64,000 nt of DNA, taken from Mayamaea pseudoterrestris. Taxonomy: Eukaryota; Bacillariophyta; Bacillariophyceae; Sellaphorales; Sellaphoraceae. This document shows, one piece after another, positions 1 through 64,000 of this stretch; positions within the stretch are counted from its first letter, which is position 1; every line of letters starts with the position of its first letter. The notes below the pieces were generated by a model. The model made no database searches. It saw nothing but the letters and a program-made list of their open reading frames with translations, and was not told the origin of the DNA. The DNA lies in NCBI GenBank assembly GCA_027923505.1, contig BROI01000035.1:124001-188000 (forward strand), read 5' to 3'. The translations under genes were made by a program, and so were the position numbers.

Positions 1-1289
1 ACTTGCCGGAACCGCATGAGAAACCTAGCTACGCGCTCGATCGCACCAAGGAAGAGGAGCCAATATTAGTCTCCGCCAAATCCACTGATCCCTTGCTCGC
101 CTTGGCGTTCAAATTGGACGAAACGCCTTTTGGTCAGCTGACTTACATACGCATATATCAAGGTACTTTGAAGAAAGGCAACACAATTTACAATGTTACG
201 GATGGTAAAAAGATTAAGCTTTCGCGTATCGTACGCATGCACTCGGACGATATGGAGGACATTATTGAGGCAGGCGCTGGCGAAGTCGTTGCAATTTTTG
301 GAATTGATTGTCGATCAATGGACACGTTTTCGGACGGCAACATGAATCTTGCCATGAGCTCCATGTTTGTGCCAGAGCCAGTTATGAGCATTTCCATTAA
401 ACCGGCCAAGACGACCATGCAGAACAATTTCGCCAAGGCACTTGGTAAATTTTCTAAGGAGGACCCCACTCTCCGTATCAAGGTGGACCCCGATACCAAG
501 GAAACTATATTGAGTGGCATGGGTGAGCTGCATTTGGAAGTATACATCGAGCGAATGCTGCGCGAGTACAATGTCGAGTGCGTCACTGGTGCTCCCAATG
601 TAAACTACAAGGAGACGATTGGCAGCAAACAAAAGTTTGATTGGCTTCACAAGAAGCAAACAGGTGGATCTGGGCAATACGCCAAGGTGATTGGATACAT
701 TGAGCCGTTGAGCGAGGAGGATCGAAAGGAAGCTGGCAAGGTCAATGCGTTTGTTAACAAATGCATTGGCACAAATATTCCTCCCGAATACTACAGCTCG
801 TGTGAGAAGGGAACTCAAGATGCATTCACGGAAGGAGCTCTGGTCGGTTGTGAAGTGGAAGGTGTCCGCGTCGTCCTAGAGGATGGAGCCGCTCACGCGG
901 TCGATTCCAGTGATCAAGCGTTTCGAACCTGCATGGCAAACGCCATCCGCGATACCATGAAGAAGGCAAAGCCTTCTATCTTGGAGCCAGTCATGACAGT
1001 TGAGGTGCAGGTTCCCAGTGAATTCCAAGGGACTGTTGTTGCTGGCTTAAACAAGCGTATGGGAATGATCTTGTCAAGTGATGTCAATGACGATGGTTCC
1101 GGCATTACCATTCTAGCTGACATACCGTTAGCTAACATGTTTGGCTACTCGACGGAGATTCGAAGCCAAACCCAAGGCAAGGGCGAGTTTACAATGGAAT
1201 ACAAGAGGCATACACAAGTTCCTCGTAGCACGCAAGAGGAGTTGATGAAGAAGTACAAGGAAGAACGCGATAGCGAGAATGCTGCGTAG
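1..1289 (+). CDS. GFM1: Mitochondrial translation elongation factor G1, 3' part
   Basis: GTPase that translocates the ribosome in mitochondrial protein synthesis. The gene runs in from the left edge: bases 1-2 complete a Tyr codon and the frame is open to the stop at 1287-1289, giving about 429 C-terminal residues. The GTP-binding domain I is outside the window; domains II to V are present. Seen motifs are GQLTYIRIYQG (domain II), SGMGELHLEVYIERM and VNYKETI (domain III), QTGGSGQYAKV (domain IV) and FGYSTEIRSQTQGKGEF (domain V). The spacing matches the eukaryotic mitochondrial EF-G1 family rather than cytosolic EF-2 or mtEF-G2. No intron is needed in the visible part. A plastid EF-G is possible, but the domain II sequence reads as the mitochondrial type. 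Confidence 0.93.
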   Translation, partial: LPEPHEKPSYALDRTKEEEPILVSAKSTDPLLALAFKLDETPFGQLTYIRIYQGTLKKGNTIYNVTDGKKIKLSRIVRMHSDDMEDIIEAGAGEVVAIFGIDCRSMDTFSDGNMNLAMSSMFVPEPVMSISIKPAKTTMQNNFAKALGKFSKEDPTLRIKVDPDTKETILSGMGELHLEVYIERMLREYNVECVTGAPNVNYKETIGSKQKFDWLHKKQTGGSGQYAKVIGYIEPLSEEDRKEAGKVNAFVNKCIGTNIPPEYYSSCEKGTQDAFTEGALVGCEVEGVRVVLEDGAAHAVDSSDQAFRTCMANAIRDTMKKAKPSILEPVMTVEVQVPSEFQGTVVAGLNKRMGMILSSDVNDDGSGITILADIPLANMFGYSTEIRSQTQGKGEFTMEYKRHTQVPRSTQEELMKKYKEERDSENAA

Positions 1290-1499
1290 AGAGAATAATG
1301 TCGAAAGTATGTACGGGTTTTGAATGACTCTATATCTATGAGTATATATTATGGGTGCTGTAGTGTGATGGAAACTATCGGTACATACTACGACTCGTAC
1401 GTCGTACGTATGTGCTAGCAAGATAACGGTACCGATACGACAGTCATCGAGAAACGCCGACTTTCGCTCCACAGAAATTCATGTGGTAGCCTCATCACC

Positions 1500-2537
1500 A
1501 TGGCACATCACGCAGTCCAAAGCTTTACAATTCTCGCACTGTACGAATTTATAGATCCGAAACTAAATGATGAAGGAACTTTGGGACTAAAGAATGAGAT
1601 TGAAGTGTTTCTGCGCGGCCACAAGGCCCGTGGAGCAGTTCTCGTCTCGACGGAAGGAATTAACGGCACGATTTGCTACCATTCCTTTCAAGCAAATGGA
1701 GAGTTATATGACCGAGAAAAAGATGTTATATTGGGCTTCTTTCTAAAACTATTCTCGGGACTCCGGACTCGAGTATCATTTTGCGACTCAAATGTCTTTT
1801 TCCGTCTGCGGGTTCGAGTCAAGTCGGAGATTGTCACCATGGGAATGGAAAACGTTTGCCCTGCGCAAAAAGTGGGCGAATACGTTCCACCAGGTCCCGA
1901 ATGGGACAAGCTGCTTGAAGATCCAGATTGTCTTGTTATTGACACAAGAAACGATTATGAATATGGGATAGGAACATTCAAAAATGCAGTTAATCCAAAC
2001 ACATTGAGCTTTAACGAGCTTCCCCAATGGCTCGAGGACAATGTTAAAAATGCTACCAAGAAACCAGCAAAGATTGCCATGTTTTGTACTGGTGGCATTC
2101 GCTGCGAAAAGTCAACATCCTTTGCCTTAGACATGTTCAAAGAGGAGCAAATGCCAATTTACCATCTCGAGGGAGGCGTGCTAGCCTATCTCGACACGGT
2201 TCCGCCCGAGCAATCCTTGTTCCGGGGCGAATGCTACGTTTTCGACCAGAGGGTTGCAGTATCGCATGGCCTGAAGCCTACGCACGAGTTTATAGCTTGC
2301 CACGCATGCCGACTGCCACTTTCGCCGCAGGATCGAACACATCCTGACTTTAAGCAAGGCGTTCAATGCGGCAACTGCGTTCAGGACGATGTTCGACAGG
2401 GGCGACGACAGCGCTACGAAAATAGACACCTCCAAATGAAGATACACGAGAAAAAGGGTCTTCCGCATATATATGACAACAAGGAAGTATGTTTGTATAC
2501 GAGACAAGCAGAAAAGAAGGCGAGTGCGTCGACATAG
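1500..2537 (+). CDS. trhO: Rhodanese-domain protein, TrhO/YceA-like tRNA uridine hydroxylase
   Basis: Single-exon protein of 345 residues matching the TrhO (UPF0176) family, whose bacterial members hydroxylate uridine 34 of tRNA to 5-hydroxyuridine. The N-terminal domain has VLVSTEGINGTI, typical of the family. The central rhodanese domain has DTRNDYEYGIGTF and the active-site loop FCTGGIRCEKS with the expected catalytic Cys at residue 196. Near the C-terminus two CxxC pairs (CHAC and CGNC) could bind zinc. The ATG sits in a strong context, CACCATGG. No leader peptide is obvious, so a cytosolic location is inferred. Family assignment is firm; the substrate in this organism is inferred from bacteria. 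Confidence 0.9.
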   Translation: MAHHAVQSFTILALYEFIDPKLNDEGTLGLKNEIEVFLRGHKARGAVLVSTEGINGTICYHSFQANGELYDREKDVILGFFLKLFSGLRTRVSFCDSNVFFRLRVRVKSEIVTMGMENVCPAQKVGEYVPPGPEWDKLLEDPDCLVIDTRNDYEYGIGTFKNAVNPNTLSFNELPQWLEDNVKNATKKPAKIAMFCTGGIRCEKSTSFALDMFKEEQMPIYHLEGGVLAYLDTVPPEQSLFRGECYVFDQRVAVSHGLKPTHEFIACHACRLPLSPQDRTHPDFKQGVQCGNCVQDDVRQGRRQRYENRHLQMKIHEKKGLPHIYDNKEVCLYTRQAEKKASAST

Positions 2538-2575
2538 AGGTTCATTAATCAATTACTTTCGTCTACATAATATAT

Positions 2576-3464
2576 TTAAAGATCCGTCACTTCCATCTCC
2601 ATGCCACGTCTTCCATTTCGTTGCGGAATGAGACTCTTGATTCGATTTTGGATTTCTTGCGGCGGAAACGCCGAGAATCGACTTGCGCTCGACTGAAAGG
2701 CCCTTCGCTTGGCATCGGTTCCAGTCCAAACCACGTAGAGGGTCAAGTCGCACGTGGAAGTTCCGTTCTGTCCAAGCAAATCGTTGCATTGTTCCGCCGT
2801 CGCGAAGCAGCCTGACGATGGCTGTCCACTGGACTCCGTCGTCTGTGAAATGCCATTGTAATTGTAGGTGATTTCCTCACATTCGTTCGGTCCGCAAAAT
2901 ACGCAAGCATCGTCCCAAGTGATGCCATTAATAATGCCATCTCGAACGTCGATAATTGCAGTTAAGAACGGGTATACCTTTTGCGTCGTCTTGTTGTAAA
3001 AATTTCGCAAGAAAGAAAGACTCGTGGAGGAAGCAGCGCCAACGAAAATGTCACCACCGTTGAACAAGGTTCCAACTGCGTCGGCGTAGACTGAAGCAAG
3101 GAAGGAGAGAGTGTTAAACGATAAATAGTTATATTCATGATTTCATTCCTGCTTCATACTTACATCCCGGTACTCTCAATCGACTATACTGATCAGCCTT
3201 TGGGCTCAATGAAACTCGTTGATAGGAAACTCCGCTCGTCCAATCGGACGTATTGGCAATATTCAAGCAAACATACGTTGGCTTTCCAATTGTTACTTTG
3301 ACATCTCCGTCTGAGTCTTCAACGTTGGGATTGACGCAGCCTCCCCATGGAGTGGCCGTCGGCGATGAGGTTTCGGTTGGAGTGACGGAGGGTGAAGCGG
3401 TCTGACCTTGTGCCGCCATAAATGGAAGCAGCAAGCAAGTGAAAAGGACTGACAAACGACTCAT
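2576..3464 (-). CDS. Secreted protein of unknown function
   Basis: Two exons: 3464-3164, then 3090-2576, with a 73-bp GT-AG intron at 3091-3163 (donor GTAAGTATG, acceptor TTGCTTCAG). The joined frame is 271 residues. It begins with a clear signal peptide (MSRLSVLFTCLLLPFMAAQG) followed by a short Ser/Thr/Pro linker (about residues 20-40). The rest has several Cys residues and NxT/NxS sequons, as expected of an extracellular or endomembrane protein. The tail is basic. I do not recognise a named domain. The gene is head-to-head with the coiled-coil gene starting at 3759. Confidence 0.75.
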
Positions 3465-3758
3465 AATAAAATGTAAGGCGGAGTATATTTACGCAGTCGA
3501 AAAATGAATAAAACTTTCCAGTTGGTAGTGCCGAATAAAATGAATTTGGACGGAATAGATAATGGATGACCCATCGTGGTTTCGCGGTTTCGGAGGCATG
3601 AAGGATTTGATGTCGCATCGCAACGCATTTCAACCGCTACGACAAGGAAGACTAGCTTAGCGCCAAAAAGATCGAGGCATGCACAATGATCATGTCATTG
3701 CTTCGACCAAATCCGATATATCCAAGCAAGCAGCAAGCCTTAACACAAATCAACTACC

Positions 3759-4624
3759 ATGATGAACCCGTACAGCAAAGAGAAAACTACAGAAGTTGGT
3801 GATTTGGAATCTAAACTCCAAAACATTGCCGAAAGCTTGCGTCGCGAGCGTGGACAGGCGCATCGTCGCAAGCAGCTTGTTCAGGAGCGCCTTCGATTGG
3901 CCAAAGAGGAATTCAAGGCGGCCGATCTGAGCACCAAGGATCACCAAGATAGCTTGAATGAGCTCGAGCGCAAGAGTGGTGACGACGCATTGGCGGAGTT
4001 AGGTGAATTTGAGAAGGAGCTGCAAGAATTCGCCGACAAGGTGAGAATGCAAAACTTTTTTGTCACCAGATCCTGACGAACGCTACATTAACAATCTAAC
4101 CATTCATAATATTTCTCGTTATTTATAATTTATATCTGCAGGTCAACTTTCAGCACAAGGAGTTTCTGCAGATGCGTGAGAAGATGGAGTTTAAAATCGA
4201 GTCGGATGCGTCACGAGCCAACAAGCGTACGATTCTACTTGGTCGATTGGATAGCGGCGTCGGACCTCGTCGCGAAAAGGTTCGTGATGAGGAAACTGCT
4301 AAAGGTTTTGCGGAAATCATGGATCAAAGCTATGTACTAGCTGTTATGGATACGGACTTGAATTTCGGTTTGCATGTAAGTTGGCCGTATGTCCTCTCAA
4401 GCAAGGCGGACGATTTGTTTCAGGAGTCACATGACATGATGGTGACAATGGAAGGATCGGAAGATATTAAAGTTGGATATGAATCCAAGTTTGGATTGCT
4501 TCTTGTTGGCGGGCAAGGCGATGGAAATGATGCGCGCAAGGATGAGCCTGGCGACAAGCATGATACTGGATCAATGCCGGACGACGAGGAGACGAATGTC
4601 ACCATGCCAGACAGTACGGCATAG
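3759..4624 (+). CDS. Coiled-coil protein of unknown function
   Basis: Exon 1 is 3759-4040 and exon 2 is 4142-4624, with a 101-bp intron (GTGAGA...TCTGCAG). The joined product is 254 residues. Residues 10-110 are highly charged with heptad-like Leu/Ala spacing, consistent with a long coiled coil; the C-terminal 70 residues are acidic and low-complexity. A second in-frame candidate intron of 48 bp lies at 4376-4423 (GTAAGT...TTTGTTTCAG); removing it would drop 16 residues and give 238. No family is recognised. The start is the first ATG of ATGATG after CTACC. Confidence 0.7.
4376..4423 (+). other. Candidate 48-bp in-frame intron
   Basis: Within exon 2 of the coiled-coil gene, a consensus donor GTAAGT at 4376 and a pyrimidine-rich acceptor TTTGTTTCAG ending at 4423 enclose exactly 16 codons without a stop. 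Splicing and retention both keep frame. It is shorter than the other introns here (70-215 bp), so it may be a small intron, an alternative intron, or chance. Confidence 0.35.
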
Positions 4625-4749
4625 TCAAGCTGGAACTCTGTCGGAAATGTTGCTCTCTATGTCGACGAAAGTTTATCTGCTGTGTGTAACATTGCTCCTG
4701 CATCGTATGATCAATGATACAATATGTCACATTCTATTTATTATTCACT

Positions 4750-5652
4750 TTAATGTCTTGACCAAACTTCCTCGGATATGACAAGGCCGCTCATTGCCAT
4801 TCTTGATCGTTCCCGGTTTCCCTCGCCAGCATCTAGCTGTTGAATGGCTTGCGAGATGGCTCGCTCGACCCAAACCTTCCGTCGTTGCTTCCGTCGTCTC
4901 GCCGTATCTGCATTACTACTCCCAATTGAGACAAGTTTCGGAAATCGCAATCGCGCCCATGCTAATGCCATACCCAAATCTTTTCTGTGTAACGACAATT
5001 GAACCAATAAGTCGGCCAGTTCTAAATGCCACGGCTTTACGTCAAGGACGACGAGACAATGTTCCAGAGCCTGCAAAATATTTCGGTTCTCGTGTAGATA
5101 CAGGTGCGCAAGTCGAAGCCTTGGGTCGGCCCAATGAGGATGTTTTCGAATTTGTCGTAGCAAACGTCGCTCTTCACCCGACATGATCCAATAGCGTTGC
5201 CAAATTGTTCGTGGAAAAGAGTCGTTGTCAACATGAACTTTCGGTAGCGGCGTAATTGATGCGGCAAAGGGTTCCTTCTCAATCTTCCAAAGCTCCTGTA
5301 GTTGTTGAAGATCATCGTCTGATTCAGCGAGACTCTGCAACAGTTGGACTTCGCGTCGAAATGCTGGAGGTCCTCGGTTTATTGCTGTACTCGTGTTGAC
5401 GGCGTTGAAGGAAGCGAGCGTCTGTGCGATTTCGGCTGCAACTTTTTCCTCTATGAATGACAGTTCAGCCCTAGACTCTAGCGATATACTTTCGTCGTGT
5501 GCATCAGATGCAGCTGTGCGAGCTTGCATTTGGACGTCATTCCGTAGTGGCATGCTGGAGCTTGCGCAAGCCGATGACGATGGCTGACTTTGAAACGAGT
5601 GGCAGCAAAAAAGCAAAGCAAGAAATAACACCAAGCACATTGTTCGAGCCAT
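4750..5652 (-). CDS. Plastid-targeted TPR-like protein, paralogue A
   Basis: Single exon, 300 residues from the first ATG at 5652 (the frame extends upstream only to a TTG). The N-terminus MARTMCLVLFLALLFCCHSFQS is a signal peptide followed by a Phe at the expected cleavage point, resembling the bipartite plastid presequence of diatoms. The mature part is helical and TPR-like: QLLQSLAESDDDLQQL, IRKHPHWADPRLRLAHLY, KPWHLE, then a WARLRFPKL block and a basic C-terminal helix. The same ordered blocks occur in the gene at 47969-48770, so the two are paralogues. Function is unknown; a scaffold or assembly role in the plastid is only an inference from the TPR-like fold. It lies tail-to-tail with the coiled-coil gene. 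Confidence 0.75.
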   Translation of the reverse strand: MARTMCLVLFLALLFCCHSFQSQPSSSACASSSMPLRNDVQMQARTAASDAHDESISLESRAELSFIEEKVAAEIAQTLASFNAVNTSTAINRGPPAFRREVQLLQSLAESDDDLQQLQELWKIEKEPFAASITPLPKVHVDNDSFPRTIWQRYWIMSGEERRLLRQIRKHPHWADPRLRLAHLYLHENRNILQALEHCLVVLDVKPWHLELADLLVQLSLHRKDLGMALAWARLRFPKLVSIGSSNADTARRRKQRRKVWVERAISQAIQQLDAGEGNRERSRMAMSGLVISEEVWSRH

Positions 5653-5921
5653 CACTAAAAATAGATTGACTTTATCCAAGAACTCTCAATCCTATCAAGC
5701 TGCATGGTGGTCGTTATCTGGTGCTCGTTTGCTTGTGCAATGGGCGCCATCACATTCATCATGCTGCTCCTGTCAGTGCGAGTCGCAGTGCGTCGTACTG
5801 GTACTCAAGGTGACTCGCCAAATTCAACTATCCAACCCGTCTGGATTGACAGAAGCAGTATTAACTGAAAAGCGAAAGTTTACAGAAACGCTTTGACATA
5901 ACAATCAAAATACTATATTCA

Positions 5922-8900
5922 TTATTGACCCTTTGCATATTCGGCTATCCTCACAATATCTTTTCCAAGATTGACAATGACTGGGAGAAGCGCCTTTTCC
6001 TCGGGAGGAAAGTCAAGGTCAGAACCAAGATGAAATTCATCCAGAAATGCCTTGACAAAAGCTACCGACCCGCTCGTTTCGGCCTTGGTAAGACATGGAC
6101 CTCCTTGGCGTACCAGGTTGTTCAATAACACAAAGACTCGATGCATTATCTCAAGTCGGCCAGACTGCAACATGGAGGTCATTGATTCATCGAATTTTGC
6201 CAAGTCAACAAGCACACGGGCAATTTCCGAATCCTGAGTTGCCATGGCCAGTGCTCCAGCAGCGGCGCGAGAGCATTCGTATCGACCTTCGTAGTCTTCC
6301 GCAAACGCCAGCCACAGTCGCAGATTGTCTGGCACTTTCAAATGCTCCATCATGGCCTCGTGAGGGATCAAGTTACTCAATGCCTCTGTCGCTGCTTGTT
6401 GCACCATTTCGTGGTCAGAAAACATTAGATAGTGAAGCGGGCCAATGCCCTTCTCGATGACGATTCGATTCTTGGCATCGTCGCCCGAGCCAGCAATGTT
6501 GGTAAGAGCCATGAGAGCTTCAAAATGCTGTAAATCACTACCATGAATGTCTCGCACGAGTTGTAAAAGCGGCTTAATTGAACCGAGGCGCTGTGCTGAC
6601 GTAAGCATGGAGGGGTTTTGCGTTATAAGCATCTTGGCGATCGAGTGTCGGGCGTGTCGAGTCAGCTTCTTCATTGTGTCTGAATCTGTTGGCTGCTCCT
6701 GCTTCTCCATCTTAATCATTGCCGAAAGAACACCTTGTTGAATCAGAATACCTCTTGTCGATTGTTCGCAGGCCATCCGGCTGACGGTCAGTATGATTTG
6801 CTCCAGCGTATGCTCGCTGGCGCCTTCAATTAGATTTACCAACGCATGTGGCACGCTGGCGGCAGCCATTTTTCGAATGCGCTCATCGCAGGAAGCCTGT
6901 GTGTCAGAATCACTCGTCTGCTGGTGGAGAATCTCCTTTTCCTCCTCCGTCTTGCCCATTTCTTGCATTTGATCGAACTGCTCCATAGTGTACTCCTTGC
7001 CTTCAAACATTTCCTTGCGGAGTACTTGATTCATTACAGCCATGTACTGAAATATTGACGCTAGTGCAAACCCAGAAAGTGATTCTCCAGCCATGGGCAT
7101 GTCGCAAATCTCGACAAGTCGGTCCATGGCGGAATGCTTCATTCCAACATCACAATGATAGCCAGCTGCTAGCTCCTCCTTGATGCTAGTGTTTGCGACA
7201 AGGTAATTTATCATTTCGATGCCGCGCTCGACGGATGACGACGCGAATGAACTAAAATGTTCACTCTTCATGCCTTCAGCTCTGGCTTTTGCGGCTTTAT
7301 TCTTTTCGGCATCACTCCGATCCTCTAACAAGTCACAGGCACCCTGCAACAGCGTCATGAGCTCCAACTCATCCTGCTGTTTCTCTCTATTCGACAATCC
7401 AAGCTTTGCCACCGCCGACGCGGCACCCGACCGAATGTCGCGATTGGAATGTGTGACAAGCTTCGCCATGGAACCGCCATCGATGAACCGCTTGATCATG
7501 TCCGCCGCTGTTTCCAACGTGGCAGCCGCCGAAATGACTTCAGACGCCAAACACATAGCTCGCAAGTCGTCCGACTCGATCAAATCGGGCAAGTCAATCT
7601 GCGAGGTTGGCCATCCAGATCCGAGTGCCCAGGCCCCACACTCCTTGTTAGACATGAGCAGCGCCGTCGTAATAATGGCCCGCTGCATTTTCGTTTCCAG
7701 TGTGACTGGTTTCATAGGGCTTTCGTCGTCCGCCACATCGACAACTTTGCCTTCATCCTCCTTGTCGCCGACTTCCTCGATCACCACCCCCAGCGTTTGC
7801 TCCGTGTCTGCGTTGTCGCTCGTCGATGGTGAGTCCTGCAAAAATCTTCTCAACACTGACTTTAGTTGTTCATGATCCTCCAGGCCGGCGCATATGCGCG
7901 AAACAACCACGGTAATCTCGCGACGGACAACATGATCTTCGCAGCACGCTCCGGCACCCAAAAGCGATTCTAATCCATGCTCCATATAATACAAAGCACG
8001 TTCGTATAGCTGAGCTTCGTCGCGGACGCGCTTGTCGTAGGTGCGCTTTTGGTGAGCGGCGTAATTTTGTGGACTCATACTATCAAGTTCAGCCTTTGCT
8101 TTCGGAAGCGGCAACAACGGATCCTTGACGTTTGGTCCGAGCGAGGCGCGTACCATTGTGTCGCGGTCCTTGCCCGCCGTCCATGTGCTAATGACGTCAA
8201 GGACGGCGCGAATAACTGTCTTGTCATTGTGCATTTTGAGCGCAGCGTTGGTCATTTCGACGAGATTCTTATGGTCAATGAGCGTCTTCCCACTTATATC
8301 AGAATGCGGATCGTCCCGGTCTGCGTGCAGCAAGATGCGAACGAGAATCGCCAAGATGGAAACGATCGTTTCTGATGAAAACTGAGCAGTGCTGTTTTCG
8401 AAATAACTTGCAACTTGCTTTAATAACATGTCTTTCAGCTGCACTTGCGTGTGCACCAAGTACTGTCGAACAAACTCTGGTTTGGCTCCAGCCGAGGAAA
8501 GACAAGTCAATGCCAGCACTGCCGCCTTGGTAGAAGAATGGTTTAGCGCCAAATACAGCAAGTTGTCGACTCCAGCAAGTCTACCCAGCTCCATGGGCGC
8601 GTGCGATGGATCATTCTCCAGCAAGCCTAGAAGCATCTTGATATACTGTTCCATCTGTGTATCTGAACAATTGTCTTGTCGAAGGGCTTCTAGCTTCTTG
8701 GCAATAGGTGTCGTGGCCGTAGCACCTTGCTTGTGCTGAATGCGAATCGTTTGCAGCAGTTTCGTCGCTTCCTGGTTGGACGGCTCATCATTTAACAAGG
8801 TCAGCAAGTCCTTGGCGGCTGTCTGTAGTAGTTCATTGTTATTACTACCTGATTGCTGCGTGATGCTCACATTGGACAGGAGAAAGGATGCTTTGGCTCG

Positions 8901-9194
8901 TCGAAACAAGAGCTTTCCGTGCAATTTTGATTCTGGGTTCGACGACAATGCCGTCGTACAATCGTCAATGCATTCCTGCAACTGCATGGTTTTCAGAAAA
9001 CACATGGCTCGATTGGATAGTAAGGTCGCTTTGACTTGTGACCATGTCGTATTCGTTCCTGTAGTGCGATCTAGAGCGACGATTCCTTGCGCGTAGGCTG
9101 AAATGGCCTCCTCGTAACAGGCCTTTGCGAACGCCTCATTGCCCTTTGTCTTCCATTCTTCAGCTTGCTGCACTACAGACTCTTCAGATGGCAT
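5922..9194 (-). CDS. UNC45: UNC-45-like TPR/ARM-repeat chaperone
   Basis: Large single-exon protein of 1090 residues from ATG 9194; an in-frame ATG at 9353 would add 53 residues with no family likeness. Residues 5-125 form a TPR domain (AEEWKTKGNEAFAKACYEEA, then LLSNRAMCFLKT and LLFRRAKASFLL), the Hsp90/Hsp70-binding module of UNC-45. The rest is a long armadillo-like helical array interrupted by an acidic insert near residues 460-500. The C-terminal part has typical ARM phrases such as FEALMALTNIAG and ATEALSNLI. UNC-45 proteins fold and stabilise myosin heads with Hsp90 in the cytosol. The layout and length (usual 930-1000) fit, slightly long because of the insert. Confidence 0.85.
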   Translation of the reverse strand: MPSEESVVQQAEEWKTKGNEAFAKACYEEAISAYAQGIVALDRTTGTNTTWSQVKATLLSNRAMCFLKTMQLQECIDDCTTALSSNPESKLHGKLLFRRAKASFLLSNVSITQQSGSNNNELLQTAAKDLLTLLNDEPSNQEATKLLQTIRIQHKQGATATTPIAKKLEALRQDNCSDTQMEQYIKMLLGLLENDPSHAPMELGRLAGVDNLLYLALNHSSTKAAVLALTCLSSAGAKPEFVRQYLVHTQVQLKDMLLKQVASYFENSTAQFSSETIVSILAILVRILLHADRDDPHSDISGKTLIDHKNLVEMTNAALKMHNDKTVIRAVLDVISTWTAGKDRDTMVRASLGPNVKDPLLPLPKAKAELDSMSPQNYAAHQKRTYDKRVRDEAQLYERALYYMEHGLESLLGAGACCEDHVVRREITVVVSRICAGLEDHEQLKSVLRRFLQDSPSTSDNADTEQTLGVVIEEVGDKEDEGKVVDVADDESPMKPVTLETKMQRAIITTALLMSNKECGAWALGSGWPTSQIDLPDLIESDDLRAMCLASEVISAAATLETAADMIKRFIDGGSMAKLVTHSNRDIRSGAASAVAKLGLSNREKQQDELELMTLLQGACDLLEDRSDAEKNKAAKARAEGMKSEHFSSFASSSVERGIEMINYLVANTSIKEELAAGYHCDVGMKHSAMDRLVEICDMPMAGESLSGFALASIFQYMAVMNQVLRKEMFEGKEYTMEQFDQMQEMGKTEEEKEILHQQTSDSDTQASCDERIRKMAAASVPHALVNLIEGASEHTLEQIILTVSRMACEQSTRGILIQQGVLSAMIKMEKQEQPTDSDTMKKLTRHARHSIAKMLITQNPSMLTSAQRLGSIKPLLQLVRDIHGSDLQHFEALMALTNIAGSGDDAKNRIVIEKGIGPLHYLMFSDHEMVQQAATEALSNLIPHEAMMEHLKVPDNLRLWLAFAEDYEGRYECSRAAAGALAMATQDSEIARVLVDLAKFDESMTSMLQSGRLEIMHRVFVLLNNLVRQGGPCLTKAETSGSVAFVKAFLDEFHLGSDLDFPPEEKALLPVIVNLGKDIVRIAEYAKGQ

Positions 9195-9522
9195 ACTGTA
9201 AGTGTCGCTCCTTGTGATGAGAGCAAGACAAGATGTTTCTGCTCGGCGAATGACTGCGAAAATGTCTGGTCTTGTTTGACTGTGAATGGATTTGACGCAT
9301 CGCCGCGCTCCATGCGTGTCATAACCGGTATGACATATCAGTTTCCGTTCCATGCGGGAACGACGAGCGAGCCGGTCATCCGTGGTTCAAAATTTCGCAG
9401 GCATCAACTACTTCACCAATTCTTTCGTCGGCACTTGGGGCAGCCGGAGCCAGCTTATCCAGGACTTGGAATTAGAAAGTCGCCTTTAAAGTCCAACTCA
9501 TCGCAAAACGCTGCTGATAAGC
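9195..9522. promoter_or_regulatory. Divergent intergenic region, UNC-45 / BTB
   Basis: About 330 bp lie between the two head-to-head starts and must carry both promoters. If the ATG at 9353 is the true UNC-45 start, the shared region shrinks to 169 bp. No clear TATA box or repeated element was seen. Confidence 0.5.
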
Positions 9523-10818
9523 ATGGAACCGCCTTGCCTTCCGTCTTTTTCCTTTGAGCGTCACTTGCAGGAAAAGTCAATCCATCGACTTCTCGAACAG
9601 CGACGACGCGATAGGCGAGCAAGATACCAGGCGTCGTCAGCAAATGATTACAAAACCTATTTGACGAGGCAAGCATACGCCATGAGTAACTGTGAAAATA
9701 AGACGCAGTCACCTCCAAATATGGAAGAGCTTTTGCGACAGGAATGGTACCACTGGCGCACGGATCCGCTCACTAGCAAAAGCGACTGGATTTTGGAGGT
9801 GCGAGTCGACCCAGACAAGCCTTCAACTTCTGATGATGGATGCGCCAAGGATCTTTCACTAGAAACGAGTTCAGACGATGACTCAGACATGCTGCTACCA
9901 GTAGAACTTTACCATGTTCACAAGGCTGTGCTGAAACGGCGGAGCAAGTACTTGGCACGAGTCGTTGAAGCGTCAGCAAAATCAGCCTGCGAGCTGCACT
10001 TACCGCCCATTGCAGCATCCGTGGTTCCAGTATGGCTGGATTGCATGTATGGAGTGCCTCTCATTCTACAATCGCCGCAGTCGGCCGTCGGCCTGCATCA
10101 TTTAGCTGGTTTGCTGGACACTCCAGACATCCGGCAAGCCGCAATGGAATACATACAAAACAACATCAGTCTCCAGAACGTCCATTTATACTACAAGCAC
10201 GCCGGCAGGGTTTATGAACAAGACATTGTGAAAGCCGCCGCAAACTACGTCGGACGCAAAATTCGCAGAATGGATTGGAGCGTTCCACTCATTGACGAAT
10301 GTCGAGCAACCTTTTGGGCACACGTCTTGCCTTACTGCGCATGCTCGAGAAGAGCAAGTCTCTTTGTCGCCATGGCGTGTGCGCGCGACCACTCGGAGCA
10401 GCGTCTTGATGCTGCTTTGTTTCAGAATTTGACGAGGCGCAAATATTTGCCCGAAATTGATGCGAGGGTGGCGTGCACGTTGCTGCGCATTGAAGCCGAA
10501 CTTGCATCGACAGTGACGAGACAATCGTCAAATCTGACTATGAACGAATTAACTTGCCTCCAGCGTCGGTGCTTTGCATCCTTGGCGAAAGACTGGCTCA
10601 AAATTACACCTGAAACGTTGTCGTTTTTGACCAAGAACGTTCCGGCCAAACTTTTGGAACTGCTTATGGTAGAGCTTGATCACGTCAGTGATGGACATTC
10701 TGTCGTACTACCGGTGCTTGCTAACAAGGCAAACAGATCAAGTCAGATTTCGGTGGTGTCGTCGGTGATTGACGACATGAACAATATGCTATCTGGACCT
10801 GGTAAATACGCAGTTTAA
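9523..10818 (+). CDS. BTB/POZ domain protein
   Basis: Single exon, 431 residues. The N-terminal 60 residues are very basic. A BTB/POZ fold spans about residues 86-217: WILEVRV, then an acidic insert (100-125), then VELYHVHKAVLKRRSKYLARV, the core LPPIAASVVPVWLDCMYG and LHHLAGLLDTPDIRQAAMEYI. The HxxVLxxRSxYF-type motif is the BTB hallmark. The region after 217 is helical and resembles a BACK-type extension. Many such proteins are adaptors for Cullin-3 ubiquitin ligases, which would be a reasonable guess here; no Kelch, MATH or ankyrin substrate domain is visible. Head-to-head with the UNC-45 gene. Confidence 0.75.
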   Translation: MEPPCLPSFSFERHLQEKSIHRLLEQRRRDRRARYQASSANDYKTYLTRQAYAMSNCENKTQSPPNMEELLRQEWYHWRTDPLTSKSDWILEVRVDPDKPSTSDDGCAKDLSLETSSDDDSDMLLPVELYHVHKAVLKRRSKYLARVVEASAKSACELHLPPIAASVVPVWLDCMYGVPLILQSPQSAVGLHHLAGLLDTPDIRQAAMEYIQNNISLQNVHLYYKHAGRVYEQDIVKAAANYVGRKIRRMDWSVPLIDECRATFWAHVLPYCACSRRASLFVAMACARDHSEQRLDAALFQNLTRRKYLPEIDARVACTLLRIEAELASTVTRQSSNLTMNELTCLQRRCFASLAKDWLKITPETLSFLTKNVPAKLLELLMVELDHVSDGHSVVLPVLANKANRSSQISVVSSVIDDMNNMLSGPGKYAV

Positions 10819-11312
10819 TGGTACATGTATACGGAAAGATGAGGAGTTGACGTTTCTCCCAATCCAATACTCAGTAGCAAACATCTCTTAGTGTGTATAA
10901 TATTATGACAAATTAGAATCACAATCATTATATAGTCATGCAGAACTCGGCTTTCATGTTGATGCCGGGCTTTCTGTCGGCGTAGTCATATCTGTGCTCC
11001 GGCTCATGGCGAATGCACTTAGAGGAAGTTGCCTTGGGACACTCATAAGATACCTTATGAGTTCAGCACTGAACTTCTTGTGCTGATTGCTTGTGAAAGT
11101 ATAGACGAAACTTCAGGAACCATCGAAGCAAAATGCCAGAGATGAGCTAACCTTGCTGCCGGACCTGTTGGATCGTGCTGCGACGTACGTAGTGCAACTA
11201 CCAGCTGCAGAGGTACACAAAGCGCGGCAGTGACAATCCGGCTGCGCTCGCGACAGTCACACAATTTGAGCGCGTGCGTCTTCGACCGATCCACTTGCCC
11301 CTTGCAGTCGAC
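10819..11312. other. Intergenic region
   Basis: Between the BTB stop and the oxidoreductase start. It holds the 3' flank of one gene and the promoter of the next. I see no further gene, RNA or repeat. Confidence 0.6.
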
Positions 11313-12914
11313 ATGAGATCCATTCCATCACGTACTCCATCTTCTGCAACAATCCTCAGCATGCTCGTTTCTCTCATCGCTCGAAAACAATCCGCGGCGT
11401 TTGTGTCGCGTGCTGCCTTTCAAACGGCTCGTTCCATCAGCTCGACGCCATTGCCCCTTGCCAAGGCTGGACAGGCTGAAGTTGTTCTTGTTGGATGCGG
11501 CGCTCCCAACCGAGGTATGTATGATAGGTTCAACTTGGACGAAAGTGAGGACGAAAGTGAGAAAATGTTCGCTCTGTTAACGACTTTACTGGCCATGTTC
11601 GTTTGGCTGCCGGTACTTGATGAAACAGAATCTTTTGTTAAGGAAGAAGAAAGGCGAGGTGCGCGATGTTCCTTAGATACGTACACCCTCGCCCCTCACA
11701 TTTCCTCGTCACAATTATCTATGATACAGGCATGGGATGGTACCATGCGATTCAGATGCTTGAGAACCGTAAGTAGCTAGTAGGCGTGCGAGGATTAAGG
11801 AAATTATAAGAGTCGACAACTAGGAAGCCGATGGATACTACTGTTAAATTGGAAATGACTTTTGGCTGTTACATCTACTCAGTCTCTCATCATTGCTCTC
11901 AACTTCAACTGCATGCACATAGAATGCCCACATGCTTCGCTGGATTACATTGTTGAGCCTTGGTTCATGGGCGACGGCGGCAATTCACCAGCCGGACAAG
12001 AATTCCAAGAGTTCCAAGCCGACGCCGAAGCTAAGTACGGCACCAAGTTTGCCAAGGACCTTTCCGAGCTTCCTCCTCCGGATCAGCCACGACTGGCTCT
12101 CATTTCAGGCCGTACTGCCGACAATCCAAGACTCTTGACTGAAAGTATCAAGCATGGAGCCAAGTGCGTTTACCTTGAAAAGCCAGGTGCACCCACTGTT
12201 GCTGAGCTTGAGCAAATGAAGAAAGAGGCTGAAGCTGCTGGCGTTGAAGTGTTGATGGGATACAACAAGAATGTATGCAAGTATGTTCGCAAGACGCGCG
12301 AGTACGCGTCAGAGCATGGTGGACACGTTACATTTGTCAGCAACAATGCCTACGAAAACACGCCCGAGTCGCTTGGCGAATGCTTTGAGCGCAACGCCGA
12401 AGGCATGCTCAAGAACATGGCCATCCATGAGCTTGCCTTGTTGGTGAGCTTTTACGACGTTTCGGTTGATAACATTGCTGAAGTCACTGCCGACAAGGAG
12501 TTTTCTTCCATGCAGACATTGCCAGGCCCAAGTGGCAAAATGTTTACCGACTTTGACAAGATTAAGTTTACCATCAAAACCAAGAACGGCAATGAAGTTT
12601 CTGTTGCAGCCGACCGCTGTGGTGGAACCGACTCGTACGCCACGGTCAGCGATAAATCCGGCAAGGAAGTCTTTCGGTACTACATGCCCGACGAGGAGGA
12701 CAAGAAGCATGTTCAGGAACTTCAAGCCAAGTACCCAACGGCCATGCCCTACTTTTTCACGCAAGATCCCGACTACATTACCGTCAAGGAGCGCGTGGCC
12801 AAGCACACTGTTGATGGCGCGCCTGCCGAAGGCATTGCCACCATTTCCACCGCTGTTGAAACCTTGCGCGTGGCCGAGTACTTGACACCCATTCTTCAGG
12901 AACAATTGAAGTAA
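11313..12914 (+). CDS. Gfo/Idh/MocA-family NAD(P)-dependent oxidoreductase
   Basis: Three exons: 11313-11514, 11730-11768 (a 39-bp micro-exon) and 11923-12914, giving 410 residues. Introns are 215 and 154 bp, both GT-AG. The N-terminus (from ATG 11313, or the internal ATG 11361) is rich in Arg, Ser and Ala and resembles a mitochondrial presequence. The Rossmann start is VVLVGCGAPNRGMGWYHA, built across the first intron; the micro-exon encodes most of GMGWYHAIQMLEN. EKPGAPTVAEL is the EKP motif of the family that contacts the cofactor, and GYNKNVCKYVRK follows it. The substrate cannot be read from sequence. An open frame at 11274 begins with GTG and was not used. Confidence 0.85.
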
Positions 12915-13161
12915 AATGAGTAGCGAAATTTGGATTGTCTAATTTAAAGAATGTTATAGTCTCTGACTGCGTCAAGGACTGCGTCAAGCTATCAGAAACA
13001 TTAATTCATACTCGTTAGGCAGTCGATCATATCAAGAGGAGGTGTGTTCATAAAACTTGTAAAAGAAGTTTGTACGCCACATATTATGTACCCGTAGAGC
13101 GATCATACACTCGCCCATGCAGGAAAGGCTTTAACTGAAACAGGGGACGAAATTACTCACA

Positions 13162-16100
13162 TTATCGTGGTAGACCGTCCGACACTGTAGAACCTTCGTC
13201 GGTACCGAAACGAAATACTTGGTCTCGTCCAGCGCTGTCCAACGAACGTGTTGTCAATGGCACTGCAGGTTGCTGCCTACCAAGCAGGTTAAAGTGTCTT
13301 GGAACGTCGTCACCCTCAATCGATGTTGCACTGGATTCCGACTCAGAGTCGCTGTTGGGTTTACTTCGTCGAAAACGGAACTGGGAATAGTTTGGAGCGC
13401 TGGATTGGAGCGTTGGCCCGTTCGGATTAAACGCTATTCCTGCTTCAAACATATTTCTCCTATATTCCGATGCGGCGTTACCAAAATAGATTGCATGAGG
13501 TGACTTGCCAGCTGACCCAAAGTAAATTGGCTTTACTTCTGGCCGTGTCGATGTTTCGTTCGTAACCAACTGGGCTGCATCAGTATTTTCTTGGCTCAGC
13601 GAAAGGGATGCGAGAGGATGGTTCATGGTTCCGCCCAGTGCATCTCCTTTTGTCGGGCTCTTCGCTGCTACACTTTTAAAGGTATCGTTCATACCTGCGC
13701 AAGATCCGAATACGAGTTTCGTATCACACTCATCTCCATCGTCCACCATTTTGTCATCCTTCAGCGGCGTGCTAGCATGCTGCGTCCCAGCACTTTTGCC
13801 ACGGCTTTCAATTTCGTGAGCGGGTGCATCCTTCACGGTTTTGGCTGGGAGCGTCTCCCAGTCATCATCATTTTCACACAAAGGGAATTGTATTGCATGT
13901 TTCGCATCAATCTCTGCACTGCCCTGCGTGGCAAGGAACGGCGAAGGTGTGTTTGTCGTGCTGCTCCATGGTGTCGACGAAATGATTGACGTCCGGTCTG
14001 TAAAAGCTCCGGTAGAAGCATTAGTTGGCGAAGATGGTGGGGTTCTTTGCAGTGTTGACAGTAGCATTCGCTTGTTTCGACAATGTGTTTGCGGGCGACT
14101 TGACACTATTACTCGCCGCGCTCGATAGGACCTTAAATAGTCCTGTATCGCCAAAATCGCGTTATTTCTTTTTCGCAAATTACGCTGCGCTTCGTGTAGG
14201 CGTAACAGATGGGCTTTTCGTGCAAGAAAAATCAACCACGCGGATTGAATCCTTACTGCGGCGTCGTTCACAATCATTTTGCGTTTGAGCGCACGAAGAG
14301 CTAAACCACTGCGCTGTCTTGCCTGGAAACCACGCCATGAAGTCTGCAACATCGTAGTTGCGTATGTTACCCAAATCAGTTCGGCTGTGTACGCCTTCCT
14401 CGCTAGAAACTTCCTCGCCACATTCTGGATTCGGACGGTAGCAGACGCTCGTTGTGTAGCCGAATCATCTGTGGCAATTTTGCGAGCGCGGTTCATGGAC
14501 TGAATTCTAACTGCAGCAGAGTGCCTCCGCACAGCAAGTGCATCTACAAATTGTTGTCGCCGGTGGAAATCTCGTCGTGCGATAAAACCGCGACATGATC
14601 GCTGTATCGACATAGCAGCAGCATTCTGCAAATCTTCGCGCCTCTTATGAAGCGCCACCAAGAAGGCTTTTTTCGTGGTATATCCTCGCACTGTCTTTTG
14701 AATTATGACTATCGCTTGATGGGCCTGGTGCAAGTGTGTCCTCGCTAAGAACGCTCTGACCTTGCTTTGTACCAAGACAGCCGCAATGAATTTTCGATTT
14801 GCTCGCAGGCTCTGGTATCTTCGCCGGGTCATGAAAGCACGGAAGCTACTTTGAAGGCAAATTGTCGCAGTGTCTCGCTGGGCACTATATTTGCCATGTG
14901 ATGGTCGCCTCTTTTTTATTTTCAATCGCGCAAGGTAACCGCGAGCCACGCGCTGAACGAGCGCTGCCTTTGCCTGTTGTCGAACATGCGCGAATCGTTT
15001 CCTGGCTAGCGCACGGCGCACACATCGCTGAAGAGACAACACAACTGAGTGCTTTCCATCGTCCCAGTCAATGAAACTCAGTTGCAATGGATCTGTCGCT
15101 GAGTTGTGCTCATGGATTGGTTCGCTTGAGAAGTGTTGATTTGGTAATGATCGCGCGCGCGTGGACGAATTGATATTGCTTAGCTGAACCAGCAGGTGGG
15201 ACATTAAATTTGTCCTCAGCTCCTTTTCAATTAATTGGTAGCCCAGCAACGAGACCATCTCCATCTCGTGCATCGTCGCTACAGCAGCTTCGTTGGTAGG
15301 CGTGAGAGATTCGTTGATCGTCGCCGAAGCTGAATATCTGTCGGTCAACTCTTTCGCTTGTTCATGAACTAAAGGGTGCCCAACCGCGTTAATTTCGCTC
15401 TTGTAGTCAACTGATAATGAGTCCAATGGGTGCATATTCGCGCAAGAGAAACCGCATACGATGATCTCATCAATGTCATCCACCAAATCCACAAGGTGCT
15501 TGTTTGGAAAGGGAAACGGGGCAGCATCTAAAACTCGGCTTTTGCCGTCATTGGCCTGCGCTTCCAACGATGCCCCGCCAAGAAGTAGAAGCAGAGGATC
15601 TGCATATACATGAGTAACTCTGGATACATTTGACTCGGGAAGCAGAATGCAACGCGACGTGCTGTGACACGGCATCTCTGGTGGCCTAGTAGATTTAAAA
15701 GCCACTCTTTGCGGAAAGTACAGCAAAATTTGTTCCGCGAGGTGAACTTCCACTAGAGAAAGCCGCCTCTGAAAGCGCGTCGATTCCGAAGCATGTGCCT
15801 CATCGTCCAGGATTTCTTCCTCAAATTCATCGCCAGACAAAAAAAGCGGCTCCGTCGAATGTGCATCAAATTTTTTGCCAGTTCCTTGCAGACTAGGAAA
15901 ACCAAACTTGAATCCTTGCGTTTTGTCGATTGGCTGCTTTTGCATTTCGTCAGATTCATCAGGATTTCGTAGCAACGACCTCTCCAGTGCGAAGTTTAAG
16001 GAAGTCAAGCTATTCTCCGTCACCTTTTTTGTAACCGGAGGAACAATTGACGCTGCGAAGATTGGTCGAGCTAGGGACTTTGGTCGACTGACAGGAATCG

Positions 16101-18840
16101 GCCATCCAGATGTAGCTGCGGTCTGCGTCGTGTTCATCGCGTATGCTGCAGGTATTGCACGAGCAGCTTGCGATGGCGAGGATGCGAGATTGCCATTTTC
16201 TCTGCATTTACTGTTAAAGATGGATGGCGGTGTTGCGCCACCAGTGACAGTAGTGGCTATTGCAACGCTTGAATCATTCTTAACGACCAATCTTTCGTTA
16301 AAAGTGACAGTTGTTAAAATGCAATTTGGTCTCATGCAATGATCGGCCACTCGATAACCAGTTTCGTCTATCGGCACTGCATCGATGCCATGCTGGTAGC
16401 CAGTACTACGTTGACCAAAGGCTTCACTATCTAGAGACACTCCTTCTTTTTCCACTTCATTACCAGCTCGTGCAATAGCATCACCTTCGCTCTCGAGATC
16501 AATTAGCACATCATTCGCCGCTGAGATGCATGTGGATAATACTACTTGCTTGTGGTGATGGTTAATCATGACATAATCGTCCGACAAGCACTTTTTGGTG
16601 TGCTCTGCTTCCTCGTCAACCCCTTGCTGTTCAGACAACTCAACACCGTCACTTGCAATCGCGGAGGCGTCATCAGACACTGGTGCGTGTATCGATCCCT
16701 TATCACCGCCGCCGTCTTTGTCGTCTTGCGCGACTTCGAAAGCCTTGATCGAAGCATTGGAAGTCCCATCAACTTTCAAGGCAGTTTCTCGCTGCTGTGT
16801 CTTTTCAAAAGAAGTTGGTGTCGGCGTTTCAGCGACAGGAAATGTTAATGGAAAGACAGTCTGAGCTGATCCGAAATTTTCAATTAAAACGGAAGCATCG
16901 GGCAGTGTAAAAGATGTTGATTGAAAATTATTGCCAGTTACCGGGATAGTTATATCGAAACCAGTCGTTTGAGTGAGCTCCGGCATCTCCTGGTCAATGC
17001 TTTGTCGACAAGTCGAATCGTCCGAACTGCCAGTAGATGTTGAGTCAGCTAATTTGGAATCGTCATCATCATCCAAATTGCACCTGGAGTCTCGATATAA
17101 TGTAGAGGGCTTCATAACCATATTTGGCGCGGACTCCACGCCAAATATAGTTGACGTTCCTGATATCTGCTGCGGAACTCCAAATAGATCCTTACTTGAC
17201 AAAGCAGGCGTCGAGGTGGAATTTGACAAGGCGCCGCCGAAATAGGAAGTTTTGTTGTCAAACGCGCGGCCACCAAAGGACGCTTGTGCTGCAGACGCTG
17301 TTGGAGCCGGTCCAAAAGTCCCAGTGGAAAGCTGATTAAACGACGATTGCACTTGACCCCCACACGAAGCAAATGACAAGGGTTTCGTCATTGCTGTTGC
17401 CGCAGCGGCGCCAAATACGCTCGCCGATGGAATTGTAGCACGTTCCAGAGAAGAATCGATTTGTATGTAATGCGCCGTTTGCATTATTGCAGTAGGTGGA
17501 CTCTTTGAAATTGAAGATTGACCAAATGGCGTCTGCGACTGGCCGCTCCATGAGCCAAACGATAAGGGTGTCGTTGAAGCAGCAAGAGGGACGCCAAATA
17601 TAGTCGTTGATGATTGGGTGGCCGTTTGGAAAGAAGCGACTCGGGATACCTCCTCTTGAGTGGCAGCAGCATCACTACTAGATTCATGACTCGTCGTGAC
17701 TGTCACTTGCCCACAGTCTTGAATTATGATTTGTTCCTTGGGCCGTTGCTTTTCATCTGTCGGTACCATTCCAATCTGCTGCACAACCTGGATTCCACTA
17801 ACAACGCGACCAAATACCACATGCTTGCCATCCAATTGCTTGAGTGGCGCCTTCAGCGTAATAAAGAATTGGCTCGAGTTGCGATTCGTGCCATTGTTTG
17901 CCATGCTTACAAGTCCAACTTGTGAATGCTGCAAAAAGGCTTCATCGACAAAGTTTCCCCAAAGGTCCGTCTTTTGCGGCAGATTTGGAGCAAAAATGGA
18001 CTCTCCGCCCGTCCCATCAGCTTTGGTAAAGTCTCCGGCTTGAATGCAAAAGTTTGGCACGACGCGATGAACGTACGTGTTTCGATAGTGCAACGGTTTC
18101 TTCGAGCGGCCTACTCCCTTTTCTCCAGTGCAAAGGGCACGAAAGTTTTCGCAGGCTAGCGGACAGGTGTTTTGGAAAAGTTGAATCGTAATGCGACCGT
18201 ACTTTGCAATCTCCAAGTAGCAAAGAGTACCTTGGCAATCATCTGCTAATGGCGGAAGCGGAATGTTCGACTCGTATCGCGCGTGTAGCTTGGCGAACAA
18301 TTCCTCCTCCCGGCCCAGATACGATGCCAACGTCTTGTCAATGTTATCAAGTTTGGATGAATTAAACTTGGTATAAAAGTCAATGAGGCGCTTGCGGTAA
18401 TCAGTTGTTGCTGGAAAGAGTGCAGGTGCAGGTGAGAATGCCGGTGTTGTCGATGCGTATTGTTGCGTAGGAGCATCAATAGCCGCAGCCTTAGTAGCAG
18501 TTTCGTCAAGCGCAAGCGGAGTCTCCTTTACAGTGAATTCACTAGCTTCAAGTAAGCCTTCTGCTACTGTCGTAATTGTAGATTGCTGGCTCGAGGACTT
18601 TAAAGCAATTTGTGTAAAGGGGATTTGCACTGGAATAACAATGGGTGGCGACGGCGCAAGTCTAATGGGCTGAATCTTTCGTCGCTCCCGCGCAAACCAA
18701 GCATCTCGGCGAGCTCGAAAGTAGGGACTTGATTCTCTCGACGGAACACCAGTAGCAGTCAGGTAAAGATTGTTACTTCCAGTGGGAGCATGCAGCGGCG
18801 GCGTGGAGGACGTTTCCCCTGATGAGGACTGCGACTCCAT
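13162..18840 (-). CDS. Giant cyclophilin / FG-repeat / IQ-motif protein
   Basis: One uninterrupted 5.7-kb exon encoding 1892 residues. About 148-192 is a helical motif (RLIDFYTKFNSSKLDNIDKT then GREEELFAKLHARY). About 204-381 is a cyclophilin-type peptidyl-prolyl isomerase: HRVVPNFCIQAGDFT keeps the equivalents of CypA Arg55, Phe60 and Gln63 (R259, F264, Q267), and SMANNGTNRNSSQFF and LDGKHVVFGRV follow. Residues about 410-570 carry spaced FG dipeptides (SFGSW, PFGQ, VFGA, TFGP, SFGG, YFGG, LFGV, IFGV) in a Ser/Thr/Gln-rich sequence, as in FG nucleoporins. About 1266-1530 holds ten good IQ motifs plus one degenerate, such as VQRVARGYLARLK. More FG sites follow near the C-terminus (YFGSA, YFGNA). 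The cyclophilin plus FG combination suggests a nuclear pore location; the IQ array suggests calmodulin-type light chains. The overall protein has no named family known to me. Confidence 0.85.
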   Translation of the reverse strand: MESQSSSGETSSTPPLHAPTGSNNLYLTATGVPSRESSPYFRARRDAWFARERRKIQPIRLAPSPPIVIPVQIPFTQIALKSSSQQSTITTVAEGLLEASEFTVKETPLALDETATKAAAIDAPTQQYASTTPAFSPAPALFPATTDYRKRLIDFYTKFNSSKLDNIDKTLASYLGREEELFAKLHARYESNIPLPPLADDCQGTLCYLEIAKYGRITIQLFQNTCPLACENFRALCTGEKGVGRSKKPLHYRNTYVHRVVPNFCIQAGDFTKADGTGGESIFAPNLPQKTDLWGNFVDEAFLQHSQVGLVSMANNGTNRNSSQFFITLKAPLKQLDGKHVVFGRVVSGIQVVQQIGMVPTDEKQRPKEQIIIQDCGQVTVTTSHESSSDAAATQEEVSRVASFQTATQSSTTIFGVPLAASTTPLSFGSWSGQSQTPFGQSSISKSPPTAIMQTAHYIQIDSSLERATIPSASVFGAAAATAMTKPLSFASCGGQVQSSFNQLSTGTFGPAPTASAAQASFGGRAFDNKTSYFGGALSNSTSTPALSSKDLFGVPQQISGTSTIFGVESAPNMVMKPSTLYRDSRCNLDDDDDSKLADSTSTGSSDDSTCRQSIDQEMPELTQTTGFDITIPVTGNNFQSTSFTLPDASVLIENFGSAQTVFPLTFPVAETPTPTSFEKTQQRETALKVDGTSNASIKAFEVAQDDKDGGGDKGSIHAPVSDDASAIASDGVELSEQQGVDEEAEHTKKCLSDDYVMINHHHKQVVLSTCISAANDVLIDLESEGDAIARAGNEVEKEGVSLDSEAFGQRSTGYQHGIDAVPIDETGYRVADHCMRPNCILTTVTFNERLVVKNDSSVAIATTVTGGATPPSIFNSKCRENGNLASSPSQAARAIPAAYAMNTTQTAATSGWPIPVSRPKSLARPIFAASIVPPVTKKVTENSLTSLNFALERSLLRNPDESDEMQKQPIDKTQGFKFGFPSLQGTGKKFDAHSTEPLFLSGDEFEEEILDDEAHASESTRFQRRLSLVEVHLAEQILLYFPQRVAFKSTRPPEMPCHSTSRCILLPESNVSRVTHVYADPLLLLLGGASLEAQANDGKSRVLDAAPFPFPNKHLVDLVDDIDEIIVCGFSCANMHPLDSLSVDYKSEINAVGHPLVHEQAKELTDRYSASATINESLTPTNEAAVATMHEMEMVSLLGYQLIEKELRTNLMSHLLVQLSNINSSTRARSLPNQHFSSEPIHEHNSATDPLQLSFIDWDDGKHSVVLSLQRCVRRALARKRFAHVRQQAKAALVQRVARGYLARLKIKKRRPSHGKYSAQRDTATICLQSSFRAFMTRRRYQSLRANRKFIAAVLVQSKVRAFLARTHLHQAHQAIVIIQKTVRGYTTKKAFLVALHKRREDLQNAAAMSIQRSCRGFIARRDFHRRQQFVDALAVRRHSAAVRIQSMNRARKIATDDSATQRASATVRIQNVARKFLARKAYTAELIWVTYATTMLQTSWRGFQARQRSGLALRALKRKMIVNDAAVRIQSAWLIFLARKAHLLRLHEAQRNLRKRNNAILAIQDYLRSYRARRVIVSSRPQTHCRNKRMLLSTLQRTPPSSPTNASTGAFTDRTSIISSTPWSSTTNTPSPFLATQGSAEIDAKHAIQFPLCENDDDWETLPAKTVKDAPAHEIESRGKSAGTQHASTPLKDDKMVDDGDECDTKLVFGSCAGMNDTFKSVAAKSPTKGDALGGTMNHPLASLSLSQENTDAAQLVTNETSTRPEVKPIYFGSAGKSPHAIYFGNAASEYRRNMFEAGIAFNPNGPTLQSSAPNYSQFRFRRSKPNSDSESESSATSIEGDDVPRHFNLLGRQQPAVPLTTRSLDSAGRDQVFRFGTDEGSTVSDGLPR

Positions 18841-19105
18841 TACTGTTTACTGCTATCGACTGGCAGCTAACGTTAATGATCACCAAAAAAATGAAATCTT
18901 TTATGTTTCAGTTGATTCTATCTCGCTGACCGGACGAGACTCCAAACAGATTCGCGCACGAGGAACGAGGAGGACAAGCTGCTGTTTGTGTTGCCATGGC
19001 GCAGCGACGCTGCGCAATTTTTACACGCGGTAATGAAAACTGAAACGTCATCATGTCTTACATCAAGATCCGTTTCCGCAAGTCGTTCGACGACCTTGCA
19101 TCGAA
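18841..19105. promoter_or_regulatory. Divergent promoter region, cyclophilin-FG / RNase H1
   Basis: 265 bp separate the two starts. No strong core element is evident. Confidence 0.45.
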
Positions 19106-20245
19106 ATGTTTCGTATCGTCTCCACACTTGCTACCTATAGAATGGTCAAATCGGCAGCCTTTTATGCCGTCGCGGCAGGACGTAACGTTGGAGTCTATCG
19201 GACATGGAATGACTGTCAAGCGCAGGTATGCTATCATCAACGAGACACGACACCTCTCATGTCTCGTGCTACCGGTAGCCTGCCTCATTGCTACAATCAT
19301 ACGGTAGACTCACTTACTTTACACTTTTTATACAGACCAAAGGATTTTCCAAGGCCCGTTTCAAAAAATTTAATACCTTGAAGGATGCCCAAGACTTTGT
19401 TGCTGCAGATGGCAATGCAGCTGCCGGCATGTACACCACGCCATCTTCCGCTTCAACTCATGGCCAAGCGCACTCACAAAAGCGAACACTCAGTAGCAAC
19501 AGAGACTCGGAAGTGACTCCTAGTAGTACGGCATACTCTTCCAGTGACAGATACCACAAAGAATGTTTGGATGTCACGATCCATTTTGATGGAGGCTCAA
19601 GAGGAAATCCTGGTGTCGCTGGATCCGGCGCCGTTGTTACCATTCGAGAGTTTTCGCCATTTGTCACGCACTCATCGCAAGGCAGCAAGCGACACAAAAT
19701 AACGAGTCACCGGCAAAACAAAGAGATTCATATATGTAGATCTGTTGGAACAAAGCATACCAACAATCAAGCCGAGTATCAGGGCGTCATTGACGGATTG
19801 CAAATCGCCAAGCAGGAGATTGCCAAGTATGTTGACGGCACCAATAAAACTGAACCGTCCAGCAAAAACCTTGTGAATATAAATGTCTCGGTTCTTGGCG
19901 ACTCAAATTTAGTCATTGAGCAGCTAAAGGGAAACTGGCAGTGCCGCAACGGTGGACTGGTTCCACTATGTCAGGAGGCCAAGCGACTGCTGCATGACTT
20001 GCGCGCTGGTAATGGGGCGCGCGTTGCACTCACTCATGTTTACCGGCACTTGAATGGAGAAGCCGATCGTAAGTATCATACAATCAATGCAATGCTTTAT
20101 GCGCGCGCTGCTCGTGTTCATTGGCTGTGGCTCACGCATATATCTCCGCTCATGTATTCCAGGCCTGGCTAACTTGGCCATGGACACCAAGGAAACCTTT
20201 GTGACTACGAGCGACGACAACCATGAGCAACGTATTCCATTTTAA
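19106..20245 (+). CDS. RNASEH1: Ribonuclease H1 with hybrid-binding domain
   Basis: Three exons: 19106-19225, 19336-20068 and 20163-20245; 311 residues; introns of 110 and 94 bp. The N-terminal hybrid-binding domain (FYAVAAGRNVGVYRTWNDC, then KGFSKARFKKF) is restored only by splicing intron 1. A variable linker follows, then the RNase H fold with its acidic catalytic residues: HFDGGSRGNPG, NNQAEYQGVIDGL, VLGDSNLVIEQL and GEADRLANLAMD, the last created by splicing intron 2. It removes RNA from RNA-DNA hybrids. Translation could begin at 19106, adding 12 residues that might aid mitochondrial import, or at 19142. This is the cellular RNase H1 layout, not a retroelement fragment: no reverse transcriptase is nearby. 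Confidence 0.92.
19269..19278. repeat. CTACCGGTAG palindrome, copy 1
   Basis: Perfect 10-bp palindrome inside intron 1 of the RNase H1 gene, flanked as GCTACCGGTAGC. Confidence 0.9.
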
Positions 20246-20443
20246 CTTACTGTCAGTAAATGTAATATTTATGCTAAGGAGTGAACTACCTAGGTATGCA
20301 TTTGCATTGCGACGGCTTTGTCCTTGCACCTTCTGTCGAAGGCGACAATGACGATTAGCTGTAAGACCAGTACGGTAGCTCCATTCTAAGTCTATCATTC
20401 GCAGATAAAGCTAGCTCGCTCACCCAATCACTCAATCATCAAT

Positions 20444-20926
20444 TTACTTTTGCCATGGAAACTTGAATCCCTCCTTAGCTCGCTTCTCGTCTTCTGGATC
20501 AACCCATCCCGATTCAAAGTATGGCATGCTTGTCTGCTTGGAATTGCCATCGGCATCGACCAGATTGTTGGCTTCAAGCGTAAACATGAATCGACCAGTC
20601 TCCTCGTCAATGCCTTGATAGTCTCCCAAAAATGGAGCACCGAGTCCAGCTGTGATGAGTTGAATGACGCCGCTCCAACCAATCTTGGGGTCGGGAACTT
20701 GTGATTGCTGTTTGCTATTGTCGTTTGGCGATTGTACGTTCTCATCAACGGATTCGGGTGTCGTAAACCATGATGGCAAGCCAAAGGAGAGTCTCGTTAA
20801 CGTTTTTTGGCTGTTACTGGAAATGGTCGTCGGTAATGCAAACGATTCAACGGTACAAGTAGAGATGAAAGCGAAGAAAAGGAGCGAGACCAACTTGGTG
20901 GCCGCAGCAGTTCTGTCCTTTGGCAT
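20444..20926 (-). CDS. Plastid-targeted protein of unknown function
   Basis: Single exon, 160 residues from ATG 20926. The N-terminus has a hydrophobic signal peptide ending in TVESFALPTT, which fits a bipartite plastid presequence with Phe after the cleavage site. After a variable linker the C-terminal 85 residues look conserved-like: IGWSGVIQLITAGLGAPFLG, then acidic stretches and a Trp-containing end. I do not recognise the family. It is divergently transcribed from PGR5, with about 340 bp between starts, which suggests but does not prove a link to photosynthesis. Confidence 0.7.
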   Translation of the reverse strand: MPKDRTAAATKLVSLLFFAFISTCTVESFALPTTISSNSQKTLTRLSFGLPSWFTTPESVDENVQSPNDNSKQQSQVPDPKIGWSGVIQLITAGLGAPFLGDYQGIDEETGRFMFTLEANNLVDADGNSKQTSMPYFESGWVDPEDEKRAKEGFKFPWQK

Positions 20927-21268
20927 ATGGATAATCAAGAGTTACTATGAGTGTCGAACGAGTCGTCGAAATGCGTATGCCACAAGTCGAAGGGTGATTA
21001 ACATATGCATACAAGCAAATAATAGTGTGCGAGTAAAAAATACGACGAGCGCAAGCAAACACTGCCGCAACATGGCGCGGTACGCACGATCAAAAATGAC
21101 GTCAGCACTTCTTTGCATGGTCATCAGGGTTAAGGCTTTCGAACACGTCATCTTCGCGGTGCATGCATTCCAGCACGCGACCACCACCATGATCCTGATC
21201 CTCACCTGCCTTTCTTGTTAACGCGACTACAAATTCACAGCCCTTGTGTATTGCTCTATCAGATAGCA
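20927..21268. promoter_or_regulatory. Divergent promoter region, plastid unknown / PGR5
   Basis: About 342 bp between two head-to-head genes for predicted plastid proteins. It contains a TGACGTCA palindrome (the AATGACGTCAGC segment around 21096-21107), a CRE-type site. Control by that site is inference. Confidence 0.5.
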
Positions 21269-21685
21269 ATGAAATCAATTGTATCCATTCTTCTCTTTAC
21301 TCTGGCGCTAATTGTCTCGTCGGCTGATGCCTTTGGCGTGAACAAAATGTCATCGCTGGGCAGCTCTGGAGGAACATCCTTTGTCATCTCACAACGACCA
21401 ACTCGAGTAGCTACCGGTAGCAGCAACAATAGTAGCCACCAGCGCATTACTCGCGGAGACATGCGTATGGGAAACGTTGCCAAGTTTGGCGTATTTTCGC
21501 CGGCAGTCGTTGTCGCCAAGCTCGTCTTGGGACAAGAAAAATTGAACAAGATTCGAGGCAAGGCCATTGCCCTTCACAGTGAAAAGATCTCACAGTTCTC
21601 CGAGTGGCTGGGAGCGTACCACCTTCGAACGAAGCTTATCAAGAAGGCCAAGCAAAACGGAGACGTTCTTGGGTTCCTCGTGTAA
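21269..21685 (+). CDS. PGR5: PGR5, regulator of cyclic electron flow
   Basis: Single exon, 138 residues. The signal peptide MKSIVSILLFTLALIVSSA is followed by DAFGVN, a classic ASAFAP-like junction, so the product should enter the plastid. The mature C-terminal 65 residues match PGR5: FSPAVVVAKLVLGQEKLNKI, then RGKAIALHSEKI, and the end KAKQNGDVLGFLV (plant PGR5 ends in RLAKKNGERLGFLA). PGR5 works with PGRL1 at the thylakoid membrane in antimycin-sensitive cyclic electron flow around photosystem I and in proton-gradient control. Length of the mature part equals that of plants. The ATG at 21269 directly precedes the signal peptide. Confidence 0.9.
   Translation: MKSIVSILLFTLALIVSSADAFGVNKMSSLGSSGGTSFVISQRPTRVATGSSNNSSHQRITRGDMRMGNVAKFGVFSPAVVVAKLVLGQEKLNKIRGKAIALHSEKISQFSEWLGAYHLRTKLIKKAKQNGDVLGFLV
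21411..21420. repeat. CTACCGGTAG palindrome, copy 2
   Basis: Inside the PGR5 coding region, flanked as GCTACCGGTAGC, in the linker after the plastid presequence. Confidence 0.9.
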
Positions 21686-21951
21686 GGATTGGGAGCGAAA
21701 ACCTAACATAGTGGCGAAATCAAAGGCACTAGCATTCTAGCATCGACATGTTACTTTACTTTGCAATAATACGTTTGGCTTACAAATAGGTATAGCCCAA
21801 AGTGTCTGTACTTGAGTGCTATCTCAGTGTACCAGTGTACAGGCAATCATTGCACGTCATCGTCCACCATCATTCGCTCACAAGCAAGACAACATGAGTC
21901 TACTCGTCATTCTCAATCACTGCTTTTCTTCTTCTGCTTCTTCGTCGTCGT

Positions 21952-23979
21952 CTACTTCATTGTTCGTCGCTTCTTCGCCGGGCTGGAACCTGCGGATTCA
22001 TCAGCAGCAGGTCGCTTCTTGTCCAGGTCGGCTAGACTACCATCCATCACCTCAACCACATCATCATCATCGTCTTCTTCCTCGGCTGCAGGCTTACTCG
22101 CCACACCATCCGCCCCAACAAGGTTGCTACTGTCGCTTTTAACAGGTACTGGCTTGCTGCTGCCGAGGTTGAACTTATACTTATTTTCGTCGCCTTCCGA
22201 AGAAGTATCCTCGTCAGTCTCTTTCTCCCACACATCTTGCTGCGTCACAACAATTTCCACTTCAAGTTCCTGCGAAAAATCGTCAATCAAAAGTGTAGCA
22301 CCATTCTTGATGCCACCATAAGGAAGAGCCGTCAACATCTTGCCCGCGTTTTCGCCGAAACTCTCCACGTCGGCACCTTCGCCTTCTTCCCAGACGCAGT
22401 TGCCTTCAATCATGACGGATGGCTCGGCAAAACCAAGCTCCTGTTTGACAATCTTTTCCAAAAACTCGGCAAAAGTCCAATTGTTGACATTCATTGCCAG
22501 CGGAATGCTTGCTGCCTTGCGACATACATAACATTTTGGGTTCGGCGGCTCCAAACTCGCCGCCGTGAGCAACTGACCGTTGCGCGTCGTTTCGCGCAAA
22601 ATGTTGCCATATCGACACTTGGTTGCCAGTCCACCCGACTTGTTGCCAGACTCTTTTTGCTGCCGGAGAATGATGAAGGCTTGAAGAATTTGAAGACCAG
22701 CGGCAATGGCATTCGTCGTGGCAATCGCCGGAATAATGTTTCCAGCAATGCCCTTGGCCGAGTAAAAGGATTGTATTGGTTCAATTCCAAACACATAGCT
22801 TCGAAGGTTAGATGTAACCGTGACAAATCGCATGCTGAGCAAGTCGTCCTTGTCAAACGACGGCAAAACTTGACCAGTCTGTGCTTCCTGCAGGCAATCT
22901 ACAAACTCGGCAATGCAGTCAGTAATAGTAGGAATGTCCGTCTGCTTGTACTTTGCAGTCTTGAATGGAGCAGTCTGTTCAATGGCAGAGTCGATGGCTT
23001 TGGCATCCATTGGGACAGGCGTCTTGAGGGCCGTCTTATACCGGTCCATGTCAAGCTGCTTGATAATTTCGTCGCGATAAAACTTGTGTAAAAGCTTCTT
23101 GGCGGCTTGCTGCTTGGCAGAGTTGCTGTTTCCATCATCATTCGCTGCCATGATCTTGCGAAAGTCCGAGACAGCTTCCATAACGACGGAATTATCCGGC
23201 CCATCGGGATCTTCGTACAACATGCTTTCTTCTACCTTTTCGTGGAACAATAGCTTGTAAAACTCCTTTGCCCAAACGATGGTATGTACCGGCATGGACG
23301 GTGTCGATCTGCATGATTTGTATGAGCAATGTTTTTAGAAACAGACGCGATCGGAAAGTGAGCCGACTAGTGCTCTTACGGTGAGTAACGCTCATAACAC
23401 TCTCATTTCATTCCCATATCAAACTCACCGAATCGTACAAATCGGATAAACCTTTTGCGTCTCCTGCGTCTTGCATTCATAACAAGCTACTCCCGACTCC
23501 TTGTCAATGACATTGACTTGTCCCAAGTAGCCCGTCGTGCCAGCTTCCACGAGCGGCACCCCTGCCGCCAAGCAAATGCGATTGACGCGACGACGAGCCG
23601 TGACGTTGTCGAGGGCGTTCAAAACCAAATCAAAATTTTGCTGAACGAATTGCGTATTGAAAAATGAATTGTCGCAAACATTGCCGAGGTGCGGAATATA
23701 TTCAACTTGCGAGGACGCCATGTTTGCAGCAACTTGACAAGCAACCGTGCATTTTGGTTGCCCAACGTGCTGACTCCGAAACAAAAGCTGACGATTCAGG
23801 TTTGAGACGTCAATCGTATCAAGGTCAATGACATGGACTTTGCGAAAGCCGCAAAGAGCTAGATTCTTGAGCAGCTCGCATCCAATGCCGCCAGCTCCAA
23901 CGACGAGCAATTGTGCGTCGCGAATCTTTTGCAAGAGGTCGGAGCCGACAGTTGCTTCCATTCCAGTCAGTTGATTCAT
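21952..23979 (-). CDS. UBA2: SUMO-activating enzyme subunit 2 (E1, UBA2)
   Basis: Two exons, 23979-23429 and 23308-21952, joined over a 120-bp intron (donor GTGAGTTTG); 635 residues. It forms the catalytic half of the heterodimeric SUMO E1 with SAE1, adenylating SUMO and carrying it as a thioester. The adenylation domain has VVGAGGIGCELLKNL and DLDTIDVSNLNRQ. The catalytic Cys is in PICTIRSTPS at residue 181, immediately before the splice junction. Two CxxC-type zinc ligand pairs (YECK and CYVCRK) are present. A ubiquitin-fold region follows, then an acidic tail and a basic C-terminal nuclear signal (KKRP...AKKRR). ATG 23979 is used because the codon further upstream is GTG. Confidence 0.93.
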
Positions 23980-25060
23980 GTGCTCGATCACTTCGATTAT
24001 AGTTGTAGCGATGTATTCAATGTATTCGTGACGACGCTAACAAGGGGATAAGCAGCCGGGCAGAGAAACGGTACTATGCCGCAGCGGACAAGGAAGTATG
24101 TTCATGGCGACCGACGACTTTGGACTGGATCGTCAATTGGATTGTCGTAGCGCGACTAACTGCGACTTACAGCTAGCTATTACGAGTATGAGTAATGATA
24201 CGTACGGTATTCGGATGCTCTCTCATCTTGGAAATGACAAAATAGCATTTGCCATATCATACCATCAATGGACAGTGCACATACAAGTTCTGGTTAGGAT
24301 GGGTTTACATTGACAAGACTCTAGTCATTTCAATGATGCTATCTTGTGCCTGTATTCACACTTGCCTGCCAAAAGCAGCAGTCTAGTTAAAAACTGACAC
24401 GCACATGGAAGCTACGTCTATTTCTCTGGACAACAGCTCATGCGGACAGTGGTTATGCAACATTGTAAAGATAGGTGGTCCCAAGCCAACAATGATGCTC
24501 CTCTGGCATTGCTCGGTTCAAAAAGCTTTCCAATGCATTAGAGAGTGCACGTTTCGTTCTTTACCTTATGCAAGACCCCTTACTATGAAATTCGGTTGCT
24601 GCAAGGCAGGTATGCATATAGCGCGACGTTGCGGTAGTTTCTCGCGGGCATGCCTTCTGTCGGCACGTTCTTTCCCGAACCTTATGTTTCGAGGTGCGCC
24701 CTTGCGGTGATGTCTCGCTGCACTTTGCGGAAGGCAAGTGTCAAGGAAACGTCAAAAACCCGGATCCAAGGAGATCGCAAGGAAGAAGAAACCAACGAGG
24801 AAAGGCGAACACTTTTTTCTCCGCCCTCGTCAAGCATCCATTGAACTCAATGTTACAGGATTGATCCCGGTATTTCACTTCTTTGATACAATCTTTCTAG
24901 CTTGATATAAATACGTAAGTACTTTACTTTTCGCTAGAAGCTCATCGAGGCATTTGTCAATTACCATTGATCCATTGACATCCTCGCATCCTTCGGCGTA
25001 TCTTTTTGCGCCTCGACCTTCGCTCACTCTTGACGTCGTCTTGCTGCAGCTCTTACCACC
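23980..25060. other. Intergenic region without a supported gene
   Basis: Nearly 1.1 kb between UBA2 and the HSF gene. Only short open frames occur (the longest, 24405-24710, about 100 codons) and none has a recognisable domain, leader or splice pattern. No tRNA-like fold was seen. Confidence 0.55.
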
Positions 25061-26190
25061 ATGTCTACGCAAACCATGACGATTGAACCTTTCACAGTTG
25101 AGGAGCTGATCCAGTCGGAGTACTTTCCGTCTACCAAGCCGCAGCAGAGCAACCATCACTCGTTGTCGACCATGATGACACTGCTCAGCCCCAAGTATCA
25201 GCCCACGCTGGAGGCTGTATTGAAGAAGCTACAAGCGACTTCTACTACTCTGGAGGAAGTCACAAAGACTCCCAAGATGGTGTCGTTTTCGGCAGATGAT
25301 ATCAAAATCATTGCGGCTGAAGCTCTTCGCATCACGAACGAGCAAACCATTGTCTCGCCCATTACCAGCAACGACGAGGAATCGAATGGTACGTTTCGTT
25401 TCAAATCAAATGAGTAGTCCTGCTATTCGCCTGCGACTTCATTGCCGTATACTGACGAGATTTACCTTATCTTTGACTCGCAGAAATGGACTCACGCATG
25501 CAACTATCGCAAATGCCAACTACCGGTACATCATGTTCATCATCCCCGACTACAACCACCATTAACTCGATCAATATTGCTTCTACGTTTCGTCTCAACA
25601 AGTTTGTCCGTATCTTGCATGACATGCTTATTGCCGAAGCCGATTCTGGCATTGTTGAGTGGCGTCGTGGCTTGCTTGTGCTCCACAGCACGGATATGTT
25701 TGCCAAAACAATTCTTCCCAAGTATTTCAACACGCGCAACTTTAAGACATTTCGCCGTCAATTGAACTACTATGGCTTTGTTCATGTCCGAAGTTTTAGC
25801 ACAACTGGATCAGCCACGACGGCCTTGTGGGTGAATCGAGAGCTGGCGCAGTCTGGAACCAACGACATTGCGTCGGTGCTTTTGCTTCGCCGCGTCGAAC
25901 CGGATCAAGTTAACAAGACTGCCGAAGGCCGACGAGTGCGTAAAGAACAAGCGATACACACGGTGGAAGATGACATTGGAGTTAACCAAAAGAGCTTGCA
26001 GATGGAACAGATTAGGAGCACGACGATGCGCCGAGTCGTCTATGCGGATGTGGTAACGTCTGCTACTTGTACAGCACAAACAGTGACTAAAAGTTTACCA
26101 ACGACAGCGTGCACCATGGATTCGTCTTCTGGTGACAACGACGAGAATGCAAGCGCTGCAAACTTGTTACTGCTTCTTTCAAGGTCGTAA
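25061..26190 (+). CDS. Heat-shock-factor-type transcription factor
   Basis: Two exons, 25061-25388 and 25484-26190, with a 95-bp intron; 344 residues. Exon 1 encodes a Thr/Ser-rich N-terminal region. Exon 2 carries the HSF DNA-binding domain, starting about residue 145: FRLNKFVRILHDML, VEWRRGLLVLHSTDMFAKTI, LPKYFNTRNFKTFRRQLN and YYGFVHV, the winged helix with its recognition helix. No clear trimerisation heptads follow, and the C-terminus is short and polar. HSF genes are strongly expanded in diatoms and most do not control heat shock, so targets cannot be inferred. The start context is CCACCATGTC. Confidence 0.88.
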
Positions 26191-26459
26191 GCGACACGAT
26201 GAAGCAAACGACGGACTACGAGATGAGACAACATTTGCTCCTTTAATGACGGTCAAAACTGAATCAATTATATCTCTAGCTAATACCTACACCTTCGCGG
26301 TTAGCTTTGGATTGCACTTTTGATTTCCGTAGTCCTTTAAACGCGAACCGACACTTGAACGGCCGTGCATGTAAATCATCCCAAGCCAGCTCGAGACGAC
26401 GCCATTCGAAATATCTTTTAACAGATCGGATGCAGTCACGATATACATTGGCATCTATC

Positions 26460-26783
26460 ATGCCACTACGCGGCAGTTCAACCTTCTTATTCGCGTTTAC
26501 CAGCTTGGCCCTCTTTGCTATCGTATGGGGTGGTCACTTCGTCACTTCCACCTCCAGGATTTCTACTCACGTATTGTTTCTTCGTTGCCAGGGACGCAAG
26601 CTCGGCATCGCCTTCTTTAATACATCGCAACCAAACAACCAGAGTCATAACGTTGACTCATCAATCAATGCCTTTTGTGTTGTAGCTATCGATTCGACCG
26701 AACGATGTGCGGCTTGTGCGGCACGTCAGTCTACAAAACTTGCATTCGACAAATGCAACTTACTGACCGGCTGCGGCTATTAG
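26460..26783 (+). CDS. Possible small secreted or membrane protein
   Basis: An ATG-started frame of 107 codons. The N-terminus STFLFAFTSLALFAIVWGG is hydrophobic like a signal peptide or anchor, and the remainder has seven Cys. There is no recognised family and no splice support, so this may be chance. Confidence 0.25.
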   Translation: MPLRGSSTFLFAFTSLALFAIVWGGHFVTSTSRISTHVLFLRCQGRKLGIAFFNTSQPNNQSHNVDSSINAFCVVAIDSTERCAACAARQSTKLAFDKCNLLTGCGY

Positions 26784-26967
26784 AGCTTGGTTGCGCGATC
26801 AAGATGGACGATCTTCGTAACTAAAGTAACCGCGATGCCTTTTTAATCAAAAATCGGGATCACTTTGTGCTTTATGCTGACTTACAAGACAGGATCAATC
26901 AACACCACTCCGTCTAAAATCTCGAGGCAACACAATTTCGAAACAAGGGCAGCGAAAATGCGTCAAC

Positions 26968-27384
26968 AGGCAATGGTGTGAAACGAGTGCAAGTGTCAAT
27001 TACGTCACAAGGCAATAGTGTTAAACGAGTGCCAGTGAAAACTGCGTCGCGAGGCAATAGTATGAAACGAGTGCCAGTGTCAATGACGTCATAAGGCATT
27101 ATTGTGAAACGAGTGCCAGTGTCAATTACGTCAAGAGGCAATACTGTGAAACGAGTGCCAGTGTCAATTACGTCACAAGGCAATAGTGTGAAACGAGTGC
27201 CAGTGAAAACTGCGTCGCGAGGCAATAGTGTGAAACGAGTGCCAGTGAAAACTGCGTCATGAGGCAATAGGTTAATCGAGTGCCTGTGAAAACTGCGTCA
27301 TGAGGCAATAATGCGAAACGAGTGCCAATGAAAACTGCGTCACGAGGCAATAGTGTGAAACGAGTGCCAGTGAAAACTGCGTCA
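26968..27384. repeat. 42-bp minisatellite, 10 tandem units
   Basis: Ten head-to-tail units, nine of 42 bp and one of 41 bp, each with AGGCAATA.TGTGAAACGAG followed by a variable half. Two unit types occur: type A has GTGAAAACTGCGTC, type B has GTGTCAATTACGTC. They are arranged B A B B B A A A A A. The unit is 14 codons long and the minus strand stays open across most of the array as a 14-residue repeat (DAVFTGTRFTLLPR); the 41-bp unit shifts the frame. Whether it is translated is unknown. Confidence 0.92.
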
Positions 27385-27606
27385 TCATTGTGTTGGCGCA
27401 ACCACCATGAACATCATCTGCCTCCGTCGACCCGCTGGCCGAATCTCCATGCGTTTTACGTGAGCGATTCAGCTTGTAAAACATAATTGCATTGAGCAGC
27501 TGTAGCCCACTTTTCGTTTTGCTGAAGGATTCCTCCACCTTATTGCTTTTGTTCTCGCACTCAATACGATCGATAGACCCGACCACGCTCCGATTGTTTG
27601 ATCATA

Positions 27607-27939
27607 ATGACAATCACAAATGCTGTAGAATATCTGGAGCAACGAATTGCAGCTCTTGAAGGTGGTGCCAAATACGACGCTACCAAGGAGGAAATCCGCA
27701 GAGTGGAAACGGAGTTTTTGCAAAAGCTTAAGGCGATTCGTGCCCAAGTCGTAGCGGAGCAACAGGGACGAGGGGGGTTGACTTCAAATGCAGCAGATAC
27801 TGCGGAGCTAGTGAGATTGCGTGACGAGAACGCGAAACTGAAGCTACAGAATGAAAAGCTCTCACACCGCGTCAAGCACGTTGTGACGAATTTGAACATG
27901 CTTTTGGATGAAAAGAATCGGCAGCAGGCAAGCGAGTGA
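27607..27939 (+). CDS. Small coiled-coil protein
   Basis: Single exon, 110 residues from ATG 27607. Two predicted helices: residues 3-55 (YLEQRIAALEGG and following) and 65-105 (LVRLRDENAKLKLQNEKLSH), both with regular heptads, giving a short coiled-coil protein. No family was recognised with certainty. It lies about 220 bp downstream of the minisatellite, which could sit in its promoter. Confidence 0.65.
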   Translation: MTITNAVEYLEQRIAALEGGAKYDATKEEIRRVETEFLQKLKAIRAQVVAEQQGRGGLTSNAADTAELVRLRDENAKLKLQNEKLSHRVKHVVTNLNMLLDEKNRQQASE

Positions 27940-28077
27940 GCAAACTACGTATTTACCTCAGCTACATAAGTATGTTTAGGTCATGAAATGCGTGCACGAA
28001 GGAAACCAACGCTGCTGTACGCAGTACATTGCAAGGGATATGTTTTTTCATAGCCAAAAGTAACGTTACTCGTCGCA

Positions 28078-29887
28078 TCATCGAACACTAGTTTCATCCG
28101 TCGACGTCCCTCCACTACCGCCAAGTATATTTTCGTCTACCCACGGCGCCAATGCTAACGCAGCTCCTAATCGTACTGGAACGAACAGACGAGCAATGTT
28201 GGCGCCGGCAAATATGAAACCCAGCACTGCCGCGCGGTCAGTCGTTTCGTTGATCACATCCGGCCAGTGACCCGTCGATTGATAGAGAGCGTAAGCTGCA
28301 ACAGGAAAGGCTACAATCCAAAATGCCAGCTCCGTTAAAACGTAAGCCAATGTTCCGGCGACGCCATATTTTTTCACGTCGCTCATTGACAAGGCTGGTG
28401 CGCCATCGCCATTTTCACTCGACAGAAAGCCAAGTGGATTCCACTGTCCTTCCTTGTCGGAGAGTTTAAAGTATTGATAGGCTGTCATGGCTGGAATACC
28501 GACAATCATGGCCGTTGCCACCAGCGGATTGGGCGTGAACGGCAGATCCAAGCCAAGCTCCCCATACTTGACCAAGTAGCTCGTCGCGAGAGTAGCGGCC
28601 ACTAGCTTGGCGGCCAAGGCTTGATTGCTTTCAACTGCCTTGCTTTTTGCGTCCACAATGAGCGGCATGGCTGCAATTCCCTCCGCAACCAACCCTTCGG
28701 GACTTGTGGATGACTGCGGCAATGGATTCAGATTCGCTAAGGTCCATCCGTTGCTCCGCGCAATCCGGAAGGCCGCAATCATGCACGTCAAGTTGCCGAG
28801 AAACGTCAAGCCAGCCTGCGATGACACCAAGAATTGCAACTCGGGTACGTTGTAGAAAAAGTGGTATGTGCATGCACAGACACCCGAGGCGTGCAGAGGC
28901 AGCATGCCCCATGTGAGCCCCTTCCATTTTGGATTATTTGTAGCCTTGCTAAAGTCCCAAACAAGGCTCATGGCATATAGATATTCAAAGATGGAACTGA
29001 AATGAATCGCCCATGTTGGAATGCTCAAAGCATTGGCTGGTTCGTTGTGATTGACCCATGGCAATGTGAGTGCAAAGTCACTGGGCAAGTCTCCTATTCC
29101 AAACAGAAAGGGTGAGTGCACGCCAAACCCAAGTAGATTGGTGCCGAGCCCACATGCCACGGCAAAGATTCCAGCAGTAGCGAGTGCCAAGTTGCGAGAG
29201 TTGTTCACCGTTTCTTCTGGTGCTGGTTCTGGGTCGGTAAGGGCTTGCTTCAACCCGAGGACCTGCAGGTGTGGAATAGGTGTATGAGTGAATGAGACTT
29301 AGTCGTTGCTGTTCACACGCATTATCTGTATAGAGCATTATAAAGCAGTAATTACTTACCACGAGTACATTTGCCACAGTTAACAGCGACTCTGCGCCTC
29401 CATGCAGCCAATCCACATTGGCCAAGCTTGTTCCATAGACAGCCTTGCTAAGAATTCCACTAGGAATGGTGCTCAGGACGAACACAAGTATAAATTGAAA
29501 GCCAAAGTTCGCCGTGGATGGGATGCGGTTTGCTTTGAACGAGAGAAAGTACAGAAATAGTAGATAGGGTAAAAGTGAAGCTTGAAAGAACATTCCAGCC
29601 AAGTTTTGTCCTTGGTCGGCAAAGGCTGTCAACAAGTCGGATCCGAATGAGGGAATTGCTGATTCAATCACAGCAGAAGTCGCTATGGACGTGAATAAAT
29701 CTTGAGCTTGCGGAAGAGCGATCGAAAAAGCGTCCATTGCGTTTATTGGGTCCAATACCATGTTCAATTTGATATTTGTTGTCGTGGTTGAGGTTCTTTG
29801 AGGAAACGACGTGACAAGACGTGGCGACGTTGGCGCAAAGGCTGCTGCCGGCGCCAGCAAAGCGCCCCAAAGAAATATGCGATGCAT
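28078..29887 (-). CDS. Plastid membrane protein: DUF3593 / Ycf49 (DUF2499) / FAM210-like fusion
   Basis: Two exons, 29887-29360 and 29262-28078, with a 97-bp intron; 570 residues. The N-terminus MHRIFLWGALLAPAAAFAPT is a textbook signal peptide plus AFAP plastid junction. Exon 1 carries a DUF3593-like membrane domain (YLLFLYFLSFKANRIPST, then DWLHGGAESLLTVANVLV). Exon 2 begins with linker helices and a Ycf49/DUF2499 domain (HFSSIFEYLYAMSLVWDFS, then WGMLPLHASGVCACTYHFFY). The C-terminal part (YGVAGTLAYVLTELAFWIV, then RLFVPVRLGAALALAPWV) resembles the DUF1279/FAM210 domain. Ycf49 and DUF3593 proteins are known from cyanobacteria and plastids without a settled function. The gene is divergent from a plastid-targeted dioxygenase. 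Confidence 0.82.
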
Positions 29888-30187
29888 TCTTATCGTGATG
29901 ATTGTAGCTAATGCGATGCAAAAGTATGGTGAATGATATTGGTTGATTGGTCGTCCATCAGTCGGCGACGGATGGAACGCGTCGGTCGATTCAAAACTTC
30001 AACTTGCTGGCATCACTCTGTGGCGTTCTGCGTCGAACGCTTCATTTAATGACGTCGTCAACTGTGAACGCCTAAGAGCAGCTGTCGATCCAAAGCGCGC
30101 CATCAGAAACTGATCATCGAACAGCCTAACATTGGAAGCAACCATACGACTGTCGTTACTACAACCTGCATAATATAGACTATCAGC
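29888..30187. promoter_or_regulatory. Divergent promoter region between two plastid-protein genes
   Basis: 300 bp between the Ycf49-fusion and dioxygenase starts, both of which have AFAP-type leaders. A TATA-like stretch (CATAATATAGAC) lies about 20 bp before the dioxygenase ATG. Confidence 0.5.
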
Positions 30188-31767
30188 ATGCATTTCACCC
30201 CAAAAATTGTGCTAACCGCTATCATGCTGCCAGGCGCAGCGGCTTTTGCGCCTTATTCGTCGTCGTCACGCCGTGCCTCTCCACTCTCTGCCACGACCGT
30301 CGAACCACCCACTCGGGAAGCACCAGGCGCTGGATACGTTCCAGCGTGGGAGGATCGACCCGGCAAGCCGCAAGACGAATTTTTAAAATCTGATTTGAGC
30401 CAGGAGGATCTGAGTGAAATGTGGGAATGTCCACTGACGCGATGGGACAGTGATGGGTGCGTAGCATAGCTTGATGCTTTGCCGTCGAAACGAAATTAAA
30501 TGATTTTTGCCGCGTAACCATCTGACTATCTTTTTCATATATAATTGCACACAGAATCAATGTTCGACAGGCGCAGCGAGAAGCTGCCAAAATGCCAAAG
30601 TGCCCAAAAGAGCTGCGAGCAACAAAGGCCGACAATTCACAGGGCATTGCCTACTTCACGAAGAACAGGAATCGCATACGACAAGACTTGTTAAAGCATG
30701 GAGCCGTTTGGTTACGAGGATTTGAGTTGATGCAGGATGTTTCTGGCTTTCGAAGCATGCACGAGGCGCTTGGATTGGAAGCGTGCTTGGATCCCCTACA
30801 TTCCTCTGGTCTGCGCAAGTTTGCATCGGAGCGTGACGCCTTGTACGAGGAAGTAAACAAGCCTTCGTTGCGACAGCATTACATTGGACTACACTGCGAG
30901 TCAACCACCAAGCGTACAGCTGCGTACGCTGCCTTTGTTTGCTTCCAAAAGGCAACCGAAGGGGGAGGTCGATTTCTCGTGGCGGATGGAGCGGCAATTT
31001 TAGCCGAAATGGATACCAAGGTACTAGAAAGGCTCTATGATCGCAAAATTCGCATTAGTGTGAGCAACTTGGATATTCCTCCGGCTTTGCCAGGCTTCGT
31101 CAAGGAAGGTATCAAAGGCTTGGTTGACGCAGCCGTTGCACCAAAGTTTGACATGGACTTGGAAATGGTTTATGAAGCCGATGGCAAGCCTGGTCGGTTG
31201 CAGGTATGTATATCAGCTGCCTTGAAATGTAAAATCTGATTCCTATTGTGATATGCGTTCGTCGCTTAACTCAATATCGTACTCAAACTCTTCAAATCCT
31301 TCCATTCCATCTTGCAGGCCATTGAGTTGGCCGAATCACCCATCAACCGTCACCCCGTCACTGGCTTGCCGGTTTGGTTCAACAATGCGCACAACCACGC
31401 CCGCAAGCTTCGCGACCGTCGTCCTTGCGGTGTCCCCGAGGTTGGCATGACGGAAGTCTTTTATGCCGACACTTTGGAGCCTCTTTCCTTGGAGGATTGT
31501 CAAGAGATCAAGCGAGCGAGTGAGAAGCACATTACTGCACTTAGTATGGAACCTGGCGATGTCCTTTTGGTGGACAATTACCGCGCATTGCATGGTCGCG
31601 ATGTATTCCAGGGCGATCGCTTTCATGCCGTGAGTTGGTTCACCTGGGACGACAAGCCCGAGTGGCGTGGCGATGAGCGACGAATTCTTGAAAAGAATGC
31701 CATGAACAAGGTCATTAATCAAATGATGGACTGGCTGCCAAAAGATTTTGAGTCGAATCAGAGTTAA
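30188..31767 (+). CDS. Plastid-targeted TauD/CAS-like Fe(II)/2-oxoglutarate dioxygenase
   Basis: Three exons: 30188-30456, 30555-31203 and 31318-31767; 455 residues; introns of 98 and 114 bp. The leader MHFTPKIVLTAIMLPGAAAFAP predicts plastid import. The catalytic domain fits the TauD/TfdA and clavaminate-synthase-like group: the first two iron ligands are in GLHCES (H203, E205), CFQKATEGGGRFLVADG follows as in CAS-like proteins, and the distal His is in YRALHGRDVF (H398), with FHAVSWF supplying a downstream region for the 2-oxoglutarate-binding Arg. The second intron ends just before AIELAESP. Members hydroxylate varied small molecules; the substrate is not readable. Its partner across a 300-bp divergent region is also plastid-targeted. 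Confidence 0.85.
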
Positions 31768-32209
31768 TAGAGGATCGCACAGTCTACTAGAGCTAAGCTG
31801 ACTAATCACACGCGTCGATTTCGTGAATGTTGTGTGGCTGCGATGAAATGAGATGTAAACATTTGAAGGCAATCAACTAATAATAGAGAAACTTTTGGTT
31901 TAACATGTAGATTTAAGCAGCTTAGCTATCTTGTACAACTATCGGTTTGTACAAGATAGCCTCCGCTTGATGGGCTTCCAATTCGAAAAAGGATCGACAA
32001 GTTGAAGTGTGACATTTCCGGGTGAGTCGGAGTGCGACACGCGCAACTGCGTGCGATCGCGCGTGATGGGATGTAACCGCACAGTTTCTCATCATCGCAA
32101 CTGCGGCTTTTCCGTTCCATCCGATCAAGACGAAATAGCATCAGTAACGAGGGAGGCTTGTGTGTATACGACAATATACAGTCGCTACCGAGCGCTAGAT
32201 TGACTCACG
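31768..32209. other. Intergenic region with perfect hairpin
   Basis: Separates the dioxygenase stop from the CYP97 start. Apart from the hairpin at 31925-31960 nothing else is supported. Confidence 0.6.
31925..31960. repeat. Perfect 14-bp inverted repeat with 8-base loop
   Basis: Left arm GCTATCTTGTACAA (31925-31938), loop CTATCGGT, right arm TTGTACAAGATAGC (31947-31960). All 14 pairs match. It could form an RNA or DNA hairpin about 160 bp after the dioxygenase stop. Confidence 0.9.
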
Positions 32210-34480
32210 ATGCGTATATCCGTCGGCTGTCTCGCGCTGCTTTTGCTTTCACAGCAAAGTAGCGGCTTTACAGTGCTGCCAATATCATCGGTTCGGAATC
32301 GTCACACGCTACAACGATATGTTGTCAAAGACATGGATCAAGACATTGAAGCAAGTGATACAATGTCTGTGTTGAGTAGCGATACAATGTCAAATTCTAG
32401 CTTTCAAGTGCACGATAATATCCCTCGCAATCTGCGCATTCGCGGCTATGGCATTCCGTCGCGCAAGGAGCGCATTCAGCCTCTTGAAACAACCACGTAT
32501 GAAGCCAAGCTTATTCAAACTTGGGACGTTGATCCATCGAGACAACGTGGGTTCGACTGGGAGATTGAGAAAGCCCGTCGCTTCTTCGCTGGCTTACGCA
32601 TGCGTGAGGATGGAACATGGGTCAAGCAGCCGTCGCTATTTGACTTTTTGGTCAGCAAGGGCAAGGTATCTACCAGCATATCTGCTAGTGATCATCCAAG
32701 ACCAGTTAATCTTATGGATGTTGGAAAGTTGGTCATGATTAACATGTTGACATCGATTGGATTTGGACCACAGCTTGGCATGGCAGCGGTTCCAACGGCT
32801 GTCATTCAAAAGTACGAAGGGTCCTTTTTCAGCTTTATCAAGGGCGCTCTTGGTGGAGATTTACAAACTCTAGCAGGAGGTCCGTTGTTCTTGTTATTAG
32901 CCAAGTACTTTGAAGATTATGGACCAATATTTTACCTTGCATTTGGACCAAAATCCTTCACCGTCATTTCGGATCCAGTCATGGCTCGCAAGATTTTACG
33001 CGAGTCGGGACCCGATCAATATTGCAAAGGCATGCTAGCAGAGATTTTGGAACCAATTATGGGCAAGGGACTTATTCCAGCCGACCCCCAAACATGGAAG
33101 GTTCGTCGAAGAGCGGTGGTGCCGGGTTTTCACAAAAAGTGGCTAAATCGCATGGTCAATTTGTTCTGCGATCGTGCCGAAATTTTGGTGGATGACTTGT
33201 CGCCCAAGGCATCATCTGCCACTGTCATCGACATGGAGGAACGTTTCTGCAGCGTGACGCTTGACATTATCGGCAAGGCCGTCTTTAACTATGACTTTGG
33301 GAGTGTTACGAAGGAATCGCCCATTGTCAAGGCTGTCTATCGGGTTCTGCGCGAAGCCGAGCACCGTTCGTCCAGTTTCATTCCGTATTGGAATTTGCCA
33401 TATGCGGATCAGTGGATGGGCAAGCAAGTCGAGTTTCGAGAAGACATGACAATGCTCGACAATATACTGGCGGATTTGATCAATCGAGCTGTCGATACGC
33501 GCAGCGAAGCCTCAATCGAAGATTTGGAAGAACGAGAGAATGAGGACGATCCTTCGCTTCTTCGCTTCTTGGTGGATATGAGAGGGGACGATGTTTCGTC
33601 CATTGCGCTTCGTGACGATTTGATGACCATGCTCATTGCTGGGCATGAAACGACAGCGGCAGTCCTGACATGGTCATTGTTTGAATTGTCGAGGGGCGAT
33701 GTAGGGTTGCTCCATGAGATTCAGTCGGAAGTTCGAACAGTGCTCAAAGGCAAAAAGCGACCAGACTATGACGATATCGTGGCAATGAAAAAATTGCGCT
33801 TCGCCTTGATTGAAGCTCTTCGATTGTATCCGGAGCCACCAGTGTTGATTCGACGGGCGCGGACGGAAGATAATTTGCCAGCAGGTAGCTCAGAGCTCAG
33901 CGGAGGAATCAAAGTGTTGCGCGGAACGGACATTTTCATTAGCACTTGGAATTTGCATCGATCACCAGATCTATGGGAGAATCCAGAGCAATTTGACCCG
34001 ACGCGATGGGAGCGGCCATTTAAAAATGTGAGCGTCAAAGGCTGGGAGGGCTACAATCCCGACAAAGTGACTGGTTTATATCCGAATGAGCAAGCAGCTG
34101 ACTTTGCATTCTTACCATTTGGAGGTGGCCAGCGGAAGTGCATTGGTGATCAATTTGCCATGCTCGAAGCTGCGGCGACAATGTCCATGCTTGTCAAGAA
34201 TTATGACTTCGACTTCGCCATTCCACCGGAAGAAGTTGGCATGAAGACTGGAGCGACAATCCACACGATGAACGGCCTCATGATGAGAGCAAGACGAGTT
34301 TCTGACGATACTCCAATTCCATCTAGCGAAAACTGGTGGGAGATGCAACATCTCAAGCGAGGGCTGAGTGCAAGTGGACGACCATTTGCTAGCGAGGAAG
34401 AAGTAATGCGCCAAGCGAACAAGGCATCCGACAAGGGACTGTCGGTAGACCCTTCTGGCTGCCCGATGCACGATCTGTGA
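32210..34480 (+). CDS. Cytochrome P450, CYP97-like carotenoid hydroxylase
   Basis: Single exon, 756 residues. The leader MRISVGCLALLLLSQQSSGFTVLP has a hydrophobic signal and a Phe junction, so plastid targeting is predicted. P450 hallmarks in order: WKVRRRAVVPGFH (C-helix), the oxygen-binding I-helix AGHETTAAVLTWSLFEL at about 477, EALRLYPEPPVLIRRA (ExxR), FDPTRWERP, and the haem loop FLPFGGGQRKCIGDQFA with the thiolate at Cys644. The combination is that of the CYP97 clan (plant LUT1/LUT5), which hydroxylates carotenoid rings for lutein or zeaxanthin. In diatoms LUT-like enzymes are candidates for fucoxanthin and xanthophyll-cycle precursors. The protein is longer than plant CYP97A/C because of N-terminal and C-terminal extensions. 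Confidence 0.9.
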   Translation: MRISVGCLALLLLSQQSSGFTVLPISSVRNRHTLQRYVVKDMDQDIEASDTMSVLSSDTMSNSSFQVHDNIPRNLRIRGYGIPSRKERIQPLETTTYEAKLIQTWDVDPSRQRGFDWEIEKARRFFAGLRMREDGTWVKQPSLFDFLVSKGKVSTSISASDHPRPVNLMDVGKLVMINMLTSIGFGPQLGMAAVPTAVIQKYEGSFFSFIKGALGGDLQTLAGGPLFLLLAKYFEDYGPIFYLAFGPKSFTVISDPVMARKILRESGPDQYCKGMLAEILEPIMGKGLIPADPQTWKVRRRAVVPGFHKKWLNRMVNLFCDRAEILVDDLSPKASSATVIDMEERFCSVTLDIIGKAVFNYDFGSVTKESPIVKAVYRVLREAEHRSSSFIPYWNLPYADQWMGKQVEFREDMTMLDNILADLINRAVDTRSEASIEDLEERENEDDPSLLRFLVDMRGDDVSSIALRDDLMTMLIAGHETTAAVLTWSLFELSRGDVGLLHEIQSEVRTVLKGKKRPDYDDIVAMKKLRFALIEALRLYPEPPVLIRRARTEDNLPAGSSELSGGIKVLRGTDIFISTWNLHRSPDLWENPEQFDPTRWERPFKNVSVKGWEGYNPDKVTGLYPNEQAADFAFLPFGGGQRKCIGDQFAMLEAAATMSMLVKNYDFDFAIPPEEVGMKTGATIHTMNGLMMRARRVSDDTPIPSSENWWEMQHLKRGLSASGRPFASEEEVMRQANKASDKGLSVDPSGCPMHDL

Positions 34481-34666
34481 TCAAATATCTTCATAAAACT
34501 TGTTTGCAGCCTCCTCCATCCATGTTTCGCGATTGCATCCAACCACTTTCCGCACACGCCTACCACTGTAACACTTGCAATGCGTATCTAATTCTATAAC
34601 AACTTATGTATACCAACGTTTAGTAAAGCATATATCAGCGAATATAGCGTGCTGTCTTATACACTG

Positions 34667-35359
34667 TTAATCTTTGCACATGAGACTTTCCCTCGTATCA
34701 ACACCAGTCTTTGGGTTGGTTCCTTTCGCGGTCGGATGATTGCACAGATACTTTTGCTGATCCGCTCGCAAGTATGTCTCGGACCAGTCAGAGTTTTCAA
34801 TGTCCTTGACACCTTCAAACAAGGTAGAGCCGGACACATACATTTCGCGAAGTACGGCGTTGTGCAGATTGGCGCGGTTAAACTGCGCCATTTCAACATT
34901 GGCCAAACTCATGTCCGCGTCTTGAAAGTTGCTTCCATCTAGTGTTGCATCAAAAAAGGATGCACCAACTAGGTTGCATCCGCTGAAATCGGCGTCTCGG
35001 ACAATTGATTGCTGAAAGGCAACACCTTTGAGATTCAAGCCTTGAAAGGACTCGCGATCGAGGTTGACTCCTCGCGTAATGGCAATCGTGCGTCCACTCT
35101 GTAGAGTTGAAGCTCCACCAGTCGTGATTTTGGCATTAGATCCAGTGCTGGCTCCTCCCAGATCTACAGCTCCTGCAGTGACAGGTATTGTCGATACTGC
35201 GAGTGACGCGAAAACAAAGGCGGAAACGGAGTTGCGATGGATCGTCTTCCAAAGCGTCTCATGTCTTCCCACAGCTTTTGACGGTTTCGTTACTCCAAAG
35301 CTTTCTGCCACATTCAATACGGCAAGAAAGACTAGCAAAAATGAAAATGAGAGCTTCAT
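34667..35359 (-). CDS. Pentapeptide-repeat thylakoid-lumen protein
   Basis: Single exon, 230 residues from ATG 35359. The presequence has two parts: signal peptide [20 protein letters not shown] before FGVTKP, then a second hydrophobic segment ([21 protein letters not shown]) ending in an AGA cleavage site, as in lumenal precursors. The mature region carries A(D/N)LXX-type pentapeptides ([46 protein letters not shown]), forming a short right-handed quadrilateral beta helix. The C-terminus has two Cys (YLCNHP and MCKD) that could pair. Similar lumenal proteins (TL17/TL20.3 type) are known in plants without a firm function. No obvious partner is adjacent. Confidence 0.85.
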
Positions 35360-36084
35360 GATGACTGAATCAGCTCGGACGATGAGATGGAGGATGGAGA
35401 TGGATGATGGATTGCTTTGCGCAAAGAAAAATTGTCGCCCCACGTCACAATCCATAATCGCTACGACTCTAAGCTATTGCGTCTACTGGTAGAAGGCTAA
35501 CGTACTTGTACTGCAACGCAGTCTACAACATTATAATTCAGAGCGAAATACGAAAGTGTCCCTCCACATATCACAATGCTCCAGCGAACGACAACCTGAA
35601 GTGCACCTACTTCTGATACTACCTGAAGTGTTCGATAAATTTCGAGTGCGGTCACTACTAGAGGACGCCATCATGACGAACCTCCAACCCATTCTACTAA
35701 TGCAGCCCAAACCTCACCAATGGCACCCCTGGCAGCAGCCCAGGTCAGCACAGAGCAGATGGAAATAGGCTCGGACAGGTTTATATGTTTATATACGGCA
35801 CAGTCTCCATTTTCTGCAATTACAGGAAACTTGGGGACGGATCCCCCCGAAACTAGAACAGAGAGTCAAAGCCGAACAGTGGATAGTGCATACAATTTGA
35901 CTTGGCATCCGAGGGGCATGGGAAGCGCAGGAACGAACGACTACAAACACAACTGAACAGAGCTACAATCCAACAAATCACCAAAGAATTAACTGTCGGT
36001 CAATTGTAAGCAGTGACTTCTCCAGCAAGATGCAGCCTGAGCCATACTACAATTCCTTATTGGTTTATGATTTAAACATCAACG
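35360..36084. other. Intergenic region
   Basis: About 725 bp between the lumen protein start and the ABCC stop. Short open frames only; no gene, repeat or RNA is supported. Confidence 0.6.
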
Positions 36085-39000
36085 TTACTCGCCTCCGCCG
36101 CCTTCCGCATGACGAACAATGGCCGAAAAAACCGAGTTTTCATCGTCAAGTAGCTCCTGCGGCGGCGCAAACTCTGCGACCAGTCCGTCCTGCATGACAA
36201 GAATCTTGTCGCTGTCCAGGATCGTATTGATGCGATGGGCGATTGTCAAAACGGTGCGGCCTGGGAATGCTTCGCGAATGGTGCGCTGTATTTGGCGGTC
36301 GGTTTCATAATCGACGCTACTCGTGGCCTCGTCGAGTCTAAAATGGAGGAGAAACGCGTAAGAGCATGTCAGTCTCTCATCAAAGTATCGAAACATCGTC
36401 AACAAGCACGAGCAACGTACAGAAGGACGCGACATTGACGCAACAATGCTCGACCGAGGACAAGCATTTGACGGCTTCCAGCGCTCAGATTCTCGCCATA
36501 TTCAGCGACTGCCGCCGACAGCTGGCCTGGCATTTCTTCAACTGCCACCTTCATACCGCACTGCTCGAGAGCCCACCAAATCTCCTTGTCTGGATACTCA
36601 TCAAATGGATCTACGTTGCTTCTCACCGTACCCGAGAAAAGAACTGGATTCTGGGGAATGATGCATAGCTTGCTCCGCAGATCGCGAAGACCGATGCGCA
36701 TTGTATCAACACCGTCGATGGTTATGGGCGCCTGGTAATGGTCCATATCCTTCACTTCAAGGTACGGTTCAACAAGGCGCAGTAACGTCAAGAGCAGCGA
36801 CGACTGTGATACGGCCGCTACGATGTGAGTTCAGTGCACAATGCCAGTATTACACAATGCCAATTCTGCTTACGATATACTTGCCTTGCCTGAACCCGTT
36901 CTCCCAACGATTCCTATTCGTTCGCCAGCATCAATCGAAACGTTCAATCCCTTCAGCACAAGCGGTGTATCATCGCGATATTTCATGCGCAAGTTCGTAA
37001 AGGTCACATTGCCTGCATCTGGCCATCCGGACGGCATTTCTGCAGCCTTTCCTCCCGAGGCAGCGACAGCTAAAGCAGATGGCGCAGACGGAGGAAGGTC
37101 CTTGGTAGAGCTGACAAGAGCTTCCAATTCAATCGAAGTTCTTGGTGCTTCTTGCGGAATTTCCTCCGAATAGTACAGGACGCGTTCCACTCCATTCATT
37201 CCAGCTTCAAGCTGAGCAAAGGTTCTCACGCTGTAGAACAACGACCGAAATAAAGTAGGTAAGGTTATTGACGCAACACGACCGCAGCGAGCATTAAACC
37301 TTACCACCAGTTGAGCATGCCTGTGATTGAGATCGCAAACGAAATCGACAACCCAGCCAACGATGCAAATGCCTGATCGGAAGAGCGTCCAGACACGGAC
37401 GCAGAGATTACCACATTACATGCAAAAATGGCTGCGAGCCCTGCAATGGTGGCGCCAATGGCTTCAAGGCGCACCGACAACCACCGATCTGCCGTTTTGA
37501 TACAGTAGTATGCTCGAATGTTCTCATCAGACTTCTTGTCAAATTCATCGTGAAACCGTGTTGCTTGACCATAAGCACGAATTGTTGTAAGACCTCCCAA
37601 GGTTTCCGAGAAATGAGCGTAAACTGGTGAGCGAGACAGACTTTCCAATCGCTTCGTTTCGCGTGACACGTTGCGAAAGTAATTCAGAATTGTTATGTAG
37701 AAGAACCCAAGCGGCAACACCGCAATGCCAAACCACGGGGTCACGAACAAGATGCTGCCAATCGAAAGTATGACTGACAGGACCATCGAGAGGAAGAAAC
37801 TCAGATTATCCGATACTTCAATGTCGATGGAGTAGAAATCCTTCGAAAATCTTGACAAGATACGACCAACTGGAGTTGTGTCAAAAAAACTCTGCGGCGC
37901 TGCCATTATCGAGTATAGCAAAGATTCATGCAGCTTGGCCGAAGCGTTCACGCCAAATCGAACCAGCATGAATGTTCGCACGTAAGTACAACATCCTAGC
38001 CCAATTGCAATTGCAGCATATATACCGAGATAAAATCCAGGACCAAACCTCACATATCCTACGTCGCTTGTCCAAAAAGATACCCATGCAGTGCTGGAAA
38101 TTTGTATCAAAGAGCAGAGCAGAAAAGCCATTAAAACAAAAAAGAATTTGAGATAGCCTCCGCCACTCACAAGGTATTTCTTGTAAACTTGAAACTCGAC
38201 GGCTCCAATATTGCGTTCCTCCTTGCTAATCAAGTTCTTCTCTTCAACTTTCTCTGCCTTGACGGGGACATCCACCTTCGCTTCTAAAAGTTCTGCCGTC
38301 TTGTCTTTCTTTGTCGGGGTCATGCTTGATCCGCCTTCGCGGTGTCGGCTTGCCTTGTCGTCGTCAAGAATGCGCTTCATTTCGCTGTCATCGCGCTCAG
38401 TCAGCTCGAAAAAGCTTCCTTGCTCCAATACTCTACGATGGCCGAGAGCGACGATGCGATCACATTTTTGCAAAAATTGGATCTGATTTGTCACAAACAG
38501 CCGCGTCTTTCCTCCCATTAACCCGACGATGCACTCTTCAAATAAACGCTTGCCAACTTCGGGGTCTAAAGCGCTCAACGGATCGTCTGCGGCAACAAAA
38601 TGGCAGGTGAGTACATGCGAGGAACAGATGTCGTCACACGCAACATATGTTTACCGCAAGTATATACGCACCGAGTATGATAATGTCAGCGTCGCTGTAA
38701 GCTGCTCTGGCGACGCTCACGCGCTGACGCTGCCCTCCCGAAATATTAATTCCTCGCTCTCCAATTTCCGTCTGGTCGCCGTTTGACAGAAGTTCAATGT
38801 CATACGTAAGTTGACACGCCTTGATTATTCGTTCGTATTTCTCTTTGTCGTACGGCTTTCCAAAAAGAATATTGTCGCGCAGTGTCGCATTTAAAATCCA
38901 AGCAGTCTGCGCAACATAGGCGACACTTCCCTTCATGACAATCTCGCCTTCGGGCAAAATAGCCTCGTTCAACACGGCTGCGCACAGTGTGCTCTTGCCG

Positions 39001-40759
39001 GATGCGACACGTCCTACGACGGCGCAAAGCTCACCCGGTTTAACATGAAGGTTGACGTTGTTCAATATCGCCTTAGGATAACGTCTTGGAAGTCCATCCT
39101 CAACTTCAGTAGCGGTGTCCTTCGTACTCTTAATATCGGTGCTACTCGCGACGCTCGTAACGTCATCGTCAGAAAATTCGGCAATTGGCGTTGATGGATC
39201 GTTCCAGTAAATTGTGGCGTCCTTGACAATAATTTCACCTGCTTGGCCAGTTTCATTGTCGTGCGGAACGGCAGCGTCCTCGCGAATGTAGTGGCCACCT
39301 CCTGTATATTCTCCCTTCCCAACTTCCTTCATGTTGAGATAATTCTCTACACGAGCGGCACTTGTTCCAGCCTGTGCCAGGGCGGCAAATGCCACGGGGT
39401 AAAAGAGCAGGGGAAAGCGAAGCTGATCAAATGCGGCGAGAGCTGCAAAAAGAACAGAAGCATTGTTGGATGCTCCATCATATGCAAATGTGTAAACGAC
39501 GAAGCAGATCACAGCCACAATATTCGGCAAGGCCGTCATGTACGCCGTCGACTGCAAAGACAAAATTTGATCAGTAATGTGGAGAAGGCAAACTACTATT
39601 TTCTTCGCCGTTTGTGCGTAACACTTACAAATCCTCTCAGATAAGCAACACTCTTGAGCAACCCCAATTCCTTGTTTCGGCTCTTGTTAATTTCCTTTTC
39701 AAATGAATCCTCCCAGCAAAACATCTTGACTGACTGGATGCCTTGGATCGCTTCATTCGTCGTCTTGACTCTGGTATCCGTGAGTCTTGAGTACTGGTAG
39801 TTGAGCCCAAACAGTCGCTTCATGATAATTCCTTGCAATGGACCCGCCGCAGCCATGACAACCAACCCAACAAAACAAGGCCATCCTATCAGAGTATAGA
39901 GAATGACCATGTATCCACAAATCTGGAGTATTCCGTCCCATAGTACATGCACTTGCGGAATGAACATTTCAATCTTGGTGGCGTCCACCTGCATGAGATT
40001 GATCAATTCGCCAAGCGTCGTCGACTGCCTTTCCGCATTGGCAAGTCTCAAGGCCTTGTTATATACGGCGACGGACACAGCAACTCGACTCTGGTAGCCT
40101 GCGCGATAGGTGCGGTTAAAGTAAGCATTCTCGGTCATGGCCTTGGCAAACATGCAGGCAAAGAGAATGCACGACAACCAATAACCTCTGTAGCGATCTC
40201 CCCCTGACGAATTTAGAGAAATGGCTCCGCTCTGCGTGTCTTCAATAAATGCTAGAATCTGCTGCAGCAAAATAGGATAAGAGAATTGCAAGCATGTATT
40301 GATAAGCTTGATCAAGCCAGCCAAAAGAAAGGGCCTTCCCACCACCGCAGCAAGTGCCTTGCGCATGTGCTTGGTGTCTTGACCCTTCTTCTTCTCCTTT
40401 CCAGCATTATTAGCATCAGCAGTAAGGCTCTCCTTTTGGTTTTCTTCCTTTTGCAAGTCTGCCGCCCAAGATTCTTCAAAGACGGTGCCGACACGAGAGG
40501 CCAAATCCTGCGGAGGAAGCGGCAGCAAATCGTCATGCTCGAGTGCTTGCCCCTTCTTGCTCAGATAGTAGGCTCGCTGAAACAACGGACGCGCCCAAAA
40601 GAACAAAAGTCGAGACGGCAAGTAGGCATCGTCCTCTGGAATCGTTCCCTGCTTGTAGCGATGCTTGGGCCAAGTAGACTTGTCGCTCTCAACGACTTCA
40701 TCCTTGGTTTTCGGAGCAGTTGCTGCTGCAGCAGCTTCCTCCTGCTTCGATGACGACAT
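36085..40759 (-). CDS. ABCC/MRP-type full ABC transporter
   Basis: Six exons in transcript order: 40759-39629, 39551-38672, 38586-37305, 37230-36885, 36803-36421 and 36337-36085; 1424 residues. Introns are 74-85 bp. The order is TMD1-NBD1-TMD2-NBD2. NBD1 has Walker A GRVASGKST, signature INISGGQRQRVSVARA and Walker B IIILDDPLSALD, which is completed across intron 2; the catalytic Glu is Asp and the H-loop reads VTNQ, so NBD1 is the degenerate site usual in ABCC. NBD2 has GRTGSGKSS, signature LSAGSRQ (Gln to Ser), Walker B VLLLDEATSSVD completed across intron 5, and H-loop TIAHR. The short N-terminus lacks a TMD0. Intron 4 has a GC donor and splits the NBD2 Walker A. ABCC pumps export glutathione conjugates and organic anions, often at the vacuole or plasma membrane; the substrate here is unknown. 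Confidence 0.92.
36804..36884 (-). other. GC-AG intron inside the NBD2 Walker A codons
   Basis: 81 bp. The donor is AAG|GCAAGT and the acceptor TATCACAG|TCG. Only this join restores the NBD2 P-loop GRTGSGKSSLLL. The nearest GT donor, 4 bp downstream, would put extra residues into the P-loop right after the Lys. Confidence 0.8.
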
Positions 40760-41094
40760 TGTATATTTCTTGGTGAAACTTTCGTAGTTTCCAGTTACTT
40801 GTTAAACACTCTGCTAGCTTGATGGATGGCAATGGATGTAATAAGACGGCACTCTGTATGCCGAGCAAAAAGTGACGAGGTCATCACGAGATTTTGCTGG
40901 CGCACGAGGAACGCGAACACAATCGAAGATCGATGAGGTTCGCAAGTAACTCGAACCCTAAATAAGAATTACGTAGACTTTAGCTATGGTCCGCCAACAT
41001 GCATATAATTTTGAAGCTTATTTACAGTAGAATACAGGATATATTTATAACTACGCTGCCTTACTTTTCTCAATAGGAAGGCGCCAATAAGAGT
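40760..41094. other. Intergenic region
   Basis: Promoter side of the ABCC gene and 3' flank of the next minus-strand gene. No further element was identified. Confidence 0.55.
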
Positions 41095-44000
41095 TTAATT
41101 GCTGCTATTATTCACTGGAGAAGCTCCGTTATGCTGCCAGTTCTCGCTCAGCGGCTGAACGGCATTCTTGGGTTTGTTCTCAAACAAACTGATTATATGA
41201 TTGAAGTTCGAATTTTTGCTGCGTGGTGAAACTTGAGCAGGACGCTTAAAGCCAATAGGCCTTGGTAGTTGCTGCGGGGGTAAGGATGAAACCATTGTAG
41301 GTGAAACATCCATAGCGGACCTAGAGTTCTTGCTGGTAGTCGGTACTGCCGCAAGTCCCTTTACAGGTGCCAGATTTGGTGATGAACTGCGGTAACTTGC
41401 GTAATTCCGAGTCGGCGATTTGGCAGCGACCAACGTTTGTCCACTTGTAAAGTTTTCGAAGGCAGCTGATGCACTTCGATTCCGTGCAGGGGACTGGGAT
41501 TTTCTCACTGATTTTGACACAAGCTGCTCTGCCATCTCGATTCCTGCGCTTGGTTTTGCCGCCTCCATGTTGCTCATAGATGCAGGAAACTGTACAGCGT
41601 GCTTGGTAGCTCGGGGTGGAGTTAGTCCAATATCTTCATCTGGCCCTGGCGGGCCACTAGCGGTGCTTGTCGGCGTTACGCCATGTTCCGCATCACTTTC
41701 ACCGCTATCGTCTGGTGTGACTGAAGCAAATTGTCGTATTTCAGCTTTATCTTCGCCGGTCCGCAAGGATAGCAAATGGTTTGAAGGCCTTTGCACATCG
41801 AACCGCCCAATGCCGAGTCGACCAATATCCTCAACAATATTGTCATTTTCGGATTTGTCCTCGTTCATGGACGCAGCTCGGGGGTCCACGGAGCGGTCAC
41901 GACGCATGAAGGCTGCGGCTTGTTGGAACAAGCTTATCTTGGAATATTTGGTAGATAACACATCAATACTGCTGTTACGACTAGGCGAGAATGAGTTAGT
42001 ACTTCGACGAGGCGAGCTTCTCGAGGTTTCTAAACGTTCCAGCAAAGGGTTTGGCGGCGGCAACTCAGAGACAGTATAGCTTGTCGCCATTTCCTCTCGA
42101 ACCGACTTTTCGAATTCTTTCTTTTGTCCGTAACGCTTGACATAATCACTCAGGCGAGCCACTTCCTCCAGCATGTCACCAGGGTCAACATCATTGTCGC
42201 TGTCGTCCGAACTAAGCTCATTCAACAGGTCATCGAAGTCACGCAACTGGTACGGTTCGTATGTCTCAGTACCTTCCGTTTGTTGCTGATCTCCGTTTTG
42301 CGCGTGTTCGGCGGTCAATTTTTGTTGCGCTAGGGGATACGCAAAGCTATAATTCGATAATATTCTTCTGCCACTCCTCTGAGGATCAAGCGATTGTTCA
42401 TCGCCGTATGGCTCAAAGTTTCCATCGTCCTCCTCCTCCATGCAATTTTCTCCTTCTCCGCGAGGAGTGACTTGCAGTAGGACGCCATCCGCATCCCATC
42501 TGACGGCTTCATTTATACTCACCTCAACGCCATCGTGATGCTGGAAGGATGTGCCGGGGTCATTCTCGTCACCATAAGGAAAGGAATTGATTCGTTGTAT
42601 CGGTTCTTGTCCCTCACGACCAGCATATACGCCAGCGGAGGGCCTCGGACGTTGCTGCGAAGAAGTGCTTCGTTCTTTGTTTCCATTTCGCGCCCAAGGT
42701 GCCGGAGATACTAATTCACGCGAAGCCATATCCATGTGTTCCTTCTGCCGCAATATCTCTCTCCACGCCATCTGATCCAAGGAGACAGCGTCCTGCAACT
42801 CCCGAGCAAACGGATCCGAGTCAATGTCATTTTCAATATTATCCATTGGCTCACTGAAGCTATCGAGACCAGGATAGTTGGAACTGTTGCTGCTCGAGTC
42901 GTCTTCTTCATTGGTGGTTGGAAGTGGATCCATGGCTGGATAGAGTGACGAAGCCACAGATGGCGGAGGAACCCCTCGTGCCTTTCCGATAATTCCATGC
43001 ATTTGCGGCGGTAAACGTGCCAACTTTGACTGCGACTGACGTAGCTCTGCCAGACGCTTTCGTTTTCGTTCCTTTTGTCGCTTTGTGTATAAGAGGCGGA
43101 CCCAAAATAACAAAGATGCTAGCGTGAGAAAGAGGAGAATAAAGCCAGCAGTGATGCGCCCAGTGCTTGGTCGCTTCGTGTCTGAATAGTTGCTGCTATC
43201 ATTCGTGGTATTCATGCTAGTTGTGACGCTTATGACAATGGTGTCGGTTCCGCCAAGTGTCAAAGCTTGCTGCAGACTCTCTTGCGTATGAATCGTGTCC
43301 ATAATGTTCTGGGCTGATAGCATGAATTCATCGTCCGTCATGCTACTTCTGTTAACGAAAAATCCAGCTGATCCAATAGCCTTCAGGTCTAAGCGTTGTG
43401 TTGTTCGCAAATTTCGAGAAATGAGCAAGGCAGACAAGTAATTCCCCGTTGCAGAAGCTGCCGGCGTTGCATTGAAAGCCCTCAAATCATATCGCCGTCG
43501 CAGTTTCCGCCGTCTCTGTTGGCTATTGCCGTCGAGACTCACTACCAACTTAACATCACTAGGTTGAATTTCAGCATTGGTACGATAAATTGCTCGCAAT
43601 CGTGCTGCCATGTACGTTTCCCAAATTCTTTCGCAGTTCGCCGCCAATCGCTGGGGCGTTTCATACGTTGGCGCCTGCACCGTCGCTGCAAAGTTGATTG
43701 GAATTGATGCTGGGAATGACGACAAGTTTGATTCGTCAACCGCAGGAGTCGTCATGATTGGTTTCTGCGTGTAACTGATGGGCGAAAGAGTCTTCTTTAA
43801 TTGAGGAGTGGGTGAAACGGTAGGTTTCTTGCTCACCGGAGCTTTGGTTGGTTGGAGCGATGGCTTGCGAGTGGCTGGTTTTCGCGTCGTTGGAACTCTT
43901 GTAGGAATGCGTGTCGGTTTGGGTGATGGTTGCTCTGTTTCGACTGTAGCGTTTACAGTTGGTTCAGATGTGTTGCTGCTGGTGTTGTTGCTGCTGCTGC

Positions 44001-44499
44001 TGCTGATTGCTGTTTGAGAAACCGTTGGTTCCGTCGTCTCCATTTCGGTTGCAGCAACCGTAGGCTCATTCGTCGCAGAAGTTTTCGGATTTGTCGGAGA
44101 CGCTGTTGCTGGTTGTTCCGCTAAAGTTGGAGTCGTTGTCGGTGCGTCTGTCGTTGGCGAGAACGATGGAGGTGCAGTAGGAGCGAGCGAAGTAGGTCGA
44201 CGGGTTGAATAAGCCGGAGTCGGTGCGGGTGAAACATCAATCTCTGGTGGAACTTCCCGGACTGGCGTGCCTTCCGACGCGGCGAATGCACAATGTATCC
44301 GATCGGATTGGAAGAGAAGAAAAGCATTGACAGATGCGACGAGCAACCGAGATAATGGAAATGTTCCTCGATTTCTTTTCCTCTGCGATAATTTTCGTTG
44401 AATTCCTTTACGATAAGAGCAACTATAGCATAACCAATCTTCTTCTTGACATTTCCCTTGCCGACAGCTACAATTTTCGTGGTTAACAATTGCCGGCAT
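41095..44499 (-). CDS. Single-pass membrane protein with Ser/Thr/Pro-rich ectodomain
   Basis: Single exon, 1134 residues. An N-terminal hydrophobic stretch (LLVASVNAFLLFQ, about 52-64) follows a basic, Cys-rich start and could be a signal anchor. Residues about 85-270 are mucin-like, dominated by Pro-Thr and Ser-Pro motifs (PTSLAPTAPPSFSPTT), likely sites of O-glycosylation. A folded ectodomain of about 170 residues follows, then one transmembrane helix near 446-471 (FILLFLTLASLLFW) with a strongly basic stop-transfer (KRQKERKRKR). The cytosolic tail of about 660 residues is acidic, Ser-rich and apparently disordered. No kinase or other enzyme domain is seen. A cell-surface or wall-adhesion role is an inference. 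The ATG at 44499 is about 250 bp from the divergent GatB start. Confidence 0.7.
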   Translation of the reverse strand: MPAIVNHENCSCRQGKCQEEDWLCYSCSYRKGIQRKLSQRKRNRGTFPLSRLLVASVNAFLLFQSDRIHCAFAASEGTPVREVPPEIDVSPAPTPAYSTRRPTSLAPTAPPSFSPTTDAPTTTPTLAEQPATASPTNPKTSATNEPTVAATEMETTEPTVSQTAISSSSSNNTSSNTSEPTVNATVETEQPSPKPTRIPTRVPTTRKPATRKPSLQPTKAPVSKKPTVSPTPQLKKTLSPISYTQKPIMTTPAVDESNLSSFPASIPINFAATVQAPTYETPQRLAANCERIWETYMAARLRAIYRTNAEIQPSDVKLVVSLDGNSQQRRRKLRRRYDLRAFNATPAASATGNYLSALLISRNLRTTQRLDLKAIGSAGFFVNRSSMTDDEFMLSAQNIMDTIHTQESLQQALTLGGTDTIVISVTTSMNTTNDSSNYSDTKRPSTGRITAGFILLFLTLASLLFWVRLLYTKRQKERKRKRLAELRQSQSKLARLPPQMHGIIGKARGVPPPSVASSLYPAMDPLPTTNEEDDSSSNSSNYPGLDSFSEPMDNIENDIDSDPFARELQDAVSLDQMAWREILRQKEHMDMASRELVSPAPWARNGNKERSTSSQQRPRPSAGVYAGREGQEPIQRINSFPYGDENDPGTSFQHHDGVEVSINEAVRWDADGVLLQVTPRGEGENCMEEEDDGNFEPYGDEQSLDPQRSGRRILSNYSFAYPLAQQKLTAEHAQNGDQQQTEGTETYEPYQLRDFDDLLNELSSDDSDNDVDPGDMLEEVARLSDYVKRYGQKKEFEKSVREEMATSYTVSELPPPNPLLERLETSRSSPRRSTNSFSPSRNSSIDVLSTKYSKISLFQQAAAFMRRDRSVDPRAASMNEDKSENDNIVEDIGRLGIGRFDVQRPSNHLLSLRTGEDKAEIRQFASVTPDDSGESDAEHGVTPTSTASGPPGPDEDIGLTPPRATKHAVQFPASMSNMEAAKPSAGIEMAEQLVSKSVRKSQSPARNRSASAAFENFTSGQTLVAAKSPTRNYASYRSSSPNLAPVKGLAAVPTTSKNSRSAMDVSPTMVSSLPPQQLPRPIGFKRPAQVSPRSKNSNFNHIISLFENKPKNAVQPLSENWQHNGASPVNNSSN

Positions 44500-44751
44500 G
44501 ATGGTCCGTGTCGATGATGCATGCCTGCCTCCATGGAATATTTACTCGAACGATTGGATCGAGAGGTGCAGGCTTTCGGCGATCCGAGCGAGCTGGCCAG
44601 CATGATCGTATCCTGGAATGTTGGTACGACATTTGGAGTAATACCGTAGCGACAAAGCGTGACAATTTTTCGTTTTTCCATCGGGCGAACCATCCGACTC
44701 GTTTTCGCCTTCATCTTTCTCATCCTCCACAGCAAGTTTGATCACGCGAGA

Positions 44752-46662
44752 ATGAACCATTGTACCATGATGAAGCGGTCTTTACAACATACTCTGTCTT
44801 GCGGCTGGCGATCAAGTCTATCTAGTATTTTACACTCCACTACCAGGCGACAGATTTTCCTTCGCCGCCATCTTGTCGGACATCTCCAGCATTCAGCCCT
44901 ATCAACGAATGCAGCATCGGCATCGTCTTTGTGGAAGATTGACTCTTGGAACGGCCTCTTGACGAGAAAAATATCCAAAGATTCCAGTGATCAGGATTTG
45001 CTAATCTACCAAGTCATAGTCGGTCTCGAAATTCATGCCCAGCTCGACATTCCAAGCAAACTCTTTTCAAACGCTCCATCGGCTTCTCAGCGACGCTCAC
45101 AAAACACCGTTCCCAATACTCTTCTGAGTCCATTTGACATTGCCGTTCCAGGATACTTGCCCTCCATATCGAAATCAGCCGTACAAAAGGCCGTATTGGC
45201 AGCGGCAGCACTTGATTGCAAACTCTCATCCGTCTCAAGGTTTGAACGCAAACACTACTCCTACGCGGACCTTCCACATTCCTATCAAATTACGCAACAG
45301 CGATGGCCGCTGGCTACTCATGGGAGTGTGACATGCCAATCTATCGAAAAAGCTACGAAGAACAACAAGGCGTCGACCACTAACGGCGAGATACATTGTC
45401 GGATTGAACGCATCCAACTCGAATGCGACACGGCCAAGACCACTTTGACGCACGTTGATCCAACAACGCATCAAACAAATACCTCATTTGTTTGGTCACT
45501 CATTGACTACACACGGGCAGGGACGGCATTGATGGAAATTGTAACAGCACCCGATTTACGATCGTCCAAACAAGCAGTGGCGGTGGTTTCACACATTCGC
45601 CAGTTGTTGCAGCACGTGCATGCATGCGAGGGGAAAATGCAGGAAGGACACTTGCGAGTAGACGTGAACGTGAATCTGCAGCGTGTCGAATCTAGCGGCA
45701 ATCAAGATATGCACAACGCTCGCGTTGAAGTAAAGAACCTGAATTCCTTCCAACAAATCGCCGACGCGATCGACTATGAAGCCATTCGACAAGCACACGA
45801 ATGGAGTCAGCGTGACAAACAAGGTGGACAAGTAGCACCTTCATTGGGCGAGACGAGAACGTGGGATGTTTTGAATGAATGTACTAAGCTAATCCGACGC
45901 AAGAATGAGGCCGACGACTATCGATTCTTGCCCGAGCCAGATCTGCCACCAATACATTTGAACGAAGCTGCATTCGACGGCTTATCGCTTGATGAGTTTA
46001 TTAAACTTAATTTACCAGAACTCCCTGCTGCAGCCATCCAGCGTATACGACATAATTATGGGATATCTGCGGGCCAAGCGCATGTTCTTGCCAGCGACCC
46101 GGCTGCTATTCGCTTCTTGGATGAAGCCATGACGCATGCTCCGACTCTAAACGACAAGGCATTTGCCAGAACGACCAGCAACCTCATATGCAACGAACTT
46201 TTCGCGCTCATCAAGGACAACATTGATGAGAATGATGATTGCGTGGGTGATCACAGCAAGGACGGTGCGAGTATCGCTCTTTCCACTGTTTCAGCTCATC
46301 AACTCGGTGAGCTGGCCCTTATGCAACACAAAGGTGCAATATCCAGTACCATGGCAAAAAAGATACTGTCGATTCTGTTTCGAGCAGATAACTTTACCAC
46401 AAGTCCTCGCCAAATTGCAGCCGAGCATGAGCTGGAACTCATCTCGGACCCCCAGCAACTCCTTACTATTTGCCGTCAAATTGTGGCGAAACATCCTAAT
46501 GAAGTTGAAGTTTATCGCAAGGGCGGAAAGTTTGTTGTAAAGATGCAAAAATTGTTCACCGGCAAGGCCATGGCAGCATGTCGTGGCAATGCGCACCCGG
46601 AGCGACTTCACGAAGCCGTCGAACAAGCGCTTGAAGAAGCTACTACATCAACCAGGCAGTAG
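44752..46662 (+). CDS. gatB: Aspartyl/glutamyl-tRNA(Asn/Gln) amidotransferase subunit B
   Basis: Single exon, 636 residues from ATG 44752 (44767 and 44770 are alternatives; the frame further upstream starts at GTG). The N-terminal 50 residues are rich in Arg, Ser and His, as in a mitochondrial or dual organelle presequence. The catalytic cradle has VGLEIHAQLDIPSKLFSNAP, FERKHYSYADLPHSYQITQ, DYTRAGTALMEIVTAPDL and RVEVKNLNSFQQIADAIDYE, and the C-terminal YqeY-like tail ends in GKAMAACRGNAHPERL. GatB is the kinase/transamidase subunit of GatCAB, which converts misacylated Glu-tRNA(Gln) in organelles. GatA and GatC are not in the window. Confidence 0.95.
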   Translation: MNHCTMMKRSLQHTLSCGWRSSLSSILHSTTRRQIFLRRHLVGHLQHSALSTNAASASSLWKIDSWNGLLTRKISKDSSDQDLLIYQVIVGLEIHAQLDIPSKLFSNAPSASQRRSQNTVPNTLLSPFDIAVPGYLPSISKSAVQKAVLAAAALDCKLSSVSRFERKHYSYADLPHSYQITQQRWPLATHGSVTCQSIEKATKNNKASTTNGEIHCRIERIQLECDTAKTTLTHVDPTTHQTNTSFVWSLIDYTRAGTALMEIVTAPDLRSSKQAVAVVSHIRQLLQHVHACEGKMQEGHLRVDVNVNLQRVESSGNQDMHNARVEVKNLNSFQQIADAIDYEAIRQAHEWSQRDKQGGQVAPSLGETRTWDVLNECTKLIRRKNEADDYRFLPEPDLPPIHLNEAAFDGLSLDEFIKLNLPELPAAAIQRIRHNYGISAGQAHVLASDPAAIRFLDEAMTHAPTLNDKAFARTTSNLICNELFALIKDNIDENDDCVGDHSKDGASIALSTVSAHQLGELALMQHKGAISSTMAKKILSILFRADNFTTSPRQIAAEHELELISDPQQLLTICRQIVAKHPNEVEVYRKGGKFVVKMQKLFTGKAMAACRGNAHPERLHEAVEQALEEATTSTRQ

Positions 46663-46706
46663 TTGATATCAGAAATATATGATGTAGTTAATGCACATTT
46701 TGACCG

Positions 46707-46716
46707 CTACCGGTAG
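46707..46716. repeat. CTACCGGTAG palindrome, copy 3
   Basis: In the 89-bp convergent gap between the GatB and Nudix stops. Confidence 0.9.
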
Positions 46717-46751
46717 GTCTGCATCTTGATTACTGGTTATCTTGTCGTCAT

Positions 46752-47585
46752 TCAATTTATCTCGCCCAGTTCTCTAAGTTTGTGAATGGCAAGGAGGCTG
46801 GCCCATCCTCCCACAACTGTCAGCTGTCCACTAGCAATGAGCTCCATAAGTTCTGGTATCGTAGTACCTGTCACGACTTCCATACCTTCCTCGGTCTCGT
46901 CCCTTGGTAGTGCGTGTTCGACAGCAACAGGCTCTGGATCAATGACCAAGTACACTCCAAGTCTCGTCGTACAATACTTATCCATGGCACTGTCGTGCTC
47001 TGTCACCCTGTACCAGGTGCCTCCCTTCATGCGACATTCCTCCTCTAGTTCGTACTCGGCCGCAGTAAGACTCCTGTCCTTGTCGCAATTGCTGCTACTT
47101 CCATGAAGTGACGCATCGTGTCTCGCATCTTGCGTGGCATGTTTTGAATCTTCTACCATGCCAGCCGCCAGTCCAAGGACTCGTTTATGTAGTGCGGGCA
47201 TGTATTCTCTAATAAGAGTTACAGTCTTTGTGCGACTATGCCAAACGAAAACAAGGACTGCTTGATCGGTGCCGCGCTGTCCTACAATTTCAAATTCGAC
47301 TTGTAGCGAGCTTGGCAAAGTGACGGTTCGTCGAACTAGTTTTCTCCAACCGTCATGAATGACACGATCGGAAATAATGGCAAAGTCATTGTTGGTGCTT
47401 ATGCCATGGTCCGAGCCACCTCGTCGATTCGATGAGATTGGAGCTGCGACGACGGAAGTCCCGAATTGATCGGCAGGCAAGGGAGAAGCGACAGGGATAT
47501 TCGGTATAGAAAGGATCATACAAAAACATGCCAGCATATATACGACTTGCCATTTAACATATTGCATCGACTTATTGAGCGCCAT
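46752..47585 (-). CDS. Nudix hydrolase with interrupted Nudix box
   Basis: 277 residues from ATG 47585; in-frame ATGs at 47672 and 47567 are alternatives and the longest frame starts at TTG. The N-terminus (WQVVYMLACFCMILSIPNIPVAS) looks like a signal peptide. The fold resembles ADP-ribose pyrophosphatases: VLVFVWHSRTKTVTLIREYM, then LGLAAGMVEDSK. In place of a compact Nudix box there are about 25 polar residues before SLTAAEYELEEECRMKGG, so the G(x5)E half and the RExxEE half are separated, and the Arg position is Tyr. The metal-binding Glu cluster (ELEEE) remains. The substrate is unknown; activity is uncertain. A secretory or plastid location is inferred from the leader. Confidence 0.72.
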   Translation of the reverse strand: MALNKSMQYVKWQVVYMLACFCMILSIPNIPVASPLPADQFGTSVVAAPISSNRRGGSDHGISTNNDFAIISDRVIHDGWRKLVRRTVTLPSSLQVEFEIVGQRGTDQAVLVFVWHSRTKTVTLIREYMPALHKRVLGLAAGMVEDSKHATQDARHDASLHGSSSNCDKDRSLTAAEYELEEECRMKGGTWYRVTEHDSAMDKYCTTRLGVYLVIDPEPVAVEHALPRDETEEGMEVVTGTTIPELMELIASGQLTVVGGWASLLAIHKLRELGEIN

Positions 47586-47874
47586 TGGATTCATGAATGA
47601 TAGGCATTTTGTTGGACACTTTGTTGGATGGAACGGATCGTTCGAAATGTTGGAAAGGATCATCAAACTCATCGCATCGGTTTCCAATCGATTGATACTT
47701 TTTCGGAACCTTCTTTGCGTTCGCTAAACAGCTAAAAAGCGATCTTTCGCCACCTGCGTGACACCACCATGAACGGGCCATGAATCGCGCGACAATCCAC
47801 TCCAAAATCTACCAAATAAACTTCGACAAACTGCTCTTTAGGTTGATAGTCTCTCTTTTCATTTTGTCGATAAT

Positions 47875-48770
47875 ATGACGCGTTTGATCCTCCTCGCGGC
47901 TGCCATGAGCATCTTGGCATTGCCACTGACAACTGACTGACGCCTTTTTGCAAATCTTACCATCATCCATGATTCGACAAGGTAAAGATCATCAACAAGA
48001 AGCTCTGCATCAAGCTGAACTTAATAGTTTTGACGATTTGGACGAGGCTCGACGATCCTTTGAGCAAATTCTGGACCAGCATGCCCCTGAATTTGCACTG
48101 CGCCATCTGCATGTTTTGACGTCCTCTTGTCGTCGGCGCAAACAACTCGAAATTCAACTTTTACAAAGTCTTGAAGACTCAGATGAGGCACTGGAGGAGT
48201 TGATACACTTGTGGATACATGAAGGGGCTCCAGAAGATGCAAACATAATTTTAGATATGCAGGAAGAGTGCTCGCCAGGGCTCGTCAAGGAGGAAGCGCT
48301 CTTGAAAAAGATGATACGCAAGCATCCATCTTGGTGCGAGCCATCTCTACGATTAGCGACGTTACTCTTTTACAAGGGTCGAACAGAAGAAAGCTTCGAG
48401 TTGGCGCATCGAGCTAGAGAGCTCAAGGTATGTTGAACATACACAATGTTTCACTGCGGCGTTTGCATGAACTGGTTTTCAAAGTTGGCAGCATGCTCAC
48501 GTACTTGGTTTATATTTACAGCCATGGCATTTTGAAGTATATCCTTTATTGATCATGTTGAATCTGCGAGGACCGAATCCAAGTTTTCAAAGCGCCATTG
48601 GCTGGGCAAGAATGGGTCTACCAAAACTCCATGGCCGGCGTCGTCACGAATGGGTGATGAGAGCAGTCGAGCAAGCAGAGACGCAATTTGAAACAGCGAA
48701 GGCAATCTCCGAGCAAATAATGCTTCGACCGCAATCGGAACTGACGGCCGAAACATTCACGTGGCAGTGA
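47875..48770 (+). CDS. TPR-like protein, paralogue B, with detached signal peptide
   Basis: The main frame starts at ATG 47969: exon 1 47969-48427, exon 2 48522-48770, 94-bp intron; 235 residues. Its blocks follow paralogue A (4750-5652) in order: QLLQSLEDSDEALEEL, IRKHPSWCEPSLRLATLL, KPWHFEV, WARMGLPKL. The intron falls exactly before KPW's Pro; paralogue A has no intron there. Just upstream an ATG at 47875 opens a 21-codon frame (MTRLILLAAAMSILALPLTT), a good signal peptide, which ends at 47940 in another frame. A tandem CTGA duplication at 47933-47940 lies at the break; without it the leader would run into DAFLQ and the main frame. Whether this is a real mutation, an allele or a sequence error is open. 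Confidence 0.72.
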
Positions 48771-49243
48771 GCCATGTTTTAAATATCCAGTTGCGGAGCT
48801 GTAACACATCGACGCTCCTCTTACTCCTACACTAGCAATCTATATTCATATTTATTGGTTGAAGTCCTGGTGAGCGATGTACATACCACTGTAACAGTTG
48901 GGGATGGCGTCTGATTTTTGTCTGATAGCCGAGCAGCAACTACAATCGTACGAACCACCTGCGATCTTTAAACGCTTAAGCCACTCTGGTCTGCCCGTTG
49001 TTTCACTTAAGCCTCTGAGTCATTTGACTTCATGCAAGATCGTATTCAAGTCATCAACGCAAAAGGCATAAGTAAAAAGTTTCCATTGATCAACGTGAGT
49101 TCGCAGTTGGTCACTGGAAGCGCAATCTGATCTTGCTTGCCGCATGCCCGAGTATCATATAGCTTGCAGTTCAGCTTGCTCTGCCATACAGTAAGCAACT
49201 TGGGTCTGCAATCAAGCTGCACTAAAAGAGACTTTGATTGACC
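48771..49243. other. Intergenic region
   Basis: Holds the 3' flank of the TPR-like gene and the promoter of the secreted repeat protein. Nothing else is supported. Confidence 0.55.
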
Positions 49244-52132
49244 ATGAAGCTGATAATCAGCGTAGCCGCCATTGCGGGCTTGACGACGGCTGTCCATGGC
49301 CGTCCTCGCTTCCTCCAAGACTCTGGTGCCTCGAACAATTTCGTCTGCAAGTACGACACCCCGCCCGATGTGATTCCCTTTACACCGGATGAGAGTCCTG
49401 TACCGACCAGAGCGCCTTTTCCTACTGCGGCTTTCCAGTTACCGCCTGTCGACTGCATTCCAGACATTGAGATTGATGGTGAATTGACAATGGTGGGAGA
49501 TGACTTTGACTATCCTCCCATCAACATTCTCAAGTACGAAGAAGACAAAGTCACGTTTACAGCCTCGCAAACTTGGGCTGACAAGACTCTCTGCCAAGTT
49601 GCTGTCGACTACAGCAGCGCTGATCAAGGCGGCGACATGGTGTGTGATCCTCATGCTGGAGTTGCTGCTGGCGAAATCGGAAGCTACACGGCCATGTGCA
49701 TCGATGGCTTTGCCACCATTACACTATACGCTCAAGACGACTTTTTCAAGCCCAACGGAAATGCCAAAAGCGTTCCTTCTCGCTGTGGGACAGATCTTAC
49801 GCCTGGCTCAAGTACCATTACGCATACCATCAAGATTCCTTGCGTCATGGAACCAGGCTGTCCGGCGAATGAGCCACCTGTTTGTGACGGATCCGAAGAC
49901 ATGATCGTTGCTCCACTGGAAACCTTTGAAAATGACAATGTCGATGGCTGGCTCTACGCCAATCCAGGCAGTGAAGGAGGAAACGGCTTCCTTGGACCCA
50001 CTTCGGAAACGGTAAAGGCATTCTGGGTTCCAACTGAGGCTGATGCACTCACCATTACCTTCACCGTCTTGGAGCTCTCCTGCGACAGCAAAATGGTGGT
50101 TCGATTGGACGACTCGTTGATTGAGCTTGGATCGGCCTTTGATTGCGTCAAGCAAGACGTTTACAAGGGATACGCCGGCGATGTTTACATTGAATCGACG
50201 CCAGTTTCAAACACGGAGAATCAAGTCACTATGCTCGTCCCTCCTGAATGGTTCCAAGACACTGGACGCTTGGTGGTTGGTTTCGTCGCCTCAACTGTCG
50301 GTATTGACGACTTTGATATTACATCGGTGTGCAGCGGCCCCGTCGAATGGCCAGTCGTCGAAACGGAGGCTCCTTCGAGCGCGCCCACTGCTGACTGCGT
50401 TCCCAACGTACTTATTGATGGTGCTCCAGGATTTCCATCTGACTTGGATTATGATCCAATTGAGATTCTTTCGTTTGATAATAAGGAGGTTGTCTTTTCG
50501 GCATCGCAAACATGGGCGGACCAAACCCTTTGTCAGGTGGCTGTCGACTACAGTGCGGCCAGCGCCCAGGGAAACATGGTCTGCGATCCACACAGTGCCG
50601 TTGGCCCTGGAGAATTTGGTACCTATCGCGCCGTTTGCGTCAATGGGTTTGCTACCATTACAGTCTATGCTCAAGATGACTTCTTTAAGCCCATTGGCAA
50701 TGCCAAGAGTGTTCCAAGCCGCTGCGGATCCATCACGCCTGGATCAAGTACGATTACTCATACCATCAAGATCCCATGCTCTCTGGAACCAGGGTGCCCC
50801 GCCAATGAGCCTCCTGTTTGTGACGGCTCGGAAGACATGGTTGTTGTCGAAGAGGAAACTTTTACAGATGGCGTTGACGGATGGTTGTACGCCAATCCCG
50901 GCCTCAAGAATGGCAACGGATTCCTCGGACCTACAGAGGAAACGGCCAAGACTTTTGCTGTCCCTACGGTTGCCGAAGCCGTGGTTGTCACATTCAAGGT
51001 TTTAGAGCTTGACTGCGACGCACATTTTGTCCTTCGTGTTGATGATGCCCTCGTCGAACTTGGATCGGCGTTTGACTGCACCAAGCTTGACTCATACGCT
51101 GGTTATGCTGGTGATATGTGGGTCCAGTCAACAGCTATCACTGCAACGGAGAATGAAATGCAGCTAATAATTCCTGCCGACTGGTTCAAGGACTCTGGGC
51201 GTCTAACCATTGGTTTCGTGTCTTCAACGGTGGGCATTGACGACTTTACCATGGAATCTGATTGCAGTGGGTCCGTGGAGTGGCCAGCGGGTGATTGTGT
51301 ACCCGACATTGAGTTTGTACAAGGCTTGTCAACAGATTTTGAGTACCCGCCCATTGAGATCCTTTCGTACGAAGGAGACAAGGTTGTTTTTTCCGCTTCG
51401 CAGACTTGGACGGAGGACACTCTCTGCCAGGTTGCCGTCGATTACAGCGCCGCTGACAAGAATGGTGCCATGACTTGTGATTCACATGCAGGGGTTGCTC
51501 CAGGCGAAATCGACGTCTACCGCGCCGTTTGCGTCAAAGGATTTGCCCACATTGACGTTTACGCGCACGATGAATTCTTTGCCGAAACGACGCTTAATGT
51601 TCCGTCTCGTTGCTCCGTGGCGAACGGCGCGCACACGCACTCCTACAAGATTGTCATTCCATGCAACCCTGAACCAGGCTGCGCATCAAAGACTGACGAA
51701 GCCATCTGTGCTGGCGCTGGGACGAAGCGCGTTGCGTTTGACGACTTTCAGAACGATGAGGCAAGCTCCTGGATGTTTGGCGACACTGGAAGAGCGGCTG
51801 GCGGTTCCTTCCTCGCTCCCACGACGGCTGAAGTCAGCAAGACTTTTAGTGTACCCAAGACTGCTTCGTCTGTCAGCGTGAGCTTCAAGACGATCAAGTT
51901 TGCGACTAAGAATTCCGTCCATTTGCGCATTGAAAATCACGTGATCGACTTGGGCGATGTCACTGCTGCCAAGGGTTTCTTCGGTGACATTGAAATGACT
52001 ACGACGAACGGACAGGTGAAGCTCAAGGTTCCCAAGGAGTGGTATGCGGATACGGGCCGTTTGACGCTTGGATTCGTTGACTCTAACGCCGGTATTGACG
52101 AGTTTGCGATTGACGCTACGTGCGGAGGGTGA
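49244..52132 (+). CDS. Secreted protein with three large tandem repeats
   Basis: Single exon, 962 residues from ATG 49244. The signal peptide is MKLIISVAAIAGLTTAVHG. After a Pro/Thr linker come three repeats of about 280-300 residues. Each has a first half beginning DC(I/V)P(D/N) with SQTWADKTLCQVAVDYS and a run of conserved Cys ending in EPGCP, and a second half resembling an extracellular beta-sandwich (DGWLYANPG, FLGPT, then WFQDTGRLVVGFVASTVGIDDF). Repeats are acidic with a regular Cys pattern and probably form disulfides. Related domains seem frequent in diatom surface proteins; no enzymatic motif is seen. A donor-like GGGTGAGT at the stop could allow splicing to an acceptor at about 52256, replacing the stop with a 12-residue hydrophobic tail. 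Confidence 0.8.
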   Translation: MKLIISVAAIAGLTTAVHGRPRFLQDSGASNNFVCKYDTPPDVIPFTPDESPVPTRAPFPTAAFQLPPVDCIPDIEIDGELTMVGDDFDYPPINILKYEEDKVTFTASQTWADKTLCQVAVDYSSADQGGDMVCDPHAGVAAGEIGSYTAMCIDGFATITLYAQDDFFKPNGNAKSVPSRCGTDLTPGSSTITHTIKIPCVMEPGCPANEPPVCDGSEDMIVAPLETFENDNVDGWLYANPGSEGGNGFLGPTSETVKAFWVPTEADALTITFTVLELSCDSKMVVRLDDSLIELGSAFDCVKQDVYKGYAGDVYIESTPVSNTENQVTMLVPPEWFQDTGRLVVGFVASTVGIDDFDITSVCSGPVEWPVVETEAPSSAPTADCVPNVLIDGAPGFPSDLDYDPIEILSFDNKEVVFSASQTWADQTLCQVAVDYSAASAQGNMVCDPHSAVGPGEFGTYRAVCVNGFATITVYAQDDFFKPIGNAKSVPSRCGSITPGSSTITHTIKIPCSLEPGCPANEPPVCDGSEDMVVVEEETFTDGVDGWLYANPGLKNGNGFLGPTEETAKTFAVPTVAEAVVVTFKVLELDCDAHFVLRVDDALVELGSAFDCTKLDSYAGYAGDMWVQSTAITATENEMQLIIPADWFKDSGRLTIGFVSSTVGIDDFTMESDCSGSVEWPAGDCVPDIEFVQGLSTDFEYPPIEILSYEGDKVVFSASQTWTEDTLCQVAVDYSAADKNGAMTCDSHAGVAPGEIDVYRAVCVKGFAHIDVYAHDEFFAETTLNVPSRCSVANGAHTHSYKIVIPCNPEPGCASKTDEAICAGAGTKRVAFDDFQNDEASSWMFGDTGRAAGGSFLAPTTAEVSKTFSVPKTASSVSVSFKTIKFATKNSVHLRIENHVIDLGDVTAAKGFFGDIEMTTTNGQVKLKVPKEWYADTGRLTLGFVDSNAGIDEFAIDATCGG
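49450..50347 (+). repeat. Tandem protein repeat 1
   Basis: First copy of the roughly 900-bp unit in the secreted protein, from the DCIPDI codons to the VCSG codons. It is closest to copy 2, with the same VPSRCG and GSSTITHTIKIPC blocks. Confidence 0.85.
50393..51286 (+). repeat. Tandem protein repeat 2
   Basis: Second copy. It shares long near-identical protein blocks with copy 1 (CPANEPPVCDGSEDM, YAQDDFFKP), pointing to a more recent duplication or gene conversion between these two. Confidence 0.85.
51292..52130 (+). repeat. Tandem protein repeat 3
   Basis: Third, shortened and most divergent copy. The first half is well kept (SQTWTEDTLCQVAVDYSAAD); the second half has a compressed middle section and a Lys-richer sequence. 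Confidence 0.8.
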
Positions 52133-52480
52133 GTTGAATTAGTTCGGTATAAATGATAAGAGTAGCCAATGTCTCTATCAATGATTATCAACGCTGCAAC
52201 AGTGTACTTAAAGAGTGAACAGGGCTCTTTGTTTGCGGTATATTGCTTTTGACAGCTCACTTATGGCGGATTTGTTGATGCCTCTAGTATAGCTGGCGTC
52301 GCACCGTTTTACGGTCAGACCAGTTCCGCAGACGAGACAGCTGATGACGTTTTGCTCGACCTTGGCGCGCCTTGCAATTCATTATTTCGCTCACATCAAT
52401 TATTGTTCCGCACAATTGCGTTGCTGGTGCTTACATGATCCTGCAACTCTAATGCATCATAAAGGAGGTTTGTGAAAGTA
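52133..52480. other. Intergenic region
   Basis: 3' flank of the repeat protein and promoter of the NSF-like gene. It may contain an alternative last exon of the former (about 52257-52293). Nothing else is seen. Confidence 0.45.
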
Positions 52481-55264
52481 ATGCTGACATTCGGTCGACT
52501 GGATTTTCTCCTCGTCCTTCTATTTGCCGTCGAAATTCTGTCATTTTATCCGCAGCCTCATTCTTTTGCCCTTAGACTGCGCTTTCAGTATGGCTACAAA
52601 AGTGAGAAAAGTCCGCGGTTACAACAGACTAAAACAAGTTTGAGTAATCTTTGCTACGAAATTGCTCCTGTTCTGGATAGTATTCCAGAAAAGTTTGACT
52701 CTTTCTTTCGTAGCGTCATCAACGCAACGGCGATTCGAGGTGCCGATACATCCAACCAAGGGCATGATTCATTTCGCTATGAATGGGGCACTTGGGTCGT
52801 TGATTCTTCTCTTGAGTATCTAATGGAGCAGGTCAATAGAGTAAGACTTGTAAAGGGAGCGTATGAAACTCTTGTGGCTGCAGCAACTGACGGCAACGAC
52901 ATAGATGCCTTGCCAAAGCCGGAGCGTTTTCGAATTGCTGGAAGCACATACTGGGACTGCATACTTCATGTACTTCCACCAGATTCAAATTGGCAAGGAA
53001 GATGGCCGACTGGATCTTGGACAATCGTCAAGGTTTTGACAGGAGTCGTGCAAATTGCTTCCCTGTCGGGTCCGGATCGCCATGGCAGTTTCAAGACTAA
53101 AACGTCGCGCGATCTACGGGGTGGGAGCGACGGCTCATTGGGATCGGGACAATCCACGAAAGGAGACGACTGTATCAAATACGTTGGAGGTCCTTTGCGA
53201 AGCTATAGAGGCAAGTATGGCAAGACTGTTTTGCTGGAAGTTGTCGTTCGCGCTCCCACTGGAATGGAAAGCATGTTGGCAGACATTGAACCCTTACTTG
53301 ACCTACAATCCATTATTGAAATTGTTGAGTCGGAAGGGGTGATTGAAGAAGCGCCAGTAGCTGAGCAAAATACCAAAGCTGCTATTAATGCACATTTGGG
53401 AAGTAAGCTTGGCATGGAATTTGAGAAGGTCGGTGGACTCGACAAGCAGCTCGATGCGATTGTGCGACGTGTCTTGGCGTCACGCGCTAATCCAAAGGCT
53501 GCAAAACGACTTGGGGTTGGCCATGTGCGAGGAATTTTACTCAGTGGACCTCCGGGATGTGGCAAGACGCTCCTTGCTAGAGAATTGTCACGGATGCTTG
53601 GGGCGCGTGAACCAATTATTGTCAATGGACCGGAAATTTTGGACAAGTACATTGGCGAGGCGGAAAAGAAGGTGCGAGAGCTCTTTTTGCCAGCTGAGCA
53701 AGAGTACAAGGTACTTGGTGACGATTCTGCCTTACATGTGATCGTTCTGGATGAGATGGACTCGATTGCGAGAAAGCGAGGAACCATGACGGCAGATACA
53801 ACGGGCGTCAGAGATTCGGTTGTCAATCAGTTGCTGGCTAAAATGGATGGAGTCAGAGAAGCAAGCAACATTCTAGTTATCGGTCTGACCAATCGACCAG
53901 ATCTCTTGGATCCTGCCCTGCTTCGTCCTGGACGCTTGGAAGTCCAGTTACGGGTGGAGCTGCCTGATCGAGAAGGTATGTTGAAACTAAAGGCTCGATT
54001 ACCAGGCTTCCTCGGCATGTGCCTCACTTTGCTCATTGTATCATTTCAGGCCGACGCGCTATATTAAGAATACACACACGTCAAATGAAAGAAGCTGGTG
54101 GACTGGGTGCGGACGCTATGAAGTGGATCGAGGATTTGAGCGATATGGGTCTAGCAGCGAAGTCGGAGTACTACTCTGGGGCTGAACTGGCGGGTTTAGT
54201 AAGGAGTGCGGCATCCTTTGCATTGAGTCGAGCAATAGAGGAGGATAACAACGACGCAGGTGCAGTTACTCGAAAAGATTTTCAAGAAAGTCTACAAGAA
54301 GTGCGACCTGCTTTGGGGAAGCAAGATGAGCTGTTAAAATCTAGATATCCACTCGGCATTAGCGCTTGTTCGGCATCAATCCAACGAGTCATGAGGGATC
54401 TTGAGCGATTTACGCGTCCAACTGTGTTCCATGCACCTCGCATACAATCACTCCTTCTGGTAGGGTCTGGAGGGCAAGGCGGTGCCGGGGTTACAGCGCT
54501 CGCCGCTTGGGCAGCTGCAAATGCTTCCAACAACGATTTAACGGACTATGTTCGCTTCGTCACTGCGCTTGATTTAATTACTGCGTCTGAAGGCGGCAAT
54601 GACGCCGCGCGTGCTGCAGCACTCGTATCAAAGTTTGAAGCGGCCAAGGAAATGCCACACTCATTGATTGTATTTGATGATGTGGATCAGCTGTGCGCTG
54701 GTAGTGGACAAGCTGGTTACAGCAGTGTCATGATTGCCACTATACGCGCACTTTTGCGAGTACCTCCAACGACGATGAATGCCAAAGCAGGAGGTAGAGT
54801 TGAATCGAAGGTCATTGGTGGAGCAAGAACAGTTCGTGTCATTGCGACAACATCAAGGTCTGATGCGGCCTGTGTAGTTCTCCATGAGCTTTTCGACGAG
54901 ACAATCGGTGAGTTATTTAGTCCCTTCCCATGTTTTTGATATCTTATTTATATGCTGTACTAACTGACATTATTCAGTCGTCCCACTTTTAGAGCATGCA
55001 TGCGAAGTTGCATCCTTGTTGCGTGATGCGGACGGATTCTCTAGCAAAATCGTCGATTGTGAAGACACGGCAAGGCGGATAATCAATAAACTGGACAAAG
55101 TCGGCATCAAAACCGCTCTTCGGATAGCTGAGCGCGTCGTAGCAGAGACGAGGCAAGAGACGGAAGATGTTGGATCAACGCAATCGAGTGCTCTGGACCT
55201 TATTTTGAATGATTTATCCTCAGATGGTGACTCGGCTCTACAGCTTTGTGAAGTCATCGCGTGA
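52481..55264 (+). CDS. Plastid-targeted NSF-like AAA+ ATPase with degenerate D2
   Basis: Three exons: 52481-53975, 54050-54907 and 54978-55264; 879 residues; introns of 74 and 70 bp. ATG 52481 starts a signal peptide ([11 protein letters not shown]) followed by HSFALRLRF, a plastid-type junction. The N-terminal 300 residues are divergent. D1 is a clear NSF-class AAA module: [18 protein letters not shown], Walker A GPPGCGKT (356-363), [20 protein letters not shown], Walker [11 protein letters not shown] (D424, E425) and [15 protein letters not shown]; intron 1 splits the next linker. D2 aligns with NSF D2 through ALRVPPTT and [12 protein letters not shown], but its P-loop reads GGAGVT with Val at the Lys position. 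NSF disassembles SNARE complexes; a plastid-directed version would need a different or unknown substrate. Confidence 0.82.
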
Positions 55265-55508
55265 GGATAGCCATAGAGGCCGCACTGCGAAGCAGTACTT
55301 ACCAGGCTTTGCCTATGAACAGATGTAAAAGTCACTCGAGCACTGTTAGACGTATTGCTTATTATTGAGTTACTATTCCGATACTTGTATCGCAACAGCT
55401 AAGCCACGTTAAGAGATACCTAAATCCCTTCATCGTCGAGAGAGTTACCTTGACCTCGCTTGTGCAGCATTGAAAAAGGTGCAGGAGACAACATCAACTG
55501 CACATGAT

Positions 55509-57665
55509 TTACTCGCTGCCAATGCTAGTGTCGTTTCGAGCACCAAGAAAGCTTGGGCGGGTGTAGCCAGACTCGCTATACTTACCAGCCTTAACTTTAA
55601 TACCCGACGAGTACTGCTGCAGAAGGACATCATCAGGAGATCTGTCGCAACCGTAGGGATCCTTTTGGCGTTGCTTCTTCTTGCCCTTTTTGCCTCCCTT
55701 TGGTTGCTTGTGATGCTTCTTATCGTTGCGCTGCTTCTCTGTACCGGCAATGGACATGTCGTTGCCATCCTCGTGCCGATCCATGAAATCTAGCAGCCCA
55801 TCGTCTTCGTCGTTGCGACCACCAGCGGCGAATAAATCCGCTGACTCTGTCGGGCGGACACTCGCCGTCAGCTGATGCTGGCGTTCAAGCTTTTGCCGCA
55901 GCTTCTGAGTATTCGCCAAAGCCGTGGCAATAGTCTCCTTCGCAAACACTTCCTCGTCTTCAACAGTTGGAGGAGGATGGCAATAAAGCAGCTTTCCTGC
56001 CGCGTAATCCTTAATGATCATACGCGCTGCCCGAGTATAGTCTGGTACACCCGACGACGCCGCCAGCATACTTCTTGCCACGCACAGAGTTGCGAGAAAC
56101 TCCTCAGATGTGGGCGGTGGCACTTGCGTTAAACCTCGTTCACGTAATTCCAGCAGCGTTGGCACCGGAAGCGTTATGCCGTATTGGGCATTGATAATGT
56201 CGCGTGGAATGCGCTGGCAAATTAAGTTGACAACGGGCCAGTGATCTCGCATTTGCGCAATGGGATATACGCCAGCGGCAATGAGATCGGCAGTGTTTGA
56301 TACAAAAGAAGGAAATACCAATCCAGGACAATCGCACAACATCATGTCGTCTCGATCCGGTAGCAGCAACGTTTGAAAATGTTTCGTTTTACCTGGTTGA
56401 CTCGCCACACCGACGCGGACGATTCCATGCGTATGCTTGCTTGATCCCACGCAAACGTTGATGACGCTCGATTTACCAACATTAGGAAATCCTACCATTC
56501 CGAATTGGATGCGATCATCATAGCGCGGGTCCGGCTGACAGTCATGCTTTAAAGCAAACGACATCATGGCTTCCAGCAATTGCTCACGTGTTAAAGGCAC
56601 GTCAACGCCAAAGCCGTCCGCCGAAAATGCTTTGTCGGTTTCAAGTTCGGATGTTTCACTTACGACAGTGTCATCTGCTGCTCTAGCTGCAGAAGCTCTT
56701 GGCTCACGTTCTTGCTCATCTTGTGACTCGTCGTCCTCGTCATCCTCATCCGATTCTAATTCATCGAACTCATCAGACTCTTTATCAGTTTCCAAGTCTA
56801 ATCGAGGATCCATTGCAAGCGCCTGTTCCATTCTTTCCTCGTGAGCCGCCGCATCGAGTTTGGCTTGCTCGTGGGTGGCCGAAAAGAATAAGAATTCCCA
56901 ACCACGCTCCGTCAGGTAGTCACTCCACTGCTCACGCTGCCTACGACTCAAGTAGTCACTTTTGTTTATCAAAACAAGCATTGGTTTTCCAAGCGAGTCA
57001 GCATAGTCCTTCAAGTCGTCCGAAAGGTAAAAAAGTGGGTTCCTTGCGTCAACCAGCTGTAACAAGCAAGCGGATCGCTCCAATACGCGCCAGAGCTGCC
57101 TCCATACTTCAATATTCTTCTCAAAGGGTGTAACATTAAGTGAGTCCCAGGACGTTGAATGCCTCATCAATTCCTCCTCCTTCATGGCAATGTTTCTTCG
57201 CCAATCCAAAAAGGCAGCTTGCTCCTGCCGATCCAAGTCTTGTGCCGACATGCTTGCATCCCAAAGGGGTCTTCGCGGAACGCATAGTTCCTGAAAGACA
57301 AAATTCGTCTTTTGATCAGCAAACTGTACACTGGAAGGTCTATAAGCATGCGTATTTGCATCTACAACAACGACTCCTTCTCGCTCCGACATGAACTCTC
57401 GATTTGCCAAATCTGCTTGCAGCAAAAAGTCGTCAACATTTTGTAGCTCCAAAATGCTCTTAGTTTTTGCTTCTGTGACTGTATCAACTAATCCAATGGA
57501 AGCGACTCCATTTCGTTGCTGCATGCCATCCGTCGATGGTTTTGGTGTTCCCTTCGGTCGCAAGGGATTGGCCCGATGAGCCTTTTGCAAAGCGTTCCCG
57601 AGACCGACGCTTCGCTCAAGCTTGCCGGGTTTTCCTTTACGGGATGTTCCCTGATTTCGGGGCAT
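55509..57665 (-). CDS. LSG1: Large-subunit GTPase 1 (LSG1), circularly permuted
   Basis: Single exon as read, 718 residues from ATG 57665. LSG1 releases the export adaptor NMD3 from cytosolic pre-60S ribosomes. The GTPase motifs are in permuted order: G4 LVLINKSDYLS comes first, G1 GFPNVGKSS and G3 CDCPGLVFP follow. The N-terminus has the basic GNALQKAH block typical of the family, and FLDWRRNIA and LLQLVDARNPLFYLSDDL precede G4. An acidic insert sits between G4 and G1. The C-terminus is Lys-rich. A donor-like GTAAGT near 55585-55590 lies in the last 30 codons, so a short terminal exon is possible; candidate acceptors are ambiguous. Nuclear-encoded, single gene context. Confidence 0.9.
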   Translation of the reverse strand: MPRNQGTSRKGKPGKLERSVGLGNALQKAHRANPLRPKGTPKPSTDGMQQRNGVASIGLVDTVTEAKTKSILELQNVDDFLLQADLANREFMSEREGVVVVDANTHAYRPSSVQFADQKTNFVFQELCVPRRPLWDASMSAQDLDRQEQAAFLDWRRNIAMKEEELMRHSTSWDSLNVTPFEKNIEVWRQLWRVLERSACLLQLVDARNPLFYLSDDLKDYADSLGKPMLVLINKSDYLSRRQREQWSDYLTERGWEFLFFSATHEQAKLDAAAHEERMEQALAMDPRLDLETDKESDEFDELESDEDDEDDESQDEQEREPRASAARAADDTVVSETSELETDKAFSADGFGVDVPLTREQLLEAMMSFALKHDCQPDPRYDDRIQFGMVGFPNVGKSSVINVCVGSSKHTHGIVRVGVASQPGKTKHFQTLLLPDRDDMMLCDCPGLVFPSFVSNTADLIAAGVYPIAQMRDHWPVVNLICQRIPRDIINAQYGITLPVPTLLELRERGLTQVPPPTSEEFLATLCVARSMLAASSGVPDYTRAARMIIKDYAAGKLLYCHPPPTVEDEEVFAKETIATALANTQKLRQKLERQHQLTASVRPTESADLFAAGGRNDEDDGLLDFMDRHEDGNDMSIAGTEKQRNDKKHHKQPKGGKKGKKKQRQKDPYGCDRSPDDVLLQQYSSGIKVKAGKYSESGYTRPSFLGARNDTSIGSE

Positions 57666-58307
57666 GTTTGTTAAAGTACAAATGTAGCTTGTTTCTGTAA
57701 TTTCTCGTTTGCTACTGTATGATCTTTTATGTGAAGAAGTAGCGACGAGCAACTTGCTTGTTGCTTGGATGTGATTTCCGTTTTCTGTGAAACCCGCGCG
57801 TTTGACTGGTTCTCCTTCCAAAAGGTTCGCGCCCTTTTTTAGTCGAACGAGTCATGAGTATCTTGGCTGACGTGTCAATAGTCACAGCCTCATCCTTATT
57901 GGAGTCCGATCCATGTTGGTCGTCGGCTCCACCATGATACAACATGCTCTCGTTCGACTTGCTCTTGATTTACATCCTCTACCTGTAGCCGACAAAACTC
58001 TCTTGATACAAGTCTATCTCTAAAATCGAATATACTGTCTGGATTGTATACGAGCTGAAAAAGTCATCAAAAGGGTCATTTGACAAGCTCTTGTAATCCA
58101 TTGATTCTTCATTCGAGCCTCATCTGCTCATCTGGCTGCTGTTTGCAAGCAATTGGCTGAACAACGAAAAAGTAAGCAAGCAGTCACTTTAACAAGAAGC
58201 TTGACGAAACGAAAAGCTGCAGTCAATAGCTGCAGTCAATATTGTGAGCACTTACTCGGTCATTCATCAACGAAACAACTTCATCATTCCCCCACTCGAA
58301 CGACACC
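57666..58307. promoter_or_regulatory. Divergent region, LSG1 / acidic protein
   Basis: 642 bp between the two starts. It includes an ATG-started minus-strand frame of 72 codons (57945-57727) with a very basic C-terminal half, which may be a leader ORF of LSG1 or chance, and a 13-bp tandem duplication (AGCTGCAGTCAAT twice, about 58215-58240). Confidence 0.5.
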
Positions 58308-59276
58308 ATGGCATCACGACGATACAGTGTCACACGAGCGGAAGTCCAAGCGCTTCCTCGATTCCTCCTGTCAAGTTCAAATGCCGATGATTCCGATGAG
58401 GAAGTAGAAGTCATCGAGGAAACAACCAAAGTGCAACCAGCAGGGCGGCCCAGTCCAAGCAGCATTCTACGAAAACCAACCATAGTTGCCAAACCTCCTA
58501 CTACCAGTATTCAGCAAGCTCCACAAAACTTGGCGGAACTTTCAATAGAAGATGACGAAACGGTTATTGACGAGGAGGAGATATTTGAGGAGGAAGAATA
58601 CGAAGAAATTATTGAAGAAGAGGAGGAGGAAATTATTGACGATGATTTAGCTCGTTCCAGTCATTCCACCAGTAAAACGAGAAAAGCAACATGCGATGCG
58701 AATCCACTAGCTTATGCTTCCACGTCGGCATTGACAGCAGCTGCTGCACGGGTCACTCACGAAACCTTTGCAGCAGCGTCTCGACAGGACGACGATCATG
58801 ACGACGATGACGATGAACCAGCCGAGGATGAAGAAAGCTTGCCAGACGCTGAAGACGTGTTGGAAGCGCTCCGCTACATTTTACGACAAGAAAAACCTGT
58901 TGAGAATGGTTACATTACCGACCAACAGGAAGCTCAAATGCTTGGATTGCCGCTCTCGGAAATGGTTGACATTATGAAACACTTTGAGCTATGCGATAAC
59001 GAGAATGCTCCCATTCGTTGGGACTTGGTTTGTCTCATGATTAATGCCGTTCAAGACGAGCCAGACATGTCAGAGGAAGAGCTACTAGAGGAGGAGGAGG
59101 ACGACGACGACGACGACCTTTTGGATGAGACTGGTCGCATTGATGACAGCGACAATGATTTGGAAGCGTTGGATGAAGTTGGCAGCCTTGGGTCAGGCTA
59201 CGAATTGGAAGCAAAGGACGATACTTGTCACTCGGACTTGTCGGAATTTAACGAGAGTGGAATACATGCAGATTAA
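58308..59276 (+). CDS. Highly acidic protein of unknown function
   Basis: Single exon, 322 residues, good start context ACCATGGC. It has an N-terminal short basic stretch, then three Asp/Glu runs (about 75-110, 160-180 and 245-265). A structured-looking helix pair lies between them (VLEALRYILRQEKPVENGYI, then LGLPLSEMVDIMKHFEL). Such composition is common in nuclear chaperones and nucleolar proteins, but no named family is recognised. The middle block PIRWDLVCLMINAV is the best region for homology search. Confidence 0.7.
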   Translation: MASRRYSVTRAEVQALPRFLLSSSNADDSDEEVEVIEETTKVQPAGRPSPSSILRKPTIVAKPPTTSIQQAPQNLAELSIEDDETVIDEEEIFEEEEYEEIIEEEEEEIIDDDLARSSHSTSKTRKATCDANPLAYASTSALTAAAARVTHETFAAASRQDDDHDDDDDEPAEDEESLPDAEDVLEALRYILRQEKPVENGYITDQQEAQMLGLPLSEMVDIMKHFELCDNENAPIRWDLVCLMINAVQDEPDMSEEELLEEEEDDDDDDLLDETGRIDDSDNDLEALDEVGSLGSGYELEAKDDTCHSDLSEFNESGIHAD

Positions 59277-59571
59277 AGATCGGCATGCAGACTGCAAGTC
59301 ATGGATGCAGCAGAAGTCGAATAGCTCCGATTGGTGCTTGGCGTTGACTTGGAAGTATGGAAGAAATGTTCCCGGGATTTTTATTTTTGCGTGTAATAGA
59401 ACAATTTGATCTTACAGTGAGTATGTACCGGTACTAGCGAAATCATGACGTACGGTTTGATGCCATAGTAGTTTTAGGTATACTATTCATGTGTCGCTTC
59501 ATGCGTTATTCATAGGTAACCAATATATACCATTTCGCAAAAGTTCCCGTCATGATATTCACTCCACTTGG

Positions 59572-60589
59572 TCACTTGCTGTAGAATGCGACCATGACGG
59601 TGACATTATCGGACGTTCCTCTTCGAATGGACTCGTCCACCAAACATTGGGCGGCAGTTTTATGAGGCGTCGGATATTGCTGATAGCTGCGCACCAAGTC
59701 AACCGCCTGCTGATCCGTCACTACATCAAAAAAGCCGTCACATGCGACAATGACAAAGGGATCTTGGTCTAACGTTACTGTAATGTCTTGAACATGAGGA
59801 TGAGCAATTACAAATGGCTTCAATTGATGATCGCCAAGGCTCCTTGTAATGGCAAGAATGCCCATGACTCTGTTTTTGAATATAAATCCTCCGGCTTGTT
59901 CAATTCGTATAACTTCCATCGGATCTTGAGCATTGTGGTCGTGCGTCAAACGAATAGCCATGGTTCGTTTGCTGTGGCCACGAACGTATTTGCCAACCAC
60001 AATGCGAGCATCGCCGGCATTCGCGGCTGTAATGCGAAGCTGAGTTGAACCGAGTCTCTGCATGCAATAGTATTTGCGTGTTAAGGACATTGTTGTCAGA
60101 GTCAGAATGCTACCGTAAGTATCGACTGCTACAGTAGCCAATGCATCCGTTCAAACATTTGCCAGTCTCGCCCGACTACCGGTAGCAACGACTCACCTGA
60201 ATTACGCAGCAAGCTACAGTTGCTCCACTATTCGTGACTCCAGACTTTAAGGCATGAATATCAGTGATTAGAAAGGCTCGTTCAAGGCGAGTCGACAATT
60301 CAACCGTTTCATCGTCATCCAAAATTTCATGAGCTAAATGTCGACTTAAGGAATGCTCCAGAAAATCCACCATGTCTCTACCACCGTGGCCATCATATAC
60401 TGCAAGATATGCTTTATCGTTCAATGCTTTTCCAGACAGTGGCCAGTCTCCCGCCGCATGAATGACGTGAATATCCTCCATCTGGGGTCGTCGAGACGGA
60501 TTCATTGCTTCGGCAACTGTTACATGCATGTCAGCAGATTCAAAATCGTCATGATAAGGAAATAACGACGTCGAGGCGCTGCTGCTCAT
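59572..60589 (-). CDS. PP2C-type Ser/Thr protein phosphatase
   Basis: Two exons, 60589-60197 and 60057-59572, with a 139-bp intron (GTGAGTCGT...GCATGCAG); 292 residues. The metal-dependent phosphatase motifs are present: RPQMEDIHVI, YDGHGGRDMVDFLE, GATVACCVIQ (just before the intron), ANAGDARIVV, TRSLGDH, VACDGFFDV and SDNVTVM. These supply the Asp residues binding two Mn/Mg ions. The size is that of a minimal catalytic domain without added modules; no transit peptide is seen. The downstream target is unknown. The intron contains one of four copies of the CTACCGGTAG palindrome. Confidence 0.92.
60176..60185. repeat. CTACCGGTAG palindrome, copy 4
   Basis: Within the PP2C intron, about 11 bp from its donor. 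Confidence 0.9.
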
Positions 60590-60912
60590 GGCTATATCAA
60601 TTTGGAGCTAATAGATTGCGAAGGGAAGAATGACGGGCGATCAATGGACGACGGACGACGGACGACGGCTCGATCCGTCATGGTCGAAGCTCGCATCGTC
60701 CTTCCAATGCGTCCATAACCTGTGCGACCATCAACATTTAGCTATCGGTAGGGTGCAAGTCCAGAATTTTAGCGTTTGGGCTCACAACGTCTTCCTACTT
60801 CCCATTGTAGAAGAAGTTGCTGTACTACAACGATGAGATGTAATAAATGGCAGCAGCTGGTTTCTAATTTGCGTTTTGCTCTTGCTGTATTTAAAATACT
60901 CAACTTTGGGTT
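60590..60912. other. Intergenic region
   Basis: Upstream of the PP2C gene and downstream of the glycosyltransferase-like gene. It holds a short 7-bp tandem repeat (GGACGAC three times, about 60645-60667). No gene is supported. Confidence 0.5.
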
Positions 60913-62593
60913 TTACTTCGTCTTGCTCGTGACCAAGTCAACAGCAACCTTGCACCCGTCGTAAATGTGAATCTTGTTATTGTTCATAATAGCCGTATTC
61001 ATGCTCGTCAACAAGTCCGGTCCTTCCAAGAACAAGTTGATGTAATGCATGGCGTCGGAAATTTCGCGCGCCTCCTCTGTTCCATCACCCAATTCGCTTG
61101 AACGCTTGGCCGAGTCAGCTTCATGGTCACCAACACGACGAATATGCAACTTGGGCACGCAATAAAAGGCCAATTCACTTGGCTTGCAAGCCAGGACATC
61201 CGTCACGCGCGACAAAATGTCAGTCGTGGCCACGGCCGGAAAGTACTCGTCAAACGTAAAGAGGGTTACATCCGACTTGGGCTCCTTCTTGCCATCAAGC
61301 AAAGACTTTTGAAAATCATAGACACCCTCCGTCGTCGTGACGGTTTCAAACGAAACACCAGACTCGTCGAGAATTTGGCAAAAGGCAGTCTTCATGTGAG
61401 CATGGTCACCCGCATTGAGCAGCAGCTGGATCTTGCCTTGACGCAATAGATCCGTGCAAGCCTTGACGAGCGAAATGATAAACTTGCGCTGTGCACCGGC
61501 TCCACCTACCGGCACCAAAAGACGGAGAGGACGGCCAGCCTTGGCGCGATCCATGCGGCGCTGGCAATCAGCGTCAATATTGTCCACCATTTCAGCCGGG
61601 CACCAATGTCCAGCCCACTGGAGCTCCTTGGCGGCAATCCCCATGCGACGAAAGGATTCGTAATTGACCGGTCCTTGGCAAAGGTTAATCGTGTTTGGGA
61701 CCGTCAAGAACCACTGTGGGTGATTATCAACAACGAGGTTGACAACATTGGTAAAGCCAGCAGCCGAGGCAGTCAGCGCCACGAGCTGGTGAGTCGTGAC
61801 AATGGGCGTATCCTTGCCAAAGGTCAAGAGAAGCGGCTGCAAGTGAGCAGCGGTCAATGCGGCCATGCGTAGTGCATTACTGCATGCAAAAGTGAGGAGA
61901 GAGTGATGTGAGCGAATAAAGTGAGAGAGAGAATCGCCAACAATGTAAAGGTGATTCTTCCCATTGCCATACGTACGCATCTCCGCCCAACATGGCAGCG
62001 CCCCACAACTTTTCAATGGGTCCGCCCATCTCCGAGGCCCAGCGCGAAAACTTGCTATACATTGCATCGGTACTCTTGACCAAGTCGGCTTCCTTAGACT
62101 GGATGGCAATCAAGTCGTGAAAAATGGTCGTGCGACCAGTCTTGAGTGCCCAGCTGCAGGCACTGTAAGCCAATCGATGATGGCCAAATCCCATGCGAAT
62201 CGTAGCCACGACAATGGGAGGCGACGTTGAGGACTTCAATACTTGCGCAATAGACTGCACATTCTTGGCCTTTGCATCACAAGTTCCAGCCTTGCGCGTT
62301 ACCAACAAGCCAGGAACGTGAGGAGATTCGAAGCAGTCGAGTGAAATGGGTTCAGACGAAGCCTTGTGATTTCCATTGGCAAGCTTGTGGCCGAGAACAA
62401 CCTTGATTGGATTGACAGGATTCTTCTTGGCGTCCACGAACGAGTCAATGTCGCAATGCGTTTTTGGAGAAACAAGGAGCTTTTCGTAAGTCACCTTGGC
62501 CCACGCCGTCAAAACGACAAGGAGGAACAGGATGCTGGCTACGATTGCTGCCAAGACAATGAGAAAGACGGCCCATGGTGCAAAGACTGCCAT
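60913..62593 (-). CDS. Membrane-anchored GT-B glycosyltransferase-like protein
   Basis: Two exons, 62593-61977 and 61879-60913, with a 97-bp intron; 527 residues. ATG 62593 is used because the longer frame starts at TTG. The N-terminus is a single membrane anchor (WAVFLIVLAAIVASILFLLV). The soluble part reads like two Rossmann-like halves: IVVATIRMGFGHHRLAYSA, a glycine-rich nucleotide- or acceptor-binding loop, and LRLLVPVGGAGAQRKFI at the start of the second half, followed by LLLNAGDHAHMK and a final FLEGPDLLTS. This resembles MurG/MGDG-type GT-B enzymes in layout, but it lacks a clear MGDG synthase signature. Donor and acceptor are unknown. Confidence in the gene is high, in the function low. 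Confidence 0.65.
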
Positions 62594-63097
62594 GTTGCTC
62601 TTGTACTTGCTCTTGTTGATGCAAATTAATGTCTTGCTTGCTTTCTCCTGGCTATTCTTCACTGGCAAGAGAGAGGAGAGGAATATATGAACGGAGCTGT
62701 CGAGAGAGGAACACGCAGCGAGAGCGAAGAAGCGACTTCTTGCGGTTTCGAAAGATCTTCATGGAACGAGGCGCGCTGTTGGAAGATGCGTCCGTGGCGC
62801 TCGTTCAATTCAACTATCGTCGTGAATTGGCACTACTGTTTGCTTCATAGTGCCAAAAACTTTGATTTTCAACGTTCTTGGCAGTACTCTATTTCCTATA
62901 GTGCCAAAAATTAAAGTTTTTGGCAGTACATTTTGGTTGATAGTGATCACAAACGATATGCCTCAGCGGTACTGGATCATATGGCGTCGCAGAATCGAAG
63001 AATGGCCTCTTGCACCTTGCCCGAGCTGCATGCAACAAAACGAACCAAGCAGCAAGCAGCAAGCTAACAAGCAACCAATCTACCGATAGTATCGCAA
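62594..63097. promoter_or_regulatory. Divergent region with TTGGCA inverted-repeat cluster
   Basis: 504 bp between the glycosyltransferase-like and FUN14 starts. Between about 62825 and 62928 the sequences TTGGCACTAC, TAGTGCCAAAAA and TTGGCAGTAC alternate in both orientations. One pair forms a perfect 9-bp stem (TGCCAAAAA at 62902-62910, TTTTTGGCA at 62917-62925). Confidence 0.6.
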
Positions 63098-63499
63098 ATG
63101 TCTAAAAGGTTCCCTGCTGCCGGATCCCGTGCCGAGGACGATGATGTCATCAACCAAGCCATTGACAAGGCCAAACCACTCATGGCAAAACTAACCTTTG
63201 GCTCATTCGTTGGATACTGCAGCGGCATGGCAACGCAGAGAATTGCCAGAGCTACGGCCCTTTTGATTGGAGTGACATTTATCGGAATTCAGATTGCTGC
63301 ATCAGCTGGAATTTTGACCATGGACTGGAACAAGCTTCAATTGCATTGTACCAAATTGATGGACGTTTCCGGCAATGGCAAGTTTGATGGAGAAGACGTC
63401 AAGGTATACTGGAAAAAGGTTCGAACGATATTGACCAAGAATATTCCATCGGCGGGTGGATTCAGTTTTGGGTTCTTGTACGGAGTGCGGTACGGATAG
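63098..63499 (+). CDS. FUN14 domain protein
   Basis: Single exon, 133 residues. Three hydrophobic segments fit the FUN14 family: LTFGSFVGYCSGMATQRIAR, ALLIGVTFIGIQIAASAGIL followed by the conserved-type MDWNKL, and the C-terminal GGFSFGFLYGVRYG. In animals FUNDC1 is an outer mitochondrial membrane mitophagy receptor that binds LC3 through an N-terminal YxxL motif; no such motif is visible in the short polar N-terminus here, so only the membrane domain is supported. An organelle-membrane location is inferred. Confidence 0.85.
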   Translation: MSKRFPAAGSRAEDDDVINQAIDKAKPLMAKLTFGSFVGYCSGMATQRIARATALLIGVTFIGIQIAASAGILTMDWNKLQLHCTKLMDVSGNGKFDGEDVKVYWKKVRTILTKNIPSAGGFSFGFLYGVRYG

Positions 63500-64000
63500 A
63501 TGCGCAAGCGCGGCGTTTCGGATGGAACGACTTGAGAGTGACGTTTCACTTGGCAGTAACAATACTTTACTTCATATGCTCCTTCCATAAATGGCAATCA
63601 ACTCTCTGATTGGCAGCTTCTCGTAAAGATAGACGCCGTAAAGACTTATTTATGTGTAACGCAATATTCCATGTAGCGTCGAGCTTGCATCCACTGGTTT
63701 ATTAATACAAATACAATGGCAGCTGGATCGAGCGATTGACGAACACCGCTATTTACCATCACACTGCAAAATTCATCATTGATGTACATTTATCTATATT
63801 TCTTTACATTCTGGATTACACTATCGCATCGAATGCGATAGATTTGAACGTCGCGGCGTGGCTGAACAAACTTGGTCGGAAAGAGCGGCGGCAACCTTTC
63901 GCATTCTTGACCAGTGAAAAGAATCTCCAAGGACAAACCAACGTCAACTAGCTCTCTTCTAAATAAATTCAATGAAGCCTTGTTCCGTAGCGTCGCCGCA
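63500..64000. other. Right-end region without a supported gene
   Basis: Contains the FUN14 3' flank, including another TTGGCAGTA copy near 63551, and short open frames only. A gene starting beyond the edge may use part of it. Confidence 0.5.

Follow-up and report, generated by a model that had tools for sequence, protein, structure and literature searches.

The window analysed here, a stretch of DNA of 64,000 nucleotides, raises the question of what kind of protein would join a cyclophilin, a cluster of FG dipeptides and an array of IQ motifs in a single chain, and whether such a protein belongs at the nuclear pore. The initial annotation described the combination as one unbroken exon of 1892 residues and saw in it an independently built pore component. 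Its coordinates and its length from the ATG prove exact, to which we add that the gene lies on the minus strand, and the unbroken exon is borne out at the level of the reading frame, which runs for 1892 codons without a stop. We also recognised an extra feature absent from that description, a small module upstream (N-terminal) of the cyclophilin. The features, from the N-terminus onward, are as follows.

13162..18840, minus strand: the complete 1892-aa open reading frame, from its ATG to its TAA with no internal stop.
18265..18399, minus strand: a module of ~42 residues at residues 148-192, with the pattern RLxxFYxxxNPxKLxxVDxxLxxYxGxExxLFxxLxxKY.
17710..18216, minus strand: the cyclophilin domain, residues 209-377 (PF00160, E 2.6e-44).
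17041..17685, minus strand: the FG cluster, residues 386-600, with 9 FG (Ser/Thr 29%, charged 13%).
15061..17040, minus strand: the linker, residues 601-1260, with 3 FG including one FKFG and no Pfam domain over cut-off.
14107..15033, minus strand: ten IQ-like motifs, residues 1270-1578 (PF00612, 8 stretches, E 3.2e-25).
13204..13710, minus strand: the C-terminal part, residues 1711-1879, with 4 FG (LVFG, IYFG twice, FRFG).

A cyclophilin, an FG cluster and an IQ array do occur together in this one frame, an unusual combination whose parts belong to known kinds: the FG protein, the multidomain cyclophilin and the IQ scaffold. Two Pfam families, cyclophilin and IQ, rise above cut-off on the 1892-residue protein, and NCBIfam adds only distant bacterial cyclophilin models, all below cut-off. 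Across the genome searched (30.6 Mb in 41 contigs), none of the 23 matches to the whole protein at E <=0.001 is a second gene of the same architecture; the 22 others cover the cyclophilin only (20) or the IQ part only (2), and the figure of 23 is a lower bound, as 25 of the 40 candidates were scored. Whole-protein searches of viral and prokaryote contigs, in which only close relatives are reachable and none were expected, gave 5 and 12 pattern matches, respectively, with 0 confirmed in either. The literature offers no direct precedent within the scope covered: among the matches listed from the open-licence PMC literature, no title or abstract start describes a cyclophilin + FG + IQ architecture, none joins at least four of the terms cyclophilin, FG repeats, IQ motifs, calmodulin and nucleoporin, and the PMC full text holds no match for cyclophilin + IQ motif + oomycete. 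A survey of oomycete cyclophilins reports 23 further partner domains, and its main text makes no mention of IQ motif, IQ domain, PF00612 or nucleoporin (PMC7168621).

Is the FG signal more than composition? Shuffled versions of the protein average 4.45 FG dipeptides, and none of 10,000 attains the 17 counted in the real sequence, of which one falls within the cyclophilin fold. Residues 386-600 hold 9 against a shuffle mean of 0.96 (0 of 10,000 reaching 9), while a count of 4, as found in residues 1580-1892, was reached by 88 of 10,000; these regions were picked after inspection of the sequence, and the whole-protein test is independent of that choice. When every stop-to-stop frame no shorter than 250 aa is compared over both strands of the window (28 in total, counting the 1892-residue frame), the best 215-residue stretch contains 9 FG here versus 3 in the next-best frames. 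Shuffles and window frames thus bear out an FG cluster where a nucleoporin-like run had been described; the genome also has regions in which FG is denser. Those regions, measured in Nup98, at the C-terminus of Nup214 and at both ends of a Nup62/58-like protein, reach 5.7-8.8 FG per 100 residues with 0-6% charged residues, whereas residues 386-600 have 4.2 per 100 with 13% charged, a share that rises to 22% in the linker and C-terminal part.

The same ranking emerges from counts over fixed stretches (the Nup54-like and Nup62/58-like labels were assigned by eye). The best 215 residues here, with their 9 FG, exceed those of the Nup54-like protein, which reach 6, and those of the Nup214 frames covering its N-terminus and middle, which reach 2-4, and fall below the Nup62/58-like protein (11), the C-terminal frame of Nup214 (13) and Nup98 (23), the last recognised by its Nucleoporin2 domain (E 7e-37) and carrying 46 FG in an 803-residue frame. 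Over whole frames, the values per 1000 residues are 9.0 here, 13.8 for the Nup54-like protein and 3.7, 6.1 and 6.6 for the other, partly overlapping Nup214 frames. The Pfam FG model PF13634 has no match in our protein at E <=1; over the genome it finds three places, none above cut-off and none at this gene, and it stays below cut-off on Nup98 of the same genome as well. With its lower density, higher charge and missing PF13634 match, this FG stretch is weaker than the classic barrier regions and nearer to what an accessory FG protein would carry.

A second line of evidence comes from the module in front of the cyclophilin. Elsewhere in the genome it matches C21 (E 9e-6 and 1e-4), C3 (1.9e-4), C2 (0.0016) and three weaker places. 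Both of the two closest other copies lie in Nup214 (C21), and when the second Nup214 copy is used as the query, the 1892-residue protein is its best match elsewhere (E 1e-5). The gene on C3 is DENR (DENR_N + SUI1), and the frame on C2 carries a rhodanese domain. Against each of six other copies—two in Nup214, one each in DENR and the rhodanese protein, and two in proteins labelled by eye—the copy here scores above all 2,000 shuffles. The weaker copies come from proteins whose labels, assigned by eye, are DUF726-like hydrolase and PDZ-like protein, and the module loci are L012, L018, L029, L030, L017 and window 18265-18399. No Pfam family reaches cut-off on the six module copies, and a five-sequence module profile run against the PDB returned six matches at E <=10, none of them credible. 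The best PDB match, to an engineered cytochrome trimer (E 0.00092), is the sum of three fragments, each of which fails alone, and is therefore not counted as a relative of the module. Since DENR and the rhodanese protein share it, the module is ruled out as a pore-specific signature and does not by itself prove a pore link; its sequence does link the 1892-residue protein to Nup214. As a small uncharacterised element of Nup214, DENR and several other proteins that lacks a Pfam model, it merits attention either way.

The C21 gene is read as Nup214 because of its domain set: one frame combines a propeller of the NUP159/214 family (PF16755, above cut-off at E 1.9e-8) with EF-hand pairs and RanBP-type zinc fingers, and the frames after it hold both copies of the module and, at the C-terminal end, a part rich in FG. 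These frames probably form one gene, located at L024:5855-9901 and L017:1-7606. Our protein shares with Nup214 the ~42-residue module, present there in two copies, and the FG motifs, but has none of the propeller, the EF-hand pairs and the RanBP-type zinc fingers. This Nup214 has features of its own: two EF-hand pairs and two RanBP-type zinc fingers share the frame of the propeller, and there are tandem repeats of ~41 residues, each with PFG or PLG. EF-hands within a Nup214 look unusual; the pairs match centrin and calmodulin chains, and by eye they are without the Glu at loop position 12, the calcium-binding residue of an EF-hand.

Tentatively, and with somewhat less than an even chance of being right, we read the 1892-residue protein as a lineage-specific accessory FG protein that acts at the nuclear pore, close to it, or on transport complexes. 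This reading draws on the FG clustering above shuffles and above the 27 other window frames, on a peak FG count above those of the Nup54-like protein and the other Nup214 frames, on the placement of the FG motifs in Ser/Thr-rich sequence of modest charge, and on a module whose nearest copies are those of Nup214; a real cyclophilin, an IQ region predicted as long helices, and the lack of FG enrichment in two other long IQ proteins of the genome also argue for it. Judging by composition, the FG cluster and the scattered FG motifs would bind transport receptors (Mex67/NTF2-like or karyopherin), and this binding would recruit it to export complexes or the pore. The cyclophilin, from its sequence, would bind and probably isomerise proline-containing segments of a client. 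The IQ array may form a long helical rod coated by EF-hand proteins that resemble calmodulin, centrin or light chains, acting as a stiff spacer or a calcium-sensitive tether, and the module before the cyclophilin could serve as a small helical protein-binding element of the kind that Nup214 also uses. Against a place at the pore stand the lower FG density and higher charge relative to the dense FG regions, the PF13634 non-match, and the presence of the module in DENR, the rhodanese protein and proteins without a known pore link; nor do the Pfam matches of the protein include a known scaffold-anchoring domain for the pore. On balance, a nuclear pore role is plausible.

The closest functional precedent for an accessory FG protein is Sac3/GANP of TREX-2, which likewise pairs FG motifs with a helix for an EF-hand protein (Cdc31/centrin). 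According to the sections of PMC4509546 that deal with it, the ten N-terminal FG motifs of Sac3N from C. thermophilum bind Mex67:Mtr2 and not the karyopherins tested, and Cdc31, an EF-hand protein, wraps around the CID helix of Sac3 jointly with Sus1. Since those FG motifs act without binding to the karyopherins tested, FG motifs need not mean residence at the pore. The EF-hand partner is engaged by a CID helix in Sac3 and would be engaged by an IQ array here, where a cyclophilin is present too, and our protein resembles Sac3 by apparent functional analogy, not by descent. Membership of the Sac3/GANP family itself is ruled out, as the middle domain (SAC3_GANP/PCI) has no match in the protein at E <=1.

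The IQ array supplies the strongest case for a different reading. The ten motifs reported initially hold up under a relaxed IQ core, which occurs 11 times in residues 1260-1600, a count that no shuffle of 10,000 attains and that compares with an average of 1.47 among them; two occurrences overlap, leaving ten distinct motifs. Pfam marks eight stretches and the fuller IQxxxRGxxxR-type pattern fits four. Spacing is mostly 23-34 residues, with the last motif following a 67-residue gap. An AlphaFold2 single-sequence model (mean pLDDT 62.9) renders residues 1255-1600 almost wholly helical, as a series of long helices, and a link to calmodulin-type light chains is a reasonable suggestion from the motifs. 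A calmodulin- or centrin-bound IQ rod could therefore be the core of a cytoskeletal or centrosomal/basal-body scaffold to which the cyclophilin is accessory, its FG cluster being ordinary Ser/Thr-rich disorder or a binder of partners other than transport receptors. Long IQ arrays are indeed not rare in this genome: two other frames, L055 (C36) and L056 (C29), carry 64 and 31 relaxed IQ-like cores, and the IQ run of L055 is, as we take it, ASPM-like. The scaffold also sits well with an FG density under that of dense FG regions and with the silence of PF13634. The same comparison, however, cuts the other way, for neither of those long IQ-array proteins, which share with ours an IQ motif array in a predicted helical rod, has an FG cluster (0 FG in a 2329-residue stretch and 5 FG in a 1941-residue frame), so FG enrichment does not accompany IQ arrays in general; neither place is among the genome's cyclophilin matches. 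A cluster that no shuffle reproduced and that tops all 28 window frames, the recurrence of FG at the C-terminus, and a module common to Nup214 all weigh against the scaffold, which we regard as unlikely while still deserving serious consideration.

The cyclophilin bears on a further alternative. Three alignments to solved cyclophilins, along with the PF00160 match, substantiate a domain with its catalytic Arg, Phe and Gln (HRVVPNFCIQ), as initially described, and the LDGKHVVFG block is kept in the same alignments. The residue aligned with Trp121 of CypA, the cyclosporin-contacting position, is Gln in all three, from which weak binding of cyclosporin would be predicted. An AlphaFold2 single-sequence model of residues 140-395, which span the module and the cyclophilin, has a mean pLDDT of 33.6, too low to be relied on. 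Within the best 60 of 170 solved relatives, the top match is a plain cyclophilin (158 bits), PPIG scores 149, 147 and 146 bits, NKTR 140 and Cyp40 130, and the two RanBP2 cyclophilin chains among the matches listed lie below these three at 114 bits. Such a ranking speaks for a nuclear shuttling or mRNP/splicing-linked cyclophilin of the PPIG/NKTR/Cyp40 type, its FG motifs serving to ride with export receptors, and FG-bearing export factors are known, Sac3 being one (PMC4509546). The ranking is blunted, though, by the plain top match and by several chains named just cyclophilin that equal PPIG within the same best 60 of 170, and Pfam finds neither a TPR nor an RNA-binding domain in the protein. 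This alternative, which overlaps the accessory FG reading, appears improbable as an explanation in its own right.

The remaining cyclophilins of the genome call for brief remarks. The best other place, L003 (C2), shows 45% identity and is a 414-aa frame with a C-terminal extension of unassigned kind. On C8, two sets of cyclophilin matches with equal scores lie 20 kb apart, reflecting either a recent duplication or an assembly duplicate. A 21,498-residue 'open frame' returned by the cyclophilin search spans long N runs and is therefore no evidence of a gene. Outside this genome, AtCyp19-3 of Arabidopsis, a cytosolic plant cyclophilin by the title of PMC4552658, is similarly a cyclophilin linked to calmodulin, and neither an IQ array nor an FG cluster is named in the title or the opening of the abstract.

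How, then, does the protein relate to RanBP2/Nup358, which resembles it in joining FG motifs and a cyclophilin within one very large protein? RanBP2 begins with a TPR/helical domain, ends in a cyclophilin and carries several Ran-binding domains as well as zinc fingers. Our protein has no Pfam match to a Ran-binding domain, TPR or zinc finger at E <=1; a genome-wide search for Ran-binding domains found one, which lies in a 166-aa frame elsewhere. Its cyclophilin occupies residues 209-377 of 1892, near the N-terminus rather than C-terminal as in RanBP2, an IQ array is present instead, and the RanBP2 chains score 114 bits versus 158 for the top match, so that membership of the RanBP2/Nup358 family is ruled out. 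The initial view that the protein is not RanBP2 and was built separately is thereby well supported. The C-terminal place of the RanBP2 cyclophilin is stated in the relevant lines of PMC3930637; by its table rows, a survey including two diatoms and Phytophthora marks Nup358 under opisthokonts only (PMC2951903), and a passage of the review PMC8421043 calls RanBP2/Nup358 vertebrate-specific. Given the missing domains, the low score and the restriction of Nup358 in the survey and the review, the likeness is best read as convergence.

A bolder version of convergence would make the protein a lineage-peculiar pore-filament component, with an EF-hand-laden IQ rod through which calcium stiffens or repositions an arm bearing the FG motifs and the cyclophilin. 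Here, the partner could even be the degenerate EF-hand pairs of Nup214, and an IQ/EF-hand clamp would then join two FG proteins at one face of the pore. We consider this extension doubtful. Were the protein at the pore in any capacity, cyclophilin and FG motifs would have been combined independently for a second time. That would imply that evolution twice arrived at a useful design, prolyl isomerisation in the neighbourhood of FG-rich transport proteins, and nuclear transport in algae would gain an EF-hand/IQ link that might respond to calcium.

These readings presuppose a single gene. Codon usage, scored after training on five other stretches of the same genome, favours the annotated frame: across residues 1-1800 it outscores the five alternative frames in 16 of the 18 100-codon blocks. 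The blocks in which it does not, residues 1301-1400 and 1501-1600, both fall in the Lys/Arg-rich IQ region of unusual composition. Only one minus-strand ORF of at least 150 aa exists within 13162..18840, the 1892-residue frame itself. An artefact, in which two adjoining genes are fused by a chance open frame or an in-frame intron is taken as coding, might exploit the two deviating blocks and the fact that introns without in-frame stops are possible, but is very unlikely in view of the stop-free length, the blocks favouring the frame across the cyclophilin, the linker, most of the IQ region and the C-terminus, the FG motifs that flank the IQ array on both sides, and the lack of a rival minus-strand ORF of at least 150 aa at these coordinates.

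Finally, we surveyed the nature of the host genome. The chlorophyll-binding family has 53 matches there, several exons of a single gene being counted among them, so the genome is that of a photosynthetic organism, an alga. For one such protein, among the best 60 of 430 PDB matches, the top entries are multi-repeat LHCI chains (9vfj) and the next are proteins named fucoxanthin chlorophyll a/c proteins, which is compatible with a red-plastid alga such as a diatom without proving one. The photosystem reaction-centre family PF00124 is not matched anywhere in the assembly. An oomycete was considered in view of the stramenopile label of the initial annotation; a search for the oomycete family of elicitins, run without a positive control, found none, and the stramenopile label itself is neither confirmed nor refuted by these results. 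Also present are two near-identical acidic membrane proteins of ~940 residues (by eye), L020 (C25) and L021 (C37), the latter near the contig start of C37; the pair represents a recent duplication or an assembly duplicate.
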